Source: Robertkochia marina
Lineage (GTDB): Bacteria > Bacteroidota > Bacteroidia > Flavobacteriales > Flavobacteriaceae
Assembly: GCF_004799345.1 (NCBI RefSeq)
Contig: NZ_SSMC01000004.1
Span: 62,001-126,000, forward strand
Direction: 5' to 3'
DNA length: 64,000 nucleotides
A model generated the notes under the pieces. The model was given only the letters and a program-made list of their open reading frames with translations. It had not been told where the DNA came from and searched no databases. Positions 1 through 64,000 of this stretch are shown in pieces. Numbering within the stretch: position 1 is the first letter of the stretch; each line of letters opens with the position of its first letter. Position numbers and translations under genes: made by a program.

Positions 1-394
1 ACTGTTCCTTTCTCAGGTCGTAATACGCCTTAATATCCTCGTCACTTATGGTTCTTTCACTCCCTTGTCCTTCGGCCAGCATATCCATTTGCGAGATCAA
101 GGCTCTCTTTACGGTGGCATTGTTCTGGTCTAACCCCTGGTTTAGCGCCTCCCGATACACGACCTCGTCCTGTACATAAGACTTCATGATGCCCTGCAGC
201 TCTTCTTTGGTAGGCATACGCTTCCAGGTGCGCTGCCATCCGGCGATCATATGAGCCAGGTCGGCATCGTTGATAACCACCTTGCGATCTTCGAGCTCGG
301 GTTGCTTTGAGCCGTAAACAATTAAGAGAGCAGCCCCCAATAAAATTCCGAAGAAAAAGATCCGGAATAAGGGGTGTTTAAAAAACGTACGCAT
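1..394 (-). CDS. PpiC/SurA-type peptidyl-prolyl isomerase, N-terminal part (runs off window)
   Basis: The reading frame starts at the ATG complementary to 392-394 and is open to the window edge, giving the first 131 residues. The start MRTFFKHPLFRIFFFGILLG shows one N-terminal membrane segment (about residues 7-27), an inner-membrane anchor. The following stretch, with W, R and acidic residues and a SYVQDEVVYREALNQGL segment, resembles the SurA_N-like helical region found before the rotamase domain in Bacteroidota periplasmic PpiC proteins. The catalytic rotamase domain itself would lie outside the window, so the family call rests on the N-terminal region only. The predicted role is folding assistance for exported proteins in the periplasm. 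Confidence 0.6.
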   Translation of the reverse strand, partial: MRTFFKHPLFRIFFFGILLGAALLIVYGSKQPELEDRKVVINDADLAHMIAGWQRTWKRMPTKEELQGIMKSYVQDEVVYREALNQGLDQNNATVKRALISQMDMLAEGQGSERTISDEDIKAYYDLRKEQ

Positions 395-700
<306 letters not shown>

Positions 701-709
<9 letters not shown>

Positions 710-2278
710 AAAAGGCAGCTTCCCTTCCGGGGTGAGCTCACCGTTCAGAATGCGCGCCGCTGTTTTCTGAAATGCCTTGAGATGCTGTCCGCAGAAAAGT
801 ATGTTGGCTGCATCCTTTATTCCCGGAATGACCTGTACGCTGTAATGATTGCCGAATACCAGGAAGGTTACCCGGTGGCGTTCCGTGAGCCCTTTCAGCA
901 TTTCCAGGTTCTCATCAGAATACCCAAAATTACCTGCGGGTTTTACATGAGGGGGGTATAGTGCTACCACGATTTCATTTTGGGTGCTCAGGTTGAGGTT
1001 GCCGGTGTGCTTATCCACCCGGATGGCAGTGAATTTTTGAGAGGTTTCCAGGGTTTTCAAAAAACCGTTTTCCCGCTTATGTTCCCCTACCAAAACAACT
1101 GTATCCGGCGATATTTCCGGGGTTTTGATTTTCAGGGATACGATGCTTTTTTGTGCGATACGGGTATTGATATCTTTTGCTTTCTCATGGTCCGGTTCGC
1201 CAATAGGTTTCTTACTTTCCAGGGTGCCGACCTTTTCTTTGAGGGAAAGGATTCGTTCTACCGCCTCGCGGATAGAAGCTTCACTGCAGTTACGAAGGAT
1301 CTTTTCCTTTCCTTCCTTAATGTTCTCTGAGAAACAAAGCATATCGTTCCCTGCCTGGAAGGCCTTAAGTTCCAACAGTCCTTTTTCAGGATAAAGTTTA
1401 CTGACACTATGCATATTAAGGGCATCAGAGATGACCACCCCTTCAAAGTTCATTTCTTCTCTCAGTACGCCTTTAATGATCTTTTCTGATAAGGTGGCAG
1501 GAAGGGTATCATGTCCGCTCAGGGCGGGTACGGCGAGGTGTCCGACCATCACCGAATCGACCCCTTTGGCAATGAGTTTTTTAAAAGGATACAATTCCTG
1601 TTCCTCCAATTCCTTTCGGCTTTTTCCGATCACCGGTAGTCCAAGGTGAGAATCTACAGCCGTATCGCCATGGCCCGGAAAGTGCTTTAAGCTGTTTGCT
1701 ACTCCCGCCCTGGCAAGTCCTTCGCAGTATTGAGCAGCTTTTTGAAATACCTTCTCCCGGGATGCGCCAAAGGAGCGGTACCCGATCACCGGATTTTGCG
1801 GATTGGTGTTGATGTCTACCACGGGAGCCAGGTTGAAGTCTATGCCGGCTGACTTCAGGTCGCGCCCGATCTGATACCCCGCCTCGAAAATAAGATCGTC
1901 ATATTGCTCATCGAGGGAGCCAAGAGTGATCGCATAGGGGTATTGAGGGGTTTCTTCTACCCTCATGGCCAACCCCCATTCGGCATCGATGCTGATAAGA
2001 AGGGGGATCTCTGAAATTGCCTGGTACCTGGAGATCAATTGCTTTAATTTCTCAAGGCTGTCAGCATAGGAGATCACCTCCTTTTTTTCGTAGTTGGTAG
2101 CGGCACTGGCCCTGCTGTGAAAAAAGGTGATGCCTCCGATCTTCTGTTCCCTGATCAGACGCTCCATGTCTTCAATGCCCGCTTCGTCGTCATGAATAAA
2201 TGCTGCCGGGCAGAACAATTGCCCTGCCAGGTCCTCGAGGGGGTGTTCCTTCAGGATAGTAGCTGTCTTACTGCTCAT
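701..2278 (-). CDS. nagZ: NagZ-like GH3 beta-N-acetylhexosaminidase
   Basis: This 525-residue protein has a complete GH3 N-terminal barrel. The hallmark KHFPGHGDT lies at 198-206 with DSH at 209-211, giving the His/Asp pair used by NagZ enzymes as general acid/base. The predicted nucleophile is D285 in VVISDALNM. About 200 further residues match the second domain present in the longer NagZ proteins of Bacillus and Bacteroidota. No signal peptide is visible, so a cytoplasmic location is inferred, where the enzyme would remove GlcNAc from imported GlcNAc-anhydroMurNAc or GlcNAc-MurNAc fragments. It is the last gene of the susC-to-nagZ run and starts 5 bp after the AmpG-like carrier gene. A non-peptidoglycan hexosaminidase role cannot be excluded from sequence. 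Confidence 0.85.
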
Positions 2279-2282
2279 GATC

Positions 2283-3596
2283 TTATTCTTCTTTTTTACC
2301 GTAGTCGGCAGGGTACTTTAAATAACGTACGATCAAAATACCCGGTATGGCTGCGAGTACTACCCAGATAAAGAATCCGGTATACCCAAGATACTCCTGA
2401 ATATACCCGCTGATCATTCCGGGAAGCATCATACCAAGGGCCATAAATCCTGTGGCGATGGCATAGTGAGAAGTCTTGGAAATACCTTCTGCAATGTAAA
2501 TGAGATACATCAGGTAGGCGGCAAAACCAAAGCCGTACCCAAATTGTTCTATCACCACGACCACCGCCGCGTATATAACAGAATCGGGGGTGAAAACACT
2601 GAGTAATACGTAAAATAAATTTGGAAGGTTCAGTGCCAGGATCATAGGCATCATCCATTTGCCGAGCCCGTCCCTGGAGATCACTAAGCCTCCTAATATT
2701 CCTCCGAGGGATAGCGCAATAATTCCCAGGGTGCCATAAATGGTACCCACTTCGGTAGTACTTAGGGCAAGTCCGCCCGTACTTCTCTCATCAAGAAGAA
2801 AGGGAGAGGCCATCTTAACCAATTGTGATTCGCCCAGGCGATAGAGCAGCACGAAAGCCAGGGCCATTCCGATCTGTTTCTTTTCAAAAAAGGACTTGAA
2901 CACGCCAATGAAATCGAGTTGTTTTCCTGAGGTGTCTTCGGTGTTTTCTTCTATGGCAGGAGTGGTGAAAAAATTGATCAGGGTAAGAACGATCATAAGA
3001 ACTCCGGTAATGATCATGGTGTATGACCATGCCTTGGTATTGTCTCCAAATCGCTCCTCCAACAAACCTGCAATGACTACTATGAGTCCCTGCCCGGTGA
3101 TCATGGCCAGGCGGTAAAAAGTACTTCTTACGCCCAGGAAGAAAGATTGTTTTTTCTCGCTCAGGGCTATCATGTAATAACCGTCTGATGCGATATCGTT
3201 GGTAGCAGAGGCAAAGGCGGCCATCCAGAAACAGGCCAGGGAGATCATAAAGAAGGCAGAGGTGCCAAGAGTGAACCCGGTGAGTAAAAAGGCCAGGGCC
3301 ACCAGGAGTTGCATGCCCAGGAACCATTTACGTTTGGTACCCTTCAGGTCTACGAGAGGGCTCCAGATAGGCTTGATCACCCAGGGCAGATACAGCAGGC
3401 TGGTGTATAATCCGATATCAGCATTACTTACCCCCAGTTTTTTGTACATGATCACCGAAACGGTGATCACGATCACATAGGGAATACCCTCGGTAAAATA
3501 GAGGGATGATACCCACCACCAGGGATTCTTTTTACTGGCTGTTTTTGTCATTTCTTCTGAGTAGGTTTTCATATACGCTGGTTTCAGAGCCTTCAA
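2283..3596 (-). CDS. AmpG-like MFS carrier (muropeptide permease candidate)
   Basis: This 437-residue polytopic protein (about 12 hydrophobic segments) has the AmpG-type start region WWWVSSLYFTEGIPYVIV followed by LYTSLLYLPWVIKPIWSPLV. This SLYFxEGxPY/LPW.IKPxW pattern is typical of the AmpG/acetyl-CoA-transporter branch of the major facilitator superfamily. The expected role is uptake of peptidoglycan-derived disaccharides or muropeptides from periplasm to cytoplasm. Two starts are possible: 3596, or the Met at 3551 (MTKTASKKN). The second overlaps the upstream GNAT stop codon by about 20 bp and gives a more typical N-terminus. Its position between a DigH-like glycosidase and a NagZ-like enzyme supports the substrate inference. 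Confidence 0.82.
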   Translation of the reverse strand: MKALKPAYMKTYSEEMTKTASKKNPWWWVSSLYFTEGIPYVIVITVSVIMYKKLGVSNADIGLYTSLLYLPWVIKPIWSPLVDLKGTKRKWFLGMQLLVALAFLLTGFTLGTSAFFMISLACFWMAAFASATNDIASDGYYMIALSEKKQSFFLGVRSTFYRLAMITGQGLIVVIAGLLEERFGDNTKAWSYTMIITGVLMIVLTLINFFTTPAIEENTEDTSGKQLDFIGVFKSFFEKKQIGMALAFVLLYRLGESQLVKMASPFLLDERSTGGLALSTTEVGTIYGTLGIIALSLGGILGGLVISRDGLGKWMMPMILALNLPNLFYVLLSVFTPDSVIYAAVVVVIEQFGYGFGFAAYLMYLIYIAEGISKTSHYAIATGFMALGMMLPGMISGYIQEYLGYTGFFIWVVLAAIPGILIVRYLKYPADYGKKEE

Positions 3597-4023
3597 TAAC
3601 GACGGCGTTCACGGTTTTTCTATAGTATTCTTCAGGGCCTACACCACCTATGATGCCATAGGCGTATCCTTGCTCTTTGAGGGCTTGCAGGGCTTTTATC
3701 AATAAGACCTTTCCGATGCCCTGCCCCCTGGCCGATTCAACGGTTCCGGTAGGGCCGAAAAAGGCTTTGGCGGTGGTTTCATAACAGGAAAAGCCAAGAA
3801 TTTCATTGTTTTTCTGGGCTACAAAACAGCTTACAGGCTGCCGGCTGAAAGCAACTTCAACCTCGTTGGCCCAGAATTCGCTGAAATGCTGTTTTACCCA
3901 TTCGCTAACGAGGCTCTTTTCGGGGGCAATCGGTCTTCTGATCACGATACCTTTATTGATGAGCTCATCCTCGAGATCGTTCACATTCGGTAAAGCCACT
4001 AATCGTACTAACATGTCTTTCAT
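3532..4023 (-). CDS. GNAT-family N-acetyltransferase
   Basis: This 163-residue protein contains the GNAT acetyl-CoA loop GTVESARGQGIGKVLLIKAL (Q/RxxGxG/A type, about residues 93-112) and a C-terminal region YRKTVNAVVIEGSE. The substrate cannot be read from sequence. It is embedded between the digH-like and ampG-like genes with 12 bp upstream spacing and a downstream overlap, so co-transcription is likely. Glucosamine/glucosaminide acetyltransferases are known in peptidoglycan salvage (GlmA of Clostridium), so amino-sugar re-acetylation is one hypothesis. Peptide or antibiotic acetylation is another. Confidence 0.8.
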   Translation of the reverse strand: MKDMLVRLVALPNVNDLEDELINKGIVIRRPIAPEKSLVSEWVKQHFSEFWANEVEVAFSRQPVSCFVAQKNNEILGFSCYETTAKAFFGPTGTVESARGQGIGKVLLIKALQALKEQGYAYGIIGGVGPEEYYRKTVNAVVIEGSETSVYENLLRRNDKNSQ

Positions 4024-4035
4024 GATTCCCGGGTA

Positions 4036-5529
4036 TTATAAGGATATATTTTGCAGTTCACTTTCATTACCGAATCGGTCTGTCACTGAGAAGATCAGTG
4101 ATCCATTCTCTGTTACAGGAACACTTAATTGTACTTCTCTTTTTTGAGCGAATATCGGAACGATGGTTTTTATATGCTTAGCCTTATTCATTTTGTTCGG
4201 TTGTACCTTGTCAAGGTTGTAGATCACGATCTCCTTTACAGGAGATGAGGTGGTGATATTCAGTTCGATACTTCCGTTTGTTCCTGCTCCTACTGTTCTT
4301 TTTACCTCCTGCACCACAGGGGGTTGTCCGGAAGAGGGCAGGGCCGGGGTCAGTGCCTTGTACTTGTAGGCTTCCTTCAACAGGCTGACCACCTCGTCTT
4401 TTCCGCTCATCAATGATTTGGCACTAAAGTAAATATTCCCGTTCACTTGTTCGGCTTTTCGGGCAAGCTTTACCTGTTTTAAAAGTTGGTCCTCCTTTTG
4501 CCAGTCAGGATCCTTATCACTCATGGCGCGATAGGCCCCGTTACCCACGTAGAGGTTAACATTCTCTGTATTTTCATCCCACCAGTTCAGGATGGTTTTG
4601 TGAGAGGCCAGCGGATGGTTCAGGGTCCAGTAGATCTGGGGAGCCAGGTAATCGATCCAGCCATTTCGAAGCCAGGACATAGGATCGGCATAGAGGTCGT
4701 CATAATTGGTCTGACCGGCTTTGGTATCAGAACCCCTCGGGTCCTGCGATTTATTGCGCCAAACCCCGAACGGACTAATGCCGAACTGCACCCAGGGCTT
4801 TCTTGATTTGATGCCGTGGTGAAGTTTACTGATCAGGCTGTCAACATTGGCCCTTCGCCAATCGCCCAAGGATTGGCCGGGGAGGTGCTCGGCTGTATAC
4901 CGGGCACTGTCCTGAAATACTTCCCCTTTGATCTTGTAGGGGTAGAAGTAGTCGTCAAAATGAATGGCATCTATATTATAGTTGTCTACCAGTTCATTGG
5001 TGATAGCTGTGAGGTGGTCTTGCACCTCGGGCAGCGCCGGGTCGTAATAATATTTTTTACCGTATTTGATCATCCATTCCGGATGCTTATTGAAATCATG
5101 GGTAGGGGCCAGGGCGGCTGTATCCAGGTTAAAAGTAGCCCTGTAAGGATTCATCCAGGCGTGAAACTCCATGCCTCTTTCATGAGTAGTATTGATCATC
5201 CACTCCAGCAGATCATGGTAGGGTTCAGATGCTTCTCCCTGGGTGCCGGTAAGGTAGGCCGACCAGGGGGCCATTTCGGTAGGGTAGAAGGCATCACCGG
5301 CAGTACGAACCTGTACGACTGCTGCATTAAAATTGAGAGATTCGTAGAAATCGAGGATCTCCAGAAAGTCCTGTTTTTTCTTTTCGAGGTCATCGTCACC
5401 ATTTTTTGGCCAGTCGATGTTGACCACGGTGGCGATCCAGGCACCTCGTAATTCGTGTTTTGGGGTCTTGTTTCCTGCACAGGAAACCAGTAAGAAGACT
5501 AACAGAAGAGAAAGAAGCGTGCGGGTCAT
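4036..5529 (-). CDS. digH: DigH/YngK-like GHL10 (DUF187) glycoside hydrolase lipoprotein
   Basis: The chosen start is the ATG complementary to 5527-5529. A frame start at 5691 would run back into the susD gene and add 54 unlikely residues. The resulting 497-residue protein begins MTRTLLSLLLVFLLVSCAGN, a lipoprotein signal with C17. The GHL10/DUF187 hallmark ELRGAWIATVVNIDWP follows directly, and the barrel continues with VVQVRTAGDAFYPTEMAPWS, IHFDDYFYPY and YLAPQIYW motifs. E. coli DigH (YddW) of this family cleaves glycan strands stripped of peptides. A fibronectin-like C-terminal region (KRTVGAGTNGSIELN onward) follows. Lipidation places it in the envelope, probably the outer membrane, next to the SusCD pair encoded upstream. 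Confidence 0.85.
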   Translation of the reverse strand: MTRTLLSLLLVFLLVSCAGNKTPKHELRGAWIATVVNIDWPKNGDDDLEKKKQDFLEILDFYESLNFNAAVVQVRTAGDAFYPTEMAPWSAYLTGTQGEASEPYHDLLEWMINTTHERGMEFHAWMNPYRATFNLDTAALAPTHDFNKHPEWMIKYGKKYYYDPALPEVQDHLTAITNELVDNYNIDAIHFDDYFYPYKIKGEVFQDSARYTAEHLPGQSLGDWRRANVDSLISKLHHGIKSRKPWVQFGISPFGVWRNKSQDPRGSDTKAGQTNYDDLYADPMSWLRNGWIDYLAPQIYWTLNHPLASHKTILNWWDENTENVNLYVGNGAYRAMSDKDPDWQKEDQLLKQVKLARKAEQVNGNIYFSAKSLMSGKDEVVSLLKEAYKYKALTPALPSSGQPPVVQEVKRTVGAGTNGSIELNITTSSPVKEIVIYNLDKVQPNKMNKAKHIKTIVPIFAQKREVQLSVPVTENGSLIFSVTDRFGNESELQNISL

Positions 5530-5542
5530 AGGGTAGGGAATA

Positions 5543-5573
5543 AAAAGGCCCGCCCTTAATGGGCGGACCTTTG
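5543..5573 (-). terminator. Hairpin plus T-run between susD and digH
   Basis: On the minus strand an AAAGG-x-CCGCCC arm pairs with GGGCGG-x-CC across a short ATTAA loop and is followed by TTTTTATT. It lies inside the apparent operon, between the susD stop and the digH start, so it could partly terminate transcription and set a higher level of SusCD than of the downstream enzymes. Confidence 0.7.
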
Positions 5574-5596
5574 CCTGATTAATGGTTCTAACTAAT

Positions 5597-6892
5597 TCAA
5601 ACTTCAGGGTCAGTTGGTGTGTTGGTGTTGTTATCGCGTTCTGCGTTCGGATAAGGATACCAGTTACGGTTTCTCTCCGCATTGGCATCATTAGGCCCGG
5701 GACGACCGAAACGACGGCTGTCTTCCAGCTTCATTCCACTCATATAGAGCTCTATACAACGGTTCTTGTAGATCTCGGTTAATACCGCAGCCTGATCTGC
5801 CGGACCTGCATAAGCCGGTAAACCTGCACCCAGCCCAAGAGGATCTTCAGCCGGAGTTTTGGTCAAAACGGCATCTAAGGCGGCTACTGCAGCAGAGATA
5901 TTTCCTTCTCTGGCATTGGCCTCCGCGATGATCAACTGCATTTCTCCCGGAACGTATACCGGAATAGATGCCCCGTCACTGGTAAAGAAACCTTTTCCGT
6001 TATCGGCATTGGCTTCCAGGTAAAAATCAATACGGGCATCTGTAGAGTCGGTTACCGCCAGGTCGCCTTCCAATCCGAAGAAAGGATTCGTCTTGGCATC
6101 AAACACATTATTCGTGGTTAATGAAGATCGGAAAACAGGGTTTGGCGAAACTTCATCGTATATAAATACAGATGTTGATCCCGGATCTACAGCGTTGGCT
6201 GCTGATATGGCTTTGGTGTTATCTCCGTTCATCAGGGAGTAACGGGCTATCAGGGCCTGGATGGCATTCGGGAGGTCTATTTGTGAACCTACCGCTCCGG
6301 TTACCTGTTCAGGAACTCCGCTTCCGACCAGGGTAGCTGCCTCTTCCAGGCTGCTAATGGCCAGGTTCAACGCTTCTGAACGACTTACAAAGGGGGCGTT
6401 GGCCTCAGAGGTTACTACTCCTTGTTCCCAGAATTGACTCATGGTACCTAAGGCAAGGCCTTTGTAAAACAATCCGTAGGCACGAATTGCACTTTCAACC
6501 TCAGGGGTTCCGGCATTCCCGGCATTATCAATAACGGTCTGGGCATTGTTGCGCACCAGTTGCAGGTTGGTCCAAAGATTGGTCACCACAGAGTTTCCTG
6601 GAGTTAAGGTACCGCCTCCATCCAGAAGGTTGGCCAGGGGAGCGTTACCTGCATTGATCAGGTCAAGTTCTCCGGCACTGAAACCACTTCCGGTAATAGC
6701 ACTGTAGAGTCCGCTGCCACCGCCTACGGTATACTGATACTCCAGGCCGACGATCAATCCCAACAGGTTGTTGGTAGATTCGGTAACCGCCTGCACAAGG
6801 GGTGCATTGGGATTTTCGAAATCCGTTTCACAGGAAGGCAGCAGAACAACCGTTCCCATAGAAAGCATGATGGTATATATTATTTTCTTCAT
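5597..6892 (-). CDS. susD: SusD/RagB-family outer-membrane nutrient-binding lipoprotein
   Basis: This 431-residue protein starts MKKIIYTIMLSMGTVVLLPSC, a lipoprotein signal with C21 followed by acidic residues (ETDFENPN) as usual for surface lipoproteins of Bacteroidota. TPR-like helical repeats and the C-terminal pattern EIYKNRCIELYMSGMKLEDS-RRFG-NWYPYP are typical of SusD/RagB. At 431 residues it is shorter than many members (about 500). It lies 11 bp downstream of susC and would cap the SusC barrel. The ligand is not visible. The neighbourhood suggests amino-sugar glycans or muropeptides. Confidence 0.92.
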   Translation of the reverse strand: MKKIIYTIMLSMGTVVLLPSCETDFENPNAPLVQAVTESTNNLLGLIVGLEYQYTVGGGSGLYSAITGSGFSAGELDLINAGNAPLANLLDGGGTLTPGNSVVTNLWTNLQLVRNNAQTVIDNAGNAGTPEVESAIRAYGLFYKGLALGTMSQFWEQGVVTSEANAPFVSRSEALNLAISSLEEAATLVGSGVPEQVTGAVGSQIDLPNAIQALIARYSLMNGDNTKAISAANAVDPGSTSVFIYDEVSPNPVFRSSLTTNNVFDAKTNPFFGLEGDLAVTDSTDARIDFYLEANADNGKGFFTSDGASIPVYVPGEMQLIIAEANAREGNISAAVAALDAVLTKTPAEDPLGLGAGLPAYAGPADQAAVLTEIYKNRCIELYMSGMKLEDSRRFGRPGPNDANAERNRNWYPYPNAERDNNTNTPTDPEV

Positions 6893-6903
6893 TGTCTTTT
6901 GTT

Positions 6904-9900
6904 TTAGAATGATGCTGATAAACGTAATTGTAAGGTTGCAGGAATTGGCACGTTACCAAAGTCATCTCCTCGCACACGGTTACTTTGTCCTGCAGAGTTG
7001 GTCTCCGGGTCAAAACCGGTGTAATCGTCAAAAGATACCAGGTTTCTACCGATCAGGCTTACCTGAAGGTTCTCAGCAAAGGAGGTCTGACCGAAGTCAT
7101 AAGATACCTGCAACTCTCTTAATTTTACGAAAGAACCGTCTTCTACGTGGAATTCCTGGATACGAGGTCCGATGAATCCACCGATGGCGGCTACCCAACC
7201 ACGTGGCACTTCTCCGCGAAGCTCAGCCTCAGCCAGCTGACCGTTACCAACGTTGTTACCGGTAATAGAGTTCCAGTTGTATACATCAAATCCGCCGATG
7301 GCATCCAGTTGCATACGGAAATTCCAACGCTTGTAACTGAACTCATTGATGAAAGAAGCCGTATACTCCGGATTCGGATCACCAAGGATCTTACGCAAAG
7401 GAGTGCCGTCAGGTTGTCCGTTAGCATCTCTTTGGATCTCTCCGGTGGTATCATCACCACGTTCTACCTGAGGAAGTCCGTCAGGTGAAAGTAATAAACT
7501 TCCGTCTTCGTTTCGGGCAAAAAAGGTTCCAACGAACACCCCTAATGGCTGTCCATCGATCAAACTCTGGGTTCCGCCACCACCACGTATGGCCTGACCA
7601 AGACGTCCGGTGTTGGCATCATTCACTTCATTGTTGTAGGTGTTGTAGGCCAGGGAACTGTTCCAGATAAAGTTATCTGATCTGATCGGGGTCACGTTCA
7701 ATTGTAATTCAATACCGTTATTCTTCATGGTACCAACATTGGTAAGAAGCGAAGTACCTCCCGAAGTCGGAGCTGTACCTACAGTAAGTACAAGGTCTTC
7801 GATATTCTGAGTGTAATAGGTACCCTGAAGTGCCAGGCGTCCGTTCCAGAAAGACATATCAGCACCCACCTCGAATTCTTTCATTCGCTCCGGTCTGATG
7901 TTCTCATCACCAAGGCTGGAAGTAGCAACAAAGCCACCAAGACCACCCAGTAGTACCGGATTCGCAAAATTAAATCGGCTGAAGGGTCCGATGGCTGTAA
8001 GGTTACCGGCTTCTCCGTAAGAAGATCTCAGCTTAAGCGTATTCCAAAATGAATCCTTGTTCCAGAAATCAAAATCCGACAGGATGATAGAAGTACTGGC
8101 TTTAGGATAGAACTGGTTTCTGTTGTCAGGTGAGAAAGAAGAAGCACCGTCAATCCGTCCTGAAAGGGTCAGATAGATCTTGTTATCCCAGTTCAGGTTT
8201 TCCTGAAGGAATCCTCCCCAAAGGGCAAATTCAGATCTTGACTCCGATGGAGGATTGAACAGGTTAAGAACCCCGTTGATCGTCTGTACACCTCCCTGAA
8301 GGTCTCTACCTTCGGCACGCGTCGATTCTGATCTTCTGTACAGGTACTGTCCTCCCACGGTGGAAGTCAACGTAAAATCTTCAGTAAGCTTTAACTTATA
8401 GTCAGCAACCAGGTCGCTGGTTCTGCTCAGGAAGTTATTGGTCGCCACACTGGCATAACCATCAGGGAAGAAAGATGCACTTACCCCACTATAAGGAACT
8501 CTTGGCTGGAAAACATTACCCTTCAGAGAATAGCTGTCCTGACCGGCCGTGTACTTAATGTTCAGGTTTTCGATCGGCGTATAGTTAAAGGTTACATTCC
8601 CGATAAAACGATTGGTCTCCTGTGTAATGTCGTAGGTCTCAATAATGGTCAATGGATTCAAACGTACAGGCTCCACGGGTAAAAGGTTGCCCAGTTCATC
8701 TCTTTCGTCAGCATCCCAAACATTATCGGTAATGAATAACGAACTGATCGGACTGAAGAAGTTGTTTCCGTTAGGTTTGTCCTCACTGCTTGAATTGTTA
8801 TAGGTAAGTCCGGCTGTCATGCTTAACTTACTGGAAAGCTCCTGGGTATAGGTTAATCGGGCACCGTATTTCTGGAAATAGGTATCTTCAATAACCCCCT
8901 GGTTACGGTTGTAATTGGTAGAGAAATACAGTTTAGATTTCTCAGATCCTCCTGCAATAGAGAAGTTGTTTTCGGTACCATAGGCAATATCTCTGAAGAT
9001 AAGATCCTGATAGTCATATCTTGTTACAGCGTATGTTTCTTCTACTAACGGACGCCCGGCAAGGGCCGCAGGGCCTGTACCCGGAAGGGCCGCACGGTCA
9101 TCTGCAGAACGCAGGTCGGCAATAGTGGTTAAACGGTCGCCGGTCGTGTTAAGACGCTCACTTCCGGGATATCCGAATCTTTCAGGGAAATCGTTAAAGT
9201 CAAGACGCTTTCTTACCCAGCTGGTATTTCCGGCCGTACTGAAGTTTACCCTGGCATCACCGGCTTTACCTTTTTTGGTGATGATCTGTACCACCCCGTT
9301 AGATGCCAAAGATCCGTAGATCGCAGCAGCAGCTGCACCATTTAGTACCTCGATGCTTTCAATGTCGTTAGGGTTGATGTCTACCAGACGGTTTTGCCCT
9401 GCCTGGAAACTTGTACCCATAGCATCGGCATTAAGGTTGATCACGTTTTGAGAGCTGTTGTCAACAATAACCCCATCAATAACGTATAACGGCTCTGAAG
9501 ATCCGTTAATGGTACTGATACCACGAAGTCTTACAGAGAAACCACCGGCAGGATCTCCCGAGTTTTGAGTAACAATGGCACCGGCAACCTTACCTGAAAT
9601 GGCAGATAAAGGGTTGTTAGATCCGGTGTTGGCGATCTCGGCCGCCTTAATAGATCCAACTGCGTTACCCAGCGATCGTCGGCTCACATTTCCGGCGGTA
9701 CCGGTAACCACGATCTCATCGAGGTTCAGTAAGTCTTCGGTTAACTGGAAGTTTACGGTAAATGAACTCTGGCTCCCTACTTCAATAGTAGCCTTGCTGG
9801 TGGCAAACCCCAGGTAGGCTGCCTCGAGCACGTATGACCCGCTGTCCAGGCCAACATTTAATTCATAATTACCGTCAAAATTGGTCGTGGTTCCAAAGGT

Positions 9901-10080
9901 AGTTCCGGATACCATTACAGTTACCCCCGCCAGGGGTGTGCCGCTATTGGTATCTGTCACTGTTCCCGAAATGGAAACGATGTTGGCCTGAGCGATCATG
10001 GCCAACGGCAGCAACAGCAAGCCCAGAAACATCAGGGCCTTTGTTGTCTTACTGTTTTTTAGTAAGCGTTTGTTGTTCAT
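6904..10080 (-). CDS. susC: SusC/RagA-family TonB-dependent outer-membrane transporter
   Basis: This 1058-residue protein has a signal peptide (LLLLPLAMIAQA), a carboxypeptidase-regulatory-like domain (about residues 34-120, ISGTVTDTNSGTPLAGVTV), then a TonB plug with EIVVTGTA, VRLRGISTI, YVIDGV and the SusC signature DIESIEVLNGAAAAAIYGS followed by GVVQIITKKG. The rest is a beta-barrel ending in LRLSASF with the expected terminal Phe. It is the first gene of the six-gene minus-strand run and is divergent from deoR, with a 301-bp shared regulatory region. Its role is active import of oligosaccharides or glycopeptides across the outer membrane together with SusD. Confidence 0.95.
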   Translation of the reverse strand: MNNKRLLKNSKTTKALMFLGLLLLPLAMIAQANIVSISGTVTDTNSGTPLAGVTVMVSGTTFGTTTNFDGNYELNVGLDSGSYVLEAAYLGFATSKATIEVGSQSSFTVNFQLTEDLLNLDEIVVTGTAGNVSRRSLGNAVGSIKAAEIANTGSNNPLSAISGKVAGAIVTQNSGDPAGGFSVRLRGISTINGSSEPLYVIDGVIVDNSSQNVINLNADAMGTSFQAGQNRLVDINPNDIESIEVLNGAAAAAIYGSLASNGVVQIITKKGKAGDARVNFSTAGNTSWVRKRLDFNDFPERFGYPGSERLNTTGDRLTTIADLRSADDRAALPGTGPAALAGRPLVEETYAVTRYDYQDLIFRDIAYGTENNFSIAGGSEKSKLYFSTNYNRNQGVIEDTYFQKYGARLTYTQELSSKLSMTAGLTYNNSSSEDKPNGNNFFSPISSLFITDNVWDADERDELGNLLPVEPVRLNPLTIIETYDITQETNRFIGNVTFNYTPIENLNIKYTAGQDSYSLKGNVFQPRVPYSGVSASFFPDGYASVATNNFLSRTSDLVADYKLKLTEDFTLTSTVGGQYLYRRSESTRAEGRDLQGGVQTINGVLNLFNPPSESRSEFALWGGFLQENLNWDNKIYLTLSGRIDGASSFSPDNRNQFYPKASTSIILSDFDFWNKDSFWNTLKLRSSYGEAGNLTAIGPFSRFNFANPVLLGGLGGFVATSSLGDENIRPERMKEFEVGADMSFWNGRLALQGTYYTQNIEDLVLTVGTAPTSGGTSLLTNVGTMKNNGIELQLNVTPIRSDNFIWNSSLAYNTYNNEVNDANTGRLGQAIRGGGGTQSLIDGQPLGVFVGTFFARNEDGSLLLSPDGLPQVERGDDTTGEIQRDANGQPDGTPLRKILGDPNPEYTASFINEFSYKRWNFRMQLDAIGGFDVYNWNSITGNNVGNGQLAEAELRGEVPRGWVAAIGGFIGPRIQEFHVEDGSFVKLRELQVSYDFGQTSFAENLQVSLIGRNLVSFDDYTGFDPETNSAGQSNRVRGDDFGNVPIPATLQLRLSASF

Positions 10081-10153
10081 AATTTGAATTAGTTAACTAT
10101 TAATTAGAATGTTGAATGGTCTGTTTAAAAAACTTATAGCCCGGAGATGCGCG

Positions 10154-10167
10154 CGCAAACGTTTGCG
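10154..10167. promoter_or_regulatory. 14-bp palindrome, LacI/PurR-box-like operator candidate
   Basis: CGCAAACGTTTGCG is a perfect inverted repeat with a central CG, the form of LacI-family operators; it coincides with the E. coli PurR consensus core. It lies about 75 bp upstream of the susC start codon. The regulator that binds it is unknown, and the adjacent regulator gene is of the DeoR family. Confidence 0.5.
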
Positions 10168-10353
10168 TTTTTTCGCAGTATTTCTGGCGTTTTCATCCGT
10201 AACCTGCCGTTTTCAAGTAAGACTATCCTCTCAAATAACGTCAATTTTTCTAATTTATGCAAGTTATTGCTGTTTTATATTGGAAAAAAACGTATTATTA
10301 GGAAGAATTTACCGACAAGAAACTGCAAAAAACTGCAGATTTAGATTTTTTGC

Positions 10354-10361
10354 TATCTTTG
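10354..10361 (+). promoter_or_regulatory. Bacteroidota -7 element (TATCTTTG) for deoR
   Basis: Exact match to TAnnTTTG, 20 bp before the chosen deoR start codon at 10382. No clear TTG was found at the -33 position; the AACTGCA direct repeats at 10321-10337 occupy that place, as expected for a repressor site. Confidence 0.55.
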
Positions 10362-10381
10362 TTAAAATAATTACAAAAATT

Positions 10382-11131
10382 ATGTTAAAAGCCGAGCGCC
10401 ATCAACACATCCTGAATGAGGTGAGCATCCGAAGCCGGATCCAGCTCTCTGACATTGCCGATACCCTGGGGGTGAGCATCGATACCATACGAAGAGATGT
10501 CAAGGAATTAGATGACAATAAAAAGTTGAAAAAGGTGCACGGAGGAGCCATTTCCTTAGGCTATAATATTTTTCCGTTTTCCAATAACGAGGTTTTTAAC
10601 AAAGAAAAGAAGGCGCAGATCGCTCAAAAGGCCATTACCCTGATCAAAGAGAACGCTGTGATCCTGATGAGTGGAGGTACCACGAATCTTGAACTGGCCC
10701 GGCAATTACCGGCCGATATGGATATTACAGTATTTACACCCAGCCTGCCTATTGCCATGCAATTGCTGGCCCACCCCAAGGCCGAGGTCATTGTGATCGG
10801 AGGAAAGGTCTCAAAAGATGCCCAATTGGCTATTGGCGCCCAGGTGGTGCAGGAACTGGGGAATATCAGGGCCGATCTGTGTTTTTTGGGTACCGGTTAC
10901 CTGGATATTGAACACGGATTGACCGAATTTGATTATGAGGTGGTACAGGTAAAAAAAGCCATGATCAATAGTTCAAGACGTATCGTATCTTTGTGTATTT
11001 CAGAAAAACTTAACTCTGTACAACGCTTTAAGACCTGTGATATCCGGGATATAGATACCCTGATCACTGAATTGCCGCCCGATGCAGAAGTATTAAGGCC
11101 ATATCAGTCTTTTAACGTAAACCTTTTATAA
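10382..11131 (+). CDS. DeoR/GlpR-family transcriptional regulator
   Basis: The start at MLKAERHQHIL is chosen because DeoR proteins begin exactly this way and a TAnnTTTG element lies just upstream. The 249-residue protein has the DeoR winged-helix domain (about residues 1-57: IQLSDIADTLGVSIDTIRRDVKEL, then KVHGGA) and the phosphosugar-sensing domain with ILMSGGTTNLELARQLP. DeoR proteins usually sense sugar phosphates, so MurNAc-6-P or GlcNAc-6-P is a natural effector candidate given that murQ follows 13 bp downstream. It is probably the local regulator of both divergent operons. Confidence 0.92.
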   Translation: MLKAERHQHILNEVSIRSRIQLSDIADTLGVSIDTIRRDVKELDDNKKLKKVHGGAISLGYNIFPFSNNEVFNKEKKAQIAQKAITLIKENAVILMSGGTTNLELARQLPADMDITVFTPSLPIAMQLLAHPKAEVIVIGGKVSKDAQLAIGAQVVQELGNIRADLCFLGTGYLDIEHGLTEFDYEVVQVKKAMINSSRRIVSLCISEKLNSVQRFKTCDIRDIDTLITELPPDAEVLRPYQSFNVNLL

Positions 11132-11144
11132 CAGGTAGAAGAAC

Positions 11145-11951
11145 ATGACTAAGATCACAGAACAATCATCCCTTCATGATCATTTGGAAAGGATGTCTTC
11201 TGAGGAATTGCTCAGGAGAATGAATGAAGAGGATAAGAAAGTGGCTGAGGCCGTTGAGAAGGTGATACCCCAGGTAGCCCTCCTGGTAGAAGAACTTACG
11301 GGTCGATTCCTTGATGGAGGACGATTATTTTATATCGGGGCCGGTACCAGCGGAAGACTGGGTGTCCTGGATGCCTCTGAAATTCCTCCTACCTTCGGTA
11401 TGCCCTTTGATCGGGTGGTAGGGCTCATTGCCGGTGGTGATGGCGCTATTAGAAAAGCCGTGGAGTTTGCCGAAGATGATACCAGCCAGGCCTGGAAAGA
11501 CCTGATGGAATACAATATCACAGAGAATGATGTGGTGGTAGGCATTGCAGCCTCCGGAACCACTCCCTACGTGTTGGGAGGAATGAAGGCCGCTAAGGAA
11601 CACGGAATTCTCACCGCCGGAATTACCAATAATCCCGGATCGCCCCTGGCGAAGGCTGTCGATATTCCCATTGAGGTTAACGTAGGTCCGGAATTCGTTA
11701 CCGGGAGTACCAGAATGAAAAGCGGAACCTCTCAAAAACTGGTGCTGAATATGATCAGTACCGCCCTGATGATCCGCATCGGAAGAGTGGAAGGGAATAA
11801 GATGGTGAACATGCAGCTCAACAATAAAAAGCTGGTGCACCGCGGTATTCGTTTTATCATGGAAGCTACCGGTATTGACCAGAAAACCGCCGCCAAAACC
11901 CTGGAAATGTACGGCTCTGTGAAAAAGGCCATACAGGCTTTGAGGGGATAG
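11145..11951 (+). CDS. murQ: N-acetylmuramic acid 6-phosphate etherase
   Basis: This 268-residue SIS-domain protein has the MurQ motifs LFYIGAGTSGRLGVLDASE and VGPEFVTGSTRMKSGTSQK. E79 (in ASE) and E110 (in FAEDD) align by spacing with the catalytic E83 and E114 of E. coli MurQ. The C-terminal MEATGIDQKTAAKTLE helix pair is also conserved. The enzyme removes D-lactate from MurNAc-6-P to give GlcNAc-6-P in the cytoplasm. It is slightly shorter than the E. coli protein (about 298). It follows deoR by 13 bp. No MurNAc kinase (MurK/AnmK) is encoded in the window, so the phosphorylating step must be elsewhere. Confidence 0.96.
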   Translation: MTKITEQSSLHDHLERMSSEELLRRMNEEDKKVAEAVEKVIPQVALLVEELTGRFLDGGRLFYIGAGTSGRLGVLDASEIPPTFGMPFDRVVGLIAGGDGAIRKAVEFAEDDTSQAWKDLMEYNITENDVVVGIAASGTTPYVLGGMKAAKEHGILTAGITNNPGSPLAKAVDIPIEVNVGPEFVTGSTRMKSGTSQKLVLNMISTALMIRIGRVEGNKMVNMQLNNKKLVHRGIRFIMEATGIDQKTAAKTLEMYGSVKKAIQALRG

Positions 11952-12362
11952 TTTACAGTTAGCAGTTTACAGTTAGCAGTTTGCAGATTGTACTTTTCGA
12001 TTTTCAATACCCGATTTCAAAAGTTTGTTTTCGCCTTTGCGGGGCCGAGCGTAAAGGGCCGAACGGTAGTGAAAGGTTCGGTGAACCTTTCATAGTGAGG
12101 AGCCAGGAGGTGCGATGGCAAGTGAACCATTTTAGCGAACCTGCCTGACGGCAGCCAGGGGAGCCAGCCGGCGGGATGGCAGGAAGGCCGGGGTGGTTAG
12201 CAAGTTCCTTAACGTCTGAATTGATAATCCGTCAGTGGTAGGCCATTGCATGGCCTCGCGAAGACGATCATAATCCTTACCCGCATAACCGCATAACGGT
12301 ATACCTGCCTGCCGCAGGCAGGACTGCCTAACTTTGCCTATATTTAGACAAAAATTTCTTCT
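11952..12362. repeat. Intergenic repeat cluster murQ-amidase
   Basis: This 411-bp gap starts immediately after the murQ stop with five heptamers at 11952-11986 (TTTACAG, TTAGCAG, TTTACAG, TTAGCAG, TTTGCAG). A hairpin with 9-bp arms lies at 12071-12091 (GAAAGGTTC, GGT loop). Another lies at 12240-12256 (AGGCCAT/ATGGCCT). Octamers CCGCATAA twice and CGGTATAC lie at 12281-12304, and a 9-bp-arm palindrome CCTGCCTGC-C-GCAGGCAGG lies at 12304-12322. A -7 promoter element for the next gene lies at 12329-12336. No coding sequence was recognised. Confidence 0.75.
12329..12336 (+). promoter_or_regulatory. -7 element (TAACTTTG) for the amidase gene
   Basis: Exact TAnnTTTG match 26 bp before the amidase start codon, immediately downstream of the CCTGCC palindrome. 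No TTG at the -33 position was seen. Confidence 0.45.
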
Positions 12363-14003
12363 ATGCGTACTACTTTACTTTCTTTAGTGCTTATGCTCTC
12401 TCTCTTTGGCTGTAAACAGGAGAAGGAAGAGGTGCCGGGTTATAATGAAGCACTGCTGATCGAACAGCAACAGGAGCATGAAAATCCCAGAATGCGTTAT
12501 AAGCTGATAGCTTCCAGGGTAGAGCGACCCGATATGTTCGCGCCCTTTGAAAAGGCACTTGATAAATTTGGGGAAGAGCGCTATACAGAAATGATGCCCC
12601 TGGTACTGGAGCGATCTATTCCTGAAATTCAGGAATCGGTGGCTGCCGAAGAATTCACCTATGAAGAGCTTTGCCTGTTCTACCTGTGGCGAATAAGAAA
12701 ATACGAGCAAAACCCTGAAACATCATTGCACACCATTATCAGTCTTAATCCACAGATCTTGGAACAGGCTGCCGCCATGGATCGTTTGAGACAACAACAG
12801 GAAAATAAGCATCCCATTTTCGGAATGCCTGTATTATTAAAGGATAATATCGGGGCTGAAGGTATGCCAACAACAGCGGGAGCTGTAGTGCTTCAGGATA
12901 ATATGGCAGGTGATGCCTTTATTACCAAACAACTTAAAAGTAAAGGAGCTCTGATTCTCGGAAAAGCAAATCTTAGTGAGTGGGCTTACTATTTCTGCCA
13001 GGGATGTCCGGTGGGGTATTCGGCCATTGGAGGGCAGACCCTGAATCCATACGGTCCCCGGGAATTCGAAACCGGTGGTTCCAGTTCCGGAAGCGGAGTG
13101 GCAATTGCCGCAAACTATGCGGTGGGGGCTGTAGGTAGTGAAACCTCCGGGTCGATCTTGTCGCCCTCCGGCCAGAATTCCGTGGTGGGCTTAAAGCCAA
13201 CCATAGGGGTCCTCGGAAGAACGGGGATCGTACCGATCTCGAGTACTCTTGATACTCCGGGACCTATGACTAAGAATGTTACCGACAACGTGATCCTGAT
13301 GGATGCCATGTCAGGAGAAGATCCTGATGATGCTGCTTCCCTGGGAGGCACCGCAGATTATCTTGCCGCCCTTTCGGGTACTGAGCTGCAAGGCAAACGT
13401 CTTGGGGTTTACCAACCCTATATGGAGAGTGACAGTCTTTATGCTCAGGCGGTGGAGGCATTGCGTAAAGCCGGTGCTGAGATCCTGGTCTATGAAGAGC
13501 AGGAGGGAGGCCGTATGCAAGGTTTTACCACCTTGTTGAATATGGATATGAAATACGATCTGCCGGCCTACCTGGAAGAACATTCCTCCAAGAATATTAC
13601 TGTGAGAGAGGTAGCTGATATAGCGCAGTTTAATCTGCAGGATACGCTGGTTAGAATGCCTTACGGACAAAAATATTTTCAGGATATCATTGCCGATACC
13701 ACCTCGAGTACGGCCCTTGAAGCTATCAAAGAAACTTTAAGGGTAGAAGGACAGAAACGATTTGATATGGCTCTAAAAATTGATAATGTTGATGCCTTTT
13801 TGTCGATCAATAATTATTCGGCCGGCTATGCGGCTGTGGCTAAATATCCCGCTTTGTGTGTGCCCATGGGCTACACCCCATCCGGAGAGCCGGAAGGCAT
13901 TACCCTGATCGGACTGCCTTATTCAGAGAAAGAATTGCTGGAACTGGGTATGGCCATAGAAACTGTGCTTAAGGCCCGAAAACAACCGGAAATCTATAAA
14001 TAA
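12363..14003 (+). CDS. Amidase-signature family lipoprotein
   Basis: This 546-residue protein starts with a lipoprotein signal (MRTTLLSLVLMLSLFGC, C17). The amidase-signature triad is visible: K160 (MPVLLKDN), cis-Ser S240 (ETGGSSSGSG) and nucleophile S264 (GSETSGSI), with the 24-residue Ser-Ser spacing seen in FAAH-type enzymes. It is envelope-located, unlike the cytoplasmic GatA. The closest functional analogues known to me are peptide amidases. Its place after murQ makes hydrolysis of an amide in peptidoglycan-derived material (for example amidated stem peptides) an attractive but unproven idea. It has its own promoter-like element. Confidence 0.87.
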   Translation: MRTTLLSLVLMLSLFGCKQEKEEVPGYNEALLIEQQQEHENPRMRYKLIASRVERPDMFAPFEKALDKFGEERYTEMMPLVLERSIPEIQESVAAEEFTYEELCLFYLWRIRKYEQNPETSLHTIISLNPQILEQAAAMDRLRQQQENKHPIFGMPVLLKDNIGAEGMPTTAGAVVLQDNMAGDAFITKQLKSKGALILGKANLSEWAYYFCQGCPVGYSAIGGQTLNPYGPREFETGGSSSGSGVAIAANYAVGAVGSETSGSILSPSGQNSVVGLKPTIGVLGRTGIVPISSTLDTPGPMTKNVTDNVILMDAMSGEDPDDAASLGGTADYLAALSGTELQGKRLGVYQPYMESDSLYAQAVEALRKAGAEILVYEEQEGGRMQGFTTLLNMDMKYDLPAYLEEHSSKNITVREVADIAQFNLQDTLVRMPYGQKYFQDIIADTTSSTALEAIKETLRVEGQKRFDMALKIDNVDAFLSINNYSAGYAAVAKYPALCVPMGYTPSGEPEGITLIGLPYSEKELLELGMAIETVLKARKQPEIYK

Positions 14004-14008
14004 TTGTT

Positions 14009-14287
14009 ATGTCAGAACGTAACCTGGTCATTGTGACCAAGATCATCGGCTATTATTGTGGTTTTTATATGGGGGTTAAATTGTATGCGGTGTTTTCCGG
14101 AACCCCCTTGCCGGGGCCCCAGCTGGTGCTGGCAGGATTGCTGTTCCTTTTGGGTTTTACGGCCTTTTACCTGTTGAAAAAGGAAAAACACAACTGGCCT
14201 TTCGCCCTTTTTGGGATCGTAGTGGTAAGTGCCCTTCGATATTTTGAAAATGACCTGGTGGTGTGGCTTTCAGGTATTTTGGGATGA
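14009..14287 (+). CDS. Small membrane protein, unknown function
   Basis: This 92-residue protein has about three hydrophobic segments (IGYYCGFYMGVKLYAVF, LVLAGLLFLLGFTAFYLL, WPFALFGIVVVSALRYF). I do not recognise a family. It starts 5 bp after the amidase stop, so it is probably co-transcribed. No catalytic motif is visible. Confidence 0.7.
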   Translation: MSERNLVIVTKIIGYYCGFYMGVKLYAVFSGTPLPGPQLVLAGLLFLLGFTAFYLLKKEKHNWPFALFGIVVVSALRYFENDLVVWLSGILG

Positions 14288-14630
14288 CATTTGCAAAAAC
14301 CAATGTTCAAATCCGAAATTCCATAGGGTGACGACAGATTGAATCGCAGGTGTTACCTCGAGTGATTCCGCAAGCGGAATCGTATCGAGAGGCTGTTGAT
14401 CCTGAATTGTTCTCGATACACCACGCTTTTAGCGTGGCACTCGAACTGACGCCTCGGGATAACTGTAGAAAATAAATAATCTCTCAGCGGAATCCATAAA
14501 TACGATGGCTGTTGCAAACTGCAAACTGCAAACTGCGAACTACTAACTGCCACCTCACATTTCCATTCAAACACTACGTGAAATCCAGCATCTTATCGTA
14601 ATTTTGCATCCTGCAAAAAAAAATCAGGCT
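14288..14630. repeat. Intergenic hairpins and CTGCAAA heptamers before rimO
   Basis: This 343-bp gap contains a hairpin with 8-bp arms at 14364-14381 (GATTCCGC-AA-GCGGAATC), a second at 14421-14437 (CCACGCT-TTT-AGCGTGG), both next to CTCGA(T) sequences, and a heptamer array at 14514-14548 (GCAAACT three times, then GCGAACT and ACTAACT). A promoter element for rimO lies at its end. No coding sequence was recognised. Confidence 0.7.
14599..14606 (+). promoter_or_regulatory. -7 element (TAATTTTG) for rimO
   Basis: Exact TAnnTTTG match 24 bp before the chosen rimO start at 14631; this placement also argues against a TTG start at 14604, which lies inside the element. Confidence 0.55.
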
Positions 14631-15935
14631 ATGAGAACGAGGTCCTTAAAAAAGAATAAGATCAATGTGGTTACCCTGGGGTGCTCTAAGAATGTTTACG
14701 ACAGTGAGGTTCTGATGGGGCAGTTAAAAGCCAGTGGTAAGGATGTGGTGCATGAGGAAGAAGGTAATATCGTGGTGATCAATACCTGTGGATTTATCAA
14801 TAATGCCAAGGAGGAGAGCGTGAACACCATCCTGGAGTACCTGCATAAAAAGGAGGAAGGTGAGGTAGACAAGGTTTTTGTAACCGGATGTCTGAGCGAA
14901 CGGTATAAGCCGGATCTCGAAAAAGAAATTCCGGATGTAGACCAGTATTTCGGAACTTCAGATCTGCCGGTGCTACTGAAAGCGCTTGGTGCCGATTACA
15001 AGCATGAGCTTATTGGAGAGCGACTTACCACAACCCCGAAAAACTATGCTTACCTGAAAATAGCGGAAGGATGTGATCGTCCTTGCAGCTTTTGCGCCAT
15101 TCCCCTGATGAGAGGTAAGCACAGAAGTACCCCGATCGAAGACCTGGTAAAGGAAGCAGGGAAGCTGGCAGCAAATGGGGTGAAGGAGTTGATACTTATT
15201 GCCCAGGACCTGACCTATTATGGACTGGACCTTTATAAAAAACGTGCCTTGGCCGATCTGTTAAAGGAATTGGTAAAGGTAGAAGGCATTGAATGGATCC
15301 GCTTGCATTATGCTTTTCCGACAGGATTTCCAAAAGATGTACTTGACGTGATCAGGGAAGAACCAAAGGTTTGTAATTATATTGATATTCCTTTACAGCA
15401 CATTTCTGATAAGATCCTCAAATCAATGCGTAGGGGTACTACTTATGAAAAAACAACCAACCTGCTGAAGGACTTCAGAACAGCTGTTCCGGATATGGCT
15501 ATCAGAACAACTCTTATTGTTGGCTACCCCGGAGAGACGGAAGAAGATTTTAACATTCTTAAAGAATGGGTGAAGGAGATGCGGTTTGAACGATTGGGAT
15601 GCTTTACCTACAGCCATGAAGAAAACACCCATGCCTACAACCTGGAGGATGACGTGCCGGAGGAAGTAAAGCAGCAACGAGCATCAGAGATCATGGAACT
15701 TCAGTCGCAGATCTCCTGGGAGCTTAACCAGGAAAAGATCGGCAATACCTATCGCTGTATCATAGACCGAAAAGAAGGGAATTATTTTGTTGGAAGAACA
15801 GAATTTGACTCCCCGGATGTTGACAATGAGGTGTTGATCGATGCCACAGAACACTATGTTAAAATAGGAGAATATACCATGGTGGAGATCACCGATGCAG
15901 GAGATTTTGATCTTTACGGGATTCCTGTAAAGTAA
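14631..15935 (+). CDS. rimO: Ribosomal protein S12 methylthiotransferase RimO
   Basis: The start at MRTRSLKKNK is chosen because a -7 promoter element covers the alternative TTG start. The 434-residue protein has an N-terminal UPF0004 domain with conserved cysteines (TLGCSKN, NTCGF, TGCLSER), the radical-SAM cluster motif CDRPCSFC (CxxxCxxC), and a C-terminal TRAM domain. The short TLGCSKNxYDSE and HYAFPTG motifs are of RimO rather than MiaB type. It methylthiolates Asp in ribosomal protein S12. It is followed by a strong terminator. Confidence 0.95.
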   Translation: MRTRSLKKNKINVVTLGCSKNVYDSEVLMGQLKASGKDVVHEEEGNIVVINTCGFINNAKEESVNTILEYLHKKEEGEVDKVFVTGCLSERYKPDLEKEIPDVDQYFGTSDLPVLLKALGADYKHELIGERLTTTPKNYAYLKIAEGCDRPCSFCAIPLMRGKHRSTPIEDLVKEAGKLAANGVKELILIAQDLTYYGLDLYKKRALADLLKELVKVEGIEWIRLHYAFPTGFPKDVLDVIREEPKVCNYIDIPLQHISDKILKSMRRGTTYEKTTNLLKDFRTAVPDMAIRTTLIVGYPGETEEDFNILKEWVKEMRFERLGCFTYSHEENTHAYNLEDDVPEEVKQQRASEIMELQSQISWELNQEKIGNTYRCIIDRKEGNYFVGRTEFDSPDVDNEVLIDATEHYVKIGEYTMVEITDAGDFDLYGIPVK

Positions 15936-15957
15936 AAGCTATAGATAGCAATGTAAG

Positions 15958-15987
15958 AAGCTTCCCTTTTGCAGGGAGGCTTTTTTT
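15958..15987 (+). terminator. Rho-independent terminator after rimO
   Basis: AAGCTTCCCT and AGGGAGGCTT form a 10-bp stem (one G-U pair) with a TTTGC loop followed by seven T. It overlaps the stop of the convergent TPR gene. Confidence 0.85.
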
Positions 15988-17584
15988 ATGCTTTTTGCGG
16001 ATATTTCATGTTGTTGCTGAGCTGCTCTTTGAATTGTTTGACCAGGGCGGGTTTGTCGGCCATCTCAGCAGCCTTCAGAGCCCCTTCCAGGGTCAGGGTT
16101 CGGTTTGGCGTTCTCTGTAATGCCTTTTGATATGTTTTCAAAGCTTCTGAAGCGCGCCCTTGAGTTAACAGCCAGTCTGCGTACATTTCAAGGGTAGGTT
16201 TTTGAATGACAGGAGGCCCGTAGCTATAGCTCAATCTTTCTTCTATGGCTACCGCTTCCTTCAGGAATCTCTCGGTTAATTCAGGATCATTCTCCAGTAT
16301 TGCTTTGTAGGCTTTCAGTTGAAAGATCATGGCTTGCGTAAATTGAAGGTCAGTTTGGTTGGCAGTTTCCCGTGTCAGGTTGGTACATCCGGGATATCCT
16401 TTTTCCAGGTTATCAACCAGGACAGCTTCCCGGCTGAGATCTGTTTCCATATTTTGAATGATTTCCAACAGTGCTTCCAAGTCTTTTTCCATAGAGGCTT
16501 TCAATCCTTCAATAAACATATATTGAGCCCTGATGGTAATATTCAGGTCTGCCACTTCAACGGGAATGTTACCTATGGCGTCAGTCCAATCATTGGTTTC
16601 CACCAGGTAGGTGCCTTTGAGAAATACCATATGCGACCTTCCTCTTTTAGAGGGGGTGGCAGCTACGTAATCTGAAAGGTTAATGGTCATTTCTTTAGCA
16701 AGGTCCGTTCGGCCCTGTTGGAGGTAGCCGTATTGCAGCCAATGATAAGAATGGTAACCCCGTGCATCGTTTGATAGTGATTTTCTTTCCATGCGATTCA
16801 GGCTGGCCTGGTAAGATTCTTCGTTAGAGGCAACTACCTGTTCCCACATCCCCTTGGCTACATAAATATGCGAAGGCATATGAAGGGCGTGACTTGCATC
16901 CGGGGCCACCTTGGCATAAGCATCTGCGGCGTTAAGAGCCAGGTGGGCGTGATCAGGATCGTCATAAGAGTGGATCAGGTAATGCAGGGCTCCGGGGTGT
17001 TTCGGATTTTCATTAAGAACCTCCCGGGCAATGCGGGCCGCTTCCCCATAAACCTCATAATCACGTCCCTCAGAAACCGTTCCGAGAAGTGAGAGGGCAT
17101 AGAAAGAAGCCACCTCATGATTTCCGGGATATTTTTGATAAAGAGCTTTTAGGTACCCGGCGTATTCCTGGTCTCTTTGAGCTTTAGACTTTTCAGGTTG
17201 GTAGAGGATTTTAACGCCAGCTACCAGGTCCTGTTCCAGGGGATCATCTAATTTAAGATGTTCTCTTGATCCCATTTTTTCGAGACTCTCCACTGCTTTC
17301 TCAAAATCCTGTTCAAACCAGATGCTGTGATTGTATGTCATGGCTTCGCCCCAGTAGGCCATCCCCATATCAGGATCAGCGCTGATGGCCTTATGAAAAG
17401 CCTCTCTGGCATCGGTGTACTCGAAGCTGTGCAGAAGCAATAGTCCTTTTTTAAAATGTTCCCGGGCTTTTTCGTTCCCGCTCACTTCAAGGTGTACGAC
17501 TCCTAATTGGTCCTGTTCTTTTTTTTCAGTGGTTTGGCAGGATAAACAAAAGATGAGAATTAATACGGTGATAATGCGTTTCAT
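15986..17584 (-). CDS. TPR-repeat lipoprotein
   Basis: This 532-residue protein begins MKRIITVLILIFCLSCQTTE, a lipoprotein signal with C16. TPR-like helix pairs start at about residue 39 (AREHFKKGLLLLHSFEYTDAREAF-HKAI) and recur near the C-terminus (ASEALKTYQKALQRTPN). The central region contains a conserved H-rich stretch (HALHMPSHIYVAKGMWEQV) typical of a widespread family of uncharacterised TPR proteins. It is probably a scaffold in the envelope. No enzyme motif was seen. It is monocistronic and convergent with rimO. Confidence 0.85.
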   Translation of the reverse strand: MKRIITVLILIFCLSCQTTEKKEQDQLGVVHLEVSGNEKAREHFKKGLLLLHSFEYTDAREAFHKAISADPDMGMAYWGEAMTYNHSIWFEQDFEKAVESLEKMGSREHLKLDDPLEQDLVAGVKILYQPEKSKAQRDQEYAGYLKALYQKYPGNHEVASFYALSLLGTVSEGRDYEVYGEAARIAREVLNENPKHPGALHYLIHSYDDPDHAHLALNAADAYAKVAPDASHALHMPSHIYVAKGMWEQVVASNEESYQASLNRMERKSLSNDARGYHSYHWLQYGYLQQGRTDLAKEMTINLSDYVAATPSKRGRSHMVFLKGTYLVETNDWTDAIGNIPVEVADLNITIRAQYMFIEGLKASMEKDLEALLEIIQNMETDLSREAVLVDNLEKGYPGCTNLTRETANQTDLQFTQAMIFQLKAYKAILENDPELTERFLKEAVAIEERLSYSYGPPVIQKPTLEMYADWLLTQGRASEALKTYQKALQRTPNRTLTLEGALKAAEMADKPALVKQFKEQLSNNMKYPQKA

Positions 17585-18038
17585 CGTTTTGGATGTTGGT
17601 TGGTTTGTAAGCTATTGATATTCAAAAGTTACGAATATTATTTTTGACCGGGATGTGGGGTTAGTTCGAAAAAGTTGGAAATTGGACGTTTTGTGGGTGG
17701 ATGGTTGTTTTTTGAAGTATTTCAAGAAAGTTTCATTCTAATGACCATTCTTAACGTACTGGATGACCCCTTCTGTCAAAGCTTCCAGCTTTCCTTCCTC
17801 GCGCCGTCTGGCACCTTCGCTAAAAACAGCCACCGGCTGTTTTTTTAAACGCTCGGTCCTCGCTTAGCAGGGGAAGGAGAAAGTATTACTAAAAGGAATC
17901 ATATATAAGATAAACACCCGGAATTCACAGCTCATCTTTTTTTTCGGGGTGATCATCTGATGGTTTTACACTTTCCGCAGGTTTTCAGGAATTAATAGTA
18001 TCTTTAATTTATTGTAATGTAATTTCCTGTAAACCTGT
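17585..18038. other. Divergent intergenic region with REP-like hairpin
   Basis: This 454-bp region lies between divergent starts. At 17822-17844 an AAAAACAGCC arm pairs with GGCTGTTTTT across a 3-nt loop. It is flanked by a C/T-rich segment (CCTTCTGTCAAAGCTTCC, CTTTCCTTCCTCGC) and a G/A-rich segment (CTCGCTTAGCAGGGGAAGG) that partly complement each other. A terminator is not expected between divergent genes, so this looks more like a dispersed repeat. A weak promoter element TATCTTTA (one mismatch) lies at 17999-18006. Confidence 0.5.
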
Positions 18039-19214
18039 ATGTTAAGCAAGATTTTGTTCAGAAATTTCCTTATTGGATTTTTTCTTGTAAGCACATTTTC
18101 TTCCTGTTCCCTCATTCGAAAGATCAATGAAACCGAGCCCCTCACCAAAGGAGAGTTGAATCGCAGATTGCTGGTGCAGGAATACACCCGGCTGAGCGGA
18201 TCGAAGATCGAAAAGGCAGCCGACAGTATTCTTGGTTACAGCAAAGATTCAGAAGTAAGAACGTTTGCTTATTTATGGAAGATCAAGTCTTTGCAGTCAT
18301 ATAACAATGCGGCCTTTCAAACCTCACCCGACCTTGCTTTAATAGATACATGGACTCTTACCAAGCAGTTTAGTGACTTTGCACGCTCTGATCGGGGTAA
18401 AACCCGTTATAAGAACTGGCAGCCACTGGTTCAGTCGGTGACCACAGGAAACCTGAGAGATTTTGAAGAGAAAGCCAGAGAGGTGCTACCCTGGGAACGC
18501 TATAGAGATTACAGCCAGTTGGTATACCGGTATGCAGAGACCCATCCTCTCACCAACCTTCGTTTTACCGATCAAACCCTGAGAAAAGAATATCTTGAAT
18601 ATAAGGGACTTCCTGATTCTTCGGCTATCAAAACCGTAGGAAGCCTTCCCCAGGTGGTGGCCGACTGGGCCAACCGACTGCAATTTAATTCACAAAGCTC
18701 AGTTAAAAGCCTGAAATGGAATACTGAGAAGATGATCGCTGAGCAAGGGTGGGATACCATTGATCTTGACTATCGCTTGCAGCAGGTAGATGAGCAGCTG
18801 AACAAGATGTTGGGTCGTCTAGATGACCTGCCGAACAAGCTTCAGGGGTCTATTGATACCTTAAGTACTCGGGCATCAGATATTATGAGCAGGGTGGAGA
18901 ACGATCTTGATCAAACCAAGGCATTTGTTCAAGGTGAACGTATGTCTATTGACAGTATGGTGCTTCGTGAACGTTTGGCTCTTGATACCATTGTAGCCCG
19001 CGAGAGAGAAGCCGCCTTGGCCGACCTGGGCGGTATTACAGAACGAACCCTGGAACAAATAGACGGAATTCTCTGGAAGCTAATGTTGATCCTGATCCTT
19101 TTGGTGGTTATCCTGATCGTTTCCTTTTATATCATGGGATATTACATGGGGCGGTCTGGAAAGAAAAAGTTGCAGCCTCAGCAGGAGAAGCCGCCGGAAG
19201 GTCGTTCTGATTGA
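18039..19214 (+). CDS. Lipobox protein with coiled coil and C-terminal membrane helix, unknown function
   Basis: This 391-residue protein has a signal with a candidate lipobox (LVSTFSSC, C23; Phe at -3 is uncommon). A helical, charged middle follows, with a coiled-coil-like stretch around residues 245-340 (LDYRLQQVDEQLNKML, GSIDTLSTRASDIMSRVE, REREAALADL). It ends with a hydrophobic helix at about 348-371 (LMLILILLVVILIVSFYIMG) and a basic tail RSGKKK. By the positive-inside rule the tail is cytoplasmic. If Cys23 is lipidated, the chain would have a lipid anchor at one end and an inner-membrane helix at the other. No family was recognised. Confidence 0.8.
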   Translation: MLSKILFRNFLIGFFLVSTFSSCSLIRKINETEPLTKGELNRRLLVQEYTRLSGSKIEKAADSILGYSKDSEVRTFAYLWKIKSLQSYNNAAFQTSPDLALIDTWTLTKQFSDFARSDRGKTRYKNWQPLVQSVTTGNLRDFEEKAREVLPWERYRDYSQLVYRYAETHPLTNLRFTDQTLRKEYLEYKGLPDSSAIKTVGSLPQVVADWANRLQFNSQSSVKSLKWNTEKMIAEQGWDTIDLDYRLQQVDEQLNKMLGRLDDLPNKLQGSIDTLSTRASDIMSRVENDLDQTKAFVQGERMSIDSMVLRERLALDTIVAREREAALADLGGITERTLEQIDGILWKLMLILILLVVILIVSFYIMGYYMGRSGKKKLQPQQEKPPEGRSD

Positions 19215-19409
19215 GTTCGCTGCAGGCAGAGTTGGTTCTGTTATGCATAAAATTATGATGACCCAAAGTTCTCAATATTTCAGGCAATAATGGGTTGTCG
19301 GCAGAACTGAAAAATGATATTGATTAGCGATTAAGACAAGTAATTAGTAAATTTATTTCAGAATTATCTATAAATTTCAACCCCCTGTAGGGTAATTCTT
19401 AAAAATATT

Positions 19410-19955
19410 ATGACAAAAGAACAAGTGCCAAAGCAACCTCACCCCATTGTTTCCTATTTCAGGGTAGGTAGATTGTTGTATTATTCCATGTTCTTGTTCG
19501 TTCTTGAATCCTGGGTATTCTATGTGATGCTATCCAATGCCATAGAAAACAATGCCGCCTGGTGGGTGATATTTTTCTGGTTGTGGTGTTTTGGGTTTTC
19601 TTTTGTACACATTTTCCTGGTCATGGCCGATGGATGGTCAAGGTATCAGAATTACAAACGGGCAAAGGATCTTTTTTACGCTCACGGCTATAAAGACCGT
19701 ATTGCACGTTTATACATAGCTTCAAAATGCCAGCGCAATGCGGCTTTGGAAGCAGCCAAAGAATTGGGTCTCGAAGCTGAAGTTCAGGCATATTACAGAA
19801 AAGTGGGGGTTAAATGGTGGCATTATATTCCTTATTTCATGATACAGGATCCGCTGTTCTTTATTAGAAAACATTTCTGGAACCGAACCTTCTTAGAGAA
19901 AAATTACGTCCCCAAATACAATTATCGTAAACTTTATCTGCAAGCCCTTGCATGA
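19410..19955 (+). CDS. Membrane protein, first gene of an ABC-transporter operon
   Basis: This 181-residue protein has two hydrophobic helices near the N-terminus (LLYYSMFLFVLESWVFYVML, WWVIFFWLWCFGFSFVHIFLV) and a basic, aromatic-rich cytoplasmic tail (FFIRKHFWNRTFLEKNYVPK). No family was recognised. Its stop overlaps the start of the ABC ATPase gene (ATGA at 19952), which implies translational coupling and a shared role with the transporter. Confidence 0.85.
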   Translation: MTKEQVPKQPHPIVSYFRVGRLLYYSMFLFVLESWVFYVMLSNAIENNAAWWVIFFWLWCFGFSFVHIFLVMADGWSRYQNYKRAKDLFYAHGYKDRIARLYIASKCQRNAALEAAKELGLEAEVQAYYRKVGVKWWHYIPYFMIQDPLFFIRKHFWNRTFLEKNYVPKYNYRKLYLQALA

Positions 19956-20809
19956 GTCTAGCCGCCATTCAAATTCAAAAATCATTCAATAATACTCAGG
20001 TTCTCAAACAGGTTAGCCTGCATTGTGAGCAGGGAGAGATCGTTGGTTTATTGGGCGTTAACGGCGCCGGAAAATCCACTTTGTTCAAGATCATAATGGG
20101 GCTTGTCAGTGCCGATGCCGGAGAGGTGAGCATAACGACCAACAAAGGCAAGATGCTTGGGGGTATTATTGAAAAACCGGCACTTTACGAATATCTGAAT
20201 GCCGCAGAGAACCTTCGGGCCTTCGGTAAAATTCAAGGTGCACCGGTAAGCGATGCTGCTACTACTTCTTATTTAGAGCGGGTCGGTCTGGATACCAAAA
20301 GATCAGACCGTGTAAAGAATTATTCCATGGGAATGCGACAGCGTCTGGCTATCGCCATTGCCCTGCTCAATGATCCACCCTTTCTGGTTCTTGATGAACC
20401 CTTTTCAGGATTGGACCCTATGGGGGTGACCCGTTTAAGAACGCTTATCATGGAATTGGCCCGGGAGCGGGGTATTGGTATTTTGGTGTCTTCTCACCTG
20501 GTCGATGAAATGATACGTACCTGCGACCGTATTTATGTTATTAATAACGGGAAGATCATTCGCGAGGATACACCCCGTGCCCTGGTAGAAAAATCTACAA
20601 GTTACTACCTGATCTCAGGGGAACACCTGGAAAGATCAAAAGTTTTGAGAGATAATGGGGCACTTATCCAGGGGCATACGGCCAGGGTAAAAGAGCCGCC
20701 AAAGGGTATTGAGAATATTATAAAGGACCTCGCCGAAGAAGGCACCAAGGTGTTTTCCTGTGTTCCTGAAACAGATATAAAAAAGTTATTGGATGTCGTT
20801 GATGAATAA
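19952..20809 (+). CDS. ABC transporter ATP-binding protein
   Basis: This 285-residue protein carries Walker A GVNGAGKST, signature YSMGMRQRL, Walker B FLVLDEPFSGLDP and the H-loop SSHLVDEM. The layout is that of CcmA/YtrB/BcrA-type exporters (single ATPase with separate permease), often involved in lipid, peptide or antibiotic export. It sits in a four-gene run with overlapping starts and stops: 4-nt overlap upstream, and 8-17 nt overlap downstream depending on the permease start. Confidence 0.95.
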   Translation: MSLAAIQIQKSFNNTQVLKQVSLHCEQGEIVGLLGVNGAGKSTLFKIIMGLVSADAGEVSITTNKGKMLGGIIEKPALYEYLNAAENLRAFGKIQGAPVSDAATTSYLERVGLDTKRSDRVKNYSMGMRQRLAIAIALLNDPPFLVLDEPFSGLDPMGVTRLRTLIMELARERGIGILVSSHLVDEMIRTCDRIYVINNGKIIREDTPRALVEKSTSYYLISGEHLERSKVLRDNGALIQGHTARVKEPPKGIENIIKDLAEEGTKVFSCVPETDIKKLLDVVDE

Positions 20810-21635
20810 CGCTGTGATCCGGGTAGAATGGTATAAACTGTTTCGGCAGAGTCGTACCTGGTATGCTCTTGGCGCCCTGTTATTGCTGCAGGTGGTACTC
20901 CTGCTGAATGCCTGGTACCAGGGGGCATCTCTTCTTGATATATTTCTGGAAAACCTCAAGCAGAGTTTTCATTTTCAGGGCGAGTTGCTCAACGGACATT
21001 TGCTGGTGTATATTGTGTTGAACACCATGTGGTTTCATCTCCCGCTTATCCTGATGATCGTGGTGTCGGGAATGCTTACTTCTGAGATGGAAGCAGGTAC
21101 CTTGCGCACGGTTATGATGACAGGAATATCCAAAGGGAGGTATATACGCAGTAAATTTACCGTTGCCATACTCTTTACTGTTCTTGTGGTTATACTGGTA
21201 GCCCTGACCTCCGGTATTTTATCCTATTTGATCTTTGGGGTTGGCGACCTTTTTGTATTTCACGGTGCCCTGAATTTCTTTGAGTCAAATGATGCCTTTT
21301 TGAGGCTGTTCCTGGCTTTTGCAGCGGGAAGCTTTTCCATGGTATTCTTTTCAGTAGTGAGTATGTTATTGGCGGTTATCTTTCGGGAAACGGTAAAAAC
21401 CTGGATCGTAGCTGCTTTTTTTCTGATCGTTTGTAATCTTTTGCTTCAAATGCAATTAGGTGAGGGATGGTTCAGGAGGTTGTTCTTTGTAAACCTGAAT
21501 GATACCTGGCAAATGTTCTTTGAGTATACGATCAATTGGAGCGCCATCCTGTGGAATTTGATATTTCTTGCAGGATATATCCTGATCATTACGGCCGTCG
21601 GTATATGGTGGTTTAAAAAAACAGATATAGAATGA
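20793..21635 (+). CDS. ABC transporter permease (ABC-2 type)
   Basis: This 280-residue protein has six hydrophobic segments. The N-terminus VIRVEWYKLFRQSRTWYAL is the usual cytoplasmic entry of ABC-2 permeases (ExxKLxRxR), and the first loop has EMEAGTLRTVMMTGISKGRYIRSK, the typical coupling segment. The start is 20793 (MSLMNN) or 20802 (MNNAV); both overlap the ATPase gene. The substrate is unknown. Confidence 0.92.
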   Translation: MSLMNNAVIRVEWYKLFRQSRTWYALGALLLLQVVLLLNAWYQGASLLDIFLENLKQSFHFQGELLNGHLLVYIVLNTMWFHLPLILMIVVSGMLTSEMEAGTLRTVMMTGISKGRYIRSKFTVAILFTVLVVILVALTSGILSYLIFGVGDLFVFHGALNFFESNDAFLRLFLAFAAGSFSMVFFSVVSMLLAVIFRETVKTWIVAAFFLIVCNLLLQMQLGEGWFRRLFFVNLNDTWQMFFEYTINWSAILWNLIFLAGYILIITAVGIWWFKKTDIE

Positions 21636-22285
21636 AAGTAGGAATCAGTGTCATTTTTTTGTTCCTCACTGCCTCTTCCTGGTCACAGACCAATGAGGCA
21701 TTGGAAGTGCTTAGAGCTCGTATGGAGTCTATAAATGCATTTACAGTAAACGTAGAATTAGAAACAGCTATTGATTTTATACAGATGCCTGTTAAGAGGG
21801 CAAGTATGAGTTATGATAGAGATCAGGGGGTGCAGGTAACTTCTGACGACTTTGTGCTCATCCCCAAAAAGGGGCTTGACCTGGTGATGTCAGAGTTGTT
21901 CAGGTATGATTATATTACTGTTCCCCGGGGAGAAGAGCAGGTACAGGGACTTGAAAGTATGGTGATGAATGTTATTCCCGAAGATAAGCGGGCTGATTAT
22001 GCGATTGCAACCTTATACCTTTCAAAACAGAAAAACAGGTTGCTGCAGGCAGACATACAGACCAGAAAGGAGGGAGCCTACACCGTAAATATGTTTTACC
22101 GGAAAGATGAAGACATCCTGCCTTCACGGGTTGAAGTTTCTTTTGAAGTGGAGAAAGTAAAGATTCCTATCCGTTATTTGGCAAGAGAAGGAGAGGTTGA
22201 TAAAGAAGCGTTGAAGAGTGAAGGAGCCAAAAAAGGGAAGGTCATACTCTATCTGAGTGACTATGATATAGAATTGATCAAATAA
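21632..22285 (+). CDS. LolA-like periplasmic protein of the ABC operon
   Basis: This 217-residue protein has a signal peptide (MKVGISVIFLFLTASSWSQ). A beta-rich body follows, beginning ALEVLRARMESINAFTVNVE, similar to the opening of LolA/LppX-fold proteins, which hold lipids in a half-barrel, and ending in KGKVILYLSDYDIELIK. It overlaps the permease stop by 4 nt (ATGA). A lipid- or lipoprotein-handling function for the operon is a reasonable inference, but the fold call is by pattern only. Confidence 0.65.
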   Translation: MKVGISVIFLFLTASSWSQTNEALEVLRARMESINAFTVNVELETAIDFIQMPVKRASMSYDRDQGVQVTSDDFVLIPKKGLDLVMSELFRYDYITVPRGEEQVQGLESMVMNVIPEDKRADYAIATLYLSKQKNRLLQADIQTRKEGAYTVNMFYRKDEDILPSRVEVSFEVEKVKIPIRYLAREGEVDKEALKSEGAKKGKVILYLSDYDIELIK

Positions 22286-22318
22286 AAAAAGATCCCGATA
22301 TCATCGGGATCTTTTTTG
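22284..22318. terminator. Bidirectional terminator
   Basis: GATCCCGAT and ATCGGGATC form a 9-bp stem with an ATC loop, flanked by seven A on one side and six T on the other. It serves the ABC operon and the convergent M14 peptidase gene. Confidence 0.9.
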
Positions 22319-22336
22319 TTGTATTCTTTTTTATTT

Positions 22337-24778
22337 CTAATTGTTCACCATGAACAGCGCATTTGTAAAGAACAGTTTTCCATTCTCCCAGAATCCTCTG
22401 AATAATGGGTTGTCGGCCATATAGATGACTACTCCGCTACCCATATTTTCGGTAGCAAAAATAAAACTTTTTCCTTGCTTCTTCACGGCTTCACTACCTG
22501 CAAAACCGGCTATGGGCTGAGCGTTATCTGATAGATATACCGCGTTGCCGTCTGACAGCCATTCGTAGGCTTCGGCACGCAGCTTTAAGGTATGGTAGGT
22601 ATCGCTATACCCATAGCTTAAAGGATGGGTAGTATCAACATTCGCCTTGAAAACGGCACCTGTGATCAGCTCTTTAATGCCTTCGCGGTCACTGCTGTTA
22701 AAAGGTGTTGGAATTACTTCTTTTTCTCCTTCTTCCTTGTCTTCAACAGCAATGGCTTTCAAGGCAAAATCATCGACTTTGTCAAGCACCCTCAGGGCAT
22801 CTCCGATGGCGATCAGTTTTCCACCATCCTTCACCCATGACTTGATCTTGTTGAGATGACTATCCTCGAGCCCCCACATATTAGGAAGTACAAGTATGTT
22901 GTATTTGGCCAGATCGATACGGTTGAAATAGTCAGCATCCAATACTGATACGGGATATTGGAGCTGTTGTTCAAAGAAATGCCATACTTCGCCGAACCCA
23001 AGAGTAGAAGTGCTGCCTCCTGAGTAAACTGCGATCGAAGGCTTTTCGATCATACGAACACTGGGTGATCCGAAATCAAATCCGCGGTCTACAAATCCGG
23101 TAGAAGCTGAATGCATGTCTTTAGAGAACGTATTGGCAGCTTCTTCCAGCAGAGATGCTACCGGGATGTCTTTGTTATCGCCCTTGGTGATCAGCAGGCT
23201 GCCGCGTTCAAAGGATTGCTGTCCGAAACTAAAGGGTTCCTGGTTAAATCGAACTCTTACATTGTTCTTAAGAAGGTGGGCCAGGAATTCAGCATCGTTC
23301 ATACTGTTCCAGTCGGTTATCCAGGCATAGGCATCTGCATCGATATTAATTTGAGGTGCCCGGTTGGTCTTTTCAGCATTAACCGATACGATCTTTTTTG
23401 AAGCAATGGCGTCTAAACCATAGGCATACGGAAGTGACCAGGCGGTAATATCATAAGTAAGTGAGTCATTCAGTTTGGTTTGAGGTTCAAAAAGAACAGT
23501 AACCAGGGTCCCTTTCAATTGATCTGTACTTACTACAAGCTTTTGTTCTTGATTATTCATGGTCTTTCCGGGCTCATAACTTACTCCTTTTACGGGCTTG
23601 TCAGTGAATCCGTATTCGATCTCATGAGCATCAAGAAGTCGGGTAAGGGCCTCCATTTTATCGTGTTCTCCCTGTAGCACGTAGCTCTTATAGGTAAACT
23701 CCTTACCCTTATAGAAGTCCCTGAACTCGCGATTGAGCTGTTCTGTGTTCTGAGATGAGATCTCAACCGTAGAAAGTCCTGTGGTGTGGTGATGAGCAAT
23801 TCGGTCCTTGAGAGTAAGGGTGTCTCCAATAGCAGTCAGTATACCCAGGCCGGCCCTTCCGCTTCCACCCTGCTCATAGGTCATGCCTATGGCACCGTTG
23901 TAAGTGGGGTAGGTATCTCCATAACTGGGGTATAACAGGTCAAATCTTTCTTTGGTAAAATAGAACCACCCTTCCCGGTCAAAATATTTAGCATGATTTT
24001 TTCCGATCTCTTTTTGGAAATCCTTCTGCCATTGGGTAATAACCTCGTGTAATGGTTCTGCTGCCGGAGCAAAATAGTAGGGGTTGTTTACACCTTGCTC
24101 ATGAAAGTCAACATGAATGTGCGGGAGCCATTTGGTAAACAGTTTGATACGTTGCTGACTTTCTTTTTGGGTAAGCCAGGCCCAATCCCGGTTAAGGTCG
24201 AACATATAGTGGTTAGGGCGTCCGGATAACCAGGGTTCGTGGTGTTCCTTTGAATTGGGGTCAACCTGAAACGGGGTGTTTCTGTATTGGTTGTACCAGT
24301 TAACATAACGATCGCGCCCATCAGGGTTGATACAGGGGTCGATGATAACCACGGTGTTTTCAAGAAACTCCTTTTTAGAGGTTAAAAGTTCATACGTGGT
24401 AAGCATCGAGGCTTCGGTACTAACACTTTCATTACCGTGCACATTGTAGCTCATCCAGACGATGGCTTTGTCCGGGGTACCTTCACCTTTCGCATTTGAT
24501 AAATGTGCTTCCCGGATGGCTTCCAGGTTTTGTAGGTTTTCTGCAGTAGAAACATATGCCACCATCAACGGTCTTCCTTCGTAGGTGGTACCGTATTGTT
24601 CAAGCCTTACCCTGTCCGGAGCCTGAGCCTCAAGGTGTTCAAAGTAGGAAATAACCTGGTGGTGCCTCGAAAACCTGGAGCCCAGTTCATAGCCCAGAAA
24701 GGTAGAGGGAGATTGTAATTCCTGGGCCGGTAAGAATTGAACCAGCAGGAATAATAATGCCATGTATTTGATCTTCAT
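22337..24778 (-). CDS. M14-family zinc carboxypeptidase, secreted
   Basis: This 813-residue protein has a signal peptide (MKIKYMALLFLLVQFLPAQ). The M14 zinc motif is H114-G-N-E117 (YNVHGNESVS), with the third ligand in HIHVDFHEQG, and DPCINPDGRDRYVNW is the usual M14 specificity segment. A long C-terminal region after about residue 380 includes a ThuA/GATase-like segment (YNILVLPNMWGLE, KSWVKDGGKLIAIGDALR). Such large M14 proteins are common in Flavobacteriia and probably degrade peptides in the envelope or outside the cell. Confidence 0.9.
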   Translation of the reverse strand: MKIKYMALLFLLVQFLPAQELQSPSTFLGYELGSRFSRHHQVISYFEHLEAQAPDRVRLEQYGTTYEGRPLMVAYVSTAENLQNLEAIREAHLSNAKGEGTPDKAIVWMSYNVHGNESVSTEASMLTTYELLTSKKEFLENTVVIIDPCINPDGRDRYVNWYNQYRNTPFQVDPNSKEHHEPWLSGRPNHYMFDLNRDWAWLTQKESQQRIKLFTKWLPHIHVDFHEQGVNNPYYFAPAAEPLHEVITQWQKDFQKEIGKNHAKYFDREGWFYFTKERFDLLYPSYGDTYPTYNGAIGMTYEQGGSGRAGLGILTAIGDTLTLKDRIAHHHTTGLSTVEISSQNTEQLNREFRDFYKGKEFTYKSYVLQGEHDKMEALTRLLDAHEIEYGFTDKPVKGVSYEPGKTMNNQEQKLVVSTDQLKGTLVTVLFEPQTKLNDSLTYDITAWSLPYAYGLDAIASKKIVSVNAEKTNRAPQINIDADAYAWITDWNSMNDAEFLAHLLKNNVRVRFNQEPFSFGQQSFERGSLLITKGDNKDIPVASLLEEAANTFSKDMHSASTGFVDRGFDFGSPSVRMIEKPSIAVYSGGSTSTLGFGEVWHFFEQQLQYPVSVLDADYFNRIDLAKYNILVLPNMWGLEDSHLNKIKSWVKDGGKLIAIGDALRVLDKVDDFALKAIAVEDKEEGEKEVIPTPFNSSDREGIKELITGAVFKANVDTTHPLSYGYSDTYHTLKLRAEAYEWLSDGNAVYLSDNAQPIAGFAGSEAVKKQGKSFIFATENMGSGVVIYMADNPLFRGFWENGKLFFTNALFMVNN

Positions 24779-24798
24779 TGTATAATTTGGTTTTGGCT

Positions 24799-24806
24799 CA
24801 AAACTA
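24799..24806 (-). promoter_or_regulatory. -7 element (TAGTTTTG) for the M14 peptidase gene
   Basis: Exact TAnnTTTG match on the minus strand, 20 bp before the start codon at 24778. Confidence 0.5.
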
Positions 24807-24988
24807 CAATTTTATCAAGGTTTTTATTAACTCTTTTTTAGTAACTGATAGGTTAAAGAGTATTATTTTTACATCTCATTAGGTTTTTCAATGTTCAGAA
24901 TACCCGGAAAACGTTGAAAGAAGGTGTCGCAGGATAGAAATGTTCCGGTCTGTTGAAAGCTTTTCTGATATAAAACTACTATTCATTT

Positions 24989-26599
24989 ATGACCCTGGAA
25001 ACGATCAATTTTGAGGATACCGGTTTTTTTACAGACCTGATCTGTGACTACCTGGCAGAACACCCAACCATAAATGCCTTTTATAACCGTTACCCTTCCC
25101 TGGAGTCTTTTGAAGGTCAAATTCAGGAGAAAGCTGATTTTGATATGGAGAGGCGCCGTAGACTGGTCGCTGCTCTGGAAACGCAATACGCAGAAACAGA
25201 TGCTTCAGAATTGACAAGGGATCATATAGCTTTGCTGGCAAATGCAAAGACCTTTACCATAACCACAGGGCATCAATTAAATCTTTTTACAGGGCCGCTG
25301 TATTTTCTTTATAAGATCATTTCGGTGGTCAAGCTTACCGAAACCCTTAAAGAAAGACACCCTGATTACCATTTTGTGCCTGTGTACTGGATGGCTACAG
25401 AGGATCATGATTTTGATGAAATAAATTTTTTCAATTTTAACGGCAAGAAGTTTCAATGGCAGGGTCCTAAAAATGAAGATGAGGGAGGAGCTGTAGGCAG
25501 GATGCCTACCCTGCATTTGGAAGAATTGGAAGCCCTTTTCAGAGCCGAGCTCGGGCCAGGAAAAAATGCTCTCTACCTGGCAGAACTTTTCAAAAAGGCG
25601 TATTTGAATCATGAAGATCTTACTTCGGCAACGCGGTTCCTCGCTAATCAGCTTTTTGCAGAAAAGGGATTAGTCATTATTGATGGGGATGATGCCGGAT
25701 TGAAGCGGGAATTTCTTCCTCATATGAAAGCAGACCTGTTGGAGAACAGGGCATATCATGAGGTAACTAAGACTATAGAAAAACTGGAAGGCCTGTCTAA
25801 TAATTATAAAGTACAGGTAAATCCAAGAGAGATCAATCTCTTCTATCTTGATAAAGGCGTGAGAGATCGGGTGATCTTTGACGGTACTGCCTTTGGTCTT
25901 GCTGACGGTACCCGTAAATGGTCTCGTTCGGAACTGATTTCAACACTTGAAGAACATCCCGAACGTTTCTCTCCCAATGTGATGCTAAGGCCTTTGTATC
26001 AGGAGGTGATATTACCCAACCTCTGCTATATTGGAGGGGGAGGAGAACTGGCTTACTGGCTTGAACTGAAATCTTTTTTTAAAGCTTCTGAAGTGGCTTT
26101 TCCTATGTTGTTGCTGAGAGATTCAGTACTTCTAATGACCGGGAAACAAAGAAAAAAACTGGAAAAACTTCATATCTCTCTGGCTCAGTTGTTTTTGGAT
26201 GAGCATTCCTTTATAAACCGCAAGGTGCGAGAGATAAGTGATATTGAGATCGATCTTAGTGAGCAGCGTGCGCATTTGGTGGCGCAGTTTAGCCACATGT
26301 ACGAGATCGCAGAAAAAACGGATAAGTCTTTTCTTGGGGCGGTGAAAGCCCAGGAGGTGAAACAGCTTAAAGGTCTTGATCACCTGGAAAAACGATTGCT
26401 TAAGGCGCAGAAAAGGAAGCTGTCTGATCAGGTAGCAAGAATGATGGCAATACGTAATGAATTATTCCCTAACGAAAGTCTTCAGGAACGCACCATTAAT
26501 TTTGCCCAGTTTTATAAAGACTATGGAAGCGATCTTATAGATATTCTGTTTGAAAACCTTGATCCTTTAGACCAGCGCTTTAAGGTGATTACCCTTTGA
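24989..26599 (+). CDS. bshC: Bacillithiol biosynthesis cysteine-adding enzyme BshC
   Basis: This 536-residue protein has the BshC N-terminal motif TFTITTGHQLNLFTGPLYF, then PVYWMATEDHDFDEIN, LRPLYQEVILPNLCYIGGGG and ELAYWLELK, with a coiled-coil helix near the C-terminus. BshC adds Cys to GlcN-malate in the last step of bacillithiol synthesis. It is a single-gene unit here; bshA and bshB are not in the window. Presence of BshC fits Bacteroidota, many of which use bacillithiol instead of glutathione. Confidence 0.96.
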   Translation: MTLETINFEDTGFFTDLICDYLAEHPTINAFYNRYPSLESFEGQIQEKADFDMERRRRLVAALETQYAETDASELTRDHIALLANAKTFTITTGHQLNLFTGPLYFLYKIISVVKLTETLKERHPDYHFVPVYWMATEDHDFDEINFFNFNGKKFQWQGPKNEDEGGAVGRMPTLHLEELEALFRAELGPGKNALYLAELFKKAYLNHEDLTSATRFLANQLFAEKGLVIIDGDDAGLKREFLPHMKADLLENRAYHEVTKTIEKLEGLSNNYKVQVNPREINLFYLDKGVRDRVIFDGTAFGLADGTRKWSRSELISTLEEHPERFSPNVMLRPLYQEVILPNLCYIGGGGELAYWLELKSFFKASEVAFPMLLLRDSVLLMTGKQRKKLEKLHISLAQLFLDEHSFINRKVREISDIEIDLSEQRAHLVAQFSHMYEIAEKTDKSFLGAVKAQEVKQLKGLDHLEKRLLKAQKRKLSDQVARMMAIRNELFPNESLQERTINFAQFYKDYGSDLIDILFENLDPLDQRFKVITL

Positions 26600-26600
26600 T

Positions 26601-26960
26601 CTAATGAATAGAGGAAGGCAGATTGTATTTCTGCTGATAGGAAAGGGAGTCCCAGTAACTTTTTTGATGAATGATCTTATCATTCTCGATATGAAAAAAG
26701 ATACATCCCCTGAAGCCCAGTTGATCTTCCCATTCTGTAATGACCCATGGTTCGGCTTCGTGTAAATTACATATTTTCACTTGCATTCGTATAGATGCGA
26801 ATTCCTGTTTATAGCGTTCGGTGATCTTCTTCCTGCCCTCCAGAGCTGCGTCTGCTACTCTGTCGTTCACCGCATTTTCATGATAGAATGCAGCCAAAGC
26901 ATCGGCATCTCCTTCATTGTAGCAGTTAATCCATTTATTTACAATCTCTTGTGGCTTCAT
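26601..26960 (-). CDS. SnoaL/NTF2-like protein
   Basis: The start is taken at MKPQEIVNKW (26960) because the frame start at 26999 would overlap the upstream PNPOx gene. This gives 119 residues. The pattern NKWINCYNEGDADALAAFYHENAV and IENDKIIHQKSYWD is that of SnoaL-like polyketide-cyclase/NTF2 domains. The reaction or ligand is unknown. It follows the PNPOx gene by about 12 bp and is probably co-transcribed with it. Confidence 0.85.
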   Translation of the reverse strand: MKPQEIVNKWINCYNEGDADALAAFYHENAVNDRVADAALEGRKKITERYKQEFASIRMQVKICNLHEAEPWVITEWEDQLGFRGCIFFHIENDKIIHQKSYWDSLSYQQKYNLPSSIH

Positions 26961-26971
26961 AGCAAATGATT

Positions 26972-27568
26972 TTAGGGTACCAGGAAACTGCTGTCCCAAC
27001 CGCCTCTTTCATTCAGGGCATATTGAACCCTGATATGATTGGGACGTTTAAGTTTAAGGTATTCAATTTTATAAGGATCAATTCTCATGACGCTGAAATG
27101 CTGGGATGTATCCAGGTATTCTATATGTTCAAGATGCTCGATCTTTGTGCCCGGACCTTTGACGGTGATATAATCTTTTCTGGCAGGCTTATCGATCTTA
27201 CTCCAGATCTTATCCAGTTTTTTCTGATTAGTTTCCAGATAGGCAACGCCGTCGATTTTTAATTGCAAGAGTTTATCAGGATGATAAAAAAGCAGGCATA
27301 CCTTATTGTGTTCTTTAATGTGGGTGACCTTTCTTGAGCGCTTGTCGGTATAGAGGGTAAGGGTCATGTCTTTATCAAAATCACGCAGTACCACGGTGCG
27401 TAATCGCGGTACTTCATTAATTCCTGTGGTAGCCAGGGTGAAATAATGAAAGGGATGTGAAGCGCTTTTTACACCGGCTTTCAATTCGTCTCTGGCCATC
27501 TCCAAATATTGTTCATTCACGGTGCCTAGGTTTTTTATAAAGTTACAAATCCCTCTTAACTTTAACAA
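26972..27568 (-). CDS. Pyridoxamine 5'-phosphate oxidase-like FMN protein
   Basis: This frame of up to 198 residues has the PNPOx split-barrel pattern: HYFTLATTGINEVPRLRTVVLR, LTLYTDKRSRKVTHIKEHNKVCLLFYHPD and YLKLKRPNHIRVQY. The start may instead be the GTG at 27520 (VNEQYLEMARDEL), which matches family length better. The absence of the full PdxH C-terminal signature suggests a general FMN-dependent oxidase/reductase rather than the vitamin B6 enzyme. The upstream neighbour is a divergent PLP-enzyme gene. Confidence 0.85.
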   Translation of the reverse strand: MLKLRGICNFIKNLGTVNEQYLEMARDELKAGVKSASHPFHYFTLATTGINEVPRLRTVVLRDFDKDMTLTLYTDKRSRKVTHIKEHNKVCLLFYHPDKLLQLKIDGVAYLETNQKKLDKIWSKIDKPARKDYITVKGPGTKIEHLEHIEYLDTSQHFSVMRIDPYKIEYLKLKRPNHIRVQYALNERGGWDSSFLVP

Positions 27569-27573
27569 AGTTA

Positions 27574-27581
27574 TACCTTTG
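27574..27581 (+). promoter_or_regulatory. -7 element (TACCTTTG) for the PLP decarboxylase gene
   Basis: Exact TAnnTTTG match 16 bp before the start codon at 27598. Confidence 0.5.
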
Positions 27582-27597
27582 CCAAAAAAGAAGTTTT

Positions 27598-28968
27598 ATG
27601 CATAATATCGATATAGATCTGGTGGAGATGACCCTTGATGTCATGAAGTATGCCATCAATCGGATCACCCATACCGATCCGGAACTGGGAGTGCCTAAAA
27701 AGGCCGAAGAGTTAAAGGCTCAAGTGGGAGAGACCATTACTCAGAAAGGTATCGGAGGTGAGAAAGCCTTCGAACTTTTTAAAGATGTCTTTATTAAAGC
27801 TACGGTTCCTATCGATCACCCCAGGCACCTGGCTTTTGTACCTGCGGCACCCACAAGGGCAGCAATTATGTTTGACTTGGTTACCTCAGCGTCCAGTATT
27901 CACGGAGCTTACTGGATGGAAGGGGCCGGGGGGATCTTTTGTGAGAATGAGGCCATGCGCTGGTTGGTTTCCCTCACCGGTCTGCCCGAGGGCGCCTTTG
28001 GGGTTTTTACAAGCGGGGGTACCGCAGCCAACCTCTCTGCCATCGTAACAGCAAGGGAAACCTGGAGAACCAAGGAGGAGAATAGGGGTAAAAAGGGAAT
28101 GGTACTGACCTCAGTAGGAGCTCACTCTTCGATCAAGGCCATGGCCAAGGTGGCCGATGTTGATGTTTTTCTGGTGGATACCGAAGACCGTCTCAGCGGT
28201 AGTCAATTGGCAGATACCATTAATAATCTGGAAGCCAAAGACAGGGAGCGGCTCTTTGCCGTGGTAGGAACCGGGGGGACCACCAATGCAGGCATCATTG
28301 ATGACCTGGAAGGTATAGCAGAGGTGTGTCAGCAGGAATCACTTTGGTTTCATATTGATGCGGCCTACGGCGGTGGGGCCCTGTTGGCAGATTCTGTGAG
28401 ACATTTGTTCAAGGGCATTGAACATGCCGACAGTATAACGATTGACCCTCACAAATGGCTTTTCTCTCCCTACGACTGTGGGGCGGTGATCTACAGAGAC
28501 CCGGAACTTGCTAAAAAGGCGCATAGCCAGGAAGGTTCGTATCTTGATATTTTTAAGGATGAAGGGGCGCACGGTTTTAATCCGGCCGATTACCAGATCC
28601 AGTTAACCAGGCGGGTGAGAGGGTTGCCGTTATGGTTCTCTCTGGCCATGCACGGTACTGATAAATATAAATGGGCGGTTGAAGAAGGGATTACCCTGGC
28701 TAATAAGGCAGGAGAAATGATTACCAGGGAAGATCATGTGGAATTGGTAAGAGATCCGAGTCTTTCCTGTGTGCTGTTTAGAAGAAAGGGATGGACGCCT
28801 GAGGATTACCGCGATTGGACCTATAAGAATCACAGGGACGGTATAGCCCTGGTAACCCCGACCAAATGGAAAGTCGGAGATACGTATGAGACGGTGGCGA
28901 GGTTTTGTTTTATCAATCCTCATACCACCAAAAATGATATTCAGATCGTTTTGGACACCATGAAATAA
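27598..28968 (+). CDS. PLP-dependent group II amino acid decarboxylase
   Basis: This 456-residue protein has the fold-type I decarboxylase motifs: TSGGTAANLSA (139-149), the ring-stacking H175 in AHSS, D254 in HIDAAYGGG and the Schiff-base lysine K286 in DPHKWLF. The layout is that of aromatic-L-amino-acid/tyrosine/glutamate decarboxylases. The exact amino acid substrate cannot be fixed. It is divergent from the PNPOx-like gene, which might hint at a shared vitamin B6 theme. Confidence 0.9.
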   Translation: MHNIDIDLVEMTLDVMKYAINRITHTDPELGVPKKAEELKAQVGETITQKGIGGEKAFELFKDVFIKATVPIDHPRHLAFVPAAPTRAAIMFDLVTSASSIHGAYWMEGAGGIFCENEAMRWLVSLTGLPEGAFGVFTSGGTAANLSAIVTARETWRTKEENRGKKGMVLTSVGAHSSIKAMAKVADVDVFLVDTEDRLSGSQLADTINNLEAKDRERLFAVVGTGGTTNAGIIDDLEGIAEVCQQESLWFHIDAAYGGGALLADSVRHLFKGIEHADSITIDPHKWLFSPYDCGAVIYRDPELAKKAHSQEGSYLDIFKDEGAHGFNPADYQIQLTRRVRGLPLWFSLAMHGTDKYKWAVEEGITLANKAGEMITREDHVELVRDPSLSCVLFRRKGWTPEDYRDWTYKNHRDGIALVTPTKWKVGDTYETVARFCFINPHTTKNDIQIVLDTMK

Positions 28969-29003
28969 AAGGAGTAAAGCGGTAAGGGGTTCTTTGAATT
29001 ACC

Positions 29004-30422
29004 TTACTGCTGCTCATTTAACTTTTCTCCGAAAAGGTCTCTGAGACTCAGGTTGAGCCCTACCAGAAAACGCCAGCGATTGATCCCGATCTTAAAAGTT
29101 TCTTCGGTGGGCAGCAGTGCATCTATCGGGCGGTCGCGAACCGAATTGAATTCCTGAACTCCTGTCGTGAATATGGCACCAAAAACCACATCAGCCCGAT
29201 TGAATTTCCAGTTAAATCCGCCTCCAAAATGATAGTTGTCAAAGGCAAGGAGGTTAGATACCCCAATGCCATCTGCAGAGCCGAGAACTTCATCAGCTTC
29301 CTTAAGAGGAGAAAAATCAGTGCTGAAACTGAGATAAGTGTCCAGTTTTGGAGTGAGTTCTATCTCGCCTCCGGCTCCGAAATTAATGATAGATCGTCTT
29401 TTTTCCTGGAAGGCCAGGGAAGCTTCTTCACCGGTAGATCCTCCCAGAGAGGGAATTTCAATTCGGTCATAGGTGCCGGTAGGCGCATACCAGCTCAGGT
29501 TGAGGTGTATCCTATGGTTCTTGATCGGAATTCCGGCCCCGACATTAATGCTTAGAGGTGTTTTCTGGGTGCTTTCCAGGTCATTGAGGTCTTCATAGAT
29601 GAAGAGATCGTCCAGGGTGGTGTTAGTGGCCAGGATCTCATCAAAATTAAATTTGCCCTGCCCGAAAATTTCCAGGTAAGGCAGGTCAATATTTACACCC
29701 AGTTCCCATTTTTCGAAGATCCAGGCTGCAGCGATCTTAAAGTACAGGCCATAAGATGATTGAGAGAACCGCAGGTTAGATTCGTATATATTCACTTCAT
29801 CCTGGTTCACGTCCTGTATAAGCCTGGTGCCATCGCCTCCGCTATAGGTGTAATAAGATGCGAAAAGGGAGGCTCCAAGGGCAAAGCCATCGTGTACCTT
29901 ATAGGCCCAGGTGAGGCCGAACCAGTCTTCCCGTAACCTGTTGTTAATGTCTACCTTGAGGTTGAGTTGATTACCCGGGGTGATTTGCGGGTCGTCTTCA
30001 TTGGAGACGACTCCGGAGTTAAAGCCTAATGATAAATTCAGGCGGTTTCTTGAAATAGAGGAATAGTAAAACCGGGTATTGAACATATCAAAACTACCTG
30101 CTATCATACCGGGAATGCCTGTAAAATTGGAAGTCTGAAAGCGTTCATCAGGAACCAGTTCGTCTATGGTGATCCGGTTCCATTCATAGAACTTACCCTG
30201 AACAAGAAACCCGGGGTTTTTGATCAGTGCCAGTCGTGCCGGGTTGTAGTATACGGCCCCCAGATCATTTACACTTCCTGTTACATTTCCGTTTAAAAGC
30301 ACTGAACGGTTTCCGAAGTTTTCATACTCATAACCCCGTTGTGCTAAACACGAAACAGATGCGATCAAAAAAAACAAGGCAGCGGTGATTAGGGGAGGTG
30401 AAAGGTTGTTGTTTGTTTTCAT
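29004..30422 (-). CDS. FadL/OmpP1-like outer-membrane protein, copy 2
   Basis: This 472-residue protein has a signal peptide (FLIASVSCLAQ) followed by RGYEYENFGNRSVLLNGN and the FadL-type motif YYNPARLAL. Alternating beta strands continue to a C-terminal FLVGLNLSL segment. FadL/OmpP1 barrels transport hydrophobic compounds; no ligand is visible. It is a tandem paralogue of the next gene upstream, with strong identity in the first 50 mature residues. Confidence 0.8.
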   Translation of the reverse strand: MKTNNNLSPPLITAALFFLIASVSCLAQRGYEYENFGNRSVLLNGNVTGSVNDLGAVYYNPARLALIKNPGFLVQGKFYEWNRITIDELVPDERFQTSNFTGIPGMIAGSFDMFNTRFYYSSISRNRLNLSLGFNSGVVSNEDDPQITPGNQLNLKVDINNRLREDWFGLTWAYKVHDGFALGASLFASYYTYSGGDGTRLIQDVNQDEVNIYESNLRFSQSSYGLYFKIAAAWIFEKWELGVNIDLPYLEIFGQGKFNFDEILATNTTLDDLFIYEDLNDLESTQKTPLSINVGAGIPIKNHRIHLNLSWYAPTGTYDRIEIPSLGGSTGEEASLAFQEKRRSIINFGAGGEIELTPKLDTYLSFSTDFSPLKEADEVLGSADGIGVSNLLAFDNYHFGGGFNWKFNRADVVFGAIFTTGVQEFNSVRDRPIDALLPTEETFKIGINRWRFLVGLNLSLRDLFGEKLNEQQ

Positions 30423-30534
30423 GAGTCAATTGGATTGCTCATGGTTAATCCCGGTAAGATCATTAACGGTCAGGTGCCTTATAAAGATACAACCTTTTGC
30501 GATAAATACGGCAGTATCCGATGTTCCTGCGTAA

Positions 30535-31926
30535 CTAGAGTCCGAATCCGGAGAAATTAAATCCTACCAGGAATCTCCAGCGATCTACCTTTATATTTAG
30601 GTCGGTATCGTCAAAATTGTCAACACCCACCGGCAGGGTGATCGATCTTTCAAAATCTCCCGATCCAGAGGTGTTTACCGCACCAAGGGTGATGGCAAAC
30701 GACTTGAACGTTAGGCCTACCCCGCCGCCGAGATGGAGGTAGTCAAGGGTCAGGATGTTTGATTCGCCAAAATTGTTACCTCCGTTTAAAAAAGTGTCTT
30801 CGGGATTGAGGGGAGAATGGTCTGTGGTAAAACTCAAATAAGTGTTGATCTTTTCACTAATAAATATTTCTGCTCCTGCTCCAATATTCCAGACGGGGTT
30901 AAGCTTTTCCTTCGCTTCGATCAGGGTGGTGGGTTCTGTAGTGCTTTCTAAAGGAGGTATTTCAATACGGTCGTAACTGCCTACCCCTGCATGCCAGTCG
31001 GTATTCAGATGAAGGGTGCTTTTTCCGATAGGAATTCCAGCTCCGAAATTGATGCCGAGAGGAACCTTGCGTCTTGCCACCAATCCTGAGAATTGATTGA
31101 TGGTAAAAATGTCTTCATTGGTAACCCGATCGGTAAAGAAATCTTTAGAATTGAAACTGCTGTCATCACGAAGTTCAATATAAGGAAGATCGATGGTGAG
31201 GCCCATCGAAAGGTGTTTTTGCTGCCATGCAGCAGATACTTTTCCAAAAAGTCCGGTCGATGCCTGGGTGTATTTCAGGTCTCCGTTGAATTGCAGCAGA
31301 TTTTGATCGTTTTCAGAGATGATAAAATCAAAGGAGTCACCTCCCGAATAGTTGTAAAATGACAAAAAGGTGGAGATACCTACCGAGAAGTTATCAGAGA
31401 TCTTTTTAGCCCAGCTCAATCCAAACCATTCTTCCCTCAGGTTGATGTCGATGGCTGCATCGGCATTGAAGAGGATGCCCGGGGCAATATTGTCGGTGTT
31501 GTTCTCATCTAATATTCCGGAGTCAAAACTGGAGCTAATGTTAATTCGATTTCGCAGCATAAAGGAGAAGTAGATTTTCTCACTACCTATGCTCGTGGCG
31601 GCTGCCATTAAGCCCGGAAGTGCGTTAAATTGCTTGTTCTCAATGTTGATGCCCGCGCCCAGAAAATCGTTAACATTCACTTCCGTTCTTTCATAGAACC
31701 TTCCCTCAACCGAGAATTTCGGGTTCTCTATTATGGCGAGTCTTGCAGGATTATAAAATACCCCACCAAGGTCATTTACACTGCCGGTTACATTGCCGTT
31801 CAAAAGCACGGAACGGTTTCCGAAGTTTTCATACCGATAACTTCTTTGAGCCTGCATGGAAAGAATGGTAAGTTGAAATAAAATAAGCAGGAGGAGTCTT
31901 CTTAGCGAGGGTATTTCTGTGATCAT
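30535..31926 (-). CDS. FadL/OmpP1-like outer-membrane protein, copy 1
   Basis: This 463-residue protein has a signal peptide (LILFQLTILSMQA) and the same opening as its paralogue (YRYENFGNRSVLLNGN, then FYNPARLAII). Strand patterns are maintained throughout, and both end with an RWRFLVG strand. Both genes point the same way with a 112-bp gap and may form an operon. Function is unknown beyond an outer-membrane barrel prediction. Confidence 0.8.
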   Translation of the reverse strand: MITEIPSLRRLLLLILFQLTILSMQAQRSYRYENFGNRSVLLNGNVTGSVNDLGGVFYNPARLAIIENPKFSVEGRFYERTEVNVNDFLGAGINIENKQFNALPGLMAAATSIGSEKIYFSFMLRNRINISSSFDSGILDENNTDNIAPGILFNADAAIDINLREEWFGLSWAKKISDNFSVGISTFLSFYNYSGGDSFDFIISENDQNLLQFNGDLKYTQASTGLFGKVSAAWQQKHLSMGLTIDLPYIELRDDSSFNSKDFFTDRVTNEDIFTINQFSGLVARRKVPLGINFGAGIPIGKSTLHLNTDWHAGVGSYDRIEIPPLESTTEPTTLIEAKEKLNPVWNIGAGAEIFISEKINTYLSFTTDHSPLNPEDTFLNGGNNFGESNILTLDYLHLGGGVGLTFKSFAITLGAVNTSGSGDFERSITLPVGVDNFDDTDLNIKVDRWRFLVGFNFSGFGL

Positions 31927-32065
31927 TACCTGTATTTCTGGTTTAAGGAATTACCTTTTGGTAGACTAACCATTGGGTAAAGCAGATCAATGTGGAGGTA
32001 GTGGGGGTGAGACTATTTTTTATAAATATACTCCAAAAGAACCTTTTGGAAACAACGCAATTTGT

Positions 32066-32073
32066 TATTTTTG
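32066..32073 (+). promoter_or_regulatory. Promoter of guaA (TTG-N17-TATTTTTG)
   Basis: TATTTTTG is an exact -7 match, with TTG at 32046-32048. Only 3 nt separate the element from the guaA ATG, so a transcript would begin at or within the start codon. Confidence 0.55.
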
Positions 32074-32076
32074 CGC

Positions 32077-33606
32077 ATGCAAAACAACGTACTCATTTTA
32101 GATTTCGGGTCGCAGTATACCCAGCTCATTGCAAGAAGGGTAAGAGAATTAAATATTTACTGCGAGATTCATCCATTTAACAATCCTCCTCAAGATGTTT
32201 CAGGATTTAAGGCAGTGATCCTTTCGGGAAGTCCTTTCTCTGTTCGTTCAGAAGATGCTCCCCATCCTGATCTTTCCGCCATCAAAGGTAAGTTGCCTTT
32301 ATTGGCTGTTTGTTATGGTGCCCAATATTTGGCGCATTTTAACGGAGGAAGCGTAGAACCTTCTGATATCAGGGAGTATGGTAGAGCCAACCTTTCCTAT
32401 ATCAACAGCTCAGAGCCTTTCTTTGAAGGTATAGAGGAAGGAAGCCAGGTTTGGATGAGTCACAGTGATACGATCAAAAAACTTCCTGAGGGAGGTGTAA
32501 GGGTTGCCAGTACTGCCGATGTTGAAAATGCAGCTTACCGAATAGAAGGTGAGGAAACTTATGCGATTCAATTCCACCCTGAGGTATATCACACTACCGA
32601 CGGGCGTCAGTTACTGGAGAACTTCCTGGTAAAGATCGCCGGGGTAGCACAAACCTGGACACCCGATAATTTTGTTGATATGACCGTGGCTGACCTTAAA
32701 AAGAAGGTGGGTGACGGAAAAGTGGTTCTGGGACTTTCAGGAGGTGTCGATTCTACCGTTGCTGCGGTTTTACTCAATAAAGCCATAGGGAAGAACCTGT
32801 ACTGTATTTTTGTGAACAATGGCTTGTTGCGTAAGAACGAGTTTGAAAATGTGCTCAAACAATACGAAGGTATGGGGTTGAATGTTAAAGGTGTGGATGC
32901 TTCGGCACGTTTTTTGGAAGCTTTAAAGGGTGTTGAAGATCCTGAGCTGAAACGAAAGGCTATCGGACGCGTTTTCATTGAAGTTTTTGATGATGAAGCC
33001 CATGAGCTGAAGGATGTTGAATGGCTTGGACAAGGTACGATCTACCCTGATGTGATCGAATCGATCTCAGTAAAAGGGCCTTCGGCAACCATTAAAAGCC
33101 ACCATAATGTGGGCGGCTTGCCTGATTTTATGAAGTTAAAGGTGGTGGAGCCTCTGAATATGTTGTTTAAAGATGAGGTGCGTCGTGTGGGTGCCAGTAT
33201 GGGAATCGATGCAGAACTCCTTGGAAGACACCCATTTCCGGGGCCCGGTCTAGGAATCAGGATCCTGGGTGATATTACTGCCGAAAAAGTTCGTATGTTG
33301 CAGGAAGTAGACCATATCTTTATTGAGGGTCTAAAAAGCTGGGGACTTTACGACAAAGTTTGGCAGGCAGGTGCTATGTTGCTGCCGGTAAACTCAGTTG
33401 GAGTTATGGGCGATGAGCGTACTTATGAGAAATGTGTGGCGTTGAGAGCCGTTGAAAGTACCGATGGAATGACGGCAGACTGGGTGCATTTGCCCTACGA
33501 CTTTTTACAAAAAGTATCGAACGATATAATAAATAAGGTCAAAGGCGTTAATAGAGTAGTATATGACATTAGCTCGAAACCCCCGGCGACCATAGAATGG
33601 GAATAA
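32077..33606 (+). CDS. guaA: GMP synthase (glutamine-hydrolysing)
   Basis: The start [13 protein letters not shown] is chosen because GuaA proteins begin exactly here; an upstream TTG/ATG start at 32062 would overlap the promoter. The 509-residue protein has the class I amidotransferase domain (LAVCYGAQ nucleophile Cys, FHPEVYHT His/Glu), the ATP pyrophosphatase P-loop [10 protein letters not shown], and the C-terminal dimerisation domain ending [14 protein letters not shown]. It converts XMP to GMP in the cytoplasm. The next gene starts 13 bp downstream. Confidence 0.98.
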
Positions 33607-33619
33607 CCTAAATTTATCC

Positions 33620-35629
33620 ATGAAGAACAACATACTTGTATTACTGGCCCTGGTATCATTTTCAATCGCTTTTGCACAGCAGCAGTTTAAAACGCATGCT
33701 GTAAAAGAAGGGGAAACCCTGGAACAAATCGCGAGAAAATACCGGGTAACCCCGTTTAATCTCCTAAAATACAATCCCGAAGCTAAGAATGGTGTTGAGC
33801 CTAATACCATACTGGTCATTCCTGTGGCTGCAGGTGAGCGCTCAGATCTGACCCTTCCGCAAGGAACCGTTTCTGCTGAAGGAAAGGAAAGAACCCCGGA
33901 GCGTTTTATAAAGCACAGGGTAAAACGTAAGGAAACCCTTTTCAGTCTTGCCCGTAAATACAATGTTACCGAATCAGACATCAAACGTTACAATTCTGAA
34001 CTCTACAGTCGTATGCCCAGAAAGGGAGAGCGTTTGGAGATCCCTGTATTTAAGACTGTTCAAACCCAGACCGGCTGGAGGGTTCCTGAAGACGGACTCG
34101 TTCCGTATATCGTAAAACCTTCAGAAGGAAAGTGGCGCATTGCCTATGAGCATGGTATTACCGAGGATAGACTTCAGGAGTTGAATCCTGAAATGAAAGA
34201 TGTTCTGCAGGAAGGCGATACGTTAATGGTACCTTTTGTGCCCGGAAATGAGAAGTCGGTCGTTGTAGACAGTCTTTATAATTATTATGTGGTTAAGCCT
34301 GCAGAAGGTTTTTACAGGTTAAAGATCAAGCTCGGATTAGGACAGGCAGAGTTGGAAGCCTTGAACCCTATTTTAAAAGATTCAGGACTTCAGAGAGGAA
34401 TGGTGCTGAAGCTTCCGAAATCGGCGGGACAGGATCTGGTGATCAACAATGGGGTGCTTCTGGAAAAATTTTCACTGGCCGACAGTATTGATACCCCTGC
34501 CCGGGCAAAGGTAGGATTGGTGCTCCCGTTTGACCTGAGATCGGTAAATTTTGATTCCCTTTCGGGTACCAAGAACGATATTAAAAGATCTCCTCTGCTG
34601 GGTATATCACTCGATTTTTATACAGGGGTGCTCGTGGCGCTGGATTCAGCAAGAAATATGGGGATCTCAGTTGATATGAAGGTCTACGACAGTGGACAAA
34701 AAGATCAGTTTGTGCAGCAATTGGTCAATCAACGCGATCTTCGGGAAATGGATGCTATCGTGGGACCTGTTCGGCCATCGGTTATCAATAGCCTGAGTCG
34801 CTATGTTGAGCGGGATTCCGTGCCTGTCTTTGCGCCTTTTGCCAATAAAGGCCTGGATATGAGATCCAACGTTTTTCAAACCCTTCCGCCTGATTACCTG
34901 ATGCGGTCAGAAATGTTGAGGTATCTGGAGAATTATGGGGCAGATAAGAATGTGATCATTATAACCGACCGGGAGAATGCAGAAGTAAAATCAAGATTAA
35001 CTTCTATTTTTCCAATGGCCAAGGTGATCGATACCCTGGAAGGGAAGTTTTTGCGAATTGAAGACCTTGATTCATTGCTATTGTCGTCAGAGAAGGAGAA
35101 TTGGGTTATTCTTGAGACCGATTCCTTTAACCTGATCGGGAATGTGACCGCTGTGGTTAATTCAGCTCAAACAAAAGATTTTCGTATCAGGCTGCTGACC
35201 ACCCTGAGAGGGAATGTGTATGACAATAAGAATATTTCCAATCTTCACCTTTCAAACCTTAACTTCCAATACCCGACTTTTTACAAGCCGGTTGATGAAT
35301 CCTCAGTGTTTCACCAGATGTATGAGAAGCGTTTTGGAGGCTTGCCGAACCGTTATGCCACTCGCGGATTTGATCTCATGTTCGATGTTCTGCTGCGGTT
35401 GGCTTACGACAAAGACCTGAGTTACGTTGCAGGAAAGGTGGGTGAAACGGAATACATTGAGAATAAATTTAACTACCAGCGCGGACTGCAGGGAGGTTAC
35501 GTGAACAGAGCTCTGTATATTGTCCGTTATGAAGATCTAACCATTAAAGAAGTAAACCCAAATGCCGACCTCTACAGTAAAGTACCTCGGAGCGCTTCGA
35601 ACGGAGTGCCTTCATCAAAAAAGCGGTAA
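33620..35629 (+). CDS. LysM-repeat protein with a type 1 periplasmic-binding (LpoA-like) domain
   Basis: This 669-residue protein has a signal peptide (LLALVSFSIAFAQ), then LysM units: two good ones (about residues 24-70, HAVKEGETLEQIARKYRVT; and 97-142, HRVKRKETLFSLARKYNVT) and two degenerate ones (about 158-203 and 218-265). From about 290 a type 1 periplasmic-binding fold is suggested by VGLVLPFDL, LDFYTGVLVALDSARNMG, DAIVGPVRPSVINSLS and VPVFAPFANKG. LysM binds glycan strands; the second half resembles LpoA-type regulators of penicillin-binding proteins or amino-acid-binding proteins. It is co-oriented with guaA and overlaps osmC. Confidence 0.88.
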   Translation: MKNNILVLLALVSFSIAFAQQQFKTHAVKEGETLEQIARKYRVTPFNLLKYNPEAKNGVEPNTILVIPVAAGERSDLTLPQGTVSAEGKERTPERFIKHRVKRKETLFSLARKYNVTESDIKRYNSELYSRMPRKGERLEIPVFKTVQTQTGWRVPEDGLVPYIVKPSEGKWRIAYEHGITEDRLQELNPEMKDVLQEGDTLMVPFVPGNEKSVVVDSLYNYYVVKPAEGFYRLKIKLGLGQAELEALNPILKDSGLQRGMVLKLPKSAGQDLVINNGVLLEKFSLADSIDTPARAKVGLVLPFDLRSVNFDSLSGTKNDIKRSPLLGISLDFYTGVLVALDSARNMGISVDMKVYDSGQKDQFVQQLVNQRDLREMDAIVGPVRPSVINSLSRYVERDSVPVFAPFANKGLDMRSNVFQTLPPDYLMRSEMLRYLENYGADKNVIIITDRENAEVKSRLTSIFPMAKVIDTLEGKFLRIEDLDSLLLSSEKENWVILETDSFNLIGNVTAVVNSAQTKDFRIRLLTTLRGNVYDNKNISNLHLSNLNFQYPTFYKPVDESSVFHQMYEKRFGGLPNRYATRGFDLMFDVLLRLAYDKDLSYVAGKVGETEYIENKFNYQRGLQGGYVNRALYIVRYEDLTIKEVNPNADLYSKVPRSASNGVPSSKKR

Positions 35630-35966
35630 TACTTTTATTACTGATGCCCCCGTTGACAACAACGGAAAAGGAGAGGCCTTTTCTCCAACAGATACGGTAG
35701 CAACTGCCCTTGGCAGCTGTATGCTGACCGTAATGGGTATCAAAGCACGCGATATGGCTGTTGACCTTACAGGGGCCATAGCCAGTATCGAGAAGGTCAT
35801 GGCTTCAGCTCCCAGGAGAATCTCCGAGATCAAGGTAGTAGTTGATATTCCGGTAAAACCTTCAGACAAGGATCAAAAGATCCTGGAACACACCGCAAGA
35901 ACCTGTCCGGTGTTGATGAGCATTCATCCGGAGATCAAAAAGGATATTACCTTTCATTGGGGGTGA
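35562..35966 (+). CDS. OsmC-family protein (thiol peroxidase/redox type)
   Basis: This 134-residue protein matches OsmC: TVKYLGALRTECLHQKSG, the TDAPVDNNGKGEAFSPTDT motif, the first Cys in ALGSCMLTVMGI and the second in HTARTCPVLMSI. OsmC proteins reduce organic hydroperoxides. The start lies inside the preceding gene (68-nt overlap). The overlapped N-terminus is the conserved family start, so the overlap is real and not a start-calling error. Confidence 0.92.
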   Translation: MPTSTVKYLGALRTECLHQKSGNTFITDAPVDNNGKGEAFSPTDTVATALGSCMLTVMGIKARDMAVDLTGAIASIEKVMASAPRRISEIKVVVDIPVKPSDKDQKILEHTARTCPVLMSIHPEIKKDITFHWG

Positions 35967-35976
35967 GGCGTTGTAG

Positions 35977-36501
35977 ATGAGGTTGTTGGTTCTTTTAGGA
36001 TTTCTTGTTTTTTTTTCGCCGCCGCCGCAGGAGACTGTCGTGGAATGGTCGCCTCAAAGCAGGCTTACCTGGGAAGACTTCAAGGGAGATCCTGAAACTC
36101 AAACCGATGCCGCTGCTACCACAGTTTCAGCACTTTCTTACCGATTCCAGGGGTATATGCAAGGACCTGAGCTCATCTACGAATACCATGTTAAGGCTTT
36201 GTTCTTCCCTGAAAAAAGTTGGGTGCGTCCGGAGTTAAAGGATGAAGAGCTTCTGCTTCATGAACAGCTGCACTTTGATATTACGGCCTGGTATGCCATA
36301 AAACTCAAGCAAGCCTTTGATACCATTAGACCTGTGAAAGATCCAAAAGAAAAGATCGCAGCCGTTTACAATACCATAAGAAAAGAGCTCGACTCTGTGC
36401 AGGATCGTTATGACCGGGAAACCGATTTTTCCCGAAATACCCAGGAACAGTTGTTGTGGCAGTCAAGGGTGAGAACTTATCTGAAGAATGCCTATGACTG
36501 A
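35977..36501 (+). CDS. DUF922-like secreted protein with HEQLH motif
   Basis: This 174-residue protein has a short signal peptide (MRLLVLLGFLVFFSPPPQ), the DUF922-like opening RLTWEDFKGDPE and a zinc-protease-like HEQLHFDITAW (HExxH) segment at about residues 92-102. DUF922 proteins are treated as putative Zn-dependent proteases. Activity is not proven. Its stop overlaps the next start. Confidence 0.85.
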   Translation: MRLLVLLGFLVFFSPPPQETVVEWSPQSRLTWEDFKGDPETQTDAAATTVSALSYRFQGYMQGPELIYEYHVKALFFPEKSWVRPELKDEELLLHEQLHFDITAWYAIKLKQAFDTIRPVKDPKEKIAAVYNTIRKELDSVQDRYDRETDFSRNTQEQLLWQSRVRTYLKNAYD

Positions 36502-36721
36502 CCAACGGGAGTTTTTGAAGAAGCTGGCCTTTATGAAAATGCCCTATGGAAAGTACAAGGGCAGGTACCTGGTAGATATCCCGGAGGCCTATTATACCTG
36601 GTTTCATCAAAAGGGATTTCCGGAAGGTAAGTTGGGGTTGTACTTGCAATCCATGTACGAGATCAAGATGAATGGTTTGGAGTATTTGATCAGAAAGATC
36701 ATCAGGGAATATCAAAAGTAG
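36488..36721 (+). CDS. DUF3820 family protein
   Basis: This 77-residue protein has MPYGKYKGRYLVDIPEAYYTWF and GLYLQSMYEIKMNGL, the DUF3820 pattern (a small putative quorum-regulator/nuclease-associated family of unclear function). The start is 36488 or 36494 (MTDQRE). It overlaps the DUF922 gene by 8-14 bp and ends about 190 bp before pyrG. Confidence 0.88.
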   Translation: MPMTDQREFLKKLAFMKMPYGKYKGRYLVDIPEAYYTWFHQKGFPEGKLGLYLQSMYEIKMNGLEYLIRKIIREYQK

Positions 36722-36854
36722 GCCCGGGATTGCGAATCTCACAGCTTAAAGGCTGAAACCTTGAGAATTTGAAGCCTTGATTAAAAGCTCTTTAAATTAA
36801 TCTTATCTCTGTTTTAAAATCTTAAAATTAGCCGCCAGCCTCGGGGAATATTAA

Positions 36855-38543
<1,689 letters not shown>

Positions 38544-38636
38544 TAACCTGCTTTCGGGGAGGTTTTTGCTTCCCTGCTAATAGTAAATACTGAGGTGGAA
38601 GTGTAGCTTTTACCTCCTTTCCTTTAAATCAATACT

Positions 38637-40517
38637 ATGGAAGAAAAGAAATTTGACATTAACTCCCTTATCGGATTCCTTCTTATTGGGGCTATCCTGA
38701 TCTGGGTAATGTATAACAACCAACCCACTCCTGAGGAGGCAGCAAGCGAAGGGGCGACCACAGAACAGGTGGAAGCGACTCCGGCTGCATCGGCAACACA
38801 GGAAGCAGCAGTTGCAGTAGTTGATACTACTCAGTCAGATTCTCTGGCATTGGAGAAATACAAAGCCAGTATGGGCGCCTTTGCCTATGGAATGGCCTCC
38901 GGTGCCGGCGAAGGAACCACCGTGATCGAGAATGATGTTGTGAAGCTCACGGTGAACAACAAAGGAGGACAGATCACCGAGGCAGTTTTAAAAGAATTCC
39001 ATACCTACGATTCTGTACCCGTTTACCTTGTAAAGGACGGCAATGCTGAGTTTAACCTTACCCTGGGTACCACTGATAACCGGACCCTGAATACAGGAGA
39101 TCTTTATTTTGAACCGGTTCTTTCTGAAAACGGAGATAACAAGGTGCTTAGTATGCGCCTCAAGGCCGGTGAGAATAAATACCTGGAATATCGGTACGAG
39201 CTGAAACCGGGTGATTACCTGGTTGACTTTACAGTGAGGTCTCAGGGCTTGAATGGTATTCTGAACAGCAACCAGGAGGTAAAACTTGACTGGAATGTGA
39301 AGGCTTTACGCCAGAATAAGAGTATCGAGTACGAGAATCGTTATACCCGACTTACCTATAGCCACGATGGAGATATCAGTAAGCTTGGGCAAATGGGTGA
39401 TGACAGTGAGACTGAAACAGATCTGAAATGGATCTCTTATCGTCAGCACTTCTTCAGTACGATCCTGGCAAGTAAAACTCCATTTAAGACGGCCAGTCTG
39501 TATTCAGAAAACCTGGTAGAAGAAGAGTCGGATACCGCGAAATATACCAAGCTATATAAAACACAGATACCGCTTGAGATCCAGGGAGGAGAACTGACTT
39601 ATAATATGCATTGGTATTACGGACCTACCGATCTGAAGGTGTTTAAAAAGTATGAGGAATTTGATTTCGAAGATTCAGTGCCATTCGGTTGGGGTATTTT
39701 TGGATTTATCAATAAACACGTCTTTACTCCGCTGTACGATATGCTGAGTTCGGTACTGCCTTATGGTATTGCCATTGTTGTAATGACCATTCTGGTAAGG
39801 ATCGTTCTTTCTCCGGTAACCTATAAATCATACCTGTCGCAGGCTAAGATGAAAGTTTTGCGTCCTGAGATCACCGAGATCAACGAGAAGTTCAAGGACA
39901 ACCCGATGAAGCGTCAGCAGGAGACTATGAAGCTTTATGGAAAGGCCGGGGTAAGCCCGATGAGTGGTTGCGTACCTGCCTTGTTACAGCTGCCCATCTT
40001 TTATGCCTTATTCATGTTCTTCCCAACAGCCATTATGCTGAGACAGAAGAAATTCCTGTGGGCCGAAGACTTGTCTTCTTATGATGTGATCGCAGAACTC
40101 CCTTTTACTATTCCATTTTACGGAGATCACGTGAGTTTATTCCCGATCCTTGCTTCGGTGGCCATCTTCTTCTATATGAGAATGACCACCGGCCAGCAGC
40201 AGATGATGCAGCAGCCTACCCAGGAGGGGATGCCCGATATGGGGAAACTGATGAAGATGATGCTGTATATTTCTCCGCTTCTGATGTTATTCTTCTTTAA
40301 TAATTATGCGAGTGGACTGAGTTTGTATTACTTTATTTCGAACCTTATTACCATCGTGATCATGTTGGTGATCAAGAATTACATCATCGATGAGGATAAA
40401 ATTCACAACCAGATCCAGGAGAATAAGAAGAAGCCTAAAAAAGAAAGCAAGTTCCAACGCAAGATGCGTGAGATGATGGAGCAGGCTGAAGAACAGAAAA
40501 AGCGCCAGGGAAAATAA
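38637..40517 (+). CDS. yidC: Membrane protein insertase YidC
   Basis: This 626-residue protein has an N-terminal membrane segment (LIGFLLIGAILIWVMY), a low-complexity Ala/Glu/Thr linker, a large periplasmic domain, and the conserved five-helix core from about residue 370 (LPYGIAIVVMTILVRIVLSPVTYKSYLSQAKM, GKAGVSPMSGCVPALLQLPIFYALF). It ends with a basic tail (NKKKPKKESKFQRK) as in ribosome-binding YidC. It inserts inner-membrane proteins. A terminator follows. Confidence 0.97.
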   Translation: MEEKKFDINSLIGFLLIGAILIWVMYNNQPTPEEAASEGATTEQVEATPAASATQEAAVAVVDTTQSDSLALEKYKASMGAFAYGMASGAGEGTTVIENDVVKLTVNNKGGQITEAVLKEFHTYDSVPVYLVKDGNAEFNLTLGTTDNRTLNTGDLYFEPVLSENGDNKVLSMRLKAGENKYLEYRYELKPGDYLVDFTVRSQGLNGILNSNQEVKLDWNVKALRQNKSIEYENRYTRLTYSHDGDISKLGQMGDDSETETDLKWISYRQHFFSTILASKTPFKTASLYSENLVEEESDTAKYTKLYKTQIPLEIQGGELTYNMHWYYGPTDLKVFKKYEEFDFEDSVPFGWGIFGFINKHVFTPLYDMLSSVLPYGIAIVVMTILVRIVLSPVTYKSYLSQAKMKVLRPEITEINEKFKDNPMKRQQETMKLYGKAGVSPMSGCVPALLQLPIFYALFMFFPTAIMLRQKKFLWAEDLSSYDVIAELPFTIPFYGDHVSLFPILASVAIFFYMRMTTGQQQMMQQPTQEGMPDMGKLMKMMLYISPLLMLFFFNNYASGLSLYYFISNLITIVIMLVIKNYIIDEDKIHNQIQENKKKPKKESKFQRKMREMMEQAEEQKKRQGK

Positions 40518-40536
40518 TAGCTGGCTTTGAAATAAT

Positions 40537-40564
40537 AAAAAAGGGACCTTTATGGTCCCTTTTT
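40537..40564 (+). terminator. Terminator after yidC
   Basis: AAAGGGACC and GGTCCCTTT pair across a TTTAT loop with A- and T-runs on either side; strong and possibly bidirectional. Confidence 0.88.
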
Positions 40565-40615
40565 CTGTTATTAAGCAGTGTCTTTAGAGCTGATAGGGCT
40601 TATGTTGGTATATAA

Positions 40616-40643
40616 AAAAAGCCTCCTGAAGGGGAGGCTTTTC
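40616..40643 (-). terminator. Terminator of fasciclin gene 2
   Basis: On the minus strand AGCCTCC and GGAGGCT form the stem and are followed by a run of T; located 20 bp after the minus-strand stop codon. Confidence 0.85.
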
Positions 40644-40662
40644 AGAAAAATATATGAGAAAT

Positions 40663-42519
40663 TTAGTTGGTAGCGTTCGGTAACAAAACAATGTCAATCG
40701 CATGAATTACACCATTAATGGCCTGTACATCTACAACATTGATTCCTCCGGTGTTGTCCGTACCATCCGTGATATCAGCAACTACTCCAATAGTAGGGGG
40801 GACAGTTACAGTCACCTGATCTCCTTCCATGGTGGTTAAGGGGTTATCGCCTTGAGCAAGATCTCCTGATCGCACATTCACACCGGCTACAACATGGTGA
40901 AGAAGAACTGCCACAAGGATATCGCCGGAAGGTAAGTTTACTCCTTCAAAGGCTGAATTAACAGGTGCGAATACGGTAAAGGGAGCATCTTCGTTTTCAG
41001 GATCATTCAGGGTAGCTACAATATCTTCAGGGAGTGCACCTGCCAGGGTGCTGAAGTTTTCATCCGAGGTAGCAAAGGTCACGATCGTAGGCAGGTCTAT
41101 CACCTGGCTAACTACATGTACAATACCATTGCTGGCCTGGCTATTGGTGGGGAGTACTCCTGCAGCACCGTTTATGGTGACCGGGAAGTCTCCATCCGGG
41201 GTGATCTGTATATACATGCTGAGATTGGCCTCCACGTTATCAGGGAGGGTTGCCAGGGTTGAGGTATATTGGTTCCCTGCCCCAACGATCTGCTCTCCTG
41301 TAAACTGCCCTTCGATCATATGATTCATCAATACATTTTTCAGGAAGGCAGCATCAACAGTTTCCAGGTCTGTTCCTTTGGCTGTAAGATAGGCCGCTAA
41401 GGCATCATTGTTCGGAGCAAATACTGTCAGGTTGGCTTCCGGATCAGAAAGCATATCTACTAATCCCGCCTTTTCGATGGCCGCAGCTAATTGGTCATAT
41501 CCGGCGGTGGCCTTAGCAAAATCGTACAGGGTAACTTCGCTCACCAAAGAATTTACAATGGAAGGAGGGAGTAATACCTTGTCGATCTTGTGAATCACCC
41601 CGTTAGCGCCTTGAATATTAGTTTCAATAAAGTTGACCCCACTTCCTCCGGTCCCGTCAACCAGCGTAGTGCCGTCCTCTGAGTCTGTGTAAAGGAGTTC
41701 GCCATCGGGAGTTAAAGTGGTTAATGGCATGCCTGGTGTAAGCTCTTCCTGACGGATATTATCCCCCGCTACCACATGGTAGAGGAGAATGGTGCGCAGC
41801 GTATTTTCATCAGTGAGATCCAAACCAGGGGTGTTGGCAATATTGGCAAAAGCCTGGTTGGTGGGTGCAAATATGGTGAAGGGACCGTCGCCGACAAGAA
41901 CTCCGGTGAGTTCATCTTCAAAGGAAACTACAAAATCTTCGAGGGATTGAAAATCGGGATTGGCTACCACGTGTTCTACTACATTTGGTGGGGGCAGGGG
42001 CATGTCAATAAGGTGAATGACTCCGTTGGTAGCCTCAATGTCCAGGCCACCTTCCACGGGAGAGGCCATGCCATTGAAAGTAACGCCACCTTCCAGGTCT
42101 ACAAAAAGACTCAACTGATAGAATCCGCTATCTCCGGGACCTTTCCCCAGGGTGTTTACATATCCGGTTGACAGTTCGCCTGATCGAACCACTGAATTGA
42201 GTACATGGTTCAGAAGATAATTCGTTAATTCTTCATCGGTAAAATCATCCAGAGAGGTAATTCCGGCTGCGGTAAAGGCGTCATTGGTAGGCGCGAAAAC
42301 TGTATAGGTTCCTTGTTCGTCAAGTGTAGTGTTCAGTCCTGTGCGATCCAGGGCTGCAACTAAGGTGGTCAGGTCTGCAGAAGCTACCGCCGTTTCATAA
42401 ATTGTTAATTCTGCGACCGGTGGGTCAGGGGTGTCCCCCCCGTTGTTATCATCATCATTGTTGCAGGCCGTCAGCCCCAGGAATAGGATTAGGATCAATC
42501 CCGAATAGAGTGCTTTCAT
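40663..42519 (-). CDS. Fasciclin (FAS1) four-domain lipoprotein
   Basis: The start is MKALYSGLILILFLGLTAC (lipoprotein signal, C19); the open frame extends to 42675 without protein-like sequence. The 618-residue protein has four FAS1 domains, each with TVFAPxNxAF and a NGVIHxID-type end (for example TYTVFAPTNDAF, FTIFAPTNQAF, LTVFAPNNDAL, FTVFAPVNSAF). The mature N-terminus CNNDDDNNGGD is Asp/Asn-rich, as in surface-exposed lipoproteins of Bacteroidota. FAS1 domains mediate adhesion. It is a paralogue of the next gene upstream. Confidence 0.92.
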   Translation of the reverse strand: MKALYSGLILILFLGLTACNNDDDNNGGDTPDPPVAELTIYETAVASADLTTLVAALDRTGLNTTLDEQGTYTVFAPTNDAFTAAGITSLDDFTDEELTNYLLNHVLNSVVRSGELSTGYVNTLGKGPGDSGFYQLSLFVDLEGGVTFNGMASPVEGGLDIEATNGVIHLIDMPLPPPNVVEHVVANPDFQSLEDFVVSFEDELTGVLVGDGPFTIFAPTNQAFANIANTPGLDLTDENTLRTILLYHVVAGDNIRQEELTPGMPLTTLTPDGELLYTDSEDGTTLVDGTGGSGVNFIETNIQGANGVIHKIDKVLLPPSIVNSLVSEVTLYDFAKATAGYDQLAAAIEKAGLVDMLSDPEANLTVFAPNNDALAAYLTAKGTDLETVDAAFLKNVLMNHMIEGQFTGEQIVGAGNQYTSTLATLPDNVEANLSMYIQITPDGDFPVTINGAAGVLPTNSQASNGIVHVVSQVIDLPTIVTFATSDENFSTLAGALPEDIVATLNDPENEDAPFTVFAPVNSAFEGVNLPSGDILVAVLLHHVVAGVNVRSGDLAQGDNPLTTMEGDQVTVTVPPTIGVVADITDGTDNTGGINVVDVQAINGVIHAIDIVLLPNATN

Positions 42520-42705
42520 AATTTCATCATTTAATATTAGGTGGTTTCCTGTTGAGTCTGCTTTGCAGCTTAAATACACTATTAAATATAATTCAAAAAC
42601 ATAAATCACTGAAAACAAGACTATTAAATAATGATTTAATTCTATATAGCGCACTGAAATCATGTTGAGTAACAAACAGAGATGGAGAGGGGTTGATTAT
42701 GGCAA

Positions 42706-42731
42706 TAAAAAAGCCCGGCAAACAGCCGGGC
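42706..42731 (-). terminator. Terminator of fasciclin gene 1
   Basis: GCCCGGC and GCCGGGC pair across a 5-nt loop; on the minus strand the hairpin is followed by a run of six T. Confidence 0.88.
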
Positions 42732-42762
42732 TCCTTCTAAGAATTTATAAAGATCTACCTCA

Positions 42763-44232
42763 TTACTGGGCAGGGATCAGTACTTTATCAATAGCATGTA
42801 CAACACCATTTATGGCCTGTACATCAACCACGATGACGGACCCGGTTTCTCCGGAACCATCAGTAATATCGGCAATACCTCCCTGAGTGGGTGGTAAGGT
42901 CACAGTGATATCTCCGTTCAGAGTGGTAACAGGATTGTCTCCTTCTTCAAGATCAGTAGATCGGACATTGGCACCAGCTACTACGTGATGACTTAAGATG
43001 GCGGTTAATTCCTCTGCGGTAGGAGCAGATGTAAGCGCTTCAAAGGCGGCATTAACAGGTGCAAATACAGTGAATGGAGCATTTTCATTAGCCGGATCGC
43101 TTAGCACTCCAACAAAATCAGACTGCCCCTCTGCCACTAAAGCTCCGGTTAGCTCACTGAAATTATCAGCATCGGCTACCGCGAAGGTGGCAATGGTTGG
43201 TAAGGCAATAACTGCGTCTACTACGTGGATTACCCCGTTGTCTGTTTCAATGTCAAAGGTCTCTCCGGGAGTCGTAGTAACTACGTTGGCGCCACCGTTA
43301 TCAGGACCACCATTGATCTGAACCCCGGCGTCATTTTTTAAATACATACTTAGGAAAGCAGGGTTTTCAACATCATCTGTAGGGTAAGCACCTAAGGTGT
43401 TCACATAACCTTTTTGAATGTCACCCGATAATACGCTTCCCATAACAGCGTGATTCAATAATACATTTTGTAAAACATCTACCGGTATTTCATCTACGCT
43501 AGCAAAATTGTTAGCTTCTAAAAAGGCGGCAAAAGCATCGTTGGTTGGTGCAAATACGGTCACATCGGTAAGCGGACTATCTAATACTTCAGACAGGCCG
43601 GCAGCTTCAGCGGCAGCCAGAAGGCTGGTAAATCCTGCAGCTTCGGCAACGTCGGCGATCGAGGTTCTCCCGATCTCTAAGGCATCGGCGATATCTGCAG
43701 GAAACATGACTTTATCTACTATGTGGATTACTCCATTACTTGCAGCAATGTCGGCATTCGTTACAGTAGTAAGGTCATTGGTTCCATCTATGATCTGAAC
43801 ATTGTCTCCAACGAGGAAGATCAGCGATTCTCCGTTTACCGTAGCAACAGATTGCTCGTTAGCGATCTGAGAAGATGCAATTCGATTCGAAGCGATTACG
43901 TGATAGGTCAGCACGGCTTCAAGAGTAGCCGGATCAATCTCGGCAGGGGATGATACTCCTAAAGCGGTTAATACCGGTTCAAAGGCAGCATTGGTAGGTG
44001 CGAAAACTGTAAAATCGCCTTCCCCGTCTAAGGTGGTGTCGAGACCTGAAGCTTCCAGGGCTGCAACCAGACTGCTTAGATCGTCGGTGGCAACGGCAGT
44101 TTCATAAATTGATAGTTCTTCCACCGGTGGTTCGGTAATGTCATTATTATCGTCGTCATTGTTACAACTAACTGCAAATAATAATGTCAAAGCCAGAGCC
44201 CCGTATTGGAATGGTTTAAGTAGCTTTTTCAT
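42763..44232 (-). CDS. Fasciclin (FAS1) three-domain lipoprotein
   Basis: This 489-residue protein has a lipoprotein signal (MKKLLKPFQYGALALTLLFAVSC, C23) and an Asp/Asn-rich mature start (NNDDDNND). It has three FAS1 domains with FTVFAPTNAAF, VTVFAPTNDAF and FTVFAPVNAAF. Its first and last domains are close to those of the downstream paralogue, which has one additional domain, suggesting tandem duplication followed by domain gain or loss. Likely a surface adhesion or matrix protein. Confidence 0.92.
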   Translation of the reverse strand: MKKLLKPFQYGALALTLLFAVSCNNDDDNNDITEPPVEELSIYETAVATDDLSSLVAALEASGLDTTLDGEGDFTVFAPTNAAFEPVLTALGVSSPAEIDPATLEAVLTYHVIASNRIASSQIANEQSVATVNGESLIFLVGDNVQIIDGTNDLTTVTNADIAASNGVIHIVDKVMFPADIADALEIGRTSIADVAEAAGFTSLLAAAEAAGLSEVLDSPLTDVTVFAPTNDAFAAFLEANNFASVDEIPVDVLQNVLLNHAVMGSVLSGDIQKGYVNTLGAYPTDDVENPAFLSMYLKNDAGVQINGGPDNGGANVVTTTPGETFDIETDNGVIHVVDAVIALPTIATFAVADADNFSELTGALVAEGQSDFVGVLSDPANENAPFTVFAPVNAAFEALTSAPTAEELTAILSHHVVAGANVRSTDLEEGDNPVTTLNGDITVTLPPTQGGIADITDGSGETGSVIVVDVQAINGVVHAIDKVLIPAQ

Positions 44233-44600
44233 TGCTTAATGATTTAATTAAAGATTTAATTCATTGTTTTGTTTAGCTAATTTACAATAATAGTTAAACA
44301 GAAATATTGGTTTATTATTTTTTTAACATATGTAAATTAAACAAAATCTGTTTGAACTTAGATATTAACCAATTGATAACCAAATATAAAGAGGTTGTTT
44401 TTAAGTTTAATAGGAATAATCTGTATTGGTTTACCTTTTTTGAAATATAGGTTAAACATTGTACGGCATTTTGTTTAATATTAAATAATCATGTCTTTCA
44501 GGTAATTTTTACCAGATCCTTACGACTATCTCTGTCGCTCATAATTTTGTAATTTTGCCCTTTGTGAGCGTATTAAAACAAGTACGTTAATTAAATTTTC
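44233..44600. promoter_or_regulatory. AT-rich divergent region fasciclin / mnmA
   Basis: This 368-bp, very AT-rich gap lies between divergent genes. On the minus strand TATATTTG at 44381-44388 matches TAnnTTTG and could serve the fasciclin gene with a leader of about 145 nt. The plus-strand elements for mnmA are at 44542-44557. No hairpin or coding sequence was recognised. Confidence 0.45.
44542..44557 (+). promoter_or_regulatory. Two consecutive -7 elements (TAATTTTG twice) for mnmA
   Basis: TAATTTTG occurs twice back to back, at 44542-44549 and 44550-44557, about 45-50 bp before the mnmA start codon. Either could be used. Confidence 0.5.
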
Positions 44601-45788
44601 ATGAAGCGAGTTGTAGTAGGATTATCCGGAGGAGTAGATTCAAGTGTAGCTGCCTATCTTTTAAAGGAACAGGGATACGAGGTTATCGGACTGTTTATGA
44701 AGAACTGGCACGATGACTCTGTGACCATATCCAATGAATGTCCGTGGCTTGAAGACAGTAACGATGCAATGATCGTTGCAGAGAAGCTGGGTATCCCTTT
44801 TCAAACGGTAGACCTGAGTGAGCAGTACAAAGAGCGCATCGTTGATTATATGTTCAACGAATACGAACAAGGACGTACACCGAATCCTGATGTATTGTGT
44901 AACCGGGAGATCAAATTTGATGTATTCATGAAGATCGCCCTTGATCTCGGCGCTGATTATGTTGCTACGGGTCATTATTGTCGCAAGGAGGTAACAGAGG
45001 TAAATGGGGAGCCCGTTTACCGATTGATGGCCGGTATAGACGGTAATAAGGATCAATCATACTTTTTATGTCAGCTTTCCCAGGAACAACTGGCCAAGGC
45101 TTTGTTTCCGGTAGGTGAATTAACGAAGCCTGAAGTGCGTCAGATCGCCGCTGAAAATGAACTGATCACTGCAGATAAGAAAGATTCCCAGGGACTGTGT
45201 TTTATTGGAAAAGTGCGCTTACCGGAATTTTTACAACAAAAACTACAGCCCAAGGAAGGAGTGATCGTAGAAGTAACTGCTGAGGAGGTATTGCAGAAGC
45301 AGCAAGAAAAGCAGCAAATAATAAAGGATGACGTCCTGGCAAATAAGGCGGCTAAACTGAGTTACTCCCCCGAGGATGGGAAGGTGGTTGGAAAGCACCA
45401 GGGGGCACATTATTTTACCATTGGCCAGCGCAAAGGCCTGGGGGTAGGCGGTACTGTGGAGCCTTTGTTTGTGATCGGGACCAATGTGGAAGATAACGTG
45501 ATCTACACCGGGCAAGGGAAGGATCATCCGGGATTGTACCGAGAAGCGCTGTTTATTCGAGAGCACGAATTGCATTGGGTGCGGGAAGACCTGGCATTAA
45601 AAGAAGGGGAGACTATGGAGGTTTTGGCTCGGATCAGGTACCGACAGCCACTGCAAAAGGCACGATTACACCGTGTCGAATCCGGACTCTATGTAGAATT
45701 CGAGCAGCCTCAAAGTGCTATTACCGAAGGGCAATTCGCAGCATTTTATTTGGAGGATGAGCTCATTGGCTCCGGCGTTATATCCTAA
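44601..45788 (+). CDS. mnmA: tRNA-specific 2-thiouridylase MnmA
   Basis: This 395-residue protein has the P-loop [25 protein letters not shown], catalytic Cys in [21 protein letters not shown] and the second Cys in DSQGLCFIG. It forms 2-thiouridine at U34 of Lys, Glu and Gln tRNAs. A charged insertion (about residues 225-252, [17 protein letters not shown]) interrupts the usual spacing before [12 protein letters not shown] and is slightly unusual. Confidence 0.97.
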
Positions 45789-45806
45789 ACTTAACCAAAC
45801 CTATTT

Positions 45807-46748
45807 ATGAAAAACCGAATCACGACCCTTTTAAATATTCAATATCCAATTATTCAGGCCGGAATGATCTGGGCCAGCGGCTGGCGTTTGGCCGCGGCAA
45901 CTTCTAATGCTGGAGCTCTAGGACTTATAGGGGCCGGATCCATGTATCCCGAGGTGTTGCGGGAGCATATTCAGAAATGCAAGAAAGCCACCGACAAGCC
46001 TTTTGGTGTAAACGTACCCATGCTTTATCCAGATATAGAAAAGATCATGGATATCATTGTGGAGGAAGGGGTTAAGATCGTTTTTACCTCCGCAGGAAAT
46101 CCGAAAACCTGGACCTCCTTCTTAAAAGAAAAGGGAATTACCGTGGTTCACGTGGTGAGCAGTGTGAAGTTTGCTCTGAAAGCCCAGGAAGCCGGAGTAG
46201 ATGCCGTGGTGGCCGAAGGTTTTGAGGCAGGGGGGCACAACGGTCGGGAAGAAACCACCACCTTTACCCTGATTCCTATGGTGAGAGAACAATTGGAAAT
46301 ACCTCTGATCGCAGCCGGAGGGATCGCCACCGGAAGAGGGATGCTTGCAGCCATGGTCTTGGGAGCAGACGGGGTACAGGTAGGAAGCCGGTTCGTAGCC
46401 AGCGAGGAGGCCTCTTCTCATGATGATTTCAAAAAAATGGTGGTGGAAGCCGGCGATGGAGCTACCCAACTAACCCTTAAGGAACTGGCTCCTGTGCGAT
46501 TATTGAAAAATAAATTTTTCACTGATATCCAGGAGCTCTACCAAAAAGGAGGTGGGAAAGAAGAACTGAAGGAGCTTCTCGGCCGTGCAAGAGCTAAGAA
46601 AGGCATGTTTGAAGGCGACCTGGATGAAGGAGAGCTGGAGATTGGTCAGGTAGCAGGCCTGATCCACGATATAAAACCGGCGAAGGAGATCGTCCAGGAA
46701 CTCATGACCGATTTTAACTGTGCCAAAGCCGAGGTAGCGAATCTTTAG
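45807..46748 (+). CDS. Nitronate monooxygenase-like (2-nitropropane dioxygenase) FMN protein
   Basis: This 313-residue TIM-barrel protein has YPIIQAGMIWASGWRLAAATSNAGALGLIG, the catalytic-His region GFEAGGHNGRE, and the FMN-phosphate site IAAGGIATGRGM with LGADGVQVGSRF. Family members oxidise nitronates or act as enoyl-ACP reductases (FabK-like). It is 18 bp after mnmA and may be co-transcribed. It overlaps the convergent Nudix gene by 4 bp. Confidence 0.88.
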   Translation: MKNRITTLLNIQYPIIQAGMIWASGWRLAAATSNAGALGLIGAGSMYPEVLREHIQKCKKATDKPFGVNVPMLYPDIEKIMDIIVEEGVKIVFTSAGNPKTWTSFLKEKGITVVHVVSSVKFALKAQEAGVDAVVAEGFEAGGHNGREETTTFTLIPMVREQLEIPLIAAGGIATGRGMLAAMVLGADGVQVGSRFVASEEASSHDDFKKMVVEAGDGATQLTLKELAPVRLLKNKFFTDIQELYQKGGGKEELKELLGRARAKKGMFEGDLDEGELEIGQVAGLIHDIKPAKEIVQELMTDFNCAKAEVANL

Positions 46749-47329
46749 ATCAGACCGTTTAACATGCCGTGTTGCAGTAGCAGAAGGGTTTTTGCGTCTT
46801 TGATGGCACCCTCGTTTACCATGGTTCTGATCTCCTTAAAGGGGTATTCTTCAACAAACAGATCTTCCGTTTCGTGTTCATTACCGCCACCCGTTGCAAC
46901 TTTTGTTGCTTTGCTGTAATCACAGGTAAAAAAATGAAGAATTTCTGTCACTGCCCCCGGCGACATATAGGTTTGAAAAACAGGGGTGATATGCTGTACG
47001 CGGTATCCTGTTTCTTCTTCGATCTCACGTTTCATGCATGCCTCCGGATCATTGCTGTCTAAAACTCCGGCAGGAGTCTCCAGTAACAGCCCGTTTTTAT
47101 TTCCGTTAACCCACGTTGGCATTCTGAATTGTTTGATGAGGAGAACTTTTTTAGTATTGGAGTTATACATCAGCACCGCTGCGCCGTTTCCTCTGTCATA
47201 CACCTCCCTGCTCTGTTCCTGCCAGGGTCCTTTAAAGGTCTTCCATTGGTAGGTATAGCGTTTAAGAGTGTACCAGGCTTTGGAGAGGATTTCCTCCCGG
47301 ATATCTTTAATGCGGCTATTCATTTTCAT
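46745..47329 (-). CDS. NUDIX hydrolase (NudK/ADP-sugar pyrophosphatase-like)
   Basis: This 194-residue protein has the Nudix box beginning AGVLDSNDPEACMKREIEEE and continuing TGYR, preceded by LLLETP, as in GDP-mannose/ADP-ribose pyrophosphatases. Start is 47329 or 47323 (MNSRIKD). The substrate is not fixed by sequence. Confidence 0.92.
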   Translation of the reverse strand: MKMNSRIKDIREEILSKAWYTLKRYTYQWKTFKGPWQEQSREVYDRGNGAAVLMYNSNTKKVLLIKQFRMPTWVNGNKNGLLLETPAGVLDSNDPEACMKREIEEETGYRVQHITPVFQTYMSPGAVTEILHFFTCDYSKATKVATGGGNEHETEDLFVEEYPFKEIRTMVNEGAIKDAKTLLLLQHGMLNGLI

Positions 47330-47759
47330 TGATTTCTATCCAGTACCCATCAGGATCTTTAAGGTAGATCTGGCGAATGCCATCGGCCCTGGTGTTGGTC
47401 GTATTCGCATCACCCTGCCAATTTTCAAAATAAATGTCCCGAGACCTGAGATGTTTTACGATGGCATCAAGATCTTTGGTATTTAAAGCCAGGTGGATTC
47501 CTTTTTCCGGAGGATTCTTAAAACCAGGTGCCTCTATAATATGAAGTGAGAGGGCATTTCCAAGAGAGAACCATCGGATATGTTCCAATCCCGTTTTATT
47601 TTTTATCTCCTGAAGGTTGAGAATTTCTTGATAGAATTTTACACTTGTATTGAGATCTTCTACCTGTATGGCGTAGTGATCAAAGGAAAGGGCTGGGGGT
47701 TGGGCACGCACGGTGTCGAGAAACAGGCAGAGCAAGAGAAGTAGTTTCCAGGGTCGCAT
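47316..47759 (-). CDS. Exported VOC (glyoxalase-fold) protein
   Basis: This 147-residue protein has a signal peptide (MRPWKLLLLLCLFLDTVRAQ), unusual for VOC proteins. The VOC pattern is clear: DHYAIQVEDLNTSVKFYQEIL, WFSLGNALSLHIIE and IYLKDPDGYWIEINE with metal-ligand-like His and Glu residues. Periplasmic location is inferred. It overlaps the Nudix start by 8-14 bp. Confidence 0.88.
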   Translation of the reverse strand: MRPWKLLLLLCLFLDTVRAQPPALSFDHYAIQVEDLNTSVKFYQEILNLQEIKNKTGLEHIRWFSLGNALSLHIIEAPGFKNPPEKGIHLALNTKDLDAIVKHLRSRDIYFENWQGDANTTNTRADGIRQIYLKDPDGYWIEINENE

Positions 47760-47827
47760 AATTTAAAGTTTTACTTAAAAATAATAGTTATCGAAGATAT
47801 TTGATAACTTTACCTAAAACTATCTTC

Positions 47828-47908
47828 TTGAATTTAAGATCGGTGCATCCGGTGTTGCCGGTTAAGGATGTTTCAAAAGCCCTGATATTTTATAAAAACC
47901 TGAGATAG
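47828..47908 (+). pseudogene. Remnant of a VOC/glyoxalase gene
   Basis: A frame from TTG at 47828 to TAG at 47906-47908 encodes about 26 residues beginning NLRSVHPVLPVKDVSKALIF and ending YKNLR. This matches the first strand and helix of VOC proteins (HPVLPVKDVxKAxxFY). The rest of the domain is missing, and no continuation was seen in the other frames. It sits just upstream of another gene, in the region containing an intact exported VOC gene on the opposite strand. Confidence 0.6.
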
Positions 47909-47954
47909 CCTTGCTTTCTGTGGTGGAATGAATGTAAATTATAATTTCACTGTT

Positions 47955-48557
47955 ATGAAAAGGATTTTACTACTGTTTTTAATGTTAACTACCACTGCAT
48001 GTTTTGCTCAGGAAACCGAAAAGGACCAGGAACACTCTGAGGAGGTGATACACCACGATGCTGGAGAAGAAGGGCAACGCGAGGAGCATCATAATTTTAA
48101 GCATAGCATAGCCTTTATGCTCGGGCATACCCATATTAGTGAAGGTCGTGATGCAGCTGGTGACACCAAATGGCTCGCAGTACCTTCCTTTGCCATTGAT
48201 TACAATTACCGGTTCGGTGAAAAATGGTCTGTGGGTTTGCACAATGACATCATTATCGAATCATTCATTGTTGAGCGCCATCTCAGTGGGGGAGAAGAGG
48301 AGATATTAGAAAGAGAGTATCCTGTGGCCTCCTTAGTCATGATCGGCCATAAATTCACACAACACTTAGCCGGCTTCGCCGGTGCCGGTGCCGAATTTGC
48401 CAAGGGAGAAAATTTCTTTATGTATCGGTTTGGTATTGAAGCCGGCTGGCACTTAAATGATCCGAGTTGGGAACTTTTAGTAGGTATAAATTATGATATA
48501 AGGATTGATGCCTATGATATTTGGAACCTGAATTTTGGGGTTGCCAAACAATTTTAA
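47955..48557 (+). CDS. Outer-membrane beta-barrel protein with His/Glu-rich N-terminus
   Basis: The start MKRILLLFLMLTTTACFAQ is chosen over one nine codons upstream. The 200-residue protein has an acidic and His-rich mature start (DQEHSEEVIHHDAGEEG, REEHHNFKH) followed by amphipathic strands to a C-terminal NLNFGVAKQF ending in Phe. The His/Glu cluster could bind metal ions. No family was recognised beyond the small barrel prediction. Confidence 0.8.
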   Translation: MKRILLLFLMLTTTACFAQETEKDQEHSEEVIHHDAGEEGQREEHHNFKHSIAFMLGHTHISEGRDAAGDTKWLAVPSFAIDYNYRFGEKWSVGLHNDIIIESFIVERHLSGGEEEILEREYPVASLVMIGHKFTQHLAGFAGAGAEFAKGENFFMYRFGIEAGWHLNDPSWELLVGINYDIRIDAYDIWNLNFGVAKQF

Positions 48558-48588
48558 TACTACAGCGGGTACGCCCGCTGTAGTATTA
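48555..48588. terminator. Perfect 15-bp inverted repeat, convergent terminator candidate
   Basis: TAATACTACAGCGGG pairs perfectly with CCCGCTGTAGTATTA across a TACG loop. It lies between two convergent genes and begins in the stop codon of the upstream one. It lacks a long T-run, so termination strength is uncertain. Confidence 0.7.
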
Positions 48589-48597
48589 AAGAATATA

Positions 48598-49032
48598 TTA
48601 CCAGGCCATTCTTCCAAGGTCGGCTTCAGATCCTATAATGTAAGACTCGTACTCGTTAAGGATTTCTTGTGCCTTTTCCGGGCTTCCGGCTATTTTGGTC
48701 ATAGACTGGAACCATTTTACATCATCCGGACTTGTTTTCCAGTTCATGCCTTCGATGCCGTCCTTCATATGCCAAACGACCAGCATATCATATTCACCAC
48801 TGGTCATGTCAAGGGCCATTTTGGGCATGGGTGTAGCAGCGTCTTCTGAGGCCTTCATGAAATAATCCTCAATGATCTCCTTGGCCCGGTTCATTTTACC
48901 CGGTGCAAAATCGATCTTTACGATCCAATACCATTGTGGGTTCTCATATTTTTCGGCCTTCATTTCTTCCTGGGCATAGAGTCCGGAAATCGTAAATAAA
49001 AAGCAGGTGAGTATAGAAACAAAGATTTTCAT
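48598..49032 (-). CDS. Secreted YENPxWY protein, copy 2 (dimeric alpha-beta-barrel-like)
   Basis: This 144-residue protein has a signal peptide (MKIFVSILTCFLFTISGLYA) and a body with KYENPQWYWIVKIDFAPGKM, AKEIIEDYF and GEYDMLVVWHMKDGIEGMNW. The strand-helix order suggests a ferredoxin-like/dimeric alpha-beta-barrel fold. The function is not recognised. It is a tandem paralogue of the next upstream gene (25 bp gap). Confidence 0.78.
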   Translation of the reverse strand: MKIFVSILTCFLFTISGLYAQEEMKAEKYENPQWYWIVKIDFAPGKMNRAKEIIEDYFMKASEDAATPMPKMALDMTSGEYDMLVVWHMKDGIEGMNWKTSPDDVKWFQSMTKIAGSPEKAQEILNEYESYIIGSEADLGRMAW

Positions 49033-49057
49033 AATTGAAATATTTAATAGTTATTAA

Positions 49058-49486
49058 TTACAGTTTCCGGCCCATATTGCTGGATGAAGCTCTAACGCAT
49101 TTTCGATATTTCTCCATGATTTTTTGTGCCTCTTCGGTGCCTCCTGCGATCTCGTCCATTGCTTTGCGCCATTCAACCTGGCTGGGACTGGTCTGCCAAT
49201 TCAGGCTTTCTACTCCCTCCTGCATTTTCCATACAACCAGCATGTCGTACTCGCCGGCAGCCAAAGAGACCTCCATGACAGGCACCGGTGTACCTGCCTG
49301 GGCAGAAGCTTTCTTAAAGTAGTTGTCAATAATATCCCTGGCTTCCCCCATCATCCCCGGATGGTAATCCACATACGTAAAAGTATACCATTCAGGATTT
49401 TCATATTTTTTGGCTTCCTGGGAGAAGCTGCTGGAAATGAAACAAAAGGTAAGGAGGGTGGTAAGAATTAAACTGAATTTTTTCAT
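49058..49486 (-). CDS. Secreted YENPxWY protein, copy 1
   Basis: This 142-residue protein has a signal peptide (LTFCFISSSFSQ). It shares KYENPEWYTFTYVDYHPGMM, ARDIIDNYFKKAS and GEYDMLVVWKMQEGVESLNW with the downstream copy. Both probably arose by duplication and form an operon. A heme-, ligand- or small-molecule-binding dimeric alpha-beta-barrel is possible but not shown. Confidence 0.78.
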   Translation of the reverse strand: MKKFSLILTTLLTFCFISSSFSQEAKKYENPEWYTFTYVDYHPGMMGEARDIIDNYFKKASAQAGTPVPVMEVSLAAGEYDMLVVWKMQEGVESLNWQTSPSQVEWRKAMDEIAGGTEEAQKIMEKYRKCVRASSSNMGRKL

Positions 49487-49752
49487 GTTGATCTGTTAAT
49501 TGGTTAGAAACTAAATGTGGATGTGTGTTTTACAACCTTTAATAAAGTTAAGCATAATTCACTAGAAATCAGGCCGTTAAATAATTTAGTGACTGGGTGA
49601 CTAGGTTAGGAGGCTGGACGGTGAAGAGCCTGCCTGTCTGTAGACAGGTTTCAGCATGCATTTGGCAATTGAGGATTCCTGGAAGGCCTTTTTGGAATTT
49701 GGAGTTTGGAAGTATTCAATCTGCAAACCGCTAACTGCAAACGGCTAACTAT
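49487..49752. repeat. Intergenic repeat cluster with CTGCAAA heptamers
   Basis: This 266-bp gap has an octamer pair at 49589-49604 (GTGACTGG, GTGACTAG), a hairpin-like CCTGTCTG-TAGACAGG around 49633-49650, a TTTGGAATTTGGAGTTTGG segment and four heptamers at 49721-49748 (CTGCAAA, CCGCTAA, CTGCAAA, CGGCTAA). The heptamers end a few bases from the stop codon of the minus-strand SRPBCC gene and lie in the same orientation relative to it as the array after murQ. Confidence 0.7.
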
Positions 49753-50265
49753 TCAGATATTAACATATTCAAAAGCCGCATTAGGGTCATCTCTCAGATC
49801 AAGGGAGGTTTCATGAAGTAAAATGCCGTGCTCCAGAAAGGCTTTCAGGTTGGTTAGCCAGAAACTCCAGCCACTGCTGCACCCGCTGTAGATGTTAAGT
49901 TTGCTTTTGTCATCTGTGGGGATATCACTTTGAGTAAGCACTAACAGGGTACCTTCTTTAAGGCTTCGCAGTTGTATGTCAAGCGTGCATTCTCCGGCAA
50001 AACTAAAGACAATATGGTCCTTGCCGTTGGCCTCCTTGACAATCCCTTTTTCTTCGCCATCCCAATTGTACCACATCCACAAATACTCATCCCCGGCCTT
50101 TACCGTTTCCTGGTGATTGATGCGCTTTCCATCTCTTATATGATCCGATGCCCGCAGAAACCAGGAGGTGAGTCCGTCTTCAGTAGACCAGCACCAGTAG
50201 ATCTTTTCTAAAGGAGCTTTGATGAGGATCTTCTTTACAAACTTATCGAAGGACAGGTTGTTCAT
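49753..50265 (-). CDS. SRPBCC/AHSA1-like protein
   Basis: This 170-residue protein has the START-like pattern KKILIKAPLEKIYWCWSTEDGLTSWFL and GWSFWLTNLKAFLEHG of AHSA1-type SRPBCC domains. It has a hydrophobic pocket fold with unknown ligand. It is followed at the stop codon by a heptamer array. Confidence 0.9.
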   Translation of the reverse strand: MNNLSFDKFVKKILIKAPLEKIYWCWSTEDGLTSWFLRASDHIRDGKRINHQETVKAGDEYLWMWYNWDGEEKGIVKEANGKDHIVFSFAGECTLDIQLRSLKEGTLLVLTQSDIPTDDKSKLNIYSGCSSGWSFWLTNLKAFLEHGILLHETSLDLRDDPNAAFEYVNI

Positions 50266-50365
50266 TATGAGGTTTTTACTTTCTTTTAATTTACAAAAAT
50301 TAAAGGCATTAATTTTTACTTAAATAAAAAATATCCTCACGCTTCCGGGATGTTCGTTCCTGTTT

Positions 50366-51502
50366 TTATTGTTTGATAAGTGATCGGTGAATTTGTCTGC
50401 CCAGTTCTGCAAGGAAAGGAATGCCCACCTCTTCGTATTCGTAATTGTTGTCATTGTAAATGCGGTCTTCATTCACATGAATGGTGGCGGTAAGAATAAA
50501 TTCAACGTCGTTCTTTTCGTCCCTGATATAAGAGCAATCCGTCAGGTATCCATAGGCAAACCCTACCTTATTGTAGACCTTAATATGCTCGGGCATGGGC
50601 TCTTTGGTGTCACCGAACATAAAAAATTTCACATAGCTGTCGTAGTACTCTTTCCGGTCATAGCCCTGGGTATATGGGAGGGCCGACATGGCTTCGAGTA
50701 CAAATTCACGATCAGATTCTTTGAGATTAAACGTTTCCTCTTGCGAAAAGTTTTCCGGTAAGATCACCCGTTTCATCAGGTTGTGAAGTGAGGCAACAGG
50801 AAGGTAGTTTTTTCGGGAAAAATCCATGGGTTCCCTGATCAGGCTGTCGCCTGCGTAATAACCATCGCCCTTCATGGTTTTATTCAGATTAAGTGGGGTT
50901 ACGGGAGTATTGTTGGTAGTTGGCCATTGGGTTAAGGTCGTGTCGTTCAGGTAAAATACCAGGGGACGGGTCTGCGGTACGTCAGCGTCAGGTACTGAGA
51001 GTCGGTGGGCTATGCGCACCGGACCGATATTCATTTCCTCAAGTCGTGAATTAATCTGGTCAGTTCCTAAAAACTCGAACAATCGGTTATAGGCGTCGTT
51101 GTCGCTAACCGCGAAGATCTTTTTGACCTCCTCTCTGATGGTGGTCTCCACACTGTCGCCCTCCACAAAGAACTTCGAAGTGCTTAGGATGGTGTCGTTC
51201 TCTGCAATGTTCTCCAACGCCAAAAGGGCAATGGGGAACTTTACCGAACTTGCCGGATAAAAATAATTATCTGAATTTACCCGGAAGCTTTCATCCGTAA
51301 AGCTCACAGAGTCTCCATGTCGATCTATCTCAGAAAAAAGGATCTGTACTTCATGCGCCTCCGGATTATTCATCACCTTTTTGATGACAGGAGCGTCAGA
51401 TTCAACAGCTGCCATTAATGGGGTGGAGGGTTGTTTGTCAGCACAGGAAATAAGGCATAGAAAAACTGCGGGCAGTGATGCTCGTAGAATAGCGTTGATC
51501 AT
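50366..51502 (-). CDS. Class A beta-lactamase-like serine hydrolase, lipoprotein
   Basis: This 378-residue protein has a lipoprotein signal (SLPAVFLCLISC, C20). The active-site motifs are SxxK at S85-K88 (ASSVKFPIA), SDN at 133-135 (VSDNDAYN) and KVG in place of the KTG motif. It is longer than true class A enzymes (about 290) and more diverged, so a role in cell-wall or amide hydrolysis is as likely as beta-lactam resistance. It lies 36 bp after the thioredoxin-like gene. Confidence 0.82.
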   Translation of the reverse strand: MINAILRASLPAVFLCLISCADKQPSTPLMAAVESDAPVIKKVMNNPEAHEVQILFSEIDRHGDSVSFTDESFRVNSDNYFYPASSVKFPIALLALENIAENDTILSTSKFFVEGDSVETTIREEVKKIFAVSDNDAYNRLFEFLGTDQINSRLEEMNIGPVRIAHRLSVPDADVPQTRPLVFYLNDTTLTQWPTTNNTPVTPLNLNKTMKGDGYYAGDSLIREPMDFSRKNYLPVASLHNLMKRVILPENFSQEETFNLKESDREFVLEAMSALPYTQGYDRKEYYDSYVKFFMFGDTKEPMPEHIKVYNKVGFAYGYLTDCSYIRDEKNDVEFILTATIHVNEDRIYNDNNYEYEEVGIPFLAELGRQIHRSLIKQ

Positions 51503-51537
51503 AAGACTTGGTTGGTTTAATGGTTAGTCGTGGTTGG

Positions 51538-52059
51538 TTATTTATTAGCGATGGAGGCCATATAGTCGGCCCATTTTGTGTGAAGAAATATATCGTCACC
51601 AAAATACCTCGCAATATCGAGAAACTCCTCAGACTCCCTATAGCCTGGTACCGGGGAGAGCAGCTCTTGCTTTTCGTTAAGAAATACTACAGAAGGATAG
51701 CTTAAACGACCTTGTAATAATGCATAGGCTAATTCGTGAAAGCCACGACGTCCCTGTTTTTGAAATTTAAAGACCTTGCCTTTGAAATTTACGTCGGCAG
51801 TAGATTCAGCATCAAACTTCACCATGTAAAAACGCTCGTTCATATAGGCAGCTACCTCGGGATCAGAGAAGGTGGTAGCGTCCATTTTCTTGCACCAACC
51901 ACACCAATCGGTGTATACATCTATAAAGATCTTTTTGGGAGATTCATCAGACACCGATCTTTCAACGGCTTCCTCGAAAGTTAACCACTCGATCTTTTGC
52001 GCATTCACCGAGGTCATGAAGAAAATGCATAAAACAGCTAGTAAATGAGAAGCTTTCAT
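51538..52059 (-). CDS. Exported thioredoxin-like protein
   Basis: This 173-residue protein has a signal peptide (MKASHLLAVLCIFFMTSVNA) and the redox motif WCGWC (C53, C56) in FIDVYTDWCGWCKKMD, plus the cis-Pro segment LSYPSVVFL. It is a periplasmic DsbD-gamma/thioredoxin-7-type protein, likely a disulfide reductase. It may be co-transcribed with the downstream serine-hydrolase gene. Confidence 0.92.
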   Translation of the reverse strand: MKASHLLAVLCIFFMTSVNAQKIEWLTFEEAVERSVSDESPKKIFIDVYTDWCGWCKKMDATTFSDPEVAAYMNERFYMVKFDAESTADVNFKGKVFKFQKQGRRGFHELAYALLQGRLSYPSVVFLNEKQELLSPVPGYRESEEFLDIARYFGDDIFLHTKWADYMASIANK

Positions 52060-52085
52060 AGTAAGGCCTGATTTTTGGCTAAAGA

Positions 52086-52118
52086 TAAAAAAAAGAAATG
52101 GTCTCCGAAGAGACCATT
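52086..52118 (-). terminator. Terminator of lysA
   Basis: AATGGTCTC and GAGACCATT pair across a 4-nt loop; on the minus strand the hairpin is followed by a run of T. It lies about 20 bp after the lysA stop. Confidence 0.88.
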
Positions 52119-52137
52119 CATGAATACCGAAAATTCA

Positions 52138-53376
52138 TTATTTCTTTTCTGCCAGTGCAGGTTCTGACACCGGGATCTCGATGGATACCTGGTTGTGCAG
52201 CAGGTCGTCAAAGGTTTCCCTTTTTCTGATCAGGTGAGCTTCTCCGTTAAGCCATAACACCTCTGCCGGACGATACCTGGAGTTGTAATTGCTGGCCATT
52301 GAGAAACAATAGGCACCCGCATTTTTGAAACACAACAGGTCGCCTTCGTTGATCTCTGCGATCCTGCGATTGTTGGCAAACGTATCGGTCTCACAGATAT
52401 AGCCTACCACCGAATAAAATCGTTCCTTGCCATCCGGATTGGATAGGTTGAATATATGGTGATAGGAGTTGTACAACATAGGACGGATCAGGTGGTTAAA
52501 TCCTGAATCTACCTGGGCAAAAACGGTAGAGGTGGTTTGTTTGACCACATTGACCTTAGTGATAAAATAACCGGCTTCACTGACCAGGAATTTTCCGGGC
52601 TCAAAGGCCAGGGTAAGGTCTTTCCCGGTTTCTTTGCAGAAGGCATTAAAGCGCTTTGTGAGCTTGGTGCCTAATTCTTCAATGTCGGTTTCGATGTCAT
52701 TGGGTTTGTAGGGGACTTTGAAGCCGCTTCCGAAATCCAGAAATTCCAGTCTGTCAAAATTTTTCGCTGTTTCAAAGAGGATCTCTGAAGCATAGAGGAA
52801 CACTTCAATATCAAGGATGTCACTACCGGTGTGCATATGGATCCCGTTGATGTGCATTCCGGTGTTTTCAACGATACGCAATAAATGAGGTATCTGGTGG
52901 ATACTGATGCCGAATTTTGAATCGATATGCCCCACCGATATGTTGGCATTACCCCCGGCCATGACATGCGGGTTGATACGGATGCATACAGGGACGTCCG
53001 GATGCTTACTTCCAAACTGCTCCAGAATAGACAGGTTGTCTATATTGATCTGTACCCCTTTTGACGCCACCTTTTCGATCTCCTCCATGGACACCCCGTT
53101 AGGAGTATATATAATAGACTCCGGCGAGAATCCGGCTATGAGTCCGAGATCGACCTCCTGTACAGACACCGTGTCTAAACCACTCCCTAACGAATTCATG
53201 TATTTGAGAATGGAAATGTTGGATAAGGCCTTGGCCGCGTAGTTCAGGCGGAGATTTTTAACCCCGCTGAAGGCTGCGGTAAGCCTGTGATATTGGGATG
53301 CAATTTTGGCTGCATCGTACACGTAGACCGGACTGCCGTAGTCCCGGGCTATGTTTTGGAGATCTTGATGTGTCAT
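52138..53376 (-). CDS. lysA: Diaminopimelate decarboxylase
   Basis: This 412-residue PLP alanine-racemase-fold protein has K49 in LNYAAKALSN, the His-containing SVGHIDSKFGI, GFKVPYK, EPGKFLVSEAG and the second-subunit CETDTFAN. It decarboxylates meso-DAP to lysine. It has its own promoter and terminator. A related arginine/ornithine decarboxylase cannot be fully ruled out but the motifs fit LysA. Confidence 0.93.
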   Translation of the reverse strand: MTHQDLQNIARDYGSPVYVYDAAKIASQYHRLTAAFSGVKNLRLNYAAKALSNISILKYMNSLGSGLDTVSVQEVDLGLIAGFSPESIIYTPNGVSMEEIEKVASKGVQINIDNLSILEQFGSKHPDVPVCIRINPHVMAGGNANISVGHIDSKFGISIHQIPHLLRIVENTGMHINGIHMHTGSDILDIEVFLYASEILFETAKNFDRLEFLDFGSGFKVPYKPNDIETDIEELGTKLTKRFNAFCKETGKDLTLAFEPGKFLVSEAGYFITKVNVVKQTTSTVFAQVDSGFNHLIRPMLYNSYHHIFNLSNPDGKERFYSVVGYICETDTFANNRRIAEINEGDLLCFKNAGAYCFSMASNYNSRYRPAEVLWLNGEAHLIRKRETFDDLLHNQVSIEIPVSEPALAEKK

Positions 53377-53397
53377 TTTCGGTAAAATTTATGGTCG

Positions 53398-53405
53398 CAA
53401 AAATA
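53398..53405 (-). promoter_or_regulatory. -7 element (TATTTTTG) for lysA
   Basis: Exact TAnnTTTG match on the minus strand, 21 bp before the lysA start codon. Confidence 0.5.
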
Positions 53406-53511
53406 ATACGGGAAATTAATGCGAAGAAATAACATGGCAAAACATTTAAAAATAAAACAATATGTTATGTATGTAACAATATTACGATAGGGTCACCCGG
53501 GTTTTATTCAT

Positions 53512-53519
53512 TAGATTTG
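53512..53519 (+). promoter_or_regulatory. -7 element (TAGATTTG) for the LON-domain gene
   Basis: Exact TAnnTTTG match 13 bp before the start codon at 53533. Confidence 0.5.
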
Positions 53520-53532
53520 TAATACAAACATT

Positions 53533-54180
53533 ATGAATCAGTTACTCCCTCTTTTTCCGTTACAGATCGTTGTTTTTCCCGGAGAGCGTCTTCCCCTCCA
53601 TGTTTTTGAGGAGCGTTACCGTGAATTGGTGCAGGATTGCCGTGATGGCCGATCGGCTTTTGGTATCCCTGCCTATATTGACGGGAAACTGGGGTTTGGG
53701 TGTGAGGTCGTAATCAGTAAGGTGGCCAAGGAGTACGATTCAGGGCGTTATGATATTCTTTGTGAGGCTACCCGGGCTTTCAGTTTGCTGGAAATGAGCA
53801 ATCCTATGCCGGGGAAGCTCTATGCGGGTGGCTTGGTCAGTTATGTTGATAACATGGAAGACGGGCAGGATACCCAGCGGGAGCGGGTGGTCAACCTGAT
53901 CTATACCCTTTATGAAGAGATCGGGGTGAACTACAAGGTGGTTCCCTTTCAGGAATTTAACTCCTTTGCTTACGGACATAAGGTGGGCTTTAATCTCAAA
54001 GAGGAGTACGCTCTGTTGCAAATGGCCAGTGAAGCCGAGCGTTTGCTGTATATGGAGCGTCATCTCCAGCGCATTATCCCGATCATCCGCCAGGTCAACC
54101 AAACCAAAAAGACCATACAGCTCAATGGGCATTTCAGGAATTTTGATCCCCTCGATTTTGAGGAGTATAAGTTGAGTTAG
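53533..54180 (+). CDS. LON peptidase substrate-binding-domain protein
   Basis: This 215-residue protein is a free-standing Lon N-terminal domain: LPLFPLQIVVFPGERLPLHVFEERYRELVQDC, then YDILCEATRAFSLLEM, and a helical C-terminal part ending QVNQTKKTIQLNGHFRNFDP. The ATPase and protease domains of Lon are absent. Role unknown; the domain binds proteins or peptides. Confidence 0.92.
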   Translation: MNQLLPLFPLQIVVFPGERLPLHVFEERYRELVQDCRDGRSAFGIPAYIDGKLGFGCEVVISKVAKEYDSGRYDILCEATRAFSLLEMSNPMPGKLYAGGLVSYVDNMEDGQDTQRERVVNLIYTLYEEIGVNYKVVPFQEFNSFAYGHKVGFNLKEEYALLQMASEAERLLYMERHLQRIIPIIRQVNQTKKTIQLNGHFRNFDPLDFEEYKLS

Positions 54181-54420
54181 ACGGGTAAGCGGGTAGGCGG
54201 GTAGGCCGGAAACCGGAAATTCCAAATTTCAATCTCCAAATTCCAACAATTCGTATCATTCACCATTCACCATTCATCCTTCATCATCCATAATTTATGA
54301 CTCACTATTATCTGCAAACTGATACAGAAACTCGTCCCTCAAACTGTTATCTGAAATAATTGGTATTATAACCTTGCTTTTGTTACATTTGTTTCCGCTT
54401 AAAATCTACAAGAAATCGTT
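54181..54420. repeat. Intergenic repeat cluster LON-domain gene / sucC
   Basis: Three octamers at 54183-54206 (GGGTAAGC, GGGTAGGC, GGGTAGGC) start 2 bp after the stop codon. A CCAAATTTC/CTCCAAATTCC segment follows, then ATTCACC/ATTCATC heptamers at about 54256-54296. The order matches the modular repeats at 49589-49750. The sucC promoter element lies at 54384-54391. Confidence 0.7.
54384..54391 (+). promoter_or_regulatory. Promoter of sucC (TTG-N21-TACATTTG)
   Basis: TACATTTG is an exact -7 match with TTG at 54360-54362, 29 bp before the sucC start codon. Confidence 0.6.
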
Positions 54421-55614
54421 ATGAATTTACACGAATATCAAGGAAAGGAAATTTTAGCAAGTTTCGGAGTCCGCATTCAACGCGGTATCGTTGCCGGAAG
54501 CGCCAAAGATGCGGTAGCAGCTGCAAAACAGCTTACCCAGGAAACGGGTACAGGATGGCACGTGATCAAGGCTCAGGTGCATGCCGGAGGCCGCGGAAAA
54601 GGTGGTGGAGTAAAACTGGCTAAAAACCTGCAGGAAGTTGAAGAGATCGCAGATAGCATTATCGGGATGGATCTGGTAACCCCACAAACCTCTGCAGAGG
54701 GGAAGCGGGTACATCAGGTATTGGTTGCCGAAGATGTGTATTATCCGGGAGACAGTGAGCCAGACGAATTCTATATGTCGGTACTGCTTGACCGAAGCAA
54801 AGGTCGCAATATGATCATGTATTCTACCGAAGGAGGGATGGATATCGAAGAGGTAGCCGAAAAGACCTCTCACCTGATCTTTCACGAAGAGGTAGATCCA
54901 TCGATCGGATTAATGCCATTCCAGGCCAGAAGAATTGCCTTCAACCTTGGCTTAAGCGGAACTGCGTTCAAAGAAATGGTGAAATTCGTAACAGCATTAT
55001 ACAAGGCGTATGAGTCTTCAGATTCATCACTTTTCGAGATCAACCCAGTACTGAAAACATCAGACGATAAGATCATGGCTGTTGATGCCAAGGTAACTCT
55101 TGATGATAACGCTCTTTACCGTCATAAGGATTATGCAGAGATGCGTGACCTTCGTGAGGAAGACCCGATCGAGGTAGAGGCAAAAGAGGCCGGATTGAAT
55201 TTTGTGAATCTTGACGGAAACGTAGGGTGTATGGTAAACGGTGCCGGATTGGCCATGGCTACTATGGACCTTATCAAGATGGCCGGAGGAGAGCCTGCCA
55301 ACTTCCTTGATGTAGGAGGTACAGCAGACGCCAAGCGTGTGGAAACAGCTTTCAGAATTATCCTGAAAGATCCTAACGTAAAGGCCATCCTTGTGAATAT
55401 TTTCGGTGGTATCGTTCGTTGTGATCGAGTTGCCCAGGGTATCGTTGATGCCTATAAGAACATGGGTGATGCTATCCAGGTGCCGATCATCGTAAGGCTG
55501 CAGGGTACCAACGCTGAGATCGCAAAAGAACTTATCGATAACTCCGGACTGGCAGTACACTCTGCTATCGAGTTCCAGGAAGCTGCCGATAAGGTTCAGG
55601 AAGTATTGAAATAA
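54421..55614 (+). CDS. sucC: Succinate-CoA ligase beta subunit
   Basis: This 397-residue protein starts MNLHEYQGKEILASFGV and has the ATP-grasp motifs VIKAQVHAGGRGKGGGVKLA, SLFEINPV, MAVDAKVTLDDNALYRH and the C-terminal CoA-ligase part NFLDVGGTADAKRV, NIFGGIVRCD. It is part of the TCA cycle. sucD is not adjacent. A terminator follows. Confidence 0.98.
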   Translation: MNLHEYQGKEILASFGVRIQRGIVAGSAKDAVAAAKQLTQETGTGWHVIKAQVHAGGRGKGGGVKLAKNLQEVEEIADSIIGMDLVTPQTSAEGKRVHQVLVAEDVYYPGDSEPDEFYMSVLLDRSKGRNMIMYSTEGGMDIEEVAEKTSHLIFHEEVDPSIGLMPFQARRIAFNLGLSGTAFKEMVKFVTALYKAYESSDSSLFEINPVLKTSDDKIMAVDAKVTLDDNALYRHKDYAEMRDLREEDPIEVEAKEAGLNFVNLDGNVGCMVNGAGLAMATMDLIKMAGGEPANFLDVGGTADAKRVETAFRIILKDPNVKAILVNIFGGIVRCDRVAQGIVDAYKNMGDAIQVPIIVRLQGTNAEIAKELIDNSGLAVHSAIEFQEAADKVQEVLK

Positions 55615-55636
55615 TACATATACTCGCTATAGAAGG

Positions 55637-55667
55637 AAAGCCCGGCCCATTGGTCGGGCTTTTTTTG
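55637..55667 (+). terminator. Terminator after sucC
   Basis: AGCCCGGCC and GGTCGGGCT pair (one G-U) across a 4-nt loop and are followed by a run of T. Confidence 0.88.
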
Positions 55668-55911
55668 TCAGTCCTGTCTTCGCTGTACACCATCGTATCC
55701 TTTAAATGAATTTTTTCAGGGTACATTAATTGATGATCATGTGACTTTCTCGTTTCCGGGAATCTATTCTTCCGGGATTTGGAATATTAATTTGGCGATA
55801 AAACCATCGGTTTATACGATGAAAATTCCTTCAATATTACCACAATGTTAAATGGGGTTACCCCAGGGTTAAATGATGGATTGGAAGTTGTAATGTTGTT
55901 CCATGAGGTTG

Positions 55912-56342
55912 TAGTTTTGGACAGACGTTCATCATCAATCGTTTAAAAAACGAGCCTTGTAAAAATTAGTGATTAGCATATTATGGTATACAGCAAGTAG
56001 TATTTTATCTGCAAAGCTGCCCCTTTCCTGCGTTAGCACCCGGTAATGAGCAATGGCTCGCAGTTAATGCGAGCCTGCTTATAACCATGAGCTGTCCGGG
56101 AGGTGTTTTTGGATAAAGGAGTGTTTACCTACGAGGAGGGCCGGGAGTTTCAGTGTGAAAAGCAGGGAGAAGGAACGTTCAGGAGGGGTGATACCTCTGG
56201 TCAAACCGGAATGACTACGAAAAGACTGAATTAATCAATTCAGAATAAGATTATATGGTTTCCCCGCCGATCAAGTCTTTTGGTGGATTTGGTTAGTTAG
56301 TTTGTTAGGGGAATGCCCGGGCTTAGTTCCGGGCATTTTTAT
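55912..56342 (+). ncRNA. Candidate non-coding RNA transcript
   Basis: The 708-bp gap 55615-56322 has no protein-coding candidate, although sucC already has its own terminator. A promoter-like element TTG-N21-TAGTTTTG is at 55888-55919. A nested hairpin lies at about 56046-56082: ATGAGCA and TGCTTAT enclose GGCTCGCA-GTTAA-TGCGAGCC, with CCCGG and CCGGG possibly closing outside. A T-rich terminator on the plus strand is at 56312-56345. The family was not recognised; it does not match tmRNA, RNase P, SRP or 6S signatures I could recall. This is an inference. Confidence 0.35.
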
Positions 56343-56345
56343 TTT
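56312..56345 (+). terminator. Plus-strand terminator with no annotated plus-strand gene upstream
   Basis: AATGCCCGG and CCGGGCATT pair across an 8-nt loop followed by TTTATTTT on the plus strand. The minus-strand DUF1456 gene ends inside its loop, but on that strand no T-run follows, so its polarity favours a plus-strand transcript. Confidence 0.7.
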
Positions 56346-56574
56346 GTGGCTTTTTCTCCATGGGCCCGCGCATGTGGATGATCAGGCCGTTGAGAAAATT
56401 ACGTAAGATCTGATCGCCACATTCAACGTATTTAGGATGATCTTCTTTTCTGAAAAGATTGTTGATCTCTCCCTTGGAAATGTTGAAGTCAGCAAGTTTC
56501 AAGATGTCGATAATATCGGTATCTCTCAGCTTAAGGGCTACTCTTAGTTTTTTTAAAACGTCATTATTGGTCAT
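56323..56574 (-). CDS. DUF1456 family protein
   Basis: The start is MTNNDVLKKLRVALKLRDTD (56574), the usual DUF1456 opening; the frame is open to 56619. The 83-residue protein has LADFNISKGEINNLFRKEDHPKYVECGDQILRNFL, the family repeat (related to E. coli YehS but here with one repeat unit). Function unknown. Confidence 0.88.
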   Translation of the reverse strand: MTNNDVLKKLRVALKLRDTDIIDILKLADFNISKGEINNLFRKEDHPKYVECGDQILRNFLNGLIIHMRGPMEKKPQNKNARN

Positions 56575-56641
56575 GATCTCTTCTGTTATATGTTTTTGAG
56601 TAAATGATCTGGTAAGCAATGGAGGTAAAGTTGCAAGTTAC

Positions 56642-57457
56642 TTATTTCCTGTTGAAATAATTTTCCAGGTACCAGGACATTGCTTTAGGAAATTCTTTCT
56701 TCCAGAAATCTTCATTATGAGCTGCTCCTTCACGTATCTCAGTGTGCAGATCCTCTTCATCGAATCCGACCTGCTTTAATAGTGCTGCCATTCGTTCGTG
56801 GTCAGCTACGGTAGAGCCGGGTTCCATGGCTCCTGAAGCAAGGTAGATCATAGTGTTTTCCGGTGCTTCTCCGGTTTTGGTAAGATCGTAGATCTTTTCT
56901 GAGTACCAGTAACTGGGGGAGAACAAGATCCCCTTAGAGAATACCTCGGGATAGGTGAATAACATATAATGAGAAATGAGTCCGCCAAGGGAGCTGCCGC
57001 CCACCAGGGTGTGTTCGTTCTCCGGGAGGGTGGGGTAAATACTGTCAATCGCTGGTTTCAGGGTGTTCACAATAAAGTTTGAGTAAGCACTTCCTTTTCC
57101 ACCCCCGTATTTTTCGTGGGTGTAGGGGGTAAGTTCGTCAATTCTCTTTTCATTACCGTGTTCTATAGCGACTACAATACATGGAATATTCAAACTGTCT
57201 ATGGTCTCATCTACCTGCCATTCCCCGGCATACGATCTGGATGCATCGAAGAGGTTTTGAGCGTCATGCATATAAAGCACGGGAAATCTTTCCGATGTGG
57301 TTTTTGCATCCTCCGGCAGTAAAACCCAAATAACCTTTGTGGTGTCCAGTTCAGGGGAAAAGATGGTAATGGATTCTGGTTCAAGGTGTTGGCTGTGTCC
57401 TTTGGTAAGGCATAACAACCCTATAAGTAGTATTATTCTGTAAGAAAAATAGTCCAT
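56642..57457 (-). CDS. Exported alpha/beta-hydrolase (esterase D-like)
   Basis: This 271-residue protein has a signal peptide (IILLIGLLCLTKGHSQ), the lipase box GSSLGG in LVGGSSLGGLISHYM, RFPVLYMHDAQNLFD and a His near the C-terminus in GAAHNEDFWKKEFP. The pattern is that of Fes/esterase D-type enzymes (siderophore, feruloyl or S-formylglutathione esterases). The substrate is unknown. Confidence 0.9.
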   Translation of the reverse strand: MDYFSYRIILLIGLLCLTKGHSQHLEPESITIFSPELDTTKVIWVLLPEDAKTTSERFPVLYMHDAQNLFDASRSYAGEWQVDETIDSLNIPCIVVAIEHGNEKRIDELTPYTHEKYGGGKGSAYSNFIVNTLKPAIDSIYPTLPENEHTLVGGSSLGGLISHYMLFTYPEVFSKGILFSPSYWYSEKIYDLTKTGEAPENTMIYLASGAMEPGSTVADHERMAALLKQVGFDEEDLHTEIREGAAHNEDFWKKEFPKAMSWYLENYFNRK

Positions 57458-57522
57458 TGGTCGATATTTTTTTATGGTAAGGCAATAAATATCTAATTTT
57501 TTCTTCCAATTCGCTTTGTATT

Positions 57523-57927
57523 ATGAAGAATAAAGAAGAAAAATTAAGTCTTCTTTCCGACCTGATCTACCTGGTGCGCTCCGATCATGATGTCAATGAA
57601 CGGGAGTATCTATTTATTCAAGCGGTTGCCCGTAATATGAAGGTTGATGATGATGACCTTAACCGTCTCTTTTCTGACGAGCGCCCGCCCTATGTAGCGC
57701 CTGAGACAGAGCCGGAGCGTATTCTTCAGTTCCAGCGTTTACTCTTGTTGATGAATATCGACCGAAGAATACACCCTAAGGAGAGGTTGGCGCTTAAGGA
57801 TTGCACCCTTAAAATGGGTCTCAACCCCATTGCGGTAGACCAGGTGTTGTCGGTCATGAACAACTATCCTGACCGGGTGGTGCCGCCCAAGGTAATGATC
57901 GATATTTTTAAGGTCTATTACAATTGA
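57523..57927 (+). CDS. TerB-like helical protein
   Basis: This 134-residue protein has SLLSDLIYLVRSDHDVNEREYLFIQAVARNM and a second half-repeat LLLMNIDRRIHPKERLALKDCTLKMGL, the acidic helical TerB-type pattern (possible metal sensing). Function unknown. It is divergent from the esterase gene and tail-to-tail with the next gene. Confidence 0.82.
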   Translation: MKNKEEKLSLLSDLIYLVRSDHDVNEREYLFIQAVARNMKVDDDDLNRLFSDERPPYVAPETEPERILQFQRLLLLMNIDRRIHPKERLALKDCTLKMGLNPIAVDQVLSVMNNYPDRVVPPKVMIDIFKVYYN

Positions 57928-58371
57928 TCAGGATAAACCTGTGCCTGCAGCCATCAGAACGGCGAGCAGGGGGATGAACAAAAGGATGATCAACTCCAGC
58001 CTGACCACCCATCTCACCATTCCCGGAACCTTAGTACTCTCATTTTCTTTTAATGCCTTTCGTTTGTTCCTGTAAAATAAGGTCGGGTAAACAGACAGTA
58101 AACCCACCAGGATAAACAATCCGACCTTTATCAGAAAGAGGTGGTTCTTGCTGTAAAAGTCAGCCGGTTTTCCAACCCCGAACCAAAGGGTGAGTCCGAG
58201 GCCTACCACCACTATGGAAGAAATTCCGTAAACAAGGTCTGTTCTGCTGATCACCCGGATCTCCTTCCCGTTCATTTGCTTTTTTAATAAGAATTGTTGT
58301 GTGATCACGCTGCCTATCATAATAAACAGGAAGAGCAGGTGGAGGTATCTGAAAATAAGGTAATAATTCAT
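57928..58371 (-). CDS. DUF2269/DUF2214-like small membrane protein
   Basis: This 147-residue protein has four hydrophobic segments (LHLLFLFIMIGSVITQ, GISSIVVVGLGLTLWFG, LFLIKVGLFILVGLLSVYP, LELIILLFIPLLAVLMAAG) and an early His in LHLLFLF. This resembles DUF2269/CopD-like membrane proteins. The function is unknown. It is 22 bp downstream of the DUF2254 gene. Confidence 0.75.
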   Translation of the reverse strand: MNYYLIFRYLHLLFLFIMIGSVITQQFLLKKQMNGKEIRVISRTDLVYGISSIVVVGLGLTLWFGVGKPADFYSKNHLFLIKVGLFILVGLLSVYPTLFYRNKRKALKENESTKVPGMVRWVVRLELIILLFIPLLAVLMAAGTGLS

Positions 58372-58393
58372 TTTCGGGATTTATAAGCGCTGG

Positions 58394-59683
58394 TTATATG
58401 TGAATCGTATTTGCAAGTTCCTTAATGGTGGTCAGGTCCTTTTCATTACTGATGCTTTTACCGGCATCATCCAGGAGTAATTTAACCTCCTCTTTGAGGC
58501 ATTCAGAATAATGCTCTTCTGCTGCAGGTTGAAATAATAAGTAGCGGATCATTAGAATTAACTTCTGCATGATGATCACATCGTGTTTGCAATAAAGTCT
58601 CAGGGAAGCCATGACATTGTAAAGCAGTTCCTGAAAAGAAACTGACCCCATTTTGATCACCGGCTCCTTCTCGATGCTTAACATGATCTGGTCCTTTTTC
58701 TTCATGCGTCCGGCAAATAATTCGGTGAGATAATCAATGGCATTGAGTGCTGTTCCGGGATCGTTTATACCGGGAGACATGGCTTTTACCGCAATCTCTG
58801 TGATCTGCTTAAAGGCGAGGACGTAGTTCTCTTTTAATAATTGGGTTTTAGAAATAATGATACTGCTTCTCAGCTTATTTATGACTTCTTCCTCCAGTTT
58901 CCGATCGCATCGTATCAGAGGGATGCCTTCCAGAATAAAACTCCCCTTGGGAGGAATGATCTCCAGCTTAATGCTGTGTTTTTGACAGAGCTCTTTTAAA
59001 GTGTCTATAATGCAATCCTGGAAATATCCTGTGCTATCTGCATGGTAAACATGCCACTCATCAGTTGCCGGAAACCTCATCCCGTCTTCATCAGCCTCCA
59101 ATACCTCCTTTAGATGTCGTTGGGACGTACGGTAAATGTTATCAAGAATATTATTTACCAGAATGGATTGAGAGATCGAATGGATGAAGTACACAAATAA
59201 TCCCAGGCAGAAAATAGTCAATATAATGGCCACCAATACAGGGAAGCCTGCCGGGTTTGTCGGATGCTCATTACCATCAACTGACACCAAAATAAAGATA
59301 CAATAGATCAAACTGGCCAGGAATGACCCCAGAACCAGTTGGTGTCTTCTGTTGGAGATCAGGCCTGGTAATAACCTTGGTGAAAAATTACTGGAGGCCT
59401 GGTTGAGCAGGATCATCACCATAGAGAAACTAAAGACCATCAGGGAGATCATACCGGCAATAAAGGCACTTAATAGTGTTCTTGCCGTTTGCAGGTCTTC
59501 AATGACAAGGATGGGGGCTTTTTCTTTGAGGTAGGCAGATACGCCCATCTCATTCAGGTAGAGTACGATCAGGGTAAGCAGGAATCCGAAAGCCGAGAGC
59601 AGGGTAGGGTAAAAAGCGATCTTGCTCTGAAGTTTCGATGAAAAATGAAGGAGTTTATGGTATAATGCTTTCATGAATCGCAA
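58394..59683 (-). CDS. DUF2254 family membrane protein
   Basis: This 429-residue protein has four membrane segments in the first 180 residues (FGFLLTLIVLYL, LLSAFIAGMISLMVFSFSMVM, HQLVLGSFLASLIYCIFILV, VLVAIILTIFCLGLFVYFIHSI) and the DUF2254 motifs QASSNFSPRLL and KAMSPGINDPGTALN. A soluble C-terminal part follows. Function unknown. It probably forms a two-gene unit with the next gene. Confidence 0.9.
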   Translation of the reverse strand: MRFMKALYHKLLHFSSKLQSKIAFYPTLLSAFGFLLTLIVLYLNEMGVSAYLKEKAPILVIEDLQTARTLLSAFIAGMISLMVFSFSMVMILLNQASSNFSPRLLPGLISNRRHQLVLGSFLASLIYCIFILVSVDGNEHPTNPAGFPVLVAIILTIFCLGLFVYFIHSISQSILVNNILDNIYRTSQRHLKEVLEADEDGMRFPATDEWHVYHADSTGYFQDCIIDTLKELCQKHSIKLEIIPPKGSFILEGIPLIRCDRKLEEEVINKLRSSIIISKTQLLKENYVLAFKQITEIAVKAMSPGINDPGTALNAIDYLTELFAGRMKKKDQIMLSIEKEPVIKMGSVSFQELLYNVMASLRLYCKHDVIIMQKLILMIRYLLFQPAAEEHYSECLKEEVKLLLDDAGKSISNEKDLTTIKELANTIHI

Positions 59684-59907
59684 TGATCGCTAACAAACAG
59701 AAAGTTACATAAAATGCTCGTTTCTTGTAGACTATCAGGGAAATAAGGGTTTAGAGATTTCGGTTAAGGGGAGGTGAATTGACATTTTGTCGGTATAAAC
59801 CAGTAAAATCGCGTCAAAATGACATTAAATCGCAAATGGAATTGATTTTGTTTTATATAGGGTGCAACGATTTAAAATTAGAAGTTAAACCTAAAAAACA
59901 TAGCATT
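59684..59907. promoter_or_regulatory. hsp20 upstream region with two inverted-repeat sites
   Basis: Two short inverted repeats with 3-bp spacers, GACA-TTT-TGTC (59781-59791) and GTCA-AAA-TGAC (59813-59823), lie 32 bp apart (about three helical turns). A near-match -7 element TGATTTTG is at 59843-59850. Such a paired site is a plausible heat-shock control element. Confidence 0.5.
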
Positions 59908-60339
59908 ATGAATTTGATCAGAAGAAACCCAGGTACCTTACCTTCCCTTTTAGATGAGTTTTTCAAGCCAGATTGGTTTGGAGGTATGGAAGGTATGAAC
60001 GCCAATGTTCCGGCGGTAAACATTTCCGAATCTGAAACAGGATTTGAACTGGAAGTAGCCGCTCCGGGAATGAAGAAGGAAGATTTTAACATTGAAGTCG
60101 ACAACAATGTGATGACGATCTCTAATGAGCACACCTCTGAAACCAGTGAAGAGAATAAGGAGAAAAACTTCAGCCGAAGAGAGTTCTTTTACTCTTCTTT
60201 CAGGAGATCATTCAATTTACCAGAAACGGTGAATACCGAAAAGATCAAAGCCTCTTACAAAGACGGAATCCTCAGTGTGGAGATCCCGAAGAAAGAAGAA
60301 GCTTTGCCTAAGCCAAAACGAATGATCCAGATCGGATAA
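59908..60339 (+). CDS. Small heat-shock protein Hsp20
   Basis: The start is MNLIRRNPGTLPSLLDEFFK, chosen over an upstream open frame. The 143-residue protein has an alpha-crystallin domain (about 37-130: VNISESETGFELEVAAPGMK, RREFFYSSFRRSFNLPE, ASYKDGILSVEIPK) and ends with RMIQIG, the I-x-I tail that mediates oligomer assembly. It is an ATP-independent holdase chaperone. Confidence 0.95.
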   Translation: MNLIRRNPGTLPSLLDEFFKPDWFGGMEGMNANVPAVNISESETGFELEVAAPGMKKEDFNIEVDNNVMTISNEHTSETSEENKEKNFSRREFFYSSFRRSFNLPETVNTEKIKASYKDGILSVEIPKKEEALPKPKRMIQIG

Positions 60340-60383
60340 CCGAACATTTATTTAGAGTTCTAAAATTTGTAGTTAGTTAGCTG

Positions 60384-60413
60384 AAAACGCCTCCAATTGG
60401 GGGCGTTTTTTTA
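60384..60413. terminator. Terminator between hsp20 and uvrB
   Basis: AAAACGCCTCC and GGGGGCGTTTT pair (one G-U) across an AATT loop with a T-run on the plus strand and an A-run before it; it can serve both convergent genes. Confidence 0.85.
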
Positions 60414-62408
60414 TTCTGTAATTCGTTCCTGCAGGGTTTTGATCTCATCCCGGAGCCTTGCGGCTTCCATAAAGTCGAGCTCTTTGGCGGCCTTCTCCAT
60501 GGACTTTCTTTTTTCCCGAACCAGTTTCTCCAGCTGGTCTTTGGTCATGTATTCCACCTCAGGCTCGGCAGCCTTTCTTGCCGCTTCCTTCTCCTGCTGG
60601 TAGGTGGCAATGGAGTTTTTTGCCAGGGCGCTGTCCAGGTTCTTTTTCAGGGCTTGTGGCGTGATGCCATGCTCCTTGTTGTAATTCATCTGTTTCTCCC
60701 TGCGGTATTCGGTCTCATCAATGGTCTTTTGCATGCTATCGGTGATCTTATCAGCATACATAATGGCCATCCCGTTCACATTCCTTGCTGCCCGACCTAC
60801 CGTCTGGGTAAGTGATCGGTTGCTTCGTAAGAATCCTTCCTTGTCGGCATCCAGGATAGCCACGAGGGATACCTCCGGAAGGTCGAGCCCTTCCCGTAAC
60901 AGGTTTACCCCGATCAGTACATCAAATAACCCTTTTCGAAGATCCTGCATGATCTCCACCCTTTCCAGGGTATCTACATCTGAGTGAATATATCGACACC
61001 TGATCTGAATACGGGTCAGGTATTTGGTTAACTCCTCGGCCATTCGCTTGGTGAGGGTAGTTACCAGGGTTCTTTCATCCTTGTCTACCCGTTGTTGAAT
61101 CTCTTCGATGAGGTCATCGATCTGGTGCTTGCTGGGGCGGACTTCTATCACCGGATCCAGCAGTCCGGTAGGTCTGATCACCTGTTCTACATAGACCCCG
61201 CCGCTGTGTTCCAGTTCATAATCTGCCGGGGTGGCGCTCACATAGATCACCTGGTTTTGCAACCCTTCAAATTCTTCGAACTTCAGCGGACGGTTATCCA
61301 TGGCTGCCGGCAAACGGAAGCCATACTCCACCAGGTTCTCTTTTCGGCTGCGGTCACCGCCGTACATGGCATGTACCTGGGGAATGGTTACGTGACTCTC
61401 ATCCACCACCATTAAATAATCGTCCGGAAAATAATCCAGCAAACAGAAAGGGCGGGTTCCCGGGGGGCGCCCATCGAGGTATCGTGAATAGTTTTCGATC
61501 CCTGAACAATACCCCAATTCCCGTATCATTTCCAGGTCAAAATTCGTGCGTTCTTCCAGGCGTTTTGCCTCCAGGGGTTTCCCGATGTCCTTGAAATAGT
61601 CTACCTGTTTTACGAGATCATCCTGGATCTCGTGAATGGCATTTTGCAATACATCAGGAGAGGTTACGAACATATTGGCGGGATAGATGTTCAGTCGGTC
61701 GTACTTCTCGATTACCCTGTTGGTGTTTGGATCAAAGGCTTCGATCTCCTCGATCTCATCTCCAAAGAAATGGATGCGGAAGGCATCATCAGCGTACCCG
61801 GGGTAGACATCAACCACATCTCCCTTTACCCTGAAATTTCCATGATTAAATTCAGCCGTGGTCCTTGAATATAAACTCTGCACCAGACGATGCAATAATT
61901 TGGTTCTTGAGATCACCTGGTCCCTTTCCAGGGTAATCACATTCTTTTGAAACTCTATGGGGTTCCCGATACCATAAAGACAAGATACGGAGGCCACCAC
62001 CAGGACATCTCTTCTCCCGGACAGGAGGGAGGAGGTGGTGCTGAGTCGTAGTTTTTCGATCTCCTCGTTGATGGAAAGGTCTTTTTCGATATAGGTTCCC
62101 GTTACAGGGATATAAGCCTCCGGCTGGTAGTAATCGTAATAGGATACAAAGTACTCCACGGCATTCTCAGGAAAGAACTGTTTGAACTCAGAGTAGAGCT
62201 GTGCTGCCAAGGTTTTATTATGGGCCAGCACCAGGGTAGGTCGCTGCACCTCTTCCACCACATTGGCAACGGTAAAGGTTTTTCCGGATCCGGTTACTCC
62301 CAAAAGGGTCTGGTAACGTTCTCCTTCTTCTATGCCCCGGGATAATTGTGCAATGGCATTGGGTTGATCTCCCGTAGGCTTGTATTCTGACTGGATCTTA
62401 AAACGCAT
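60411..62408 (-). CDS. uvrB: Excinuclease ABC subunit B
   Basis: This 665-residue protein has the UvrB helicase motifs: [13 protein letters not shown] (Walker A), [12 protein letters not shown], beta-hairpin region, [28 protein letters not shown], and QTVGRAARN. The C-terminal UVR motif is [20 protein letters not shown]. It is a nucleotide-excision-repair enzyme with usual length. Confidence 0.98.
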
Positions 62409-62464
62409 AAGGCAAATCTAGTAATTTGCCCTGTGTCATGGGATTAACGTCCTCTTAAATTTCA

Positions 62465-64000
62465 TTAGCGTTTCAGGGAAAAATGTCCTTTTTTCAAGGT
62501 GCCATCATTGAACTCTGCCCTGTACCAATAATCAGAAGCCGGGAGCTCCCGACCGTTGTAGGTCCCGTCCCATCCGCTATCCTCAGGAGCTAAACTGATC
62601 AGTAATTTTCCGTAGCGGTCAAAAATATGCACTGCGAGCAGGTCAGGTTGCATTCGCCCAATAACAGTGGGTTTCCAGGTATCGTTAAAGCTGTCCCCGT
62701 TAGGGGTAAAGAAATTCGGAAAGGAAACCGGGTTAAGGGTGAAGGAGGTGATCCCGCATGCCAAAGGCTCCCTGATGAAAAGGGTGTAGGATTCCTGTTC
62801 CGGAAGATCAAAGGTTAGTCCTGTGGTATAAGGTCCTGCTTCACTGTTGATCGAGTATTCATAGTTGCTCTCTCCCTGTACCGAGATCGCTACCCTGATG
62901 CCTGACGGCGTCTCTGTAAAATCTGCTCCGGCCAGACGGGGTGGATCGGTAATGATCACGGTAAAGGTTTCGATCGTGGTGCATTCCAATACATTATTTT
63001 CCTGTTGTATGGTATCGGTGACCTCTACAAAATAGGAGCCTGCCTCTTCCAGTTGCAGAAAAGGGTCATTTCCTAATTCCCTTATCCCTTCCTCTGAATC
63101 CAGGAACCAGGAATAACTCAAAGCAGGGTCAAATCCGTCCAGCAAAGGAAGATTCTGAGTACTGCAAACAGCCAGGGTATCGGGAATGCTGACGACCGGG
63201 TTCAGGTCAATGATGTTTCCTGTAACGGGATCAGTAAACGGGCCACACCCTGCAGTGGTTGAAAAGGATTCTGTAATACAACCCAGAGCCTCTCCGACTT
63301 CATTAAAGGGGGTAATGGTTACATAGACATCACTATTGGGTAAAAATTCAAGGACCCTGGCGGTAGGGCCGGTAAAGACAGCATTATCCAGGATATCATT
63401 TACGCCGGGTGAATACCCCATGTTTACAATATAACCGGTGGCCTCAGTCTCAGGCTCCCAGTCGATAGATGTGGTTAAAGCTACGTTCATGGCTCCGTCC
63501 TCCGGAAAGGTCAGAAATGTACACCCCGGAGCCGACCCTGATGGGCGGGTGATAAAGGTGGTTTCTGCACAGTTCATAGTAATCCCGAGGCTGTTGTACG
63601 GAGCAATACGAACATAGATGACCGTTTCGGGAGGAAGGGTGCCGGTCAGGTTGTAGCGGGTGGAATTTCCTGCGTCTTCCATATTGAGAAAGTCGGTGCC
63701 TCCGGGTGTACTGCCTGCAGAAATAAAATAGCCTTCGGCTCCGTAGGCATAGTCCCAGCTGAGAAGGGGGGTGTATTCAATACCTGCCTCCCCATTAGCC
63801 GGATCGTTTAATTGGGTACAATCGGGGGGCGCGGTCAGCGCTTCGGTGGTAAAGGTTTGAGGGGGACAGTTCGTACTGGGAGCATCAAAATAAAAGGGGG
63901 CAATGGTCACATAAATGGTGGTTCCTGCGGGAAGCCCGGCTTCGGGGGTGTATGAGGTTACCGAGCCTACCATTTCATTATCGAGGATGTCGTTGGCCCC
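62465..64000 (-). CDS. T9SS-sorted cell-surface protein with repeated domains, C-terminal part (runs off window)
   Basis: The frame is open to the window end (511 residues). It contains repeated beta-rich units of about 95-100 residues ending in VYVTITPFNEVG or IYVRIAPYNSLG type motifs, each with C-containing segments (APGCTFLTFP). The end is a T9SS type B sorting domain: FTPNGDSFNDTWKP, HIFDRYGKLLISL, GWDGTYNGRELPASDYWYRAE. The protein is therefore exported by the type IX machinery and attached to the surface or secreted, probably as an adhesin. N-terminus is outside the window. Confidence 0.9.
   Translation of the reverse strand, partial: GANDILDNEMVGSVTSYTPEAGLPAGTTIYVTIAPFYFDAPSTNCPPQTFTTEALTAPPDCTQLNDPANGEAGIEYTPLLSWDYAYGAEGYFISAGSTPGGTDFLNMEDAGNSTRYNLTGTLPPETVIYVRIAPYNSLGITMNCAETTFITRPSGSAPGCTFLTFPEDGAMNVALTTSIDWEPETEATGYIVNMGYSPGVNDILDNAVFTGPTARVLEFLPNSDVYVTITPFNEVGEALGCITESFSTTAGCGPFTDPVTGNIIDLNPVVSIPDTLAVCSTQNLPLLDGFDPALSYSWFLDSEEGIRELGNDPFLQLEEAGSYFVEVTDTIQQENNVLECTTIETFTVIITDPPRLAGADFTETPSGIRVAISVQGESNYEYSINSEAGPYTTGLTFDLPEQESYTLFIREPLACGITSFTLNPVSFPNFFTPNGDSFNDTWKPTVIGRMQPDLLAVHIFDRYGKLLISLAPEDSGWDGTYNGRELPASDYWYRAEFNDGTLKKGHFSLKR

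Follow-up and report, generated by a model that had tools for sequence, protein, structure and literature searches.

How do fragments of bacterial cell wall cross the outer membrane of the Bacteroidota that scavenge them? The excerpted related literature does not give this step, and a gene cluster of Robertkochia marina, lying in a window of 64,000 nucleotides (the whole stretch of DNA analyzed), offers a candidate for it. Its minus strand carries susC, susD, a GHL10 lipoprotein, a GNAT acetyltransferase, an AmpG-like carrier and a NagZ-type GH3 enzyme, and its plus strand deoR-murQ. We think it fairly probable that the locus serves in scavenging external peptidoglycan fragments, a flavobacterial cell-wall recycling operon to which a SusCD pair has been added. 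This reading is built on profile-based gene identities, conserved linkage, the linkage of a SusD subfamily and a recurring 12-mer; from these we infer the substrate, the direction of flow, the enzyme products and the regulation of the locus.

Table 1. Features of the R. marina locus (coordinates within the window).
Feature	Coordinates	Strand	Evidence
NagZ-type GH3 beta-N-acetylglucosaminidase	701..2278	-	PF00933 240.6 bits
AmpG-like muropeptide carrier (MFS)	2283..3596	-	PF07690 70 bits
GNAT acetyltransferase	3532..4023	-	PF00583 32.5 bits
GHL10 (DigH/Cwp19-type) lipoprotein	4036..5529 (ORF 4036-5691)	-	PF02638 237 bits
SusD, divergent subfamily	5597..6892	-	PF07980 25.4 bits, cut-off 23.1
SusC TonB-dependent transporter	6904..10080	-	TIGR04056 580 bits, cut-off 368; PF13715, PF07715, PF00593
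Divergent control region common to both arms	10081..10381	.	301 bp, computed distance
Operator-like 12-mer GCAAAAAACTGC, candidate DeoR site	10325..10336	+	single exact copy in window
DeoR-family regulator	10382..11131	+	PF00455, PF08220; 249 aa
MurQ, MurNAc-6-phosphate etherase	11145..11951	+	TIGR00274 319.7 bits, cut-off 302
Amidase-signature (AS-family) lipoprotein	12363-14003	+	nearest solved relatives: an amidase and peptide amidases
92-aa ORF, membrane-type by eye	14009-14287	+	no Pfam match

ORF calls and profile searches recovered every gene named in the initial annotation, at about the coordinates and on the strands it had given. The single regulatory region that it proposed for both strands is borne out by the 301 bp between susC and deoR. 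The susC and susD genes, 11 bp apart, form an adjacent pair as in a SusCD-type PUL, and gene calls place the GH3 and GHL10 genes on the same strand of the PUL. SusD has an LLPSC lipobox with acidic residues after the Cys; its predicted model, of low confidence (pLDDT 60.4) and applied to fold class only, gave 27 PDB matches with E <=0.001, whose titles denote SusD-like proteins, sugar- or glycan-binding proteins, or parts of the ButCD/RagAB complexes. The GH3 enzyme is called NagZ-type because its best NCBIfam match (PRK05337, 167 bits) falls under the cut-off of 207. It carries at residue 198 a KHFPGHG...DSH motif, a loop that we take to be the NagZ signature; its nearest solved chain is a GH3 beta-N-acetylglucosaminidase, and, with no N-terminal signal seen by eye, it is probably cytosolic. 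Likewise, the carrier is named AmpG-like because its best NCBIfam match, TIGR00901 (181 bits), missed the curated cut-off of 350. The solved chains nearest to MurQ include MurQ itself. The listed deoR ORF begins at 10109, but the start common to relatives lies at 10382.

The GHL10 lipoprotein more likely starts near 5529, at an internal Met (residue 55) ahead of the lipobox. Its sole solved match is Cwp19 of Clostridioides difficile (E 2.9e-99), whose GHL10 domain is a lytic transglycosylase according to the excerpt of PMC6016235; the R. marina protein is a probable lytic transglycosylase or glycan hydrolase. The two have a catalytic domain family in common, but Cwp19 is described in that excerpt as a Gram-positive surface autolysin, whereas the R. 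marina protein is a lipoprotein in an uptake cluster. By eye, no acidic residues directly follow its Cys, unlike in the export signals described in the excerpt of PMC5080379.

Is the gene set sufficient by itself? The locus had been described as complete-looking, which it is not: AnmK (one PF03702 match, at C1:1433026) and a NagB/PIG-L fusion are encoded elsewhere in the genome, and the profile search of the genome gave no NagA above cut-off. The PIG-L domain of the fusion might replace NagA. The amidase and the membrane protein, previously counted as pathway parts, were dropped. Neither has a match in any other fetched locus (loci of mostly about 20 kb rather than whole genomes), a 411-bp gap separates murQ from the amidase gene, and the nearest solved relatives of the AS-family lipoprotein include no known murein amidase. 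Terminator-like sites are not enriched in the gap (3, versus 3.2 in shuffles). The two are probably neighbors rather than members.

The initial annotation had staked its reading on linkage conserved in relatives, and this linkage was found. The relatives compared were the best 80 of at least 567 confirmed MurQ matches; some of these loci are short or cut off by the end of a contig, which makes absence counts upper bounds. Gene order and strand recur among them more than by chance: deoR and murQ are adjacent in 76 of the 80, an AmpG-like homologue is at the locus in 73 and lies ahead of deoR-murQ on the opposite strand in 69, and no AmpG-like gene breaks the opposite-strand arrangement. NagB/PIG-L is found in 72/80 and AnmK in 56/80. 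The claim of one wall-sugar pathway is supported as regards linkage and unsupported as regards completeness at the locus, the amidase and the membrane protein. SusD occurs in 14 of these 80 loci, and a SusD match is absent from at most 66. The MurQ-adjacent SusCD loci are not independent, since they are confined to a single part of the locus tree, a comparison in which one locus with a partial SusC at its contig edge (L071) was scored as lacking SusCD. A linkage between GNAT and SusCD was considered and set aside: GNAT is present in 12 of the 80, 11 of these also with SusD, and on the locus tree the 11/12 reduces to no more than three independent pairs, a number that does not allow a test.

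The same comparison bears on an alternative that we regard as unlikely, namely that SusCD retrieves wall fragments which the cell itself has shed, as an added step in recycling and not for feeding. The core of the locus consists of genes of standard recycling types. The AmpG-like, deoR, murQ arrangement is retained in 55 of the 66 SusD-less relatives (among the best 80 of at least 567). In addition, inspection by eye suggests a periplasmic place for the GHL10 lipoprotein, and gene calls, Pfam and visual inspection brought out no surface hydrolase or sacculus-opening enzyme in the locus, which also counts against scavenging. What speaks against mere retrieval is the set of NamZ, GH18, possible D-lactate oxidase and NagB/PIG-L in related clusters, which resembles one for carbon use; all of these lie outside the R. 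marina cluster, so the argument from them is an indirect one.

External scavenging draws support from SusD itself. That SusCD is the outer-membrane step, as first proposed, now appears likely, as this SusD belongs to a subfamily linked to NamZ, MurQ, AmpG and AnmK. In the tree the subfamily forms a group with SH-aLRT support of 100, apart from 30 background SusDs, and its alignment has a C-terminal motif, ERNRN.YPYP. With R. marina counted, it turns up in 10 of the 199 family genomes sampled and in at least 14 of 395 class genomes, the latter a lower bound given that four candidates were scored per genome. Six of the nine non-self members in the family adjoin MurQ, AnmK or NamZ (in one of the six, L106, SusCD is truncated), a seventh adjoins NagB/PIG-L and an enolase-superfamily enzyme, and two (L099 and L107) are unlinked to wall-sugar genes. 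In seven genomes, a NamZ, MurQ or AmpG gene lies no more than 5 kb from 5/6 subfamily members versus 0/102 other SusDs. This count takes in L106 and excludes R. marina's own SusD; it covers 7 of the 10 subfamily genomes (those of L100, L102 and L107 left out) and 109 PF07980 rows, 1 of 110 having been dropped as a second piece within one frame. SusD-like_2 pairs (PF12771) fall outside it, one such pair being confirmed in L138. Two other SusDs within 10 kb (G119 and G173) sit in clusters with wall-sugar genes (L140 and L141).

Outside the family, 4 of 11 subfamily members stand beside wall-sugar genes, and the other seven have no reference wall-sugar gene within about 10 kb. In a further family of the class all four members are beside AnmK-like and NagB/PIG-L genes, the AnmK-like call having been checked with Pfam on one AnmK. 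The R. marina SusD groups in the tree with the 11 outside-family members, a point against scavenging given the seven just named; its closest relatives are not the same-slot SusDs of Flagellimonas, which suggests that SusCD was recruited separately into the same slot in the two lines. We are evenly divided on a broader proposal: that the SusD/SusC subfamily serves several families of the class as a dedicated outer-membrane importer of wall fragments containing muramic acid, and that on at least two occasions it entered the same slot of the flavobacterial recycling operon, so that a recycling system became one that feeds on other bacteria's walls. The C-terminal motif, the recurring operator-like site and the convergent neighbors make it directly testable. 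If true, it would tie the turnover of dead bacterial wall to known genes and provide a marker by which wall-feeding PULs could be recognized in metagenomes.

The seven outside-family members with no wall gene found nearby would also suit a second alternative, in our view quite improbable, in which SusCD imports another GlcNAc-containing glycan (chitin oligomers, N-glycans) and is linked to murQ through common use of GlcNAc-6-P. Several members have NagB/PIG-L and HGSNAT-type genes in their vicinity, which would suit GlcNAc from any source, and elsewhere in the R. marina genome a second SusCD cluster contains GH20, glycosylasparaginase and NagB/PIG-L. However, Pfam found no GH18 or GH20 match among the nine cluster proteins scanned, and MurQ, AnmK and NamZ act on substrates that contain muramic acid; we know of no use for them in breaking down chitin or N-glycan. 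That SusCD is a mere passenger between two divergent operons, unlinked to wall sugars, is very improbable: SusD matches are absent from up to 66 of the best 80 of at least 567 relatives and the R. marina SusD is not closest to its same-slot Flagellimonas counterparts, but the 5/6 versus 0/102 proximity count in seven genomes and the occupation of one operon slot by two subfamily lines argue otherwise.

If scavenging is accepted, one could envision SusCD importing wall fragments across the outer membrane; in the periplasm the GHL10 lipoprotein would trim these, and its products would be anhydro-ended sugars if it is Cwp19-like. The AmpG-like carrier would bring the trimmed fragments to the cytosol, where NagZ would release GlcNAc and AnmK, from its separate locus, would add a phosphate to anhydro-MurNAc; MurQ would yield GlcNAc-6-P and D-lactate, and NagB/PIG-L, also encoded elsewhere, would feed glycolysis. 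DeoR would control both arms from the common region, probably by sensing a sugar phosphate. Further genes occur in related clusters: NamZ, a GH18 bearing a secretion tail, NagB/PIG-L and an oxidase that may act on D-lactate. This FAD/Fe-S oxidase is present in three of them and could use the D-lactate released by MurQ; it has no match in the window.

Enterobacterial recycling is the AmpG-NagZ-AnmK-MurQ pathway, with, to our knowledge, no active outer-membrane import step. The carrier, glucosaminidase and etherase of R. marina are of the same kinds, and AnmK is in its genome; relative to that pathway it adds DeoR, GNAT, GHL10 and SusCD. The AmpG part is summarized in the excerpt of PMC7670621, which gives 27% identity between E. 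coli AmpG and the Tannerella forsythia AmpG that was tested in E. coli. The T. forsythia ampG-murTKQ operon, as excerpted from PMC5388701 and PMC7670621, places AmpG and MurQ in one Bacteroidota wall-sugar uptake cluster, as here; it uses MurT and MurK, unlike the R. marina cluster, in which no sodium symporter or BadF-type kinase (MurT/MurK beside murQ) was found among the nine proteins scanned. The excerpted gene list of that operon does not name SusCD, and a word search of the PMC5388701 text found neither "SusC" nor "TonB". NanOU (excerpt of PMC3969230) is, like the R. marina SusCD, a SusCD-type pair, there handling an acidic amino sugar instead of a plant glycan; its ligand is sialic acid, with transport shown by complementation and binding by NanU.

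SusCD and murein genes have been found together before. The call of "unusual" fits the scarcity of the subfamily, but a similar PUL, a close precedent, has been published from a Urechidicola mussel symbiont (Flavobacteriaceae; excerpt of PMC10199937), the one such precedent among the matches listed from openly licensed PMC literature. As in R. marina, SusCD is clustered there with deoR, murQ, ampG, GH3 and GH10, a likeness of gene content, SusD sequences aside. The Urechidicola PUL differs in having two SusCD pairs, nagB, ampD, dacA, GH18, GH171, an epimerase and a sodium/iodide co-transporter, and the excerpt leaves the origin of its substrates open. Among the same listed matches there was no tested substrate for such SusCD-murein clusters. 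The excerpts of PMC6987092, PMC11658791, PMC12288456 and PMC10877868 hold nothing decisive on the locus, and PMC8319329 gave no word match.

The 12-mer GCAAAAAACTGC is a possible DeoR site. Of 89 regions upstream of deoR, with or without SusCD, 73 contain it with at most one mismatch; the motif was itself derived from this set of 89, two of which (L027 and L106) probably come from one genome. A genome-wide DeoR regulon was considered and appears weak: two of the three exact copies in the genome adjoin no recognizable wall-sugar genes, and none lies just upstream of AnmK, whose locus has 5 matches against 4.6 expected. Ahead of nagB/PIG-L in R. marina, 124-145 bp from the start of the gene (L096:15832-15853), are two overlapping copies with two mismatches each; the locus of this gene holds 9 matches versus a mean of 3.95, and 3 of 200 shuffles reached 9.

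Profile searches bore out every gene named in the initial annotation of this wall-sugar locus, which belongs to a host genome of 3.58 Mb in 11 contigs. MurQ exceeds its equivalog cut-off. The GH3 enzyme is called NagZ-type here because it did not reach the NCBIfam curated cut-off (167 of 207 bits); inspection of its sequence revealed the NagZ loop, and its closest solved structure is a GH3 beta-N-acetylglucosaminidase. Likewise, the carrier is termed AmpG-like because it scored 181 bits against a curated cut-off of 350. Among solved structures, the GHL10 lipoprotein matched only Cwp19, for which lytic transglycosylase activity has been reported (PMC6016235). Adjoining murQ are an amidase-signature lipoprotein, whose closest solved relatives are an amidase and peptide amidases, and a membrane-type protein; neither had a match in any other fetched locus.

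AnmK and NagB/PIG-L are encoded elsewhere in the same genome. No NagA was found there above the TIGR00221 cut-off; the NagB/PIG-L fusion is present, and its PIG-L domain may deacetylate GlcNAc-6-P. Beyond the identity of the genes, we infer the steps of a pathway that would likely run from SusCD, through trimming by GHL10, to the AmpG-like carrier, NagZ, AnmK, MurQ and NagB/PIG-L. A further SusCD cluster in the genome has the appearance of a GlcNAc or N-glycan locus: it contains NagB/PIG-L, GH20, a BadF-type kinase (below cut-off) and an asparaginase of the glycosylasparaginase type, along with another, weak GHL10 lipoprotein.

Conservation was assessed in the best 80 of 567 MurQ relatives, the window's own locus being left out of the counts. 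ORF clustering placed DeoR in 76, AmpG-like carriers in 73, NagB/PIG-L in 72, NagZ-type enzymes in 64, DigH-type proteins in 59 and AnmK in 56, the NagZ and AnmK counts being too low for loci with SusCD, as their flanking sequence often stops short of these genes (NagB/PIG-L and AnmK domains were checked on one representative each). SusD was found in 14, SusC in 13 and GNAT in 12; tblastn gave 15 for SusC and 14 for SusD. In this sample deoR adjoins murQ in 76 loci, and the order AmpG(-), DeoR(+), MurQ(+) is kept in 69, together with NagZ in 58 and with both NagZ and DigH in 41. Of 89 regions upstream of deoR, 73 contain the 12-mer GCAAAAAACWGC, a possible DeoR site, with no more than one mismatch, compared with 31 of 1780 shuffled copies; the pattern was derived from the 89 regions themselves. 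Three exact copies exist in the genome, only one of them at a recognisable wall-sugar locus. The TATCTTTG box beyond the 12-mer in the window resembles the Bacteroidota -7 element.

Locations of features in the window and in fetched loci
Feature	Location	Remark
12-mer GCAAAAAACWGC	window:10325-10336	
TATCTTTG box	window:10354-10361	17 bases past the 12-mer
Amidase-signature lipoprotein and 92-aa membrane-type protein	window:12363-14287	
Second SusCD cluster, own genome (contig C1)	L096:12883-17766; L097:217-8877	
Single 565-aa frame, Croceitalea dokdonensis	L106:8711-10405; L027:5457-7151	
FAD/Fe-S oxidase, about 970 aa	L138:14526-17444	MurQ-bearing SusCD cluster
FAD/Fe-S oxidase, about 970 aa	L141:7186-10095	MurQ-bearing SusCD cluster
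FAD/Fe-S oxidase, about 970 aa	L102:4062-6950	MurQ-bearing SusCD cluster

The window's SusD belongs to a divergent subfamily present in 10 of 199 genomes of the Flavobacteriaceae, its own included. Elsewhere in the family, members are linked to MurQ and AnmK (locus L102), to NamZ (L101), to NamZ and a NagZ-type GH3 (L103, L104, L105), to a whole wall-sugar cluster beside a truncated SusCD (L106), and to NagB/PIG-L with a gene of the enolase superfamily, judged by eye to encode a dipeptide epimerase (L100); two (L099, L107) showed no link to wall-sugar genes. As a control, we determined where NamZ, MurQ and AmpG lie relative to 109 SusDs in seven of the ten subfamily-bearing genomes. Five of six subfamily members (own excluded) lie within 5 kb of one of these genes, versus none of 102 other SusDs; at 10 kb the figures are 5/6 and 2/102. 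Across the class (395 genomes), the subfamily occurs in at least 14, of which 11 are outside the family. Four of the 11, all from one family, adjoin AnmK-like and NagB/PIG-L genes, two of them with a GHL10 gene (one AnmK and one GHL10 were confirmed by Pfam). The remaining seven have no reference wall-sugar gene within about 10 kb, two having a DeoR gene; it is chiefly this result that speaks against the link being a fixed one.

In a tree with 30 background SusDs, the subfamily forms one supported group. Within the subfamily, the window's SusD clusters with the 11 found outside the family (support 100/99). Constraining it to the Flagellimonas group was rejected (p-AU 0.0003), that group having been named post hoc from the tree and the window's branch being long. 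The 11 top scores of the window's SusC fall on the same 11 non-family loci, with close identities (about 42 vs 41%). In a tree of MurQ, DeoR and AmpG, SusCD loci are confined to one part, with three changes needed; the MurQ neighbours are therefore not independent cases. From these phylogenies we read the subfamily as recruited at least twice into one slot; an old duplication with loss would also fit. In C. dokdonensis, susC and susD are seemingly reduced to a single frame in which a SusC piece is fused to a SusD missing roughly the initial third; this is probably a remnant.

The nearest published precedent is the Urechidicola PUL of a mussel symbiont, whose authors note murein genes and leave open where the substrates come from (PMC10199937). 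In Tannerella, AmpG and MurNAc uptake have been shown, SusCD being absent from the retrieved portions of the accounts of that system. Two relatives (genomes G125 and G014) have larger clusters close to the Urechidicola PUL, containing a second SusCD, a sodium symporter, MurQ, GH3 and NamZ, with GH18 in addition in G125; G173 has a similar set on another contig (G125 genes were checked by Pfam, the others by eye). The fetched loci L103 with L138, L105 with L139, and L141 are large wall-sugar clusters in which SusCD pairs occur together with NamZ, GH3, MurQ and a sodium symporter; GH18 is present in L138 and, by eye, in L141. The FAD/Fe-S oxidase of three related clusters had no match in the window and is possibly a D-lactate dehydrogenase; in those clusters, D-lactate released by MurQ could feed it.
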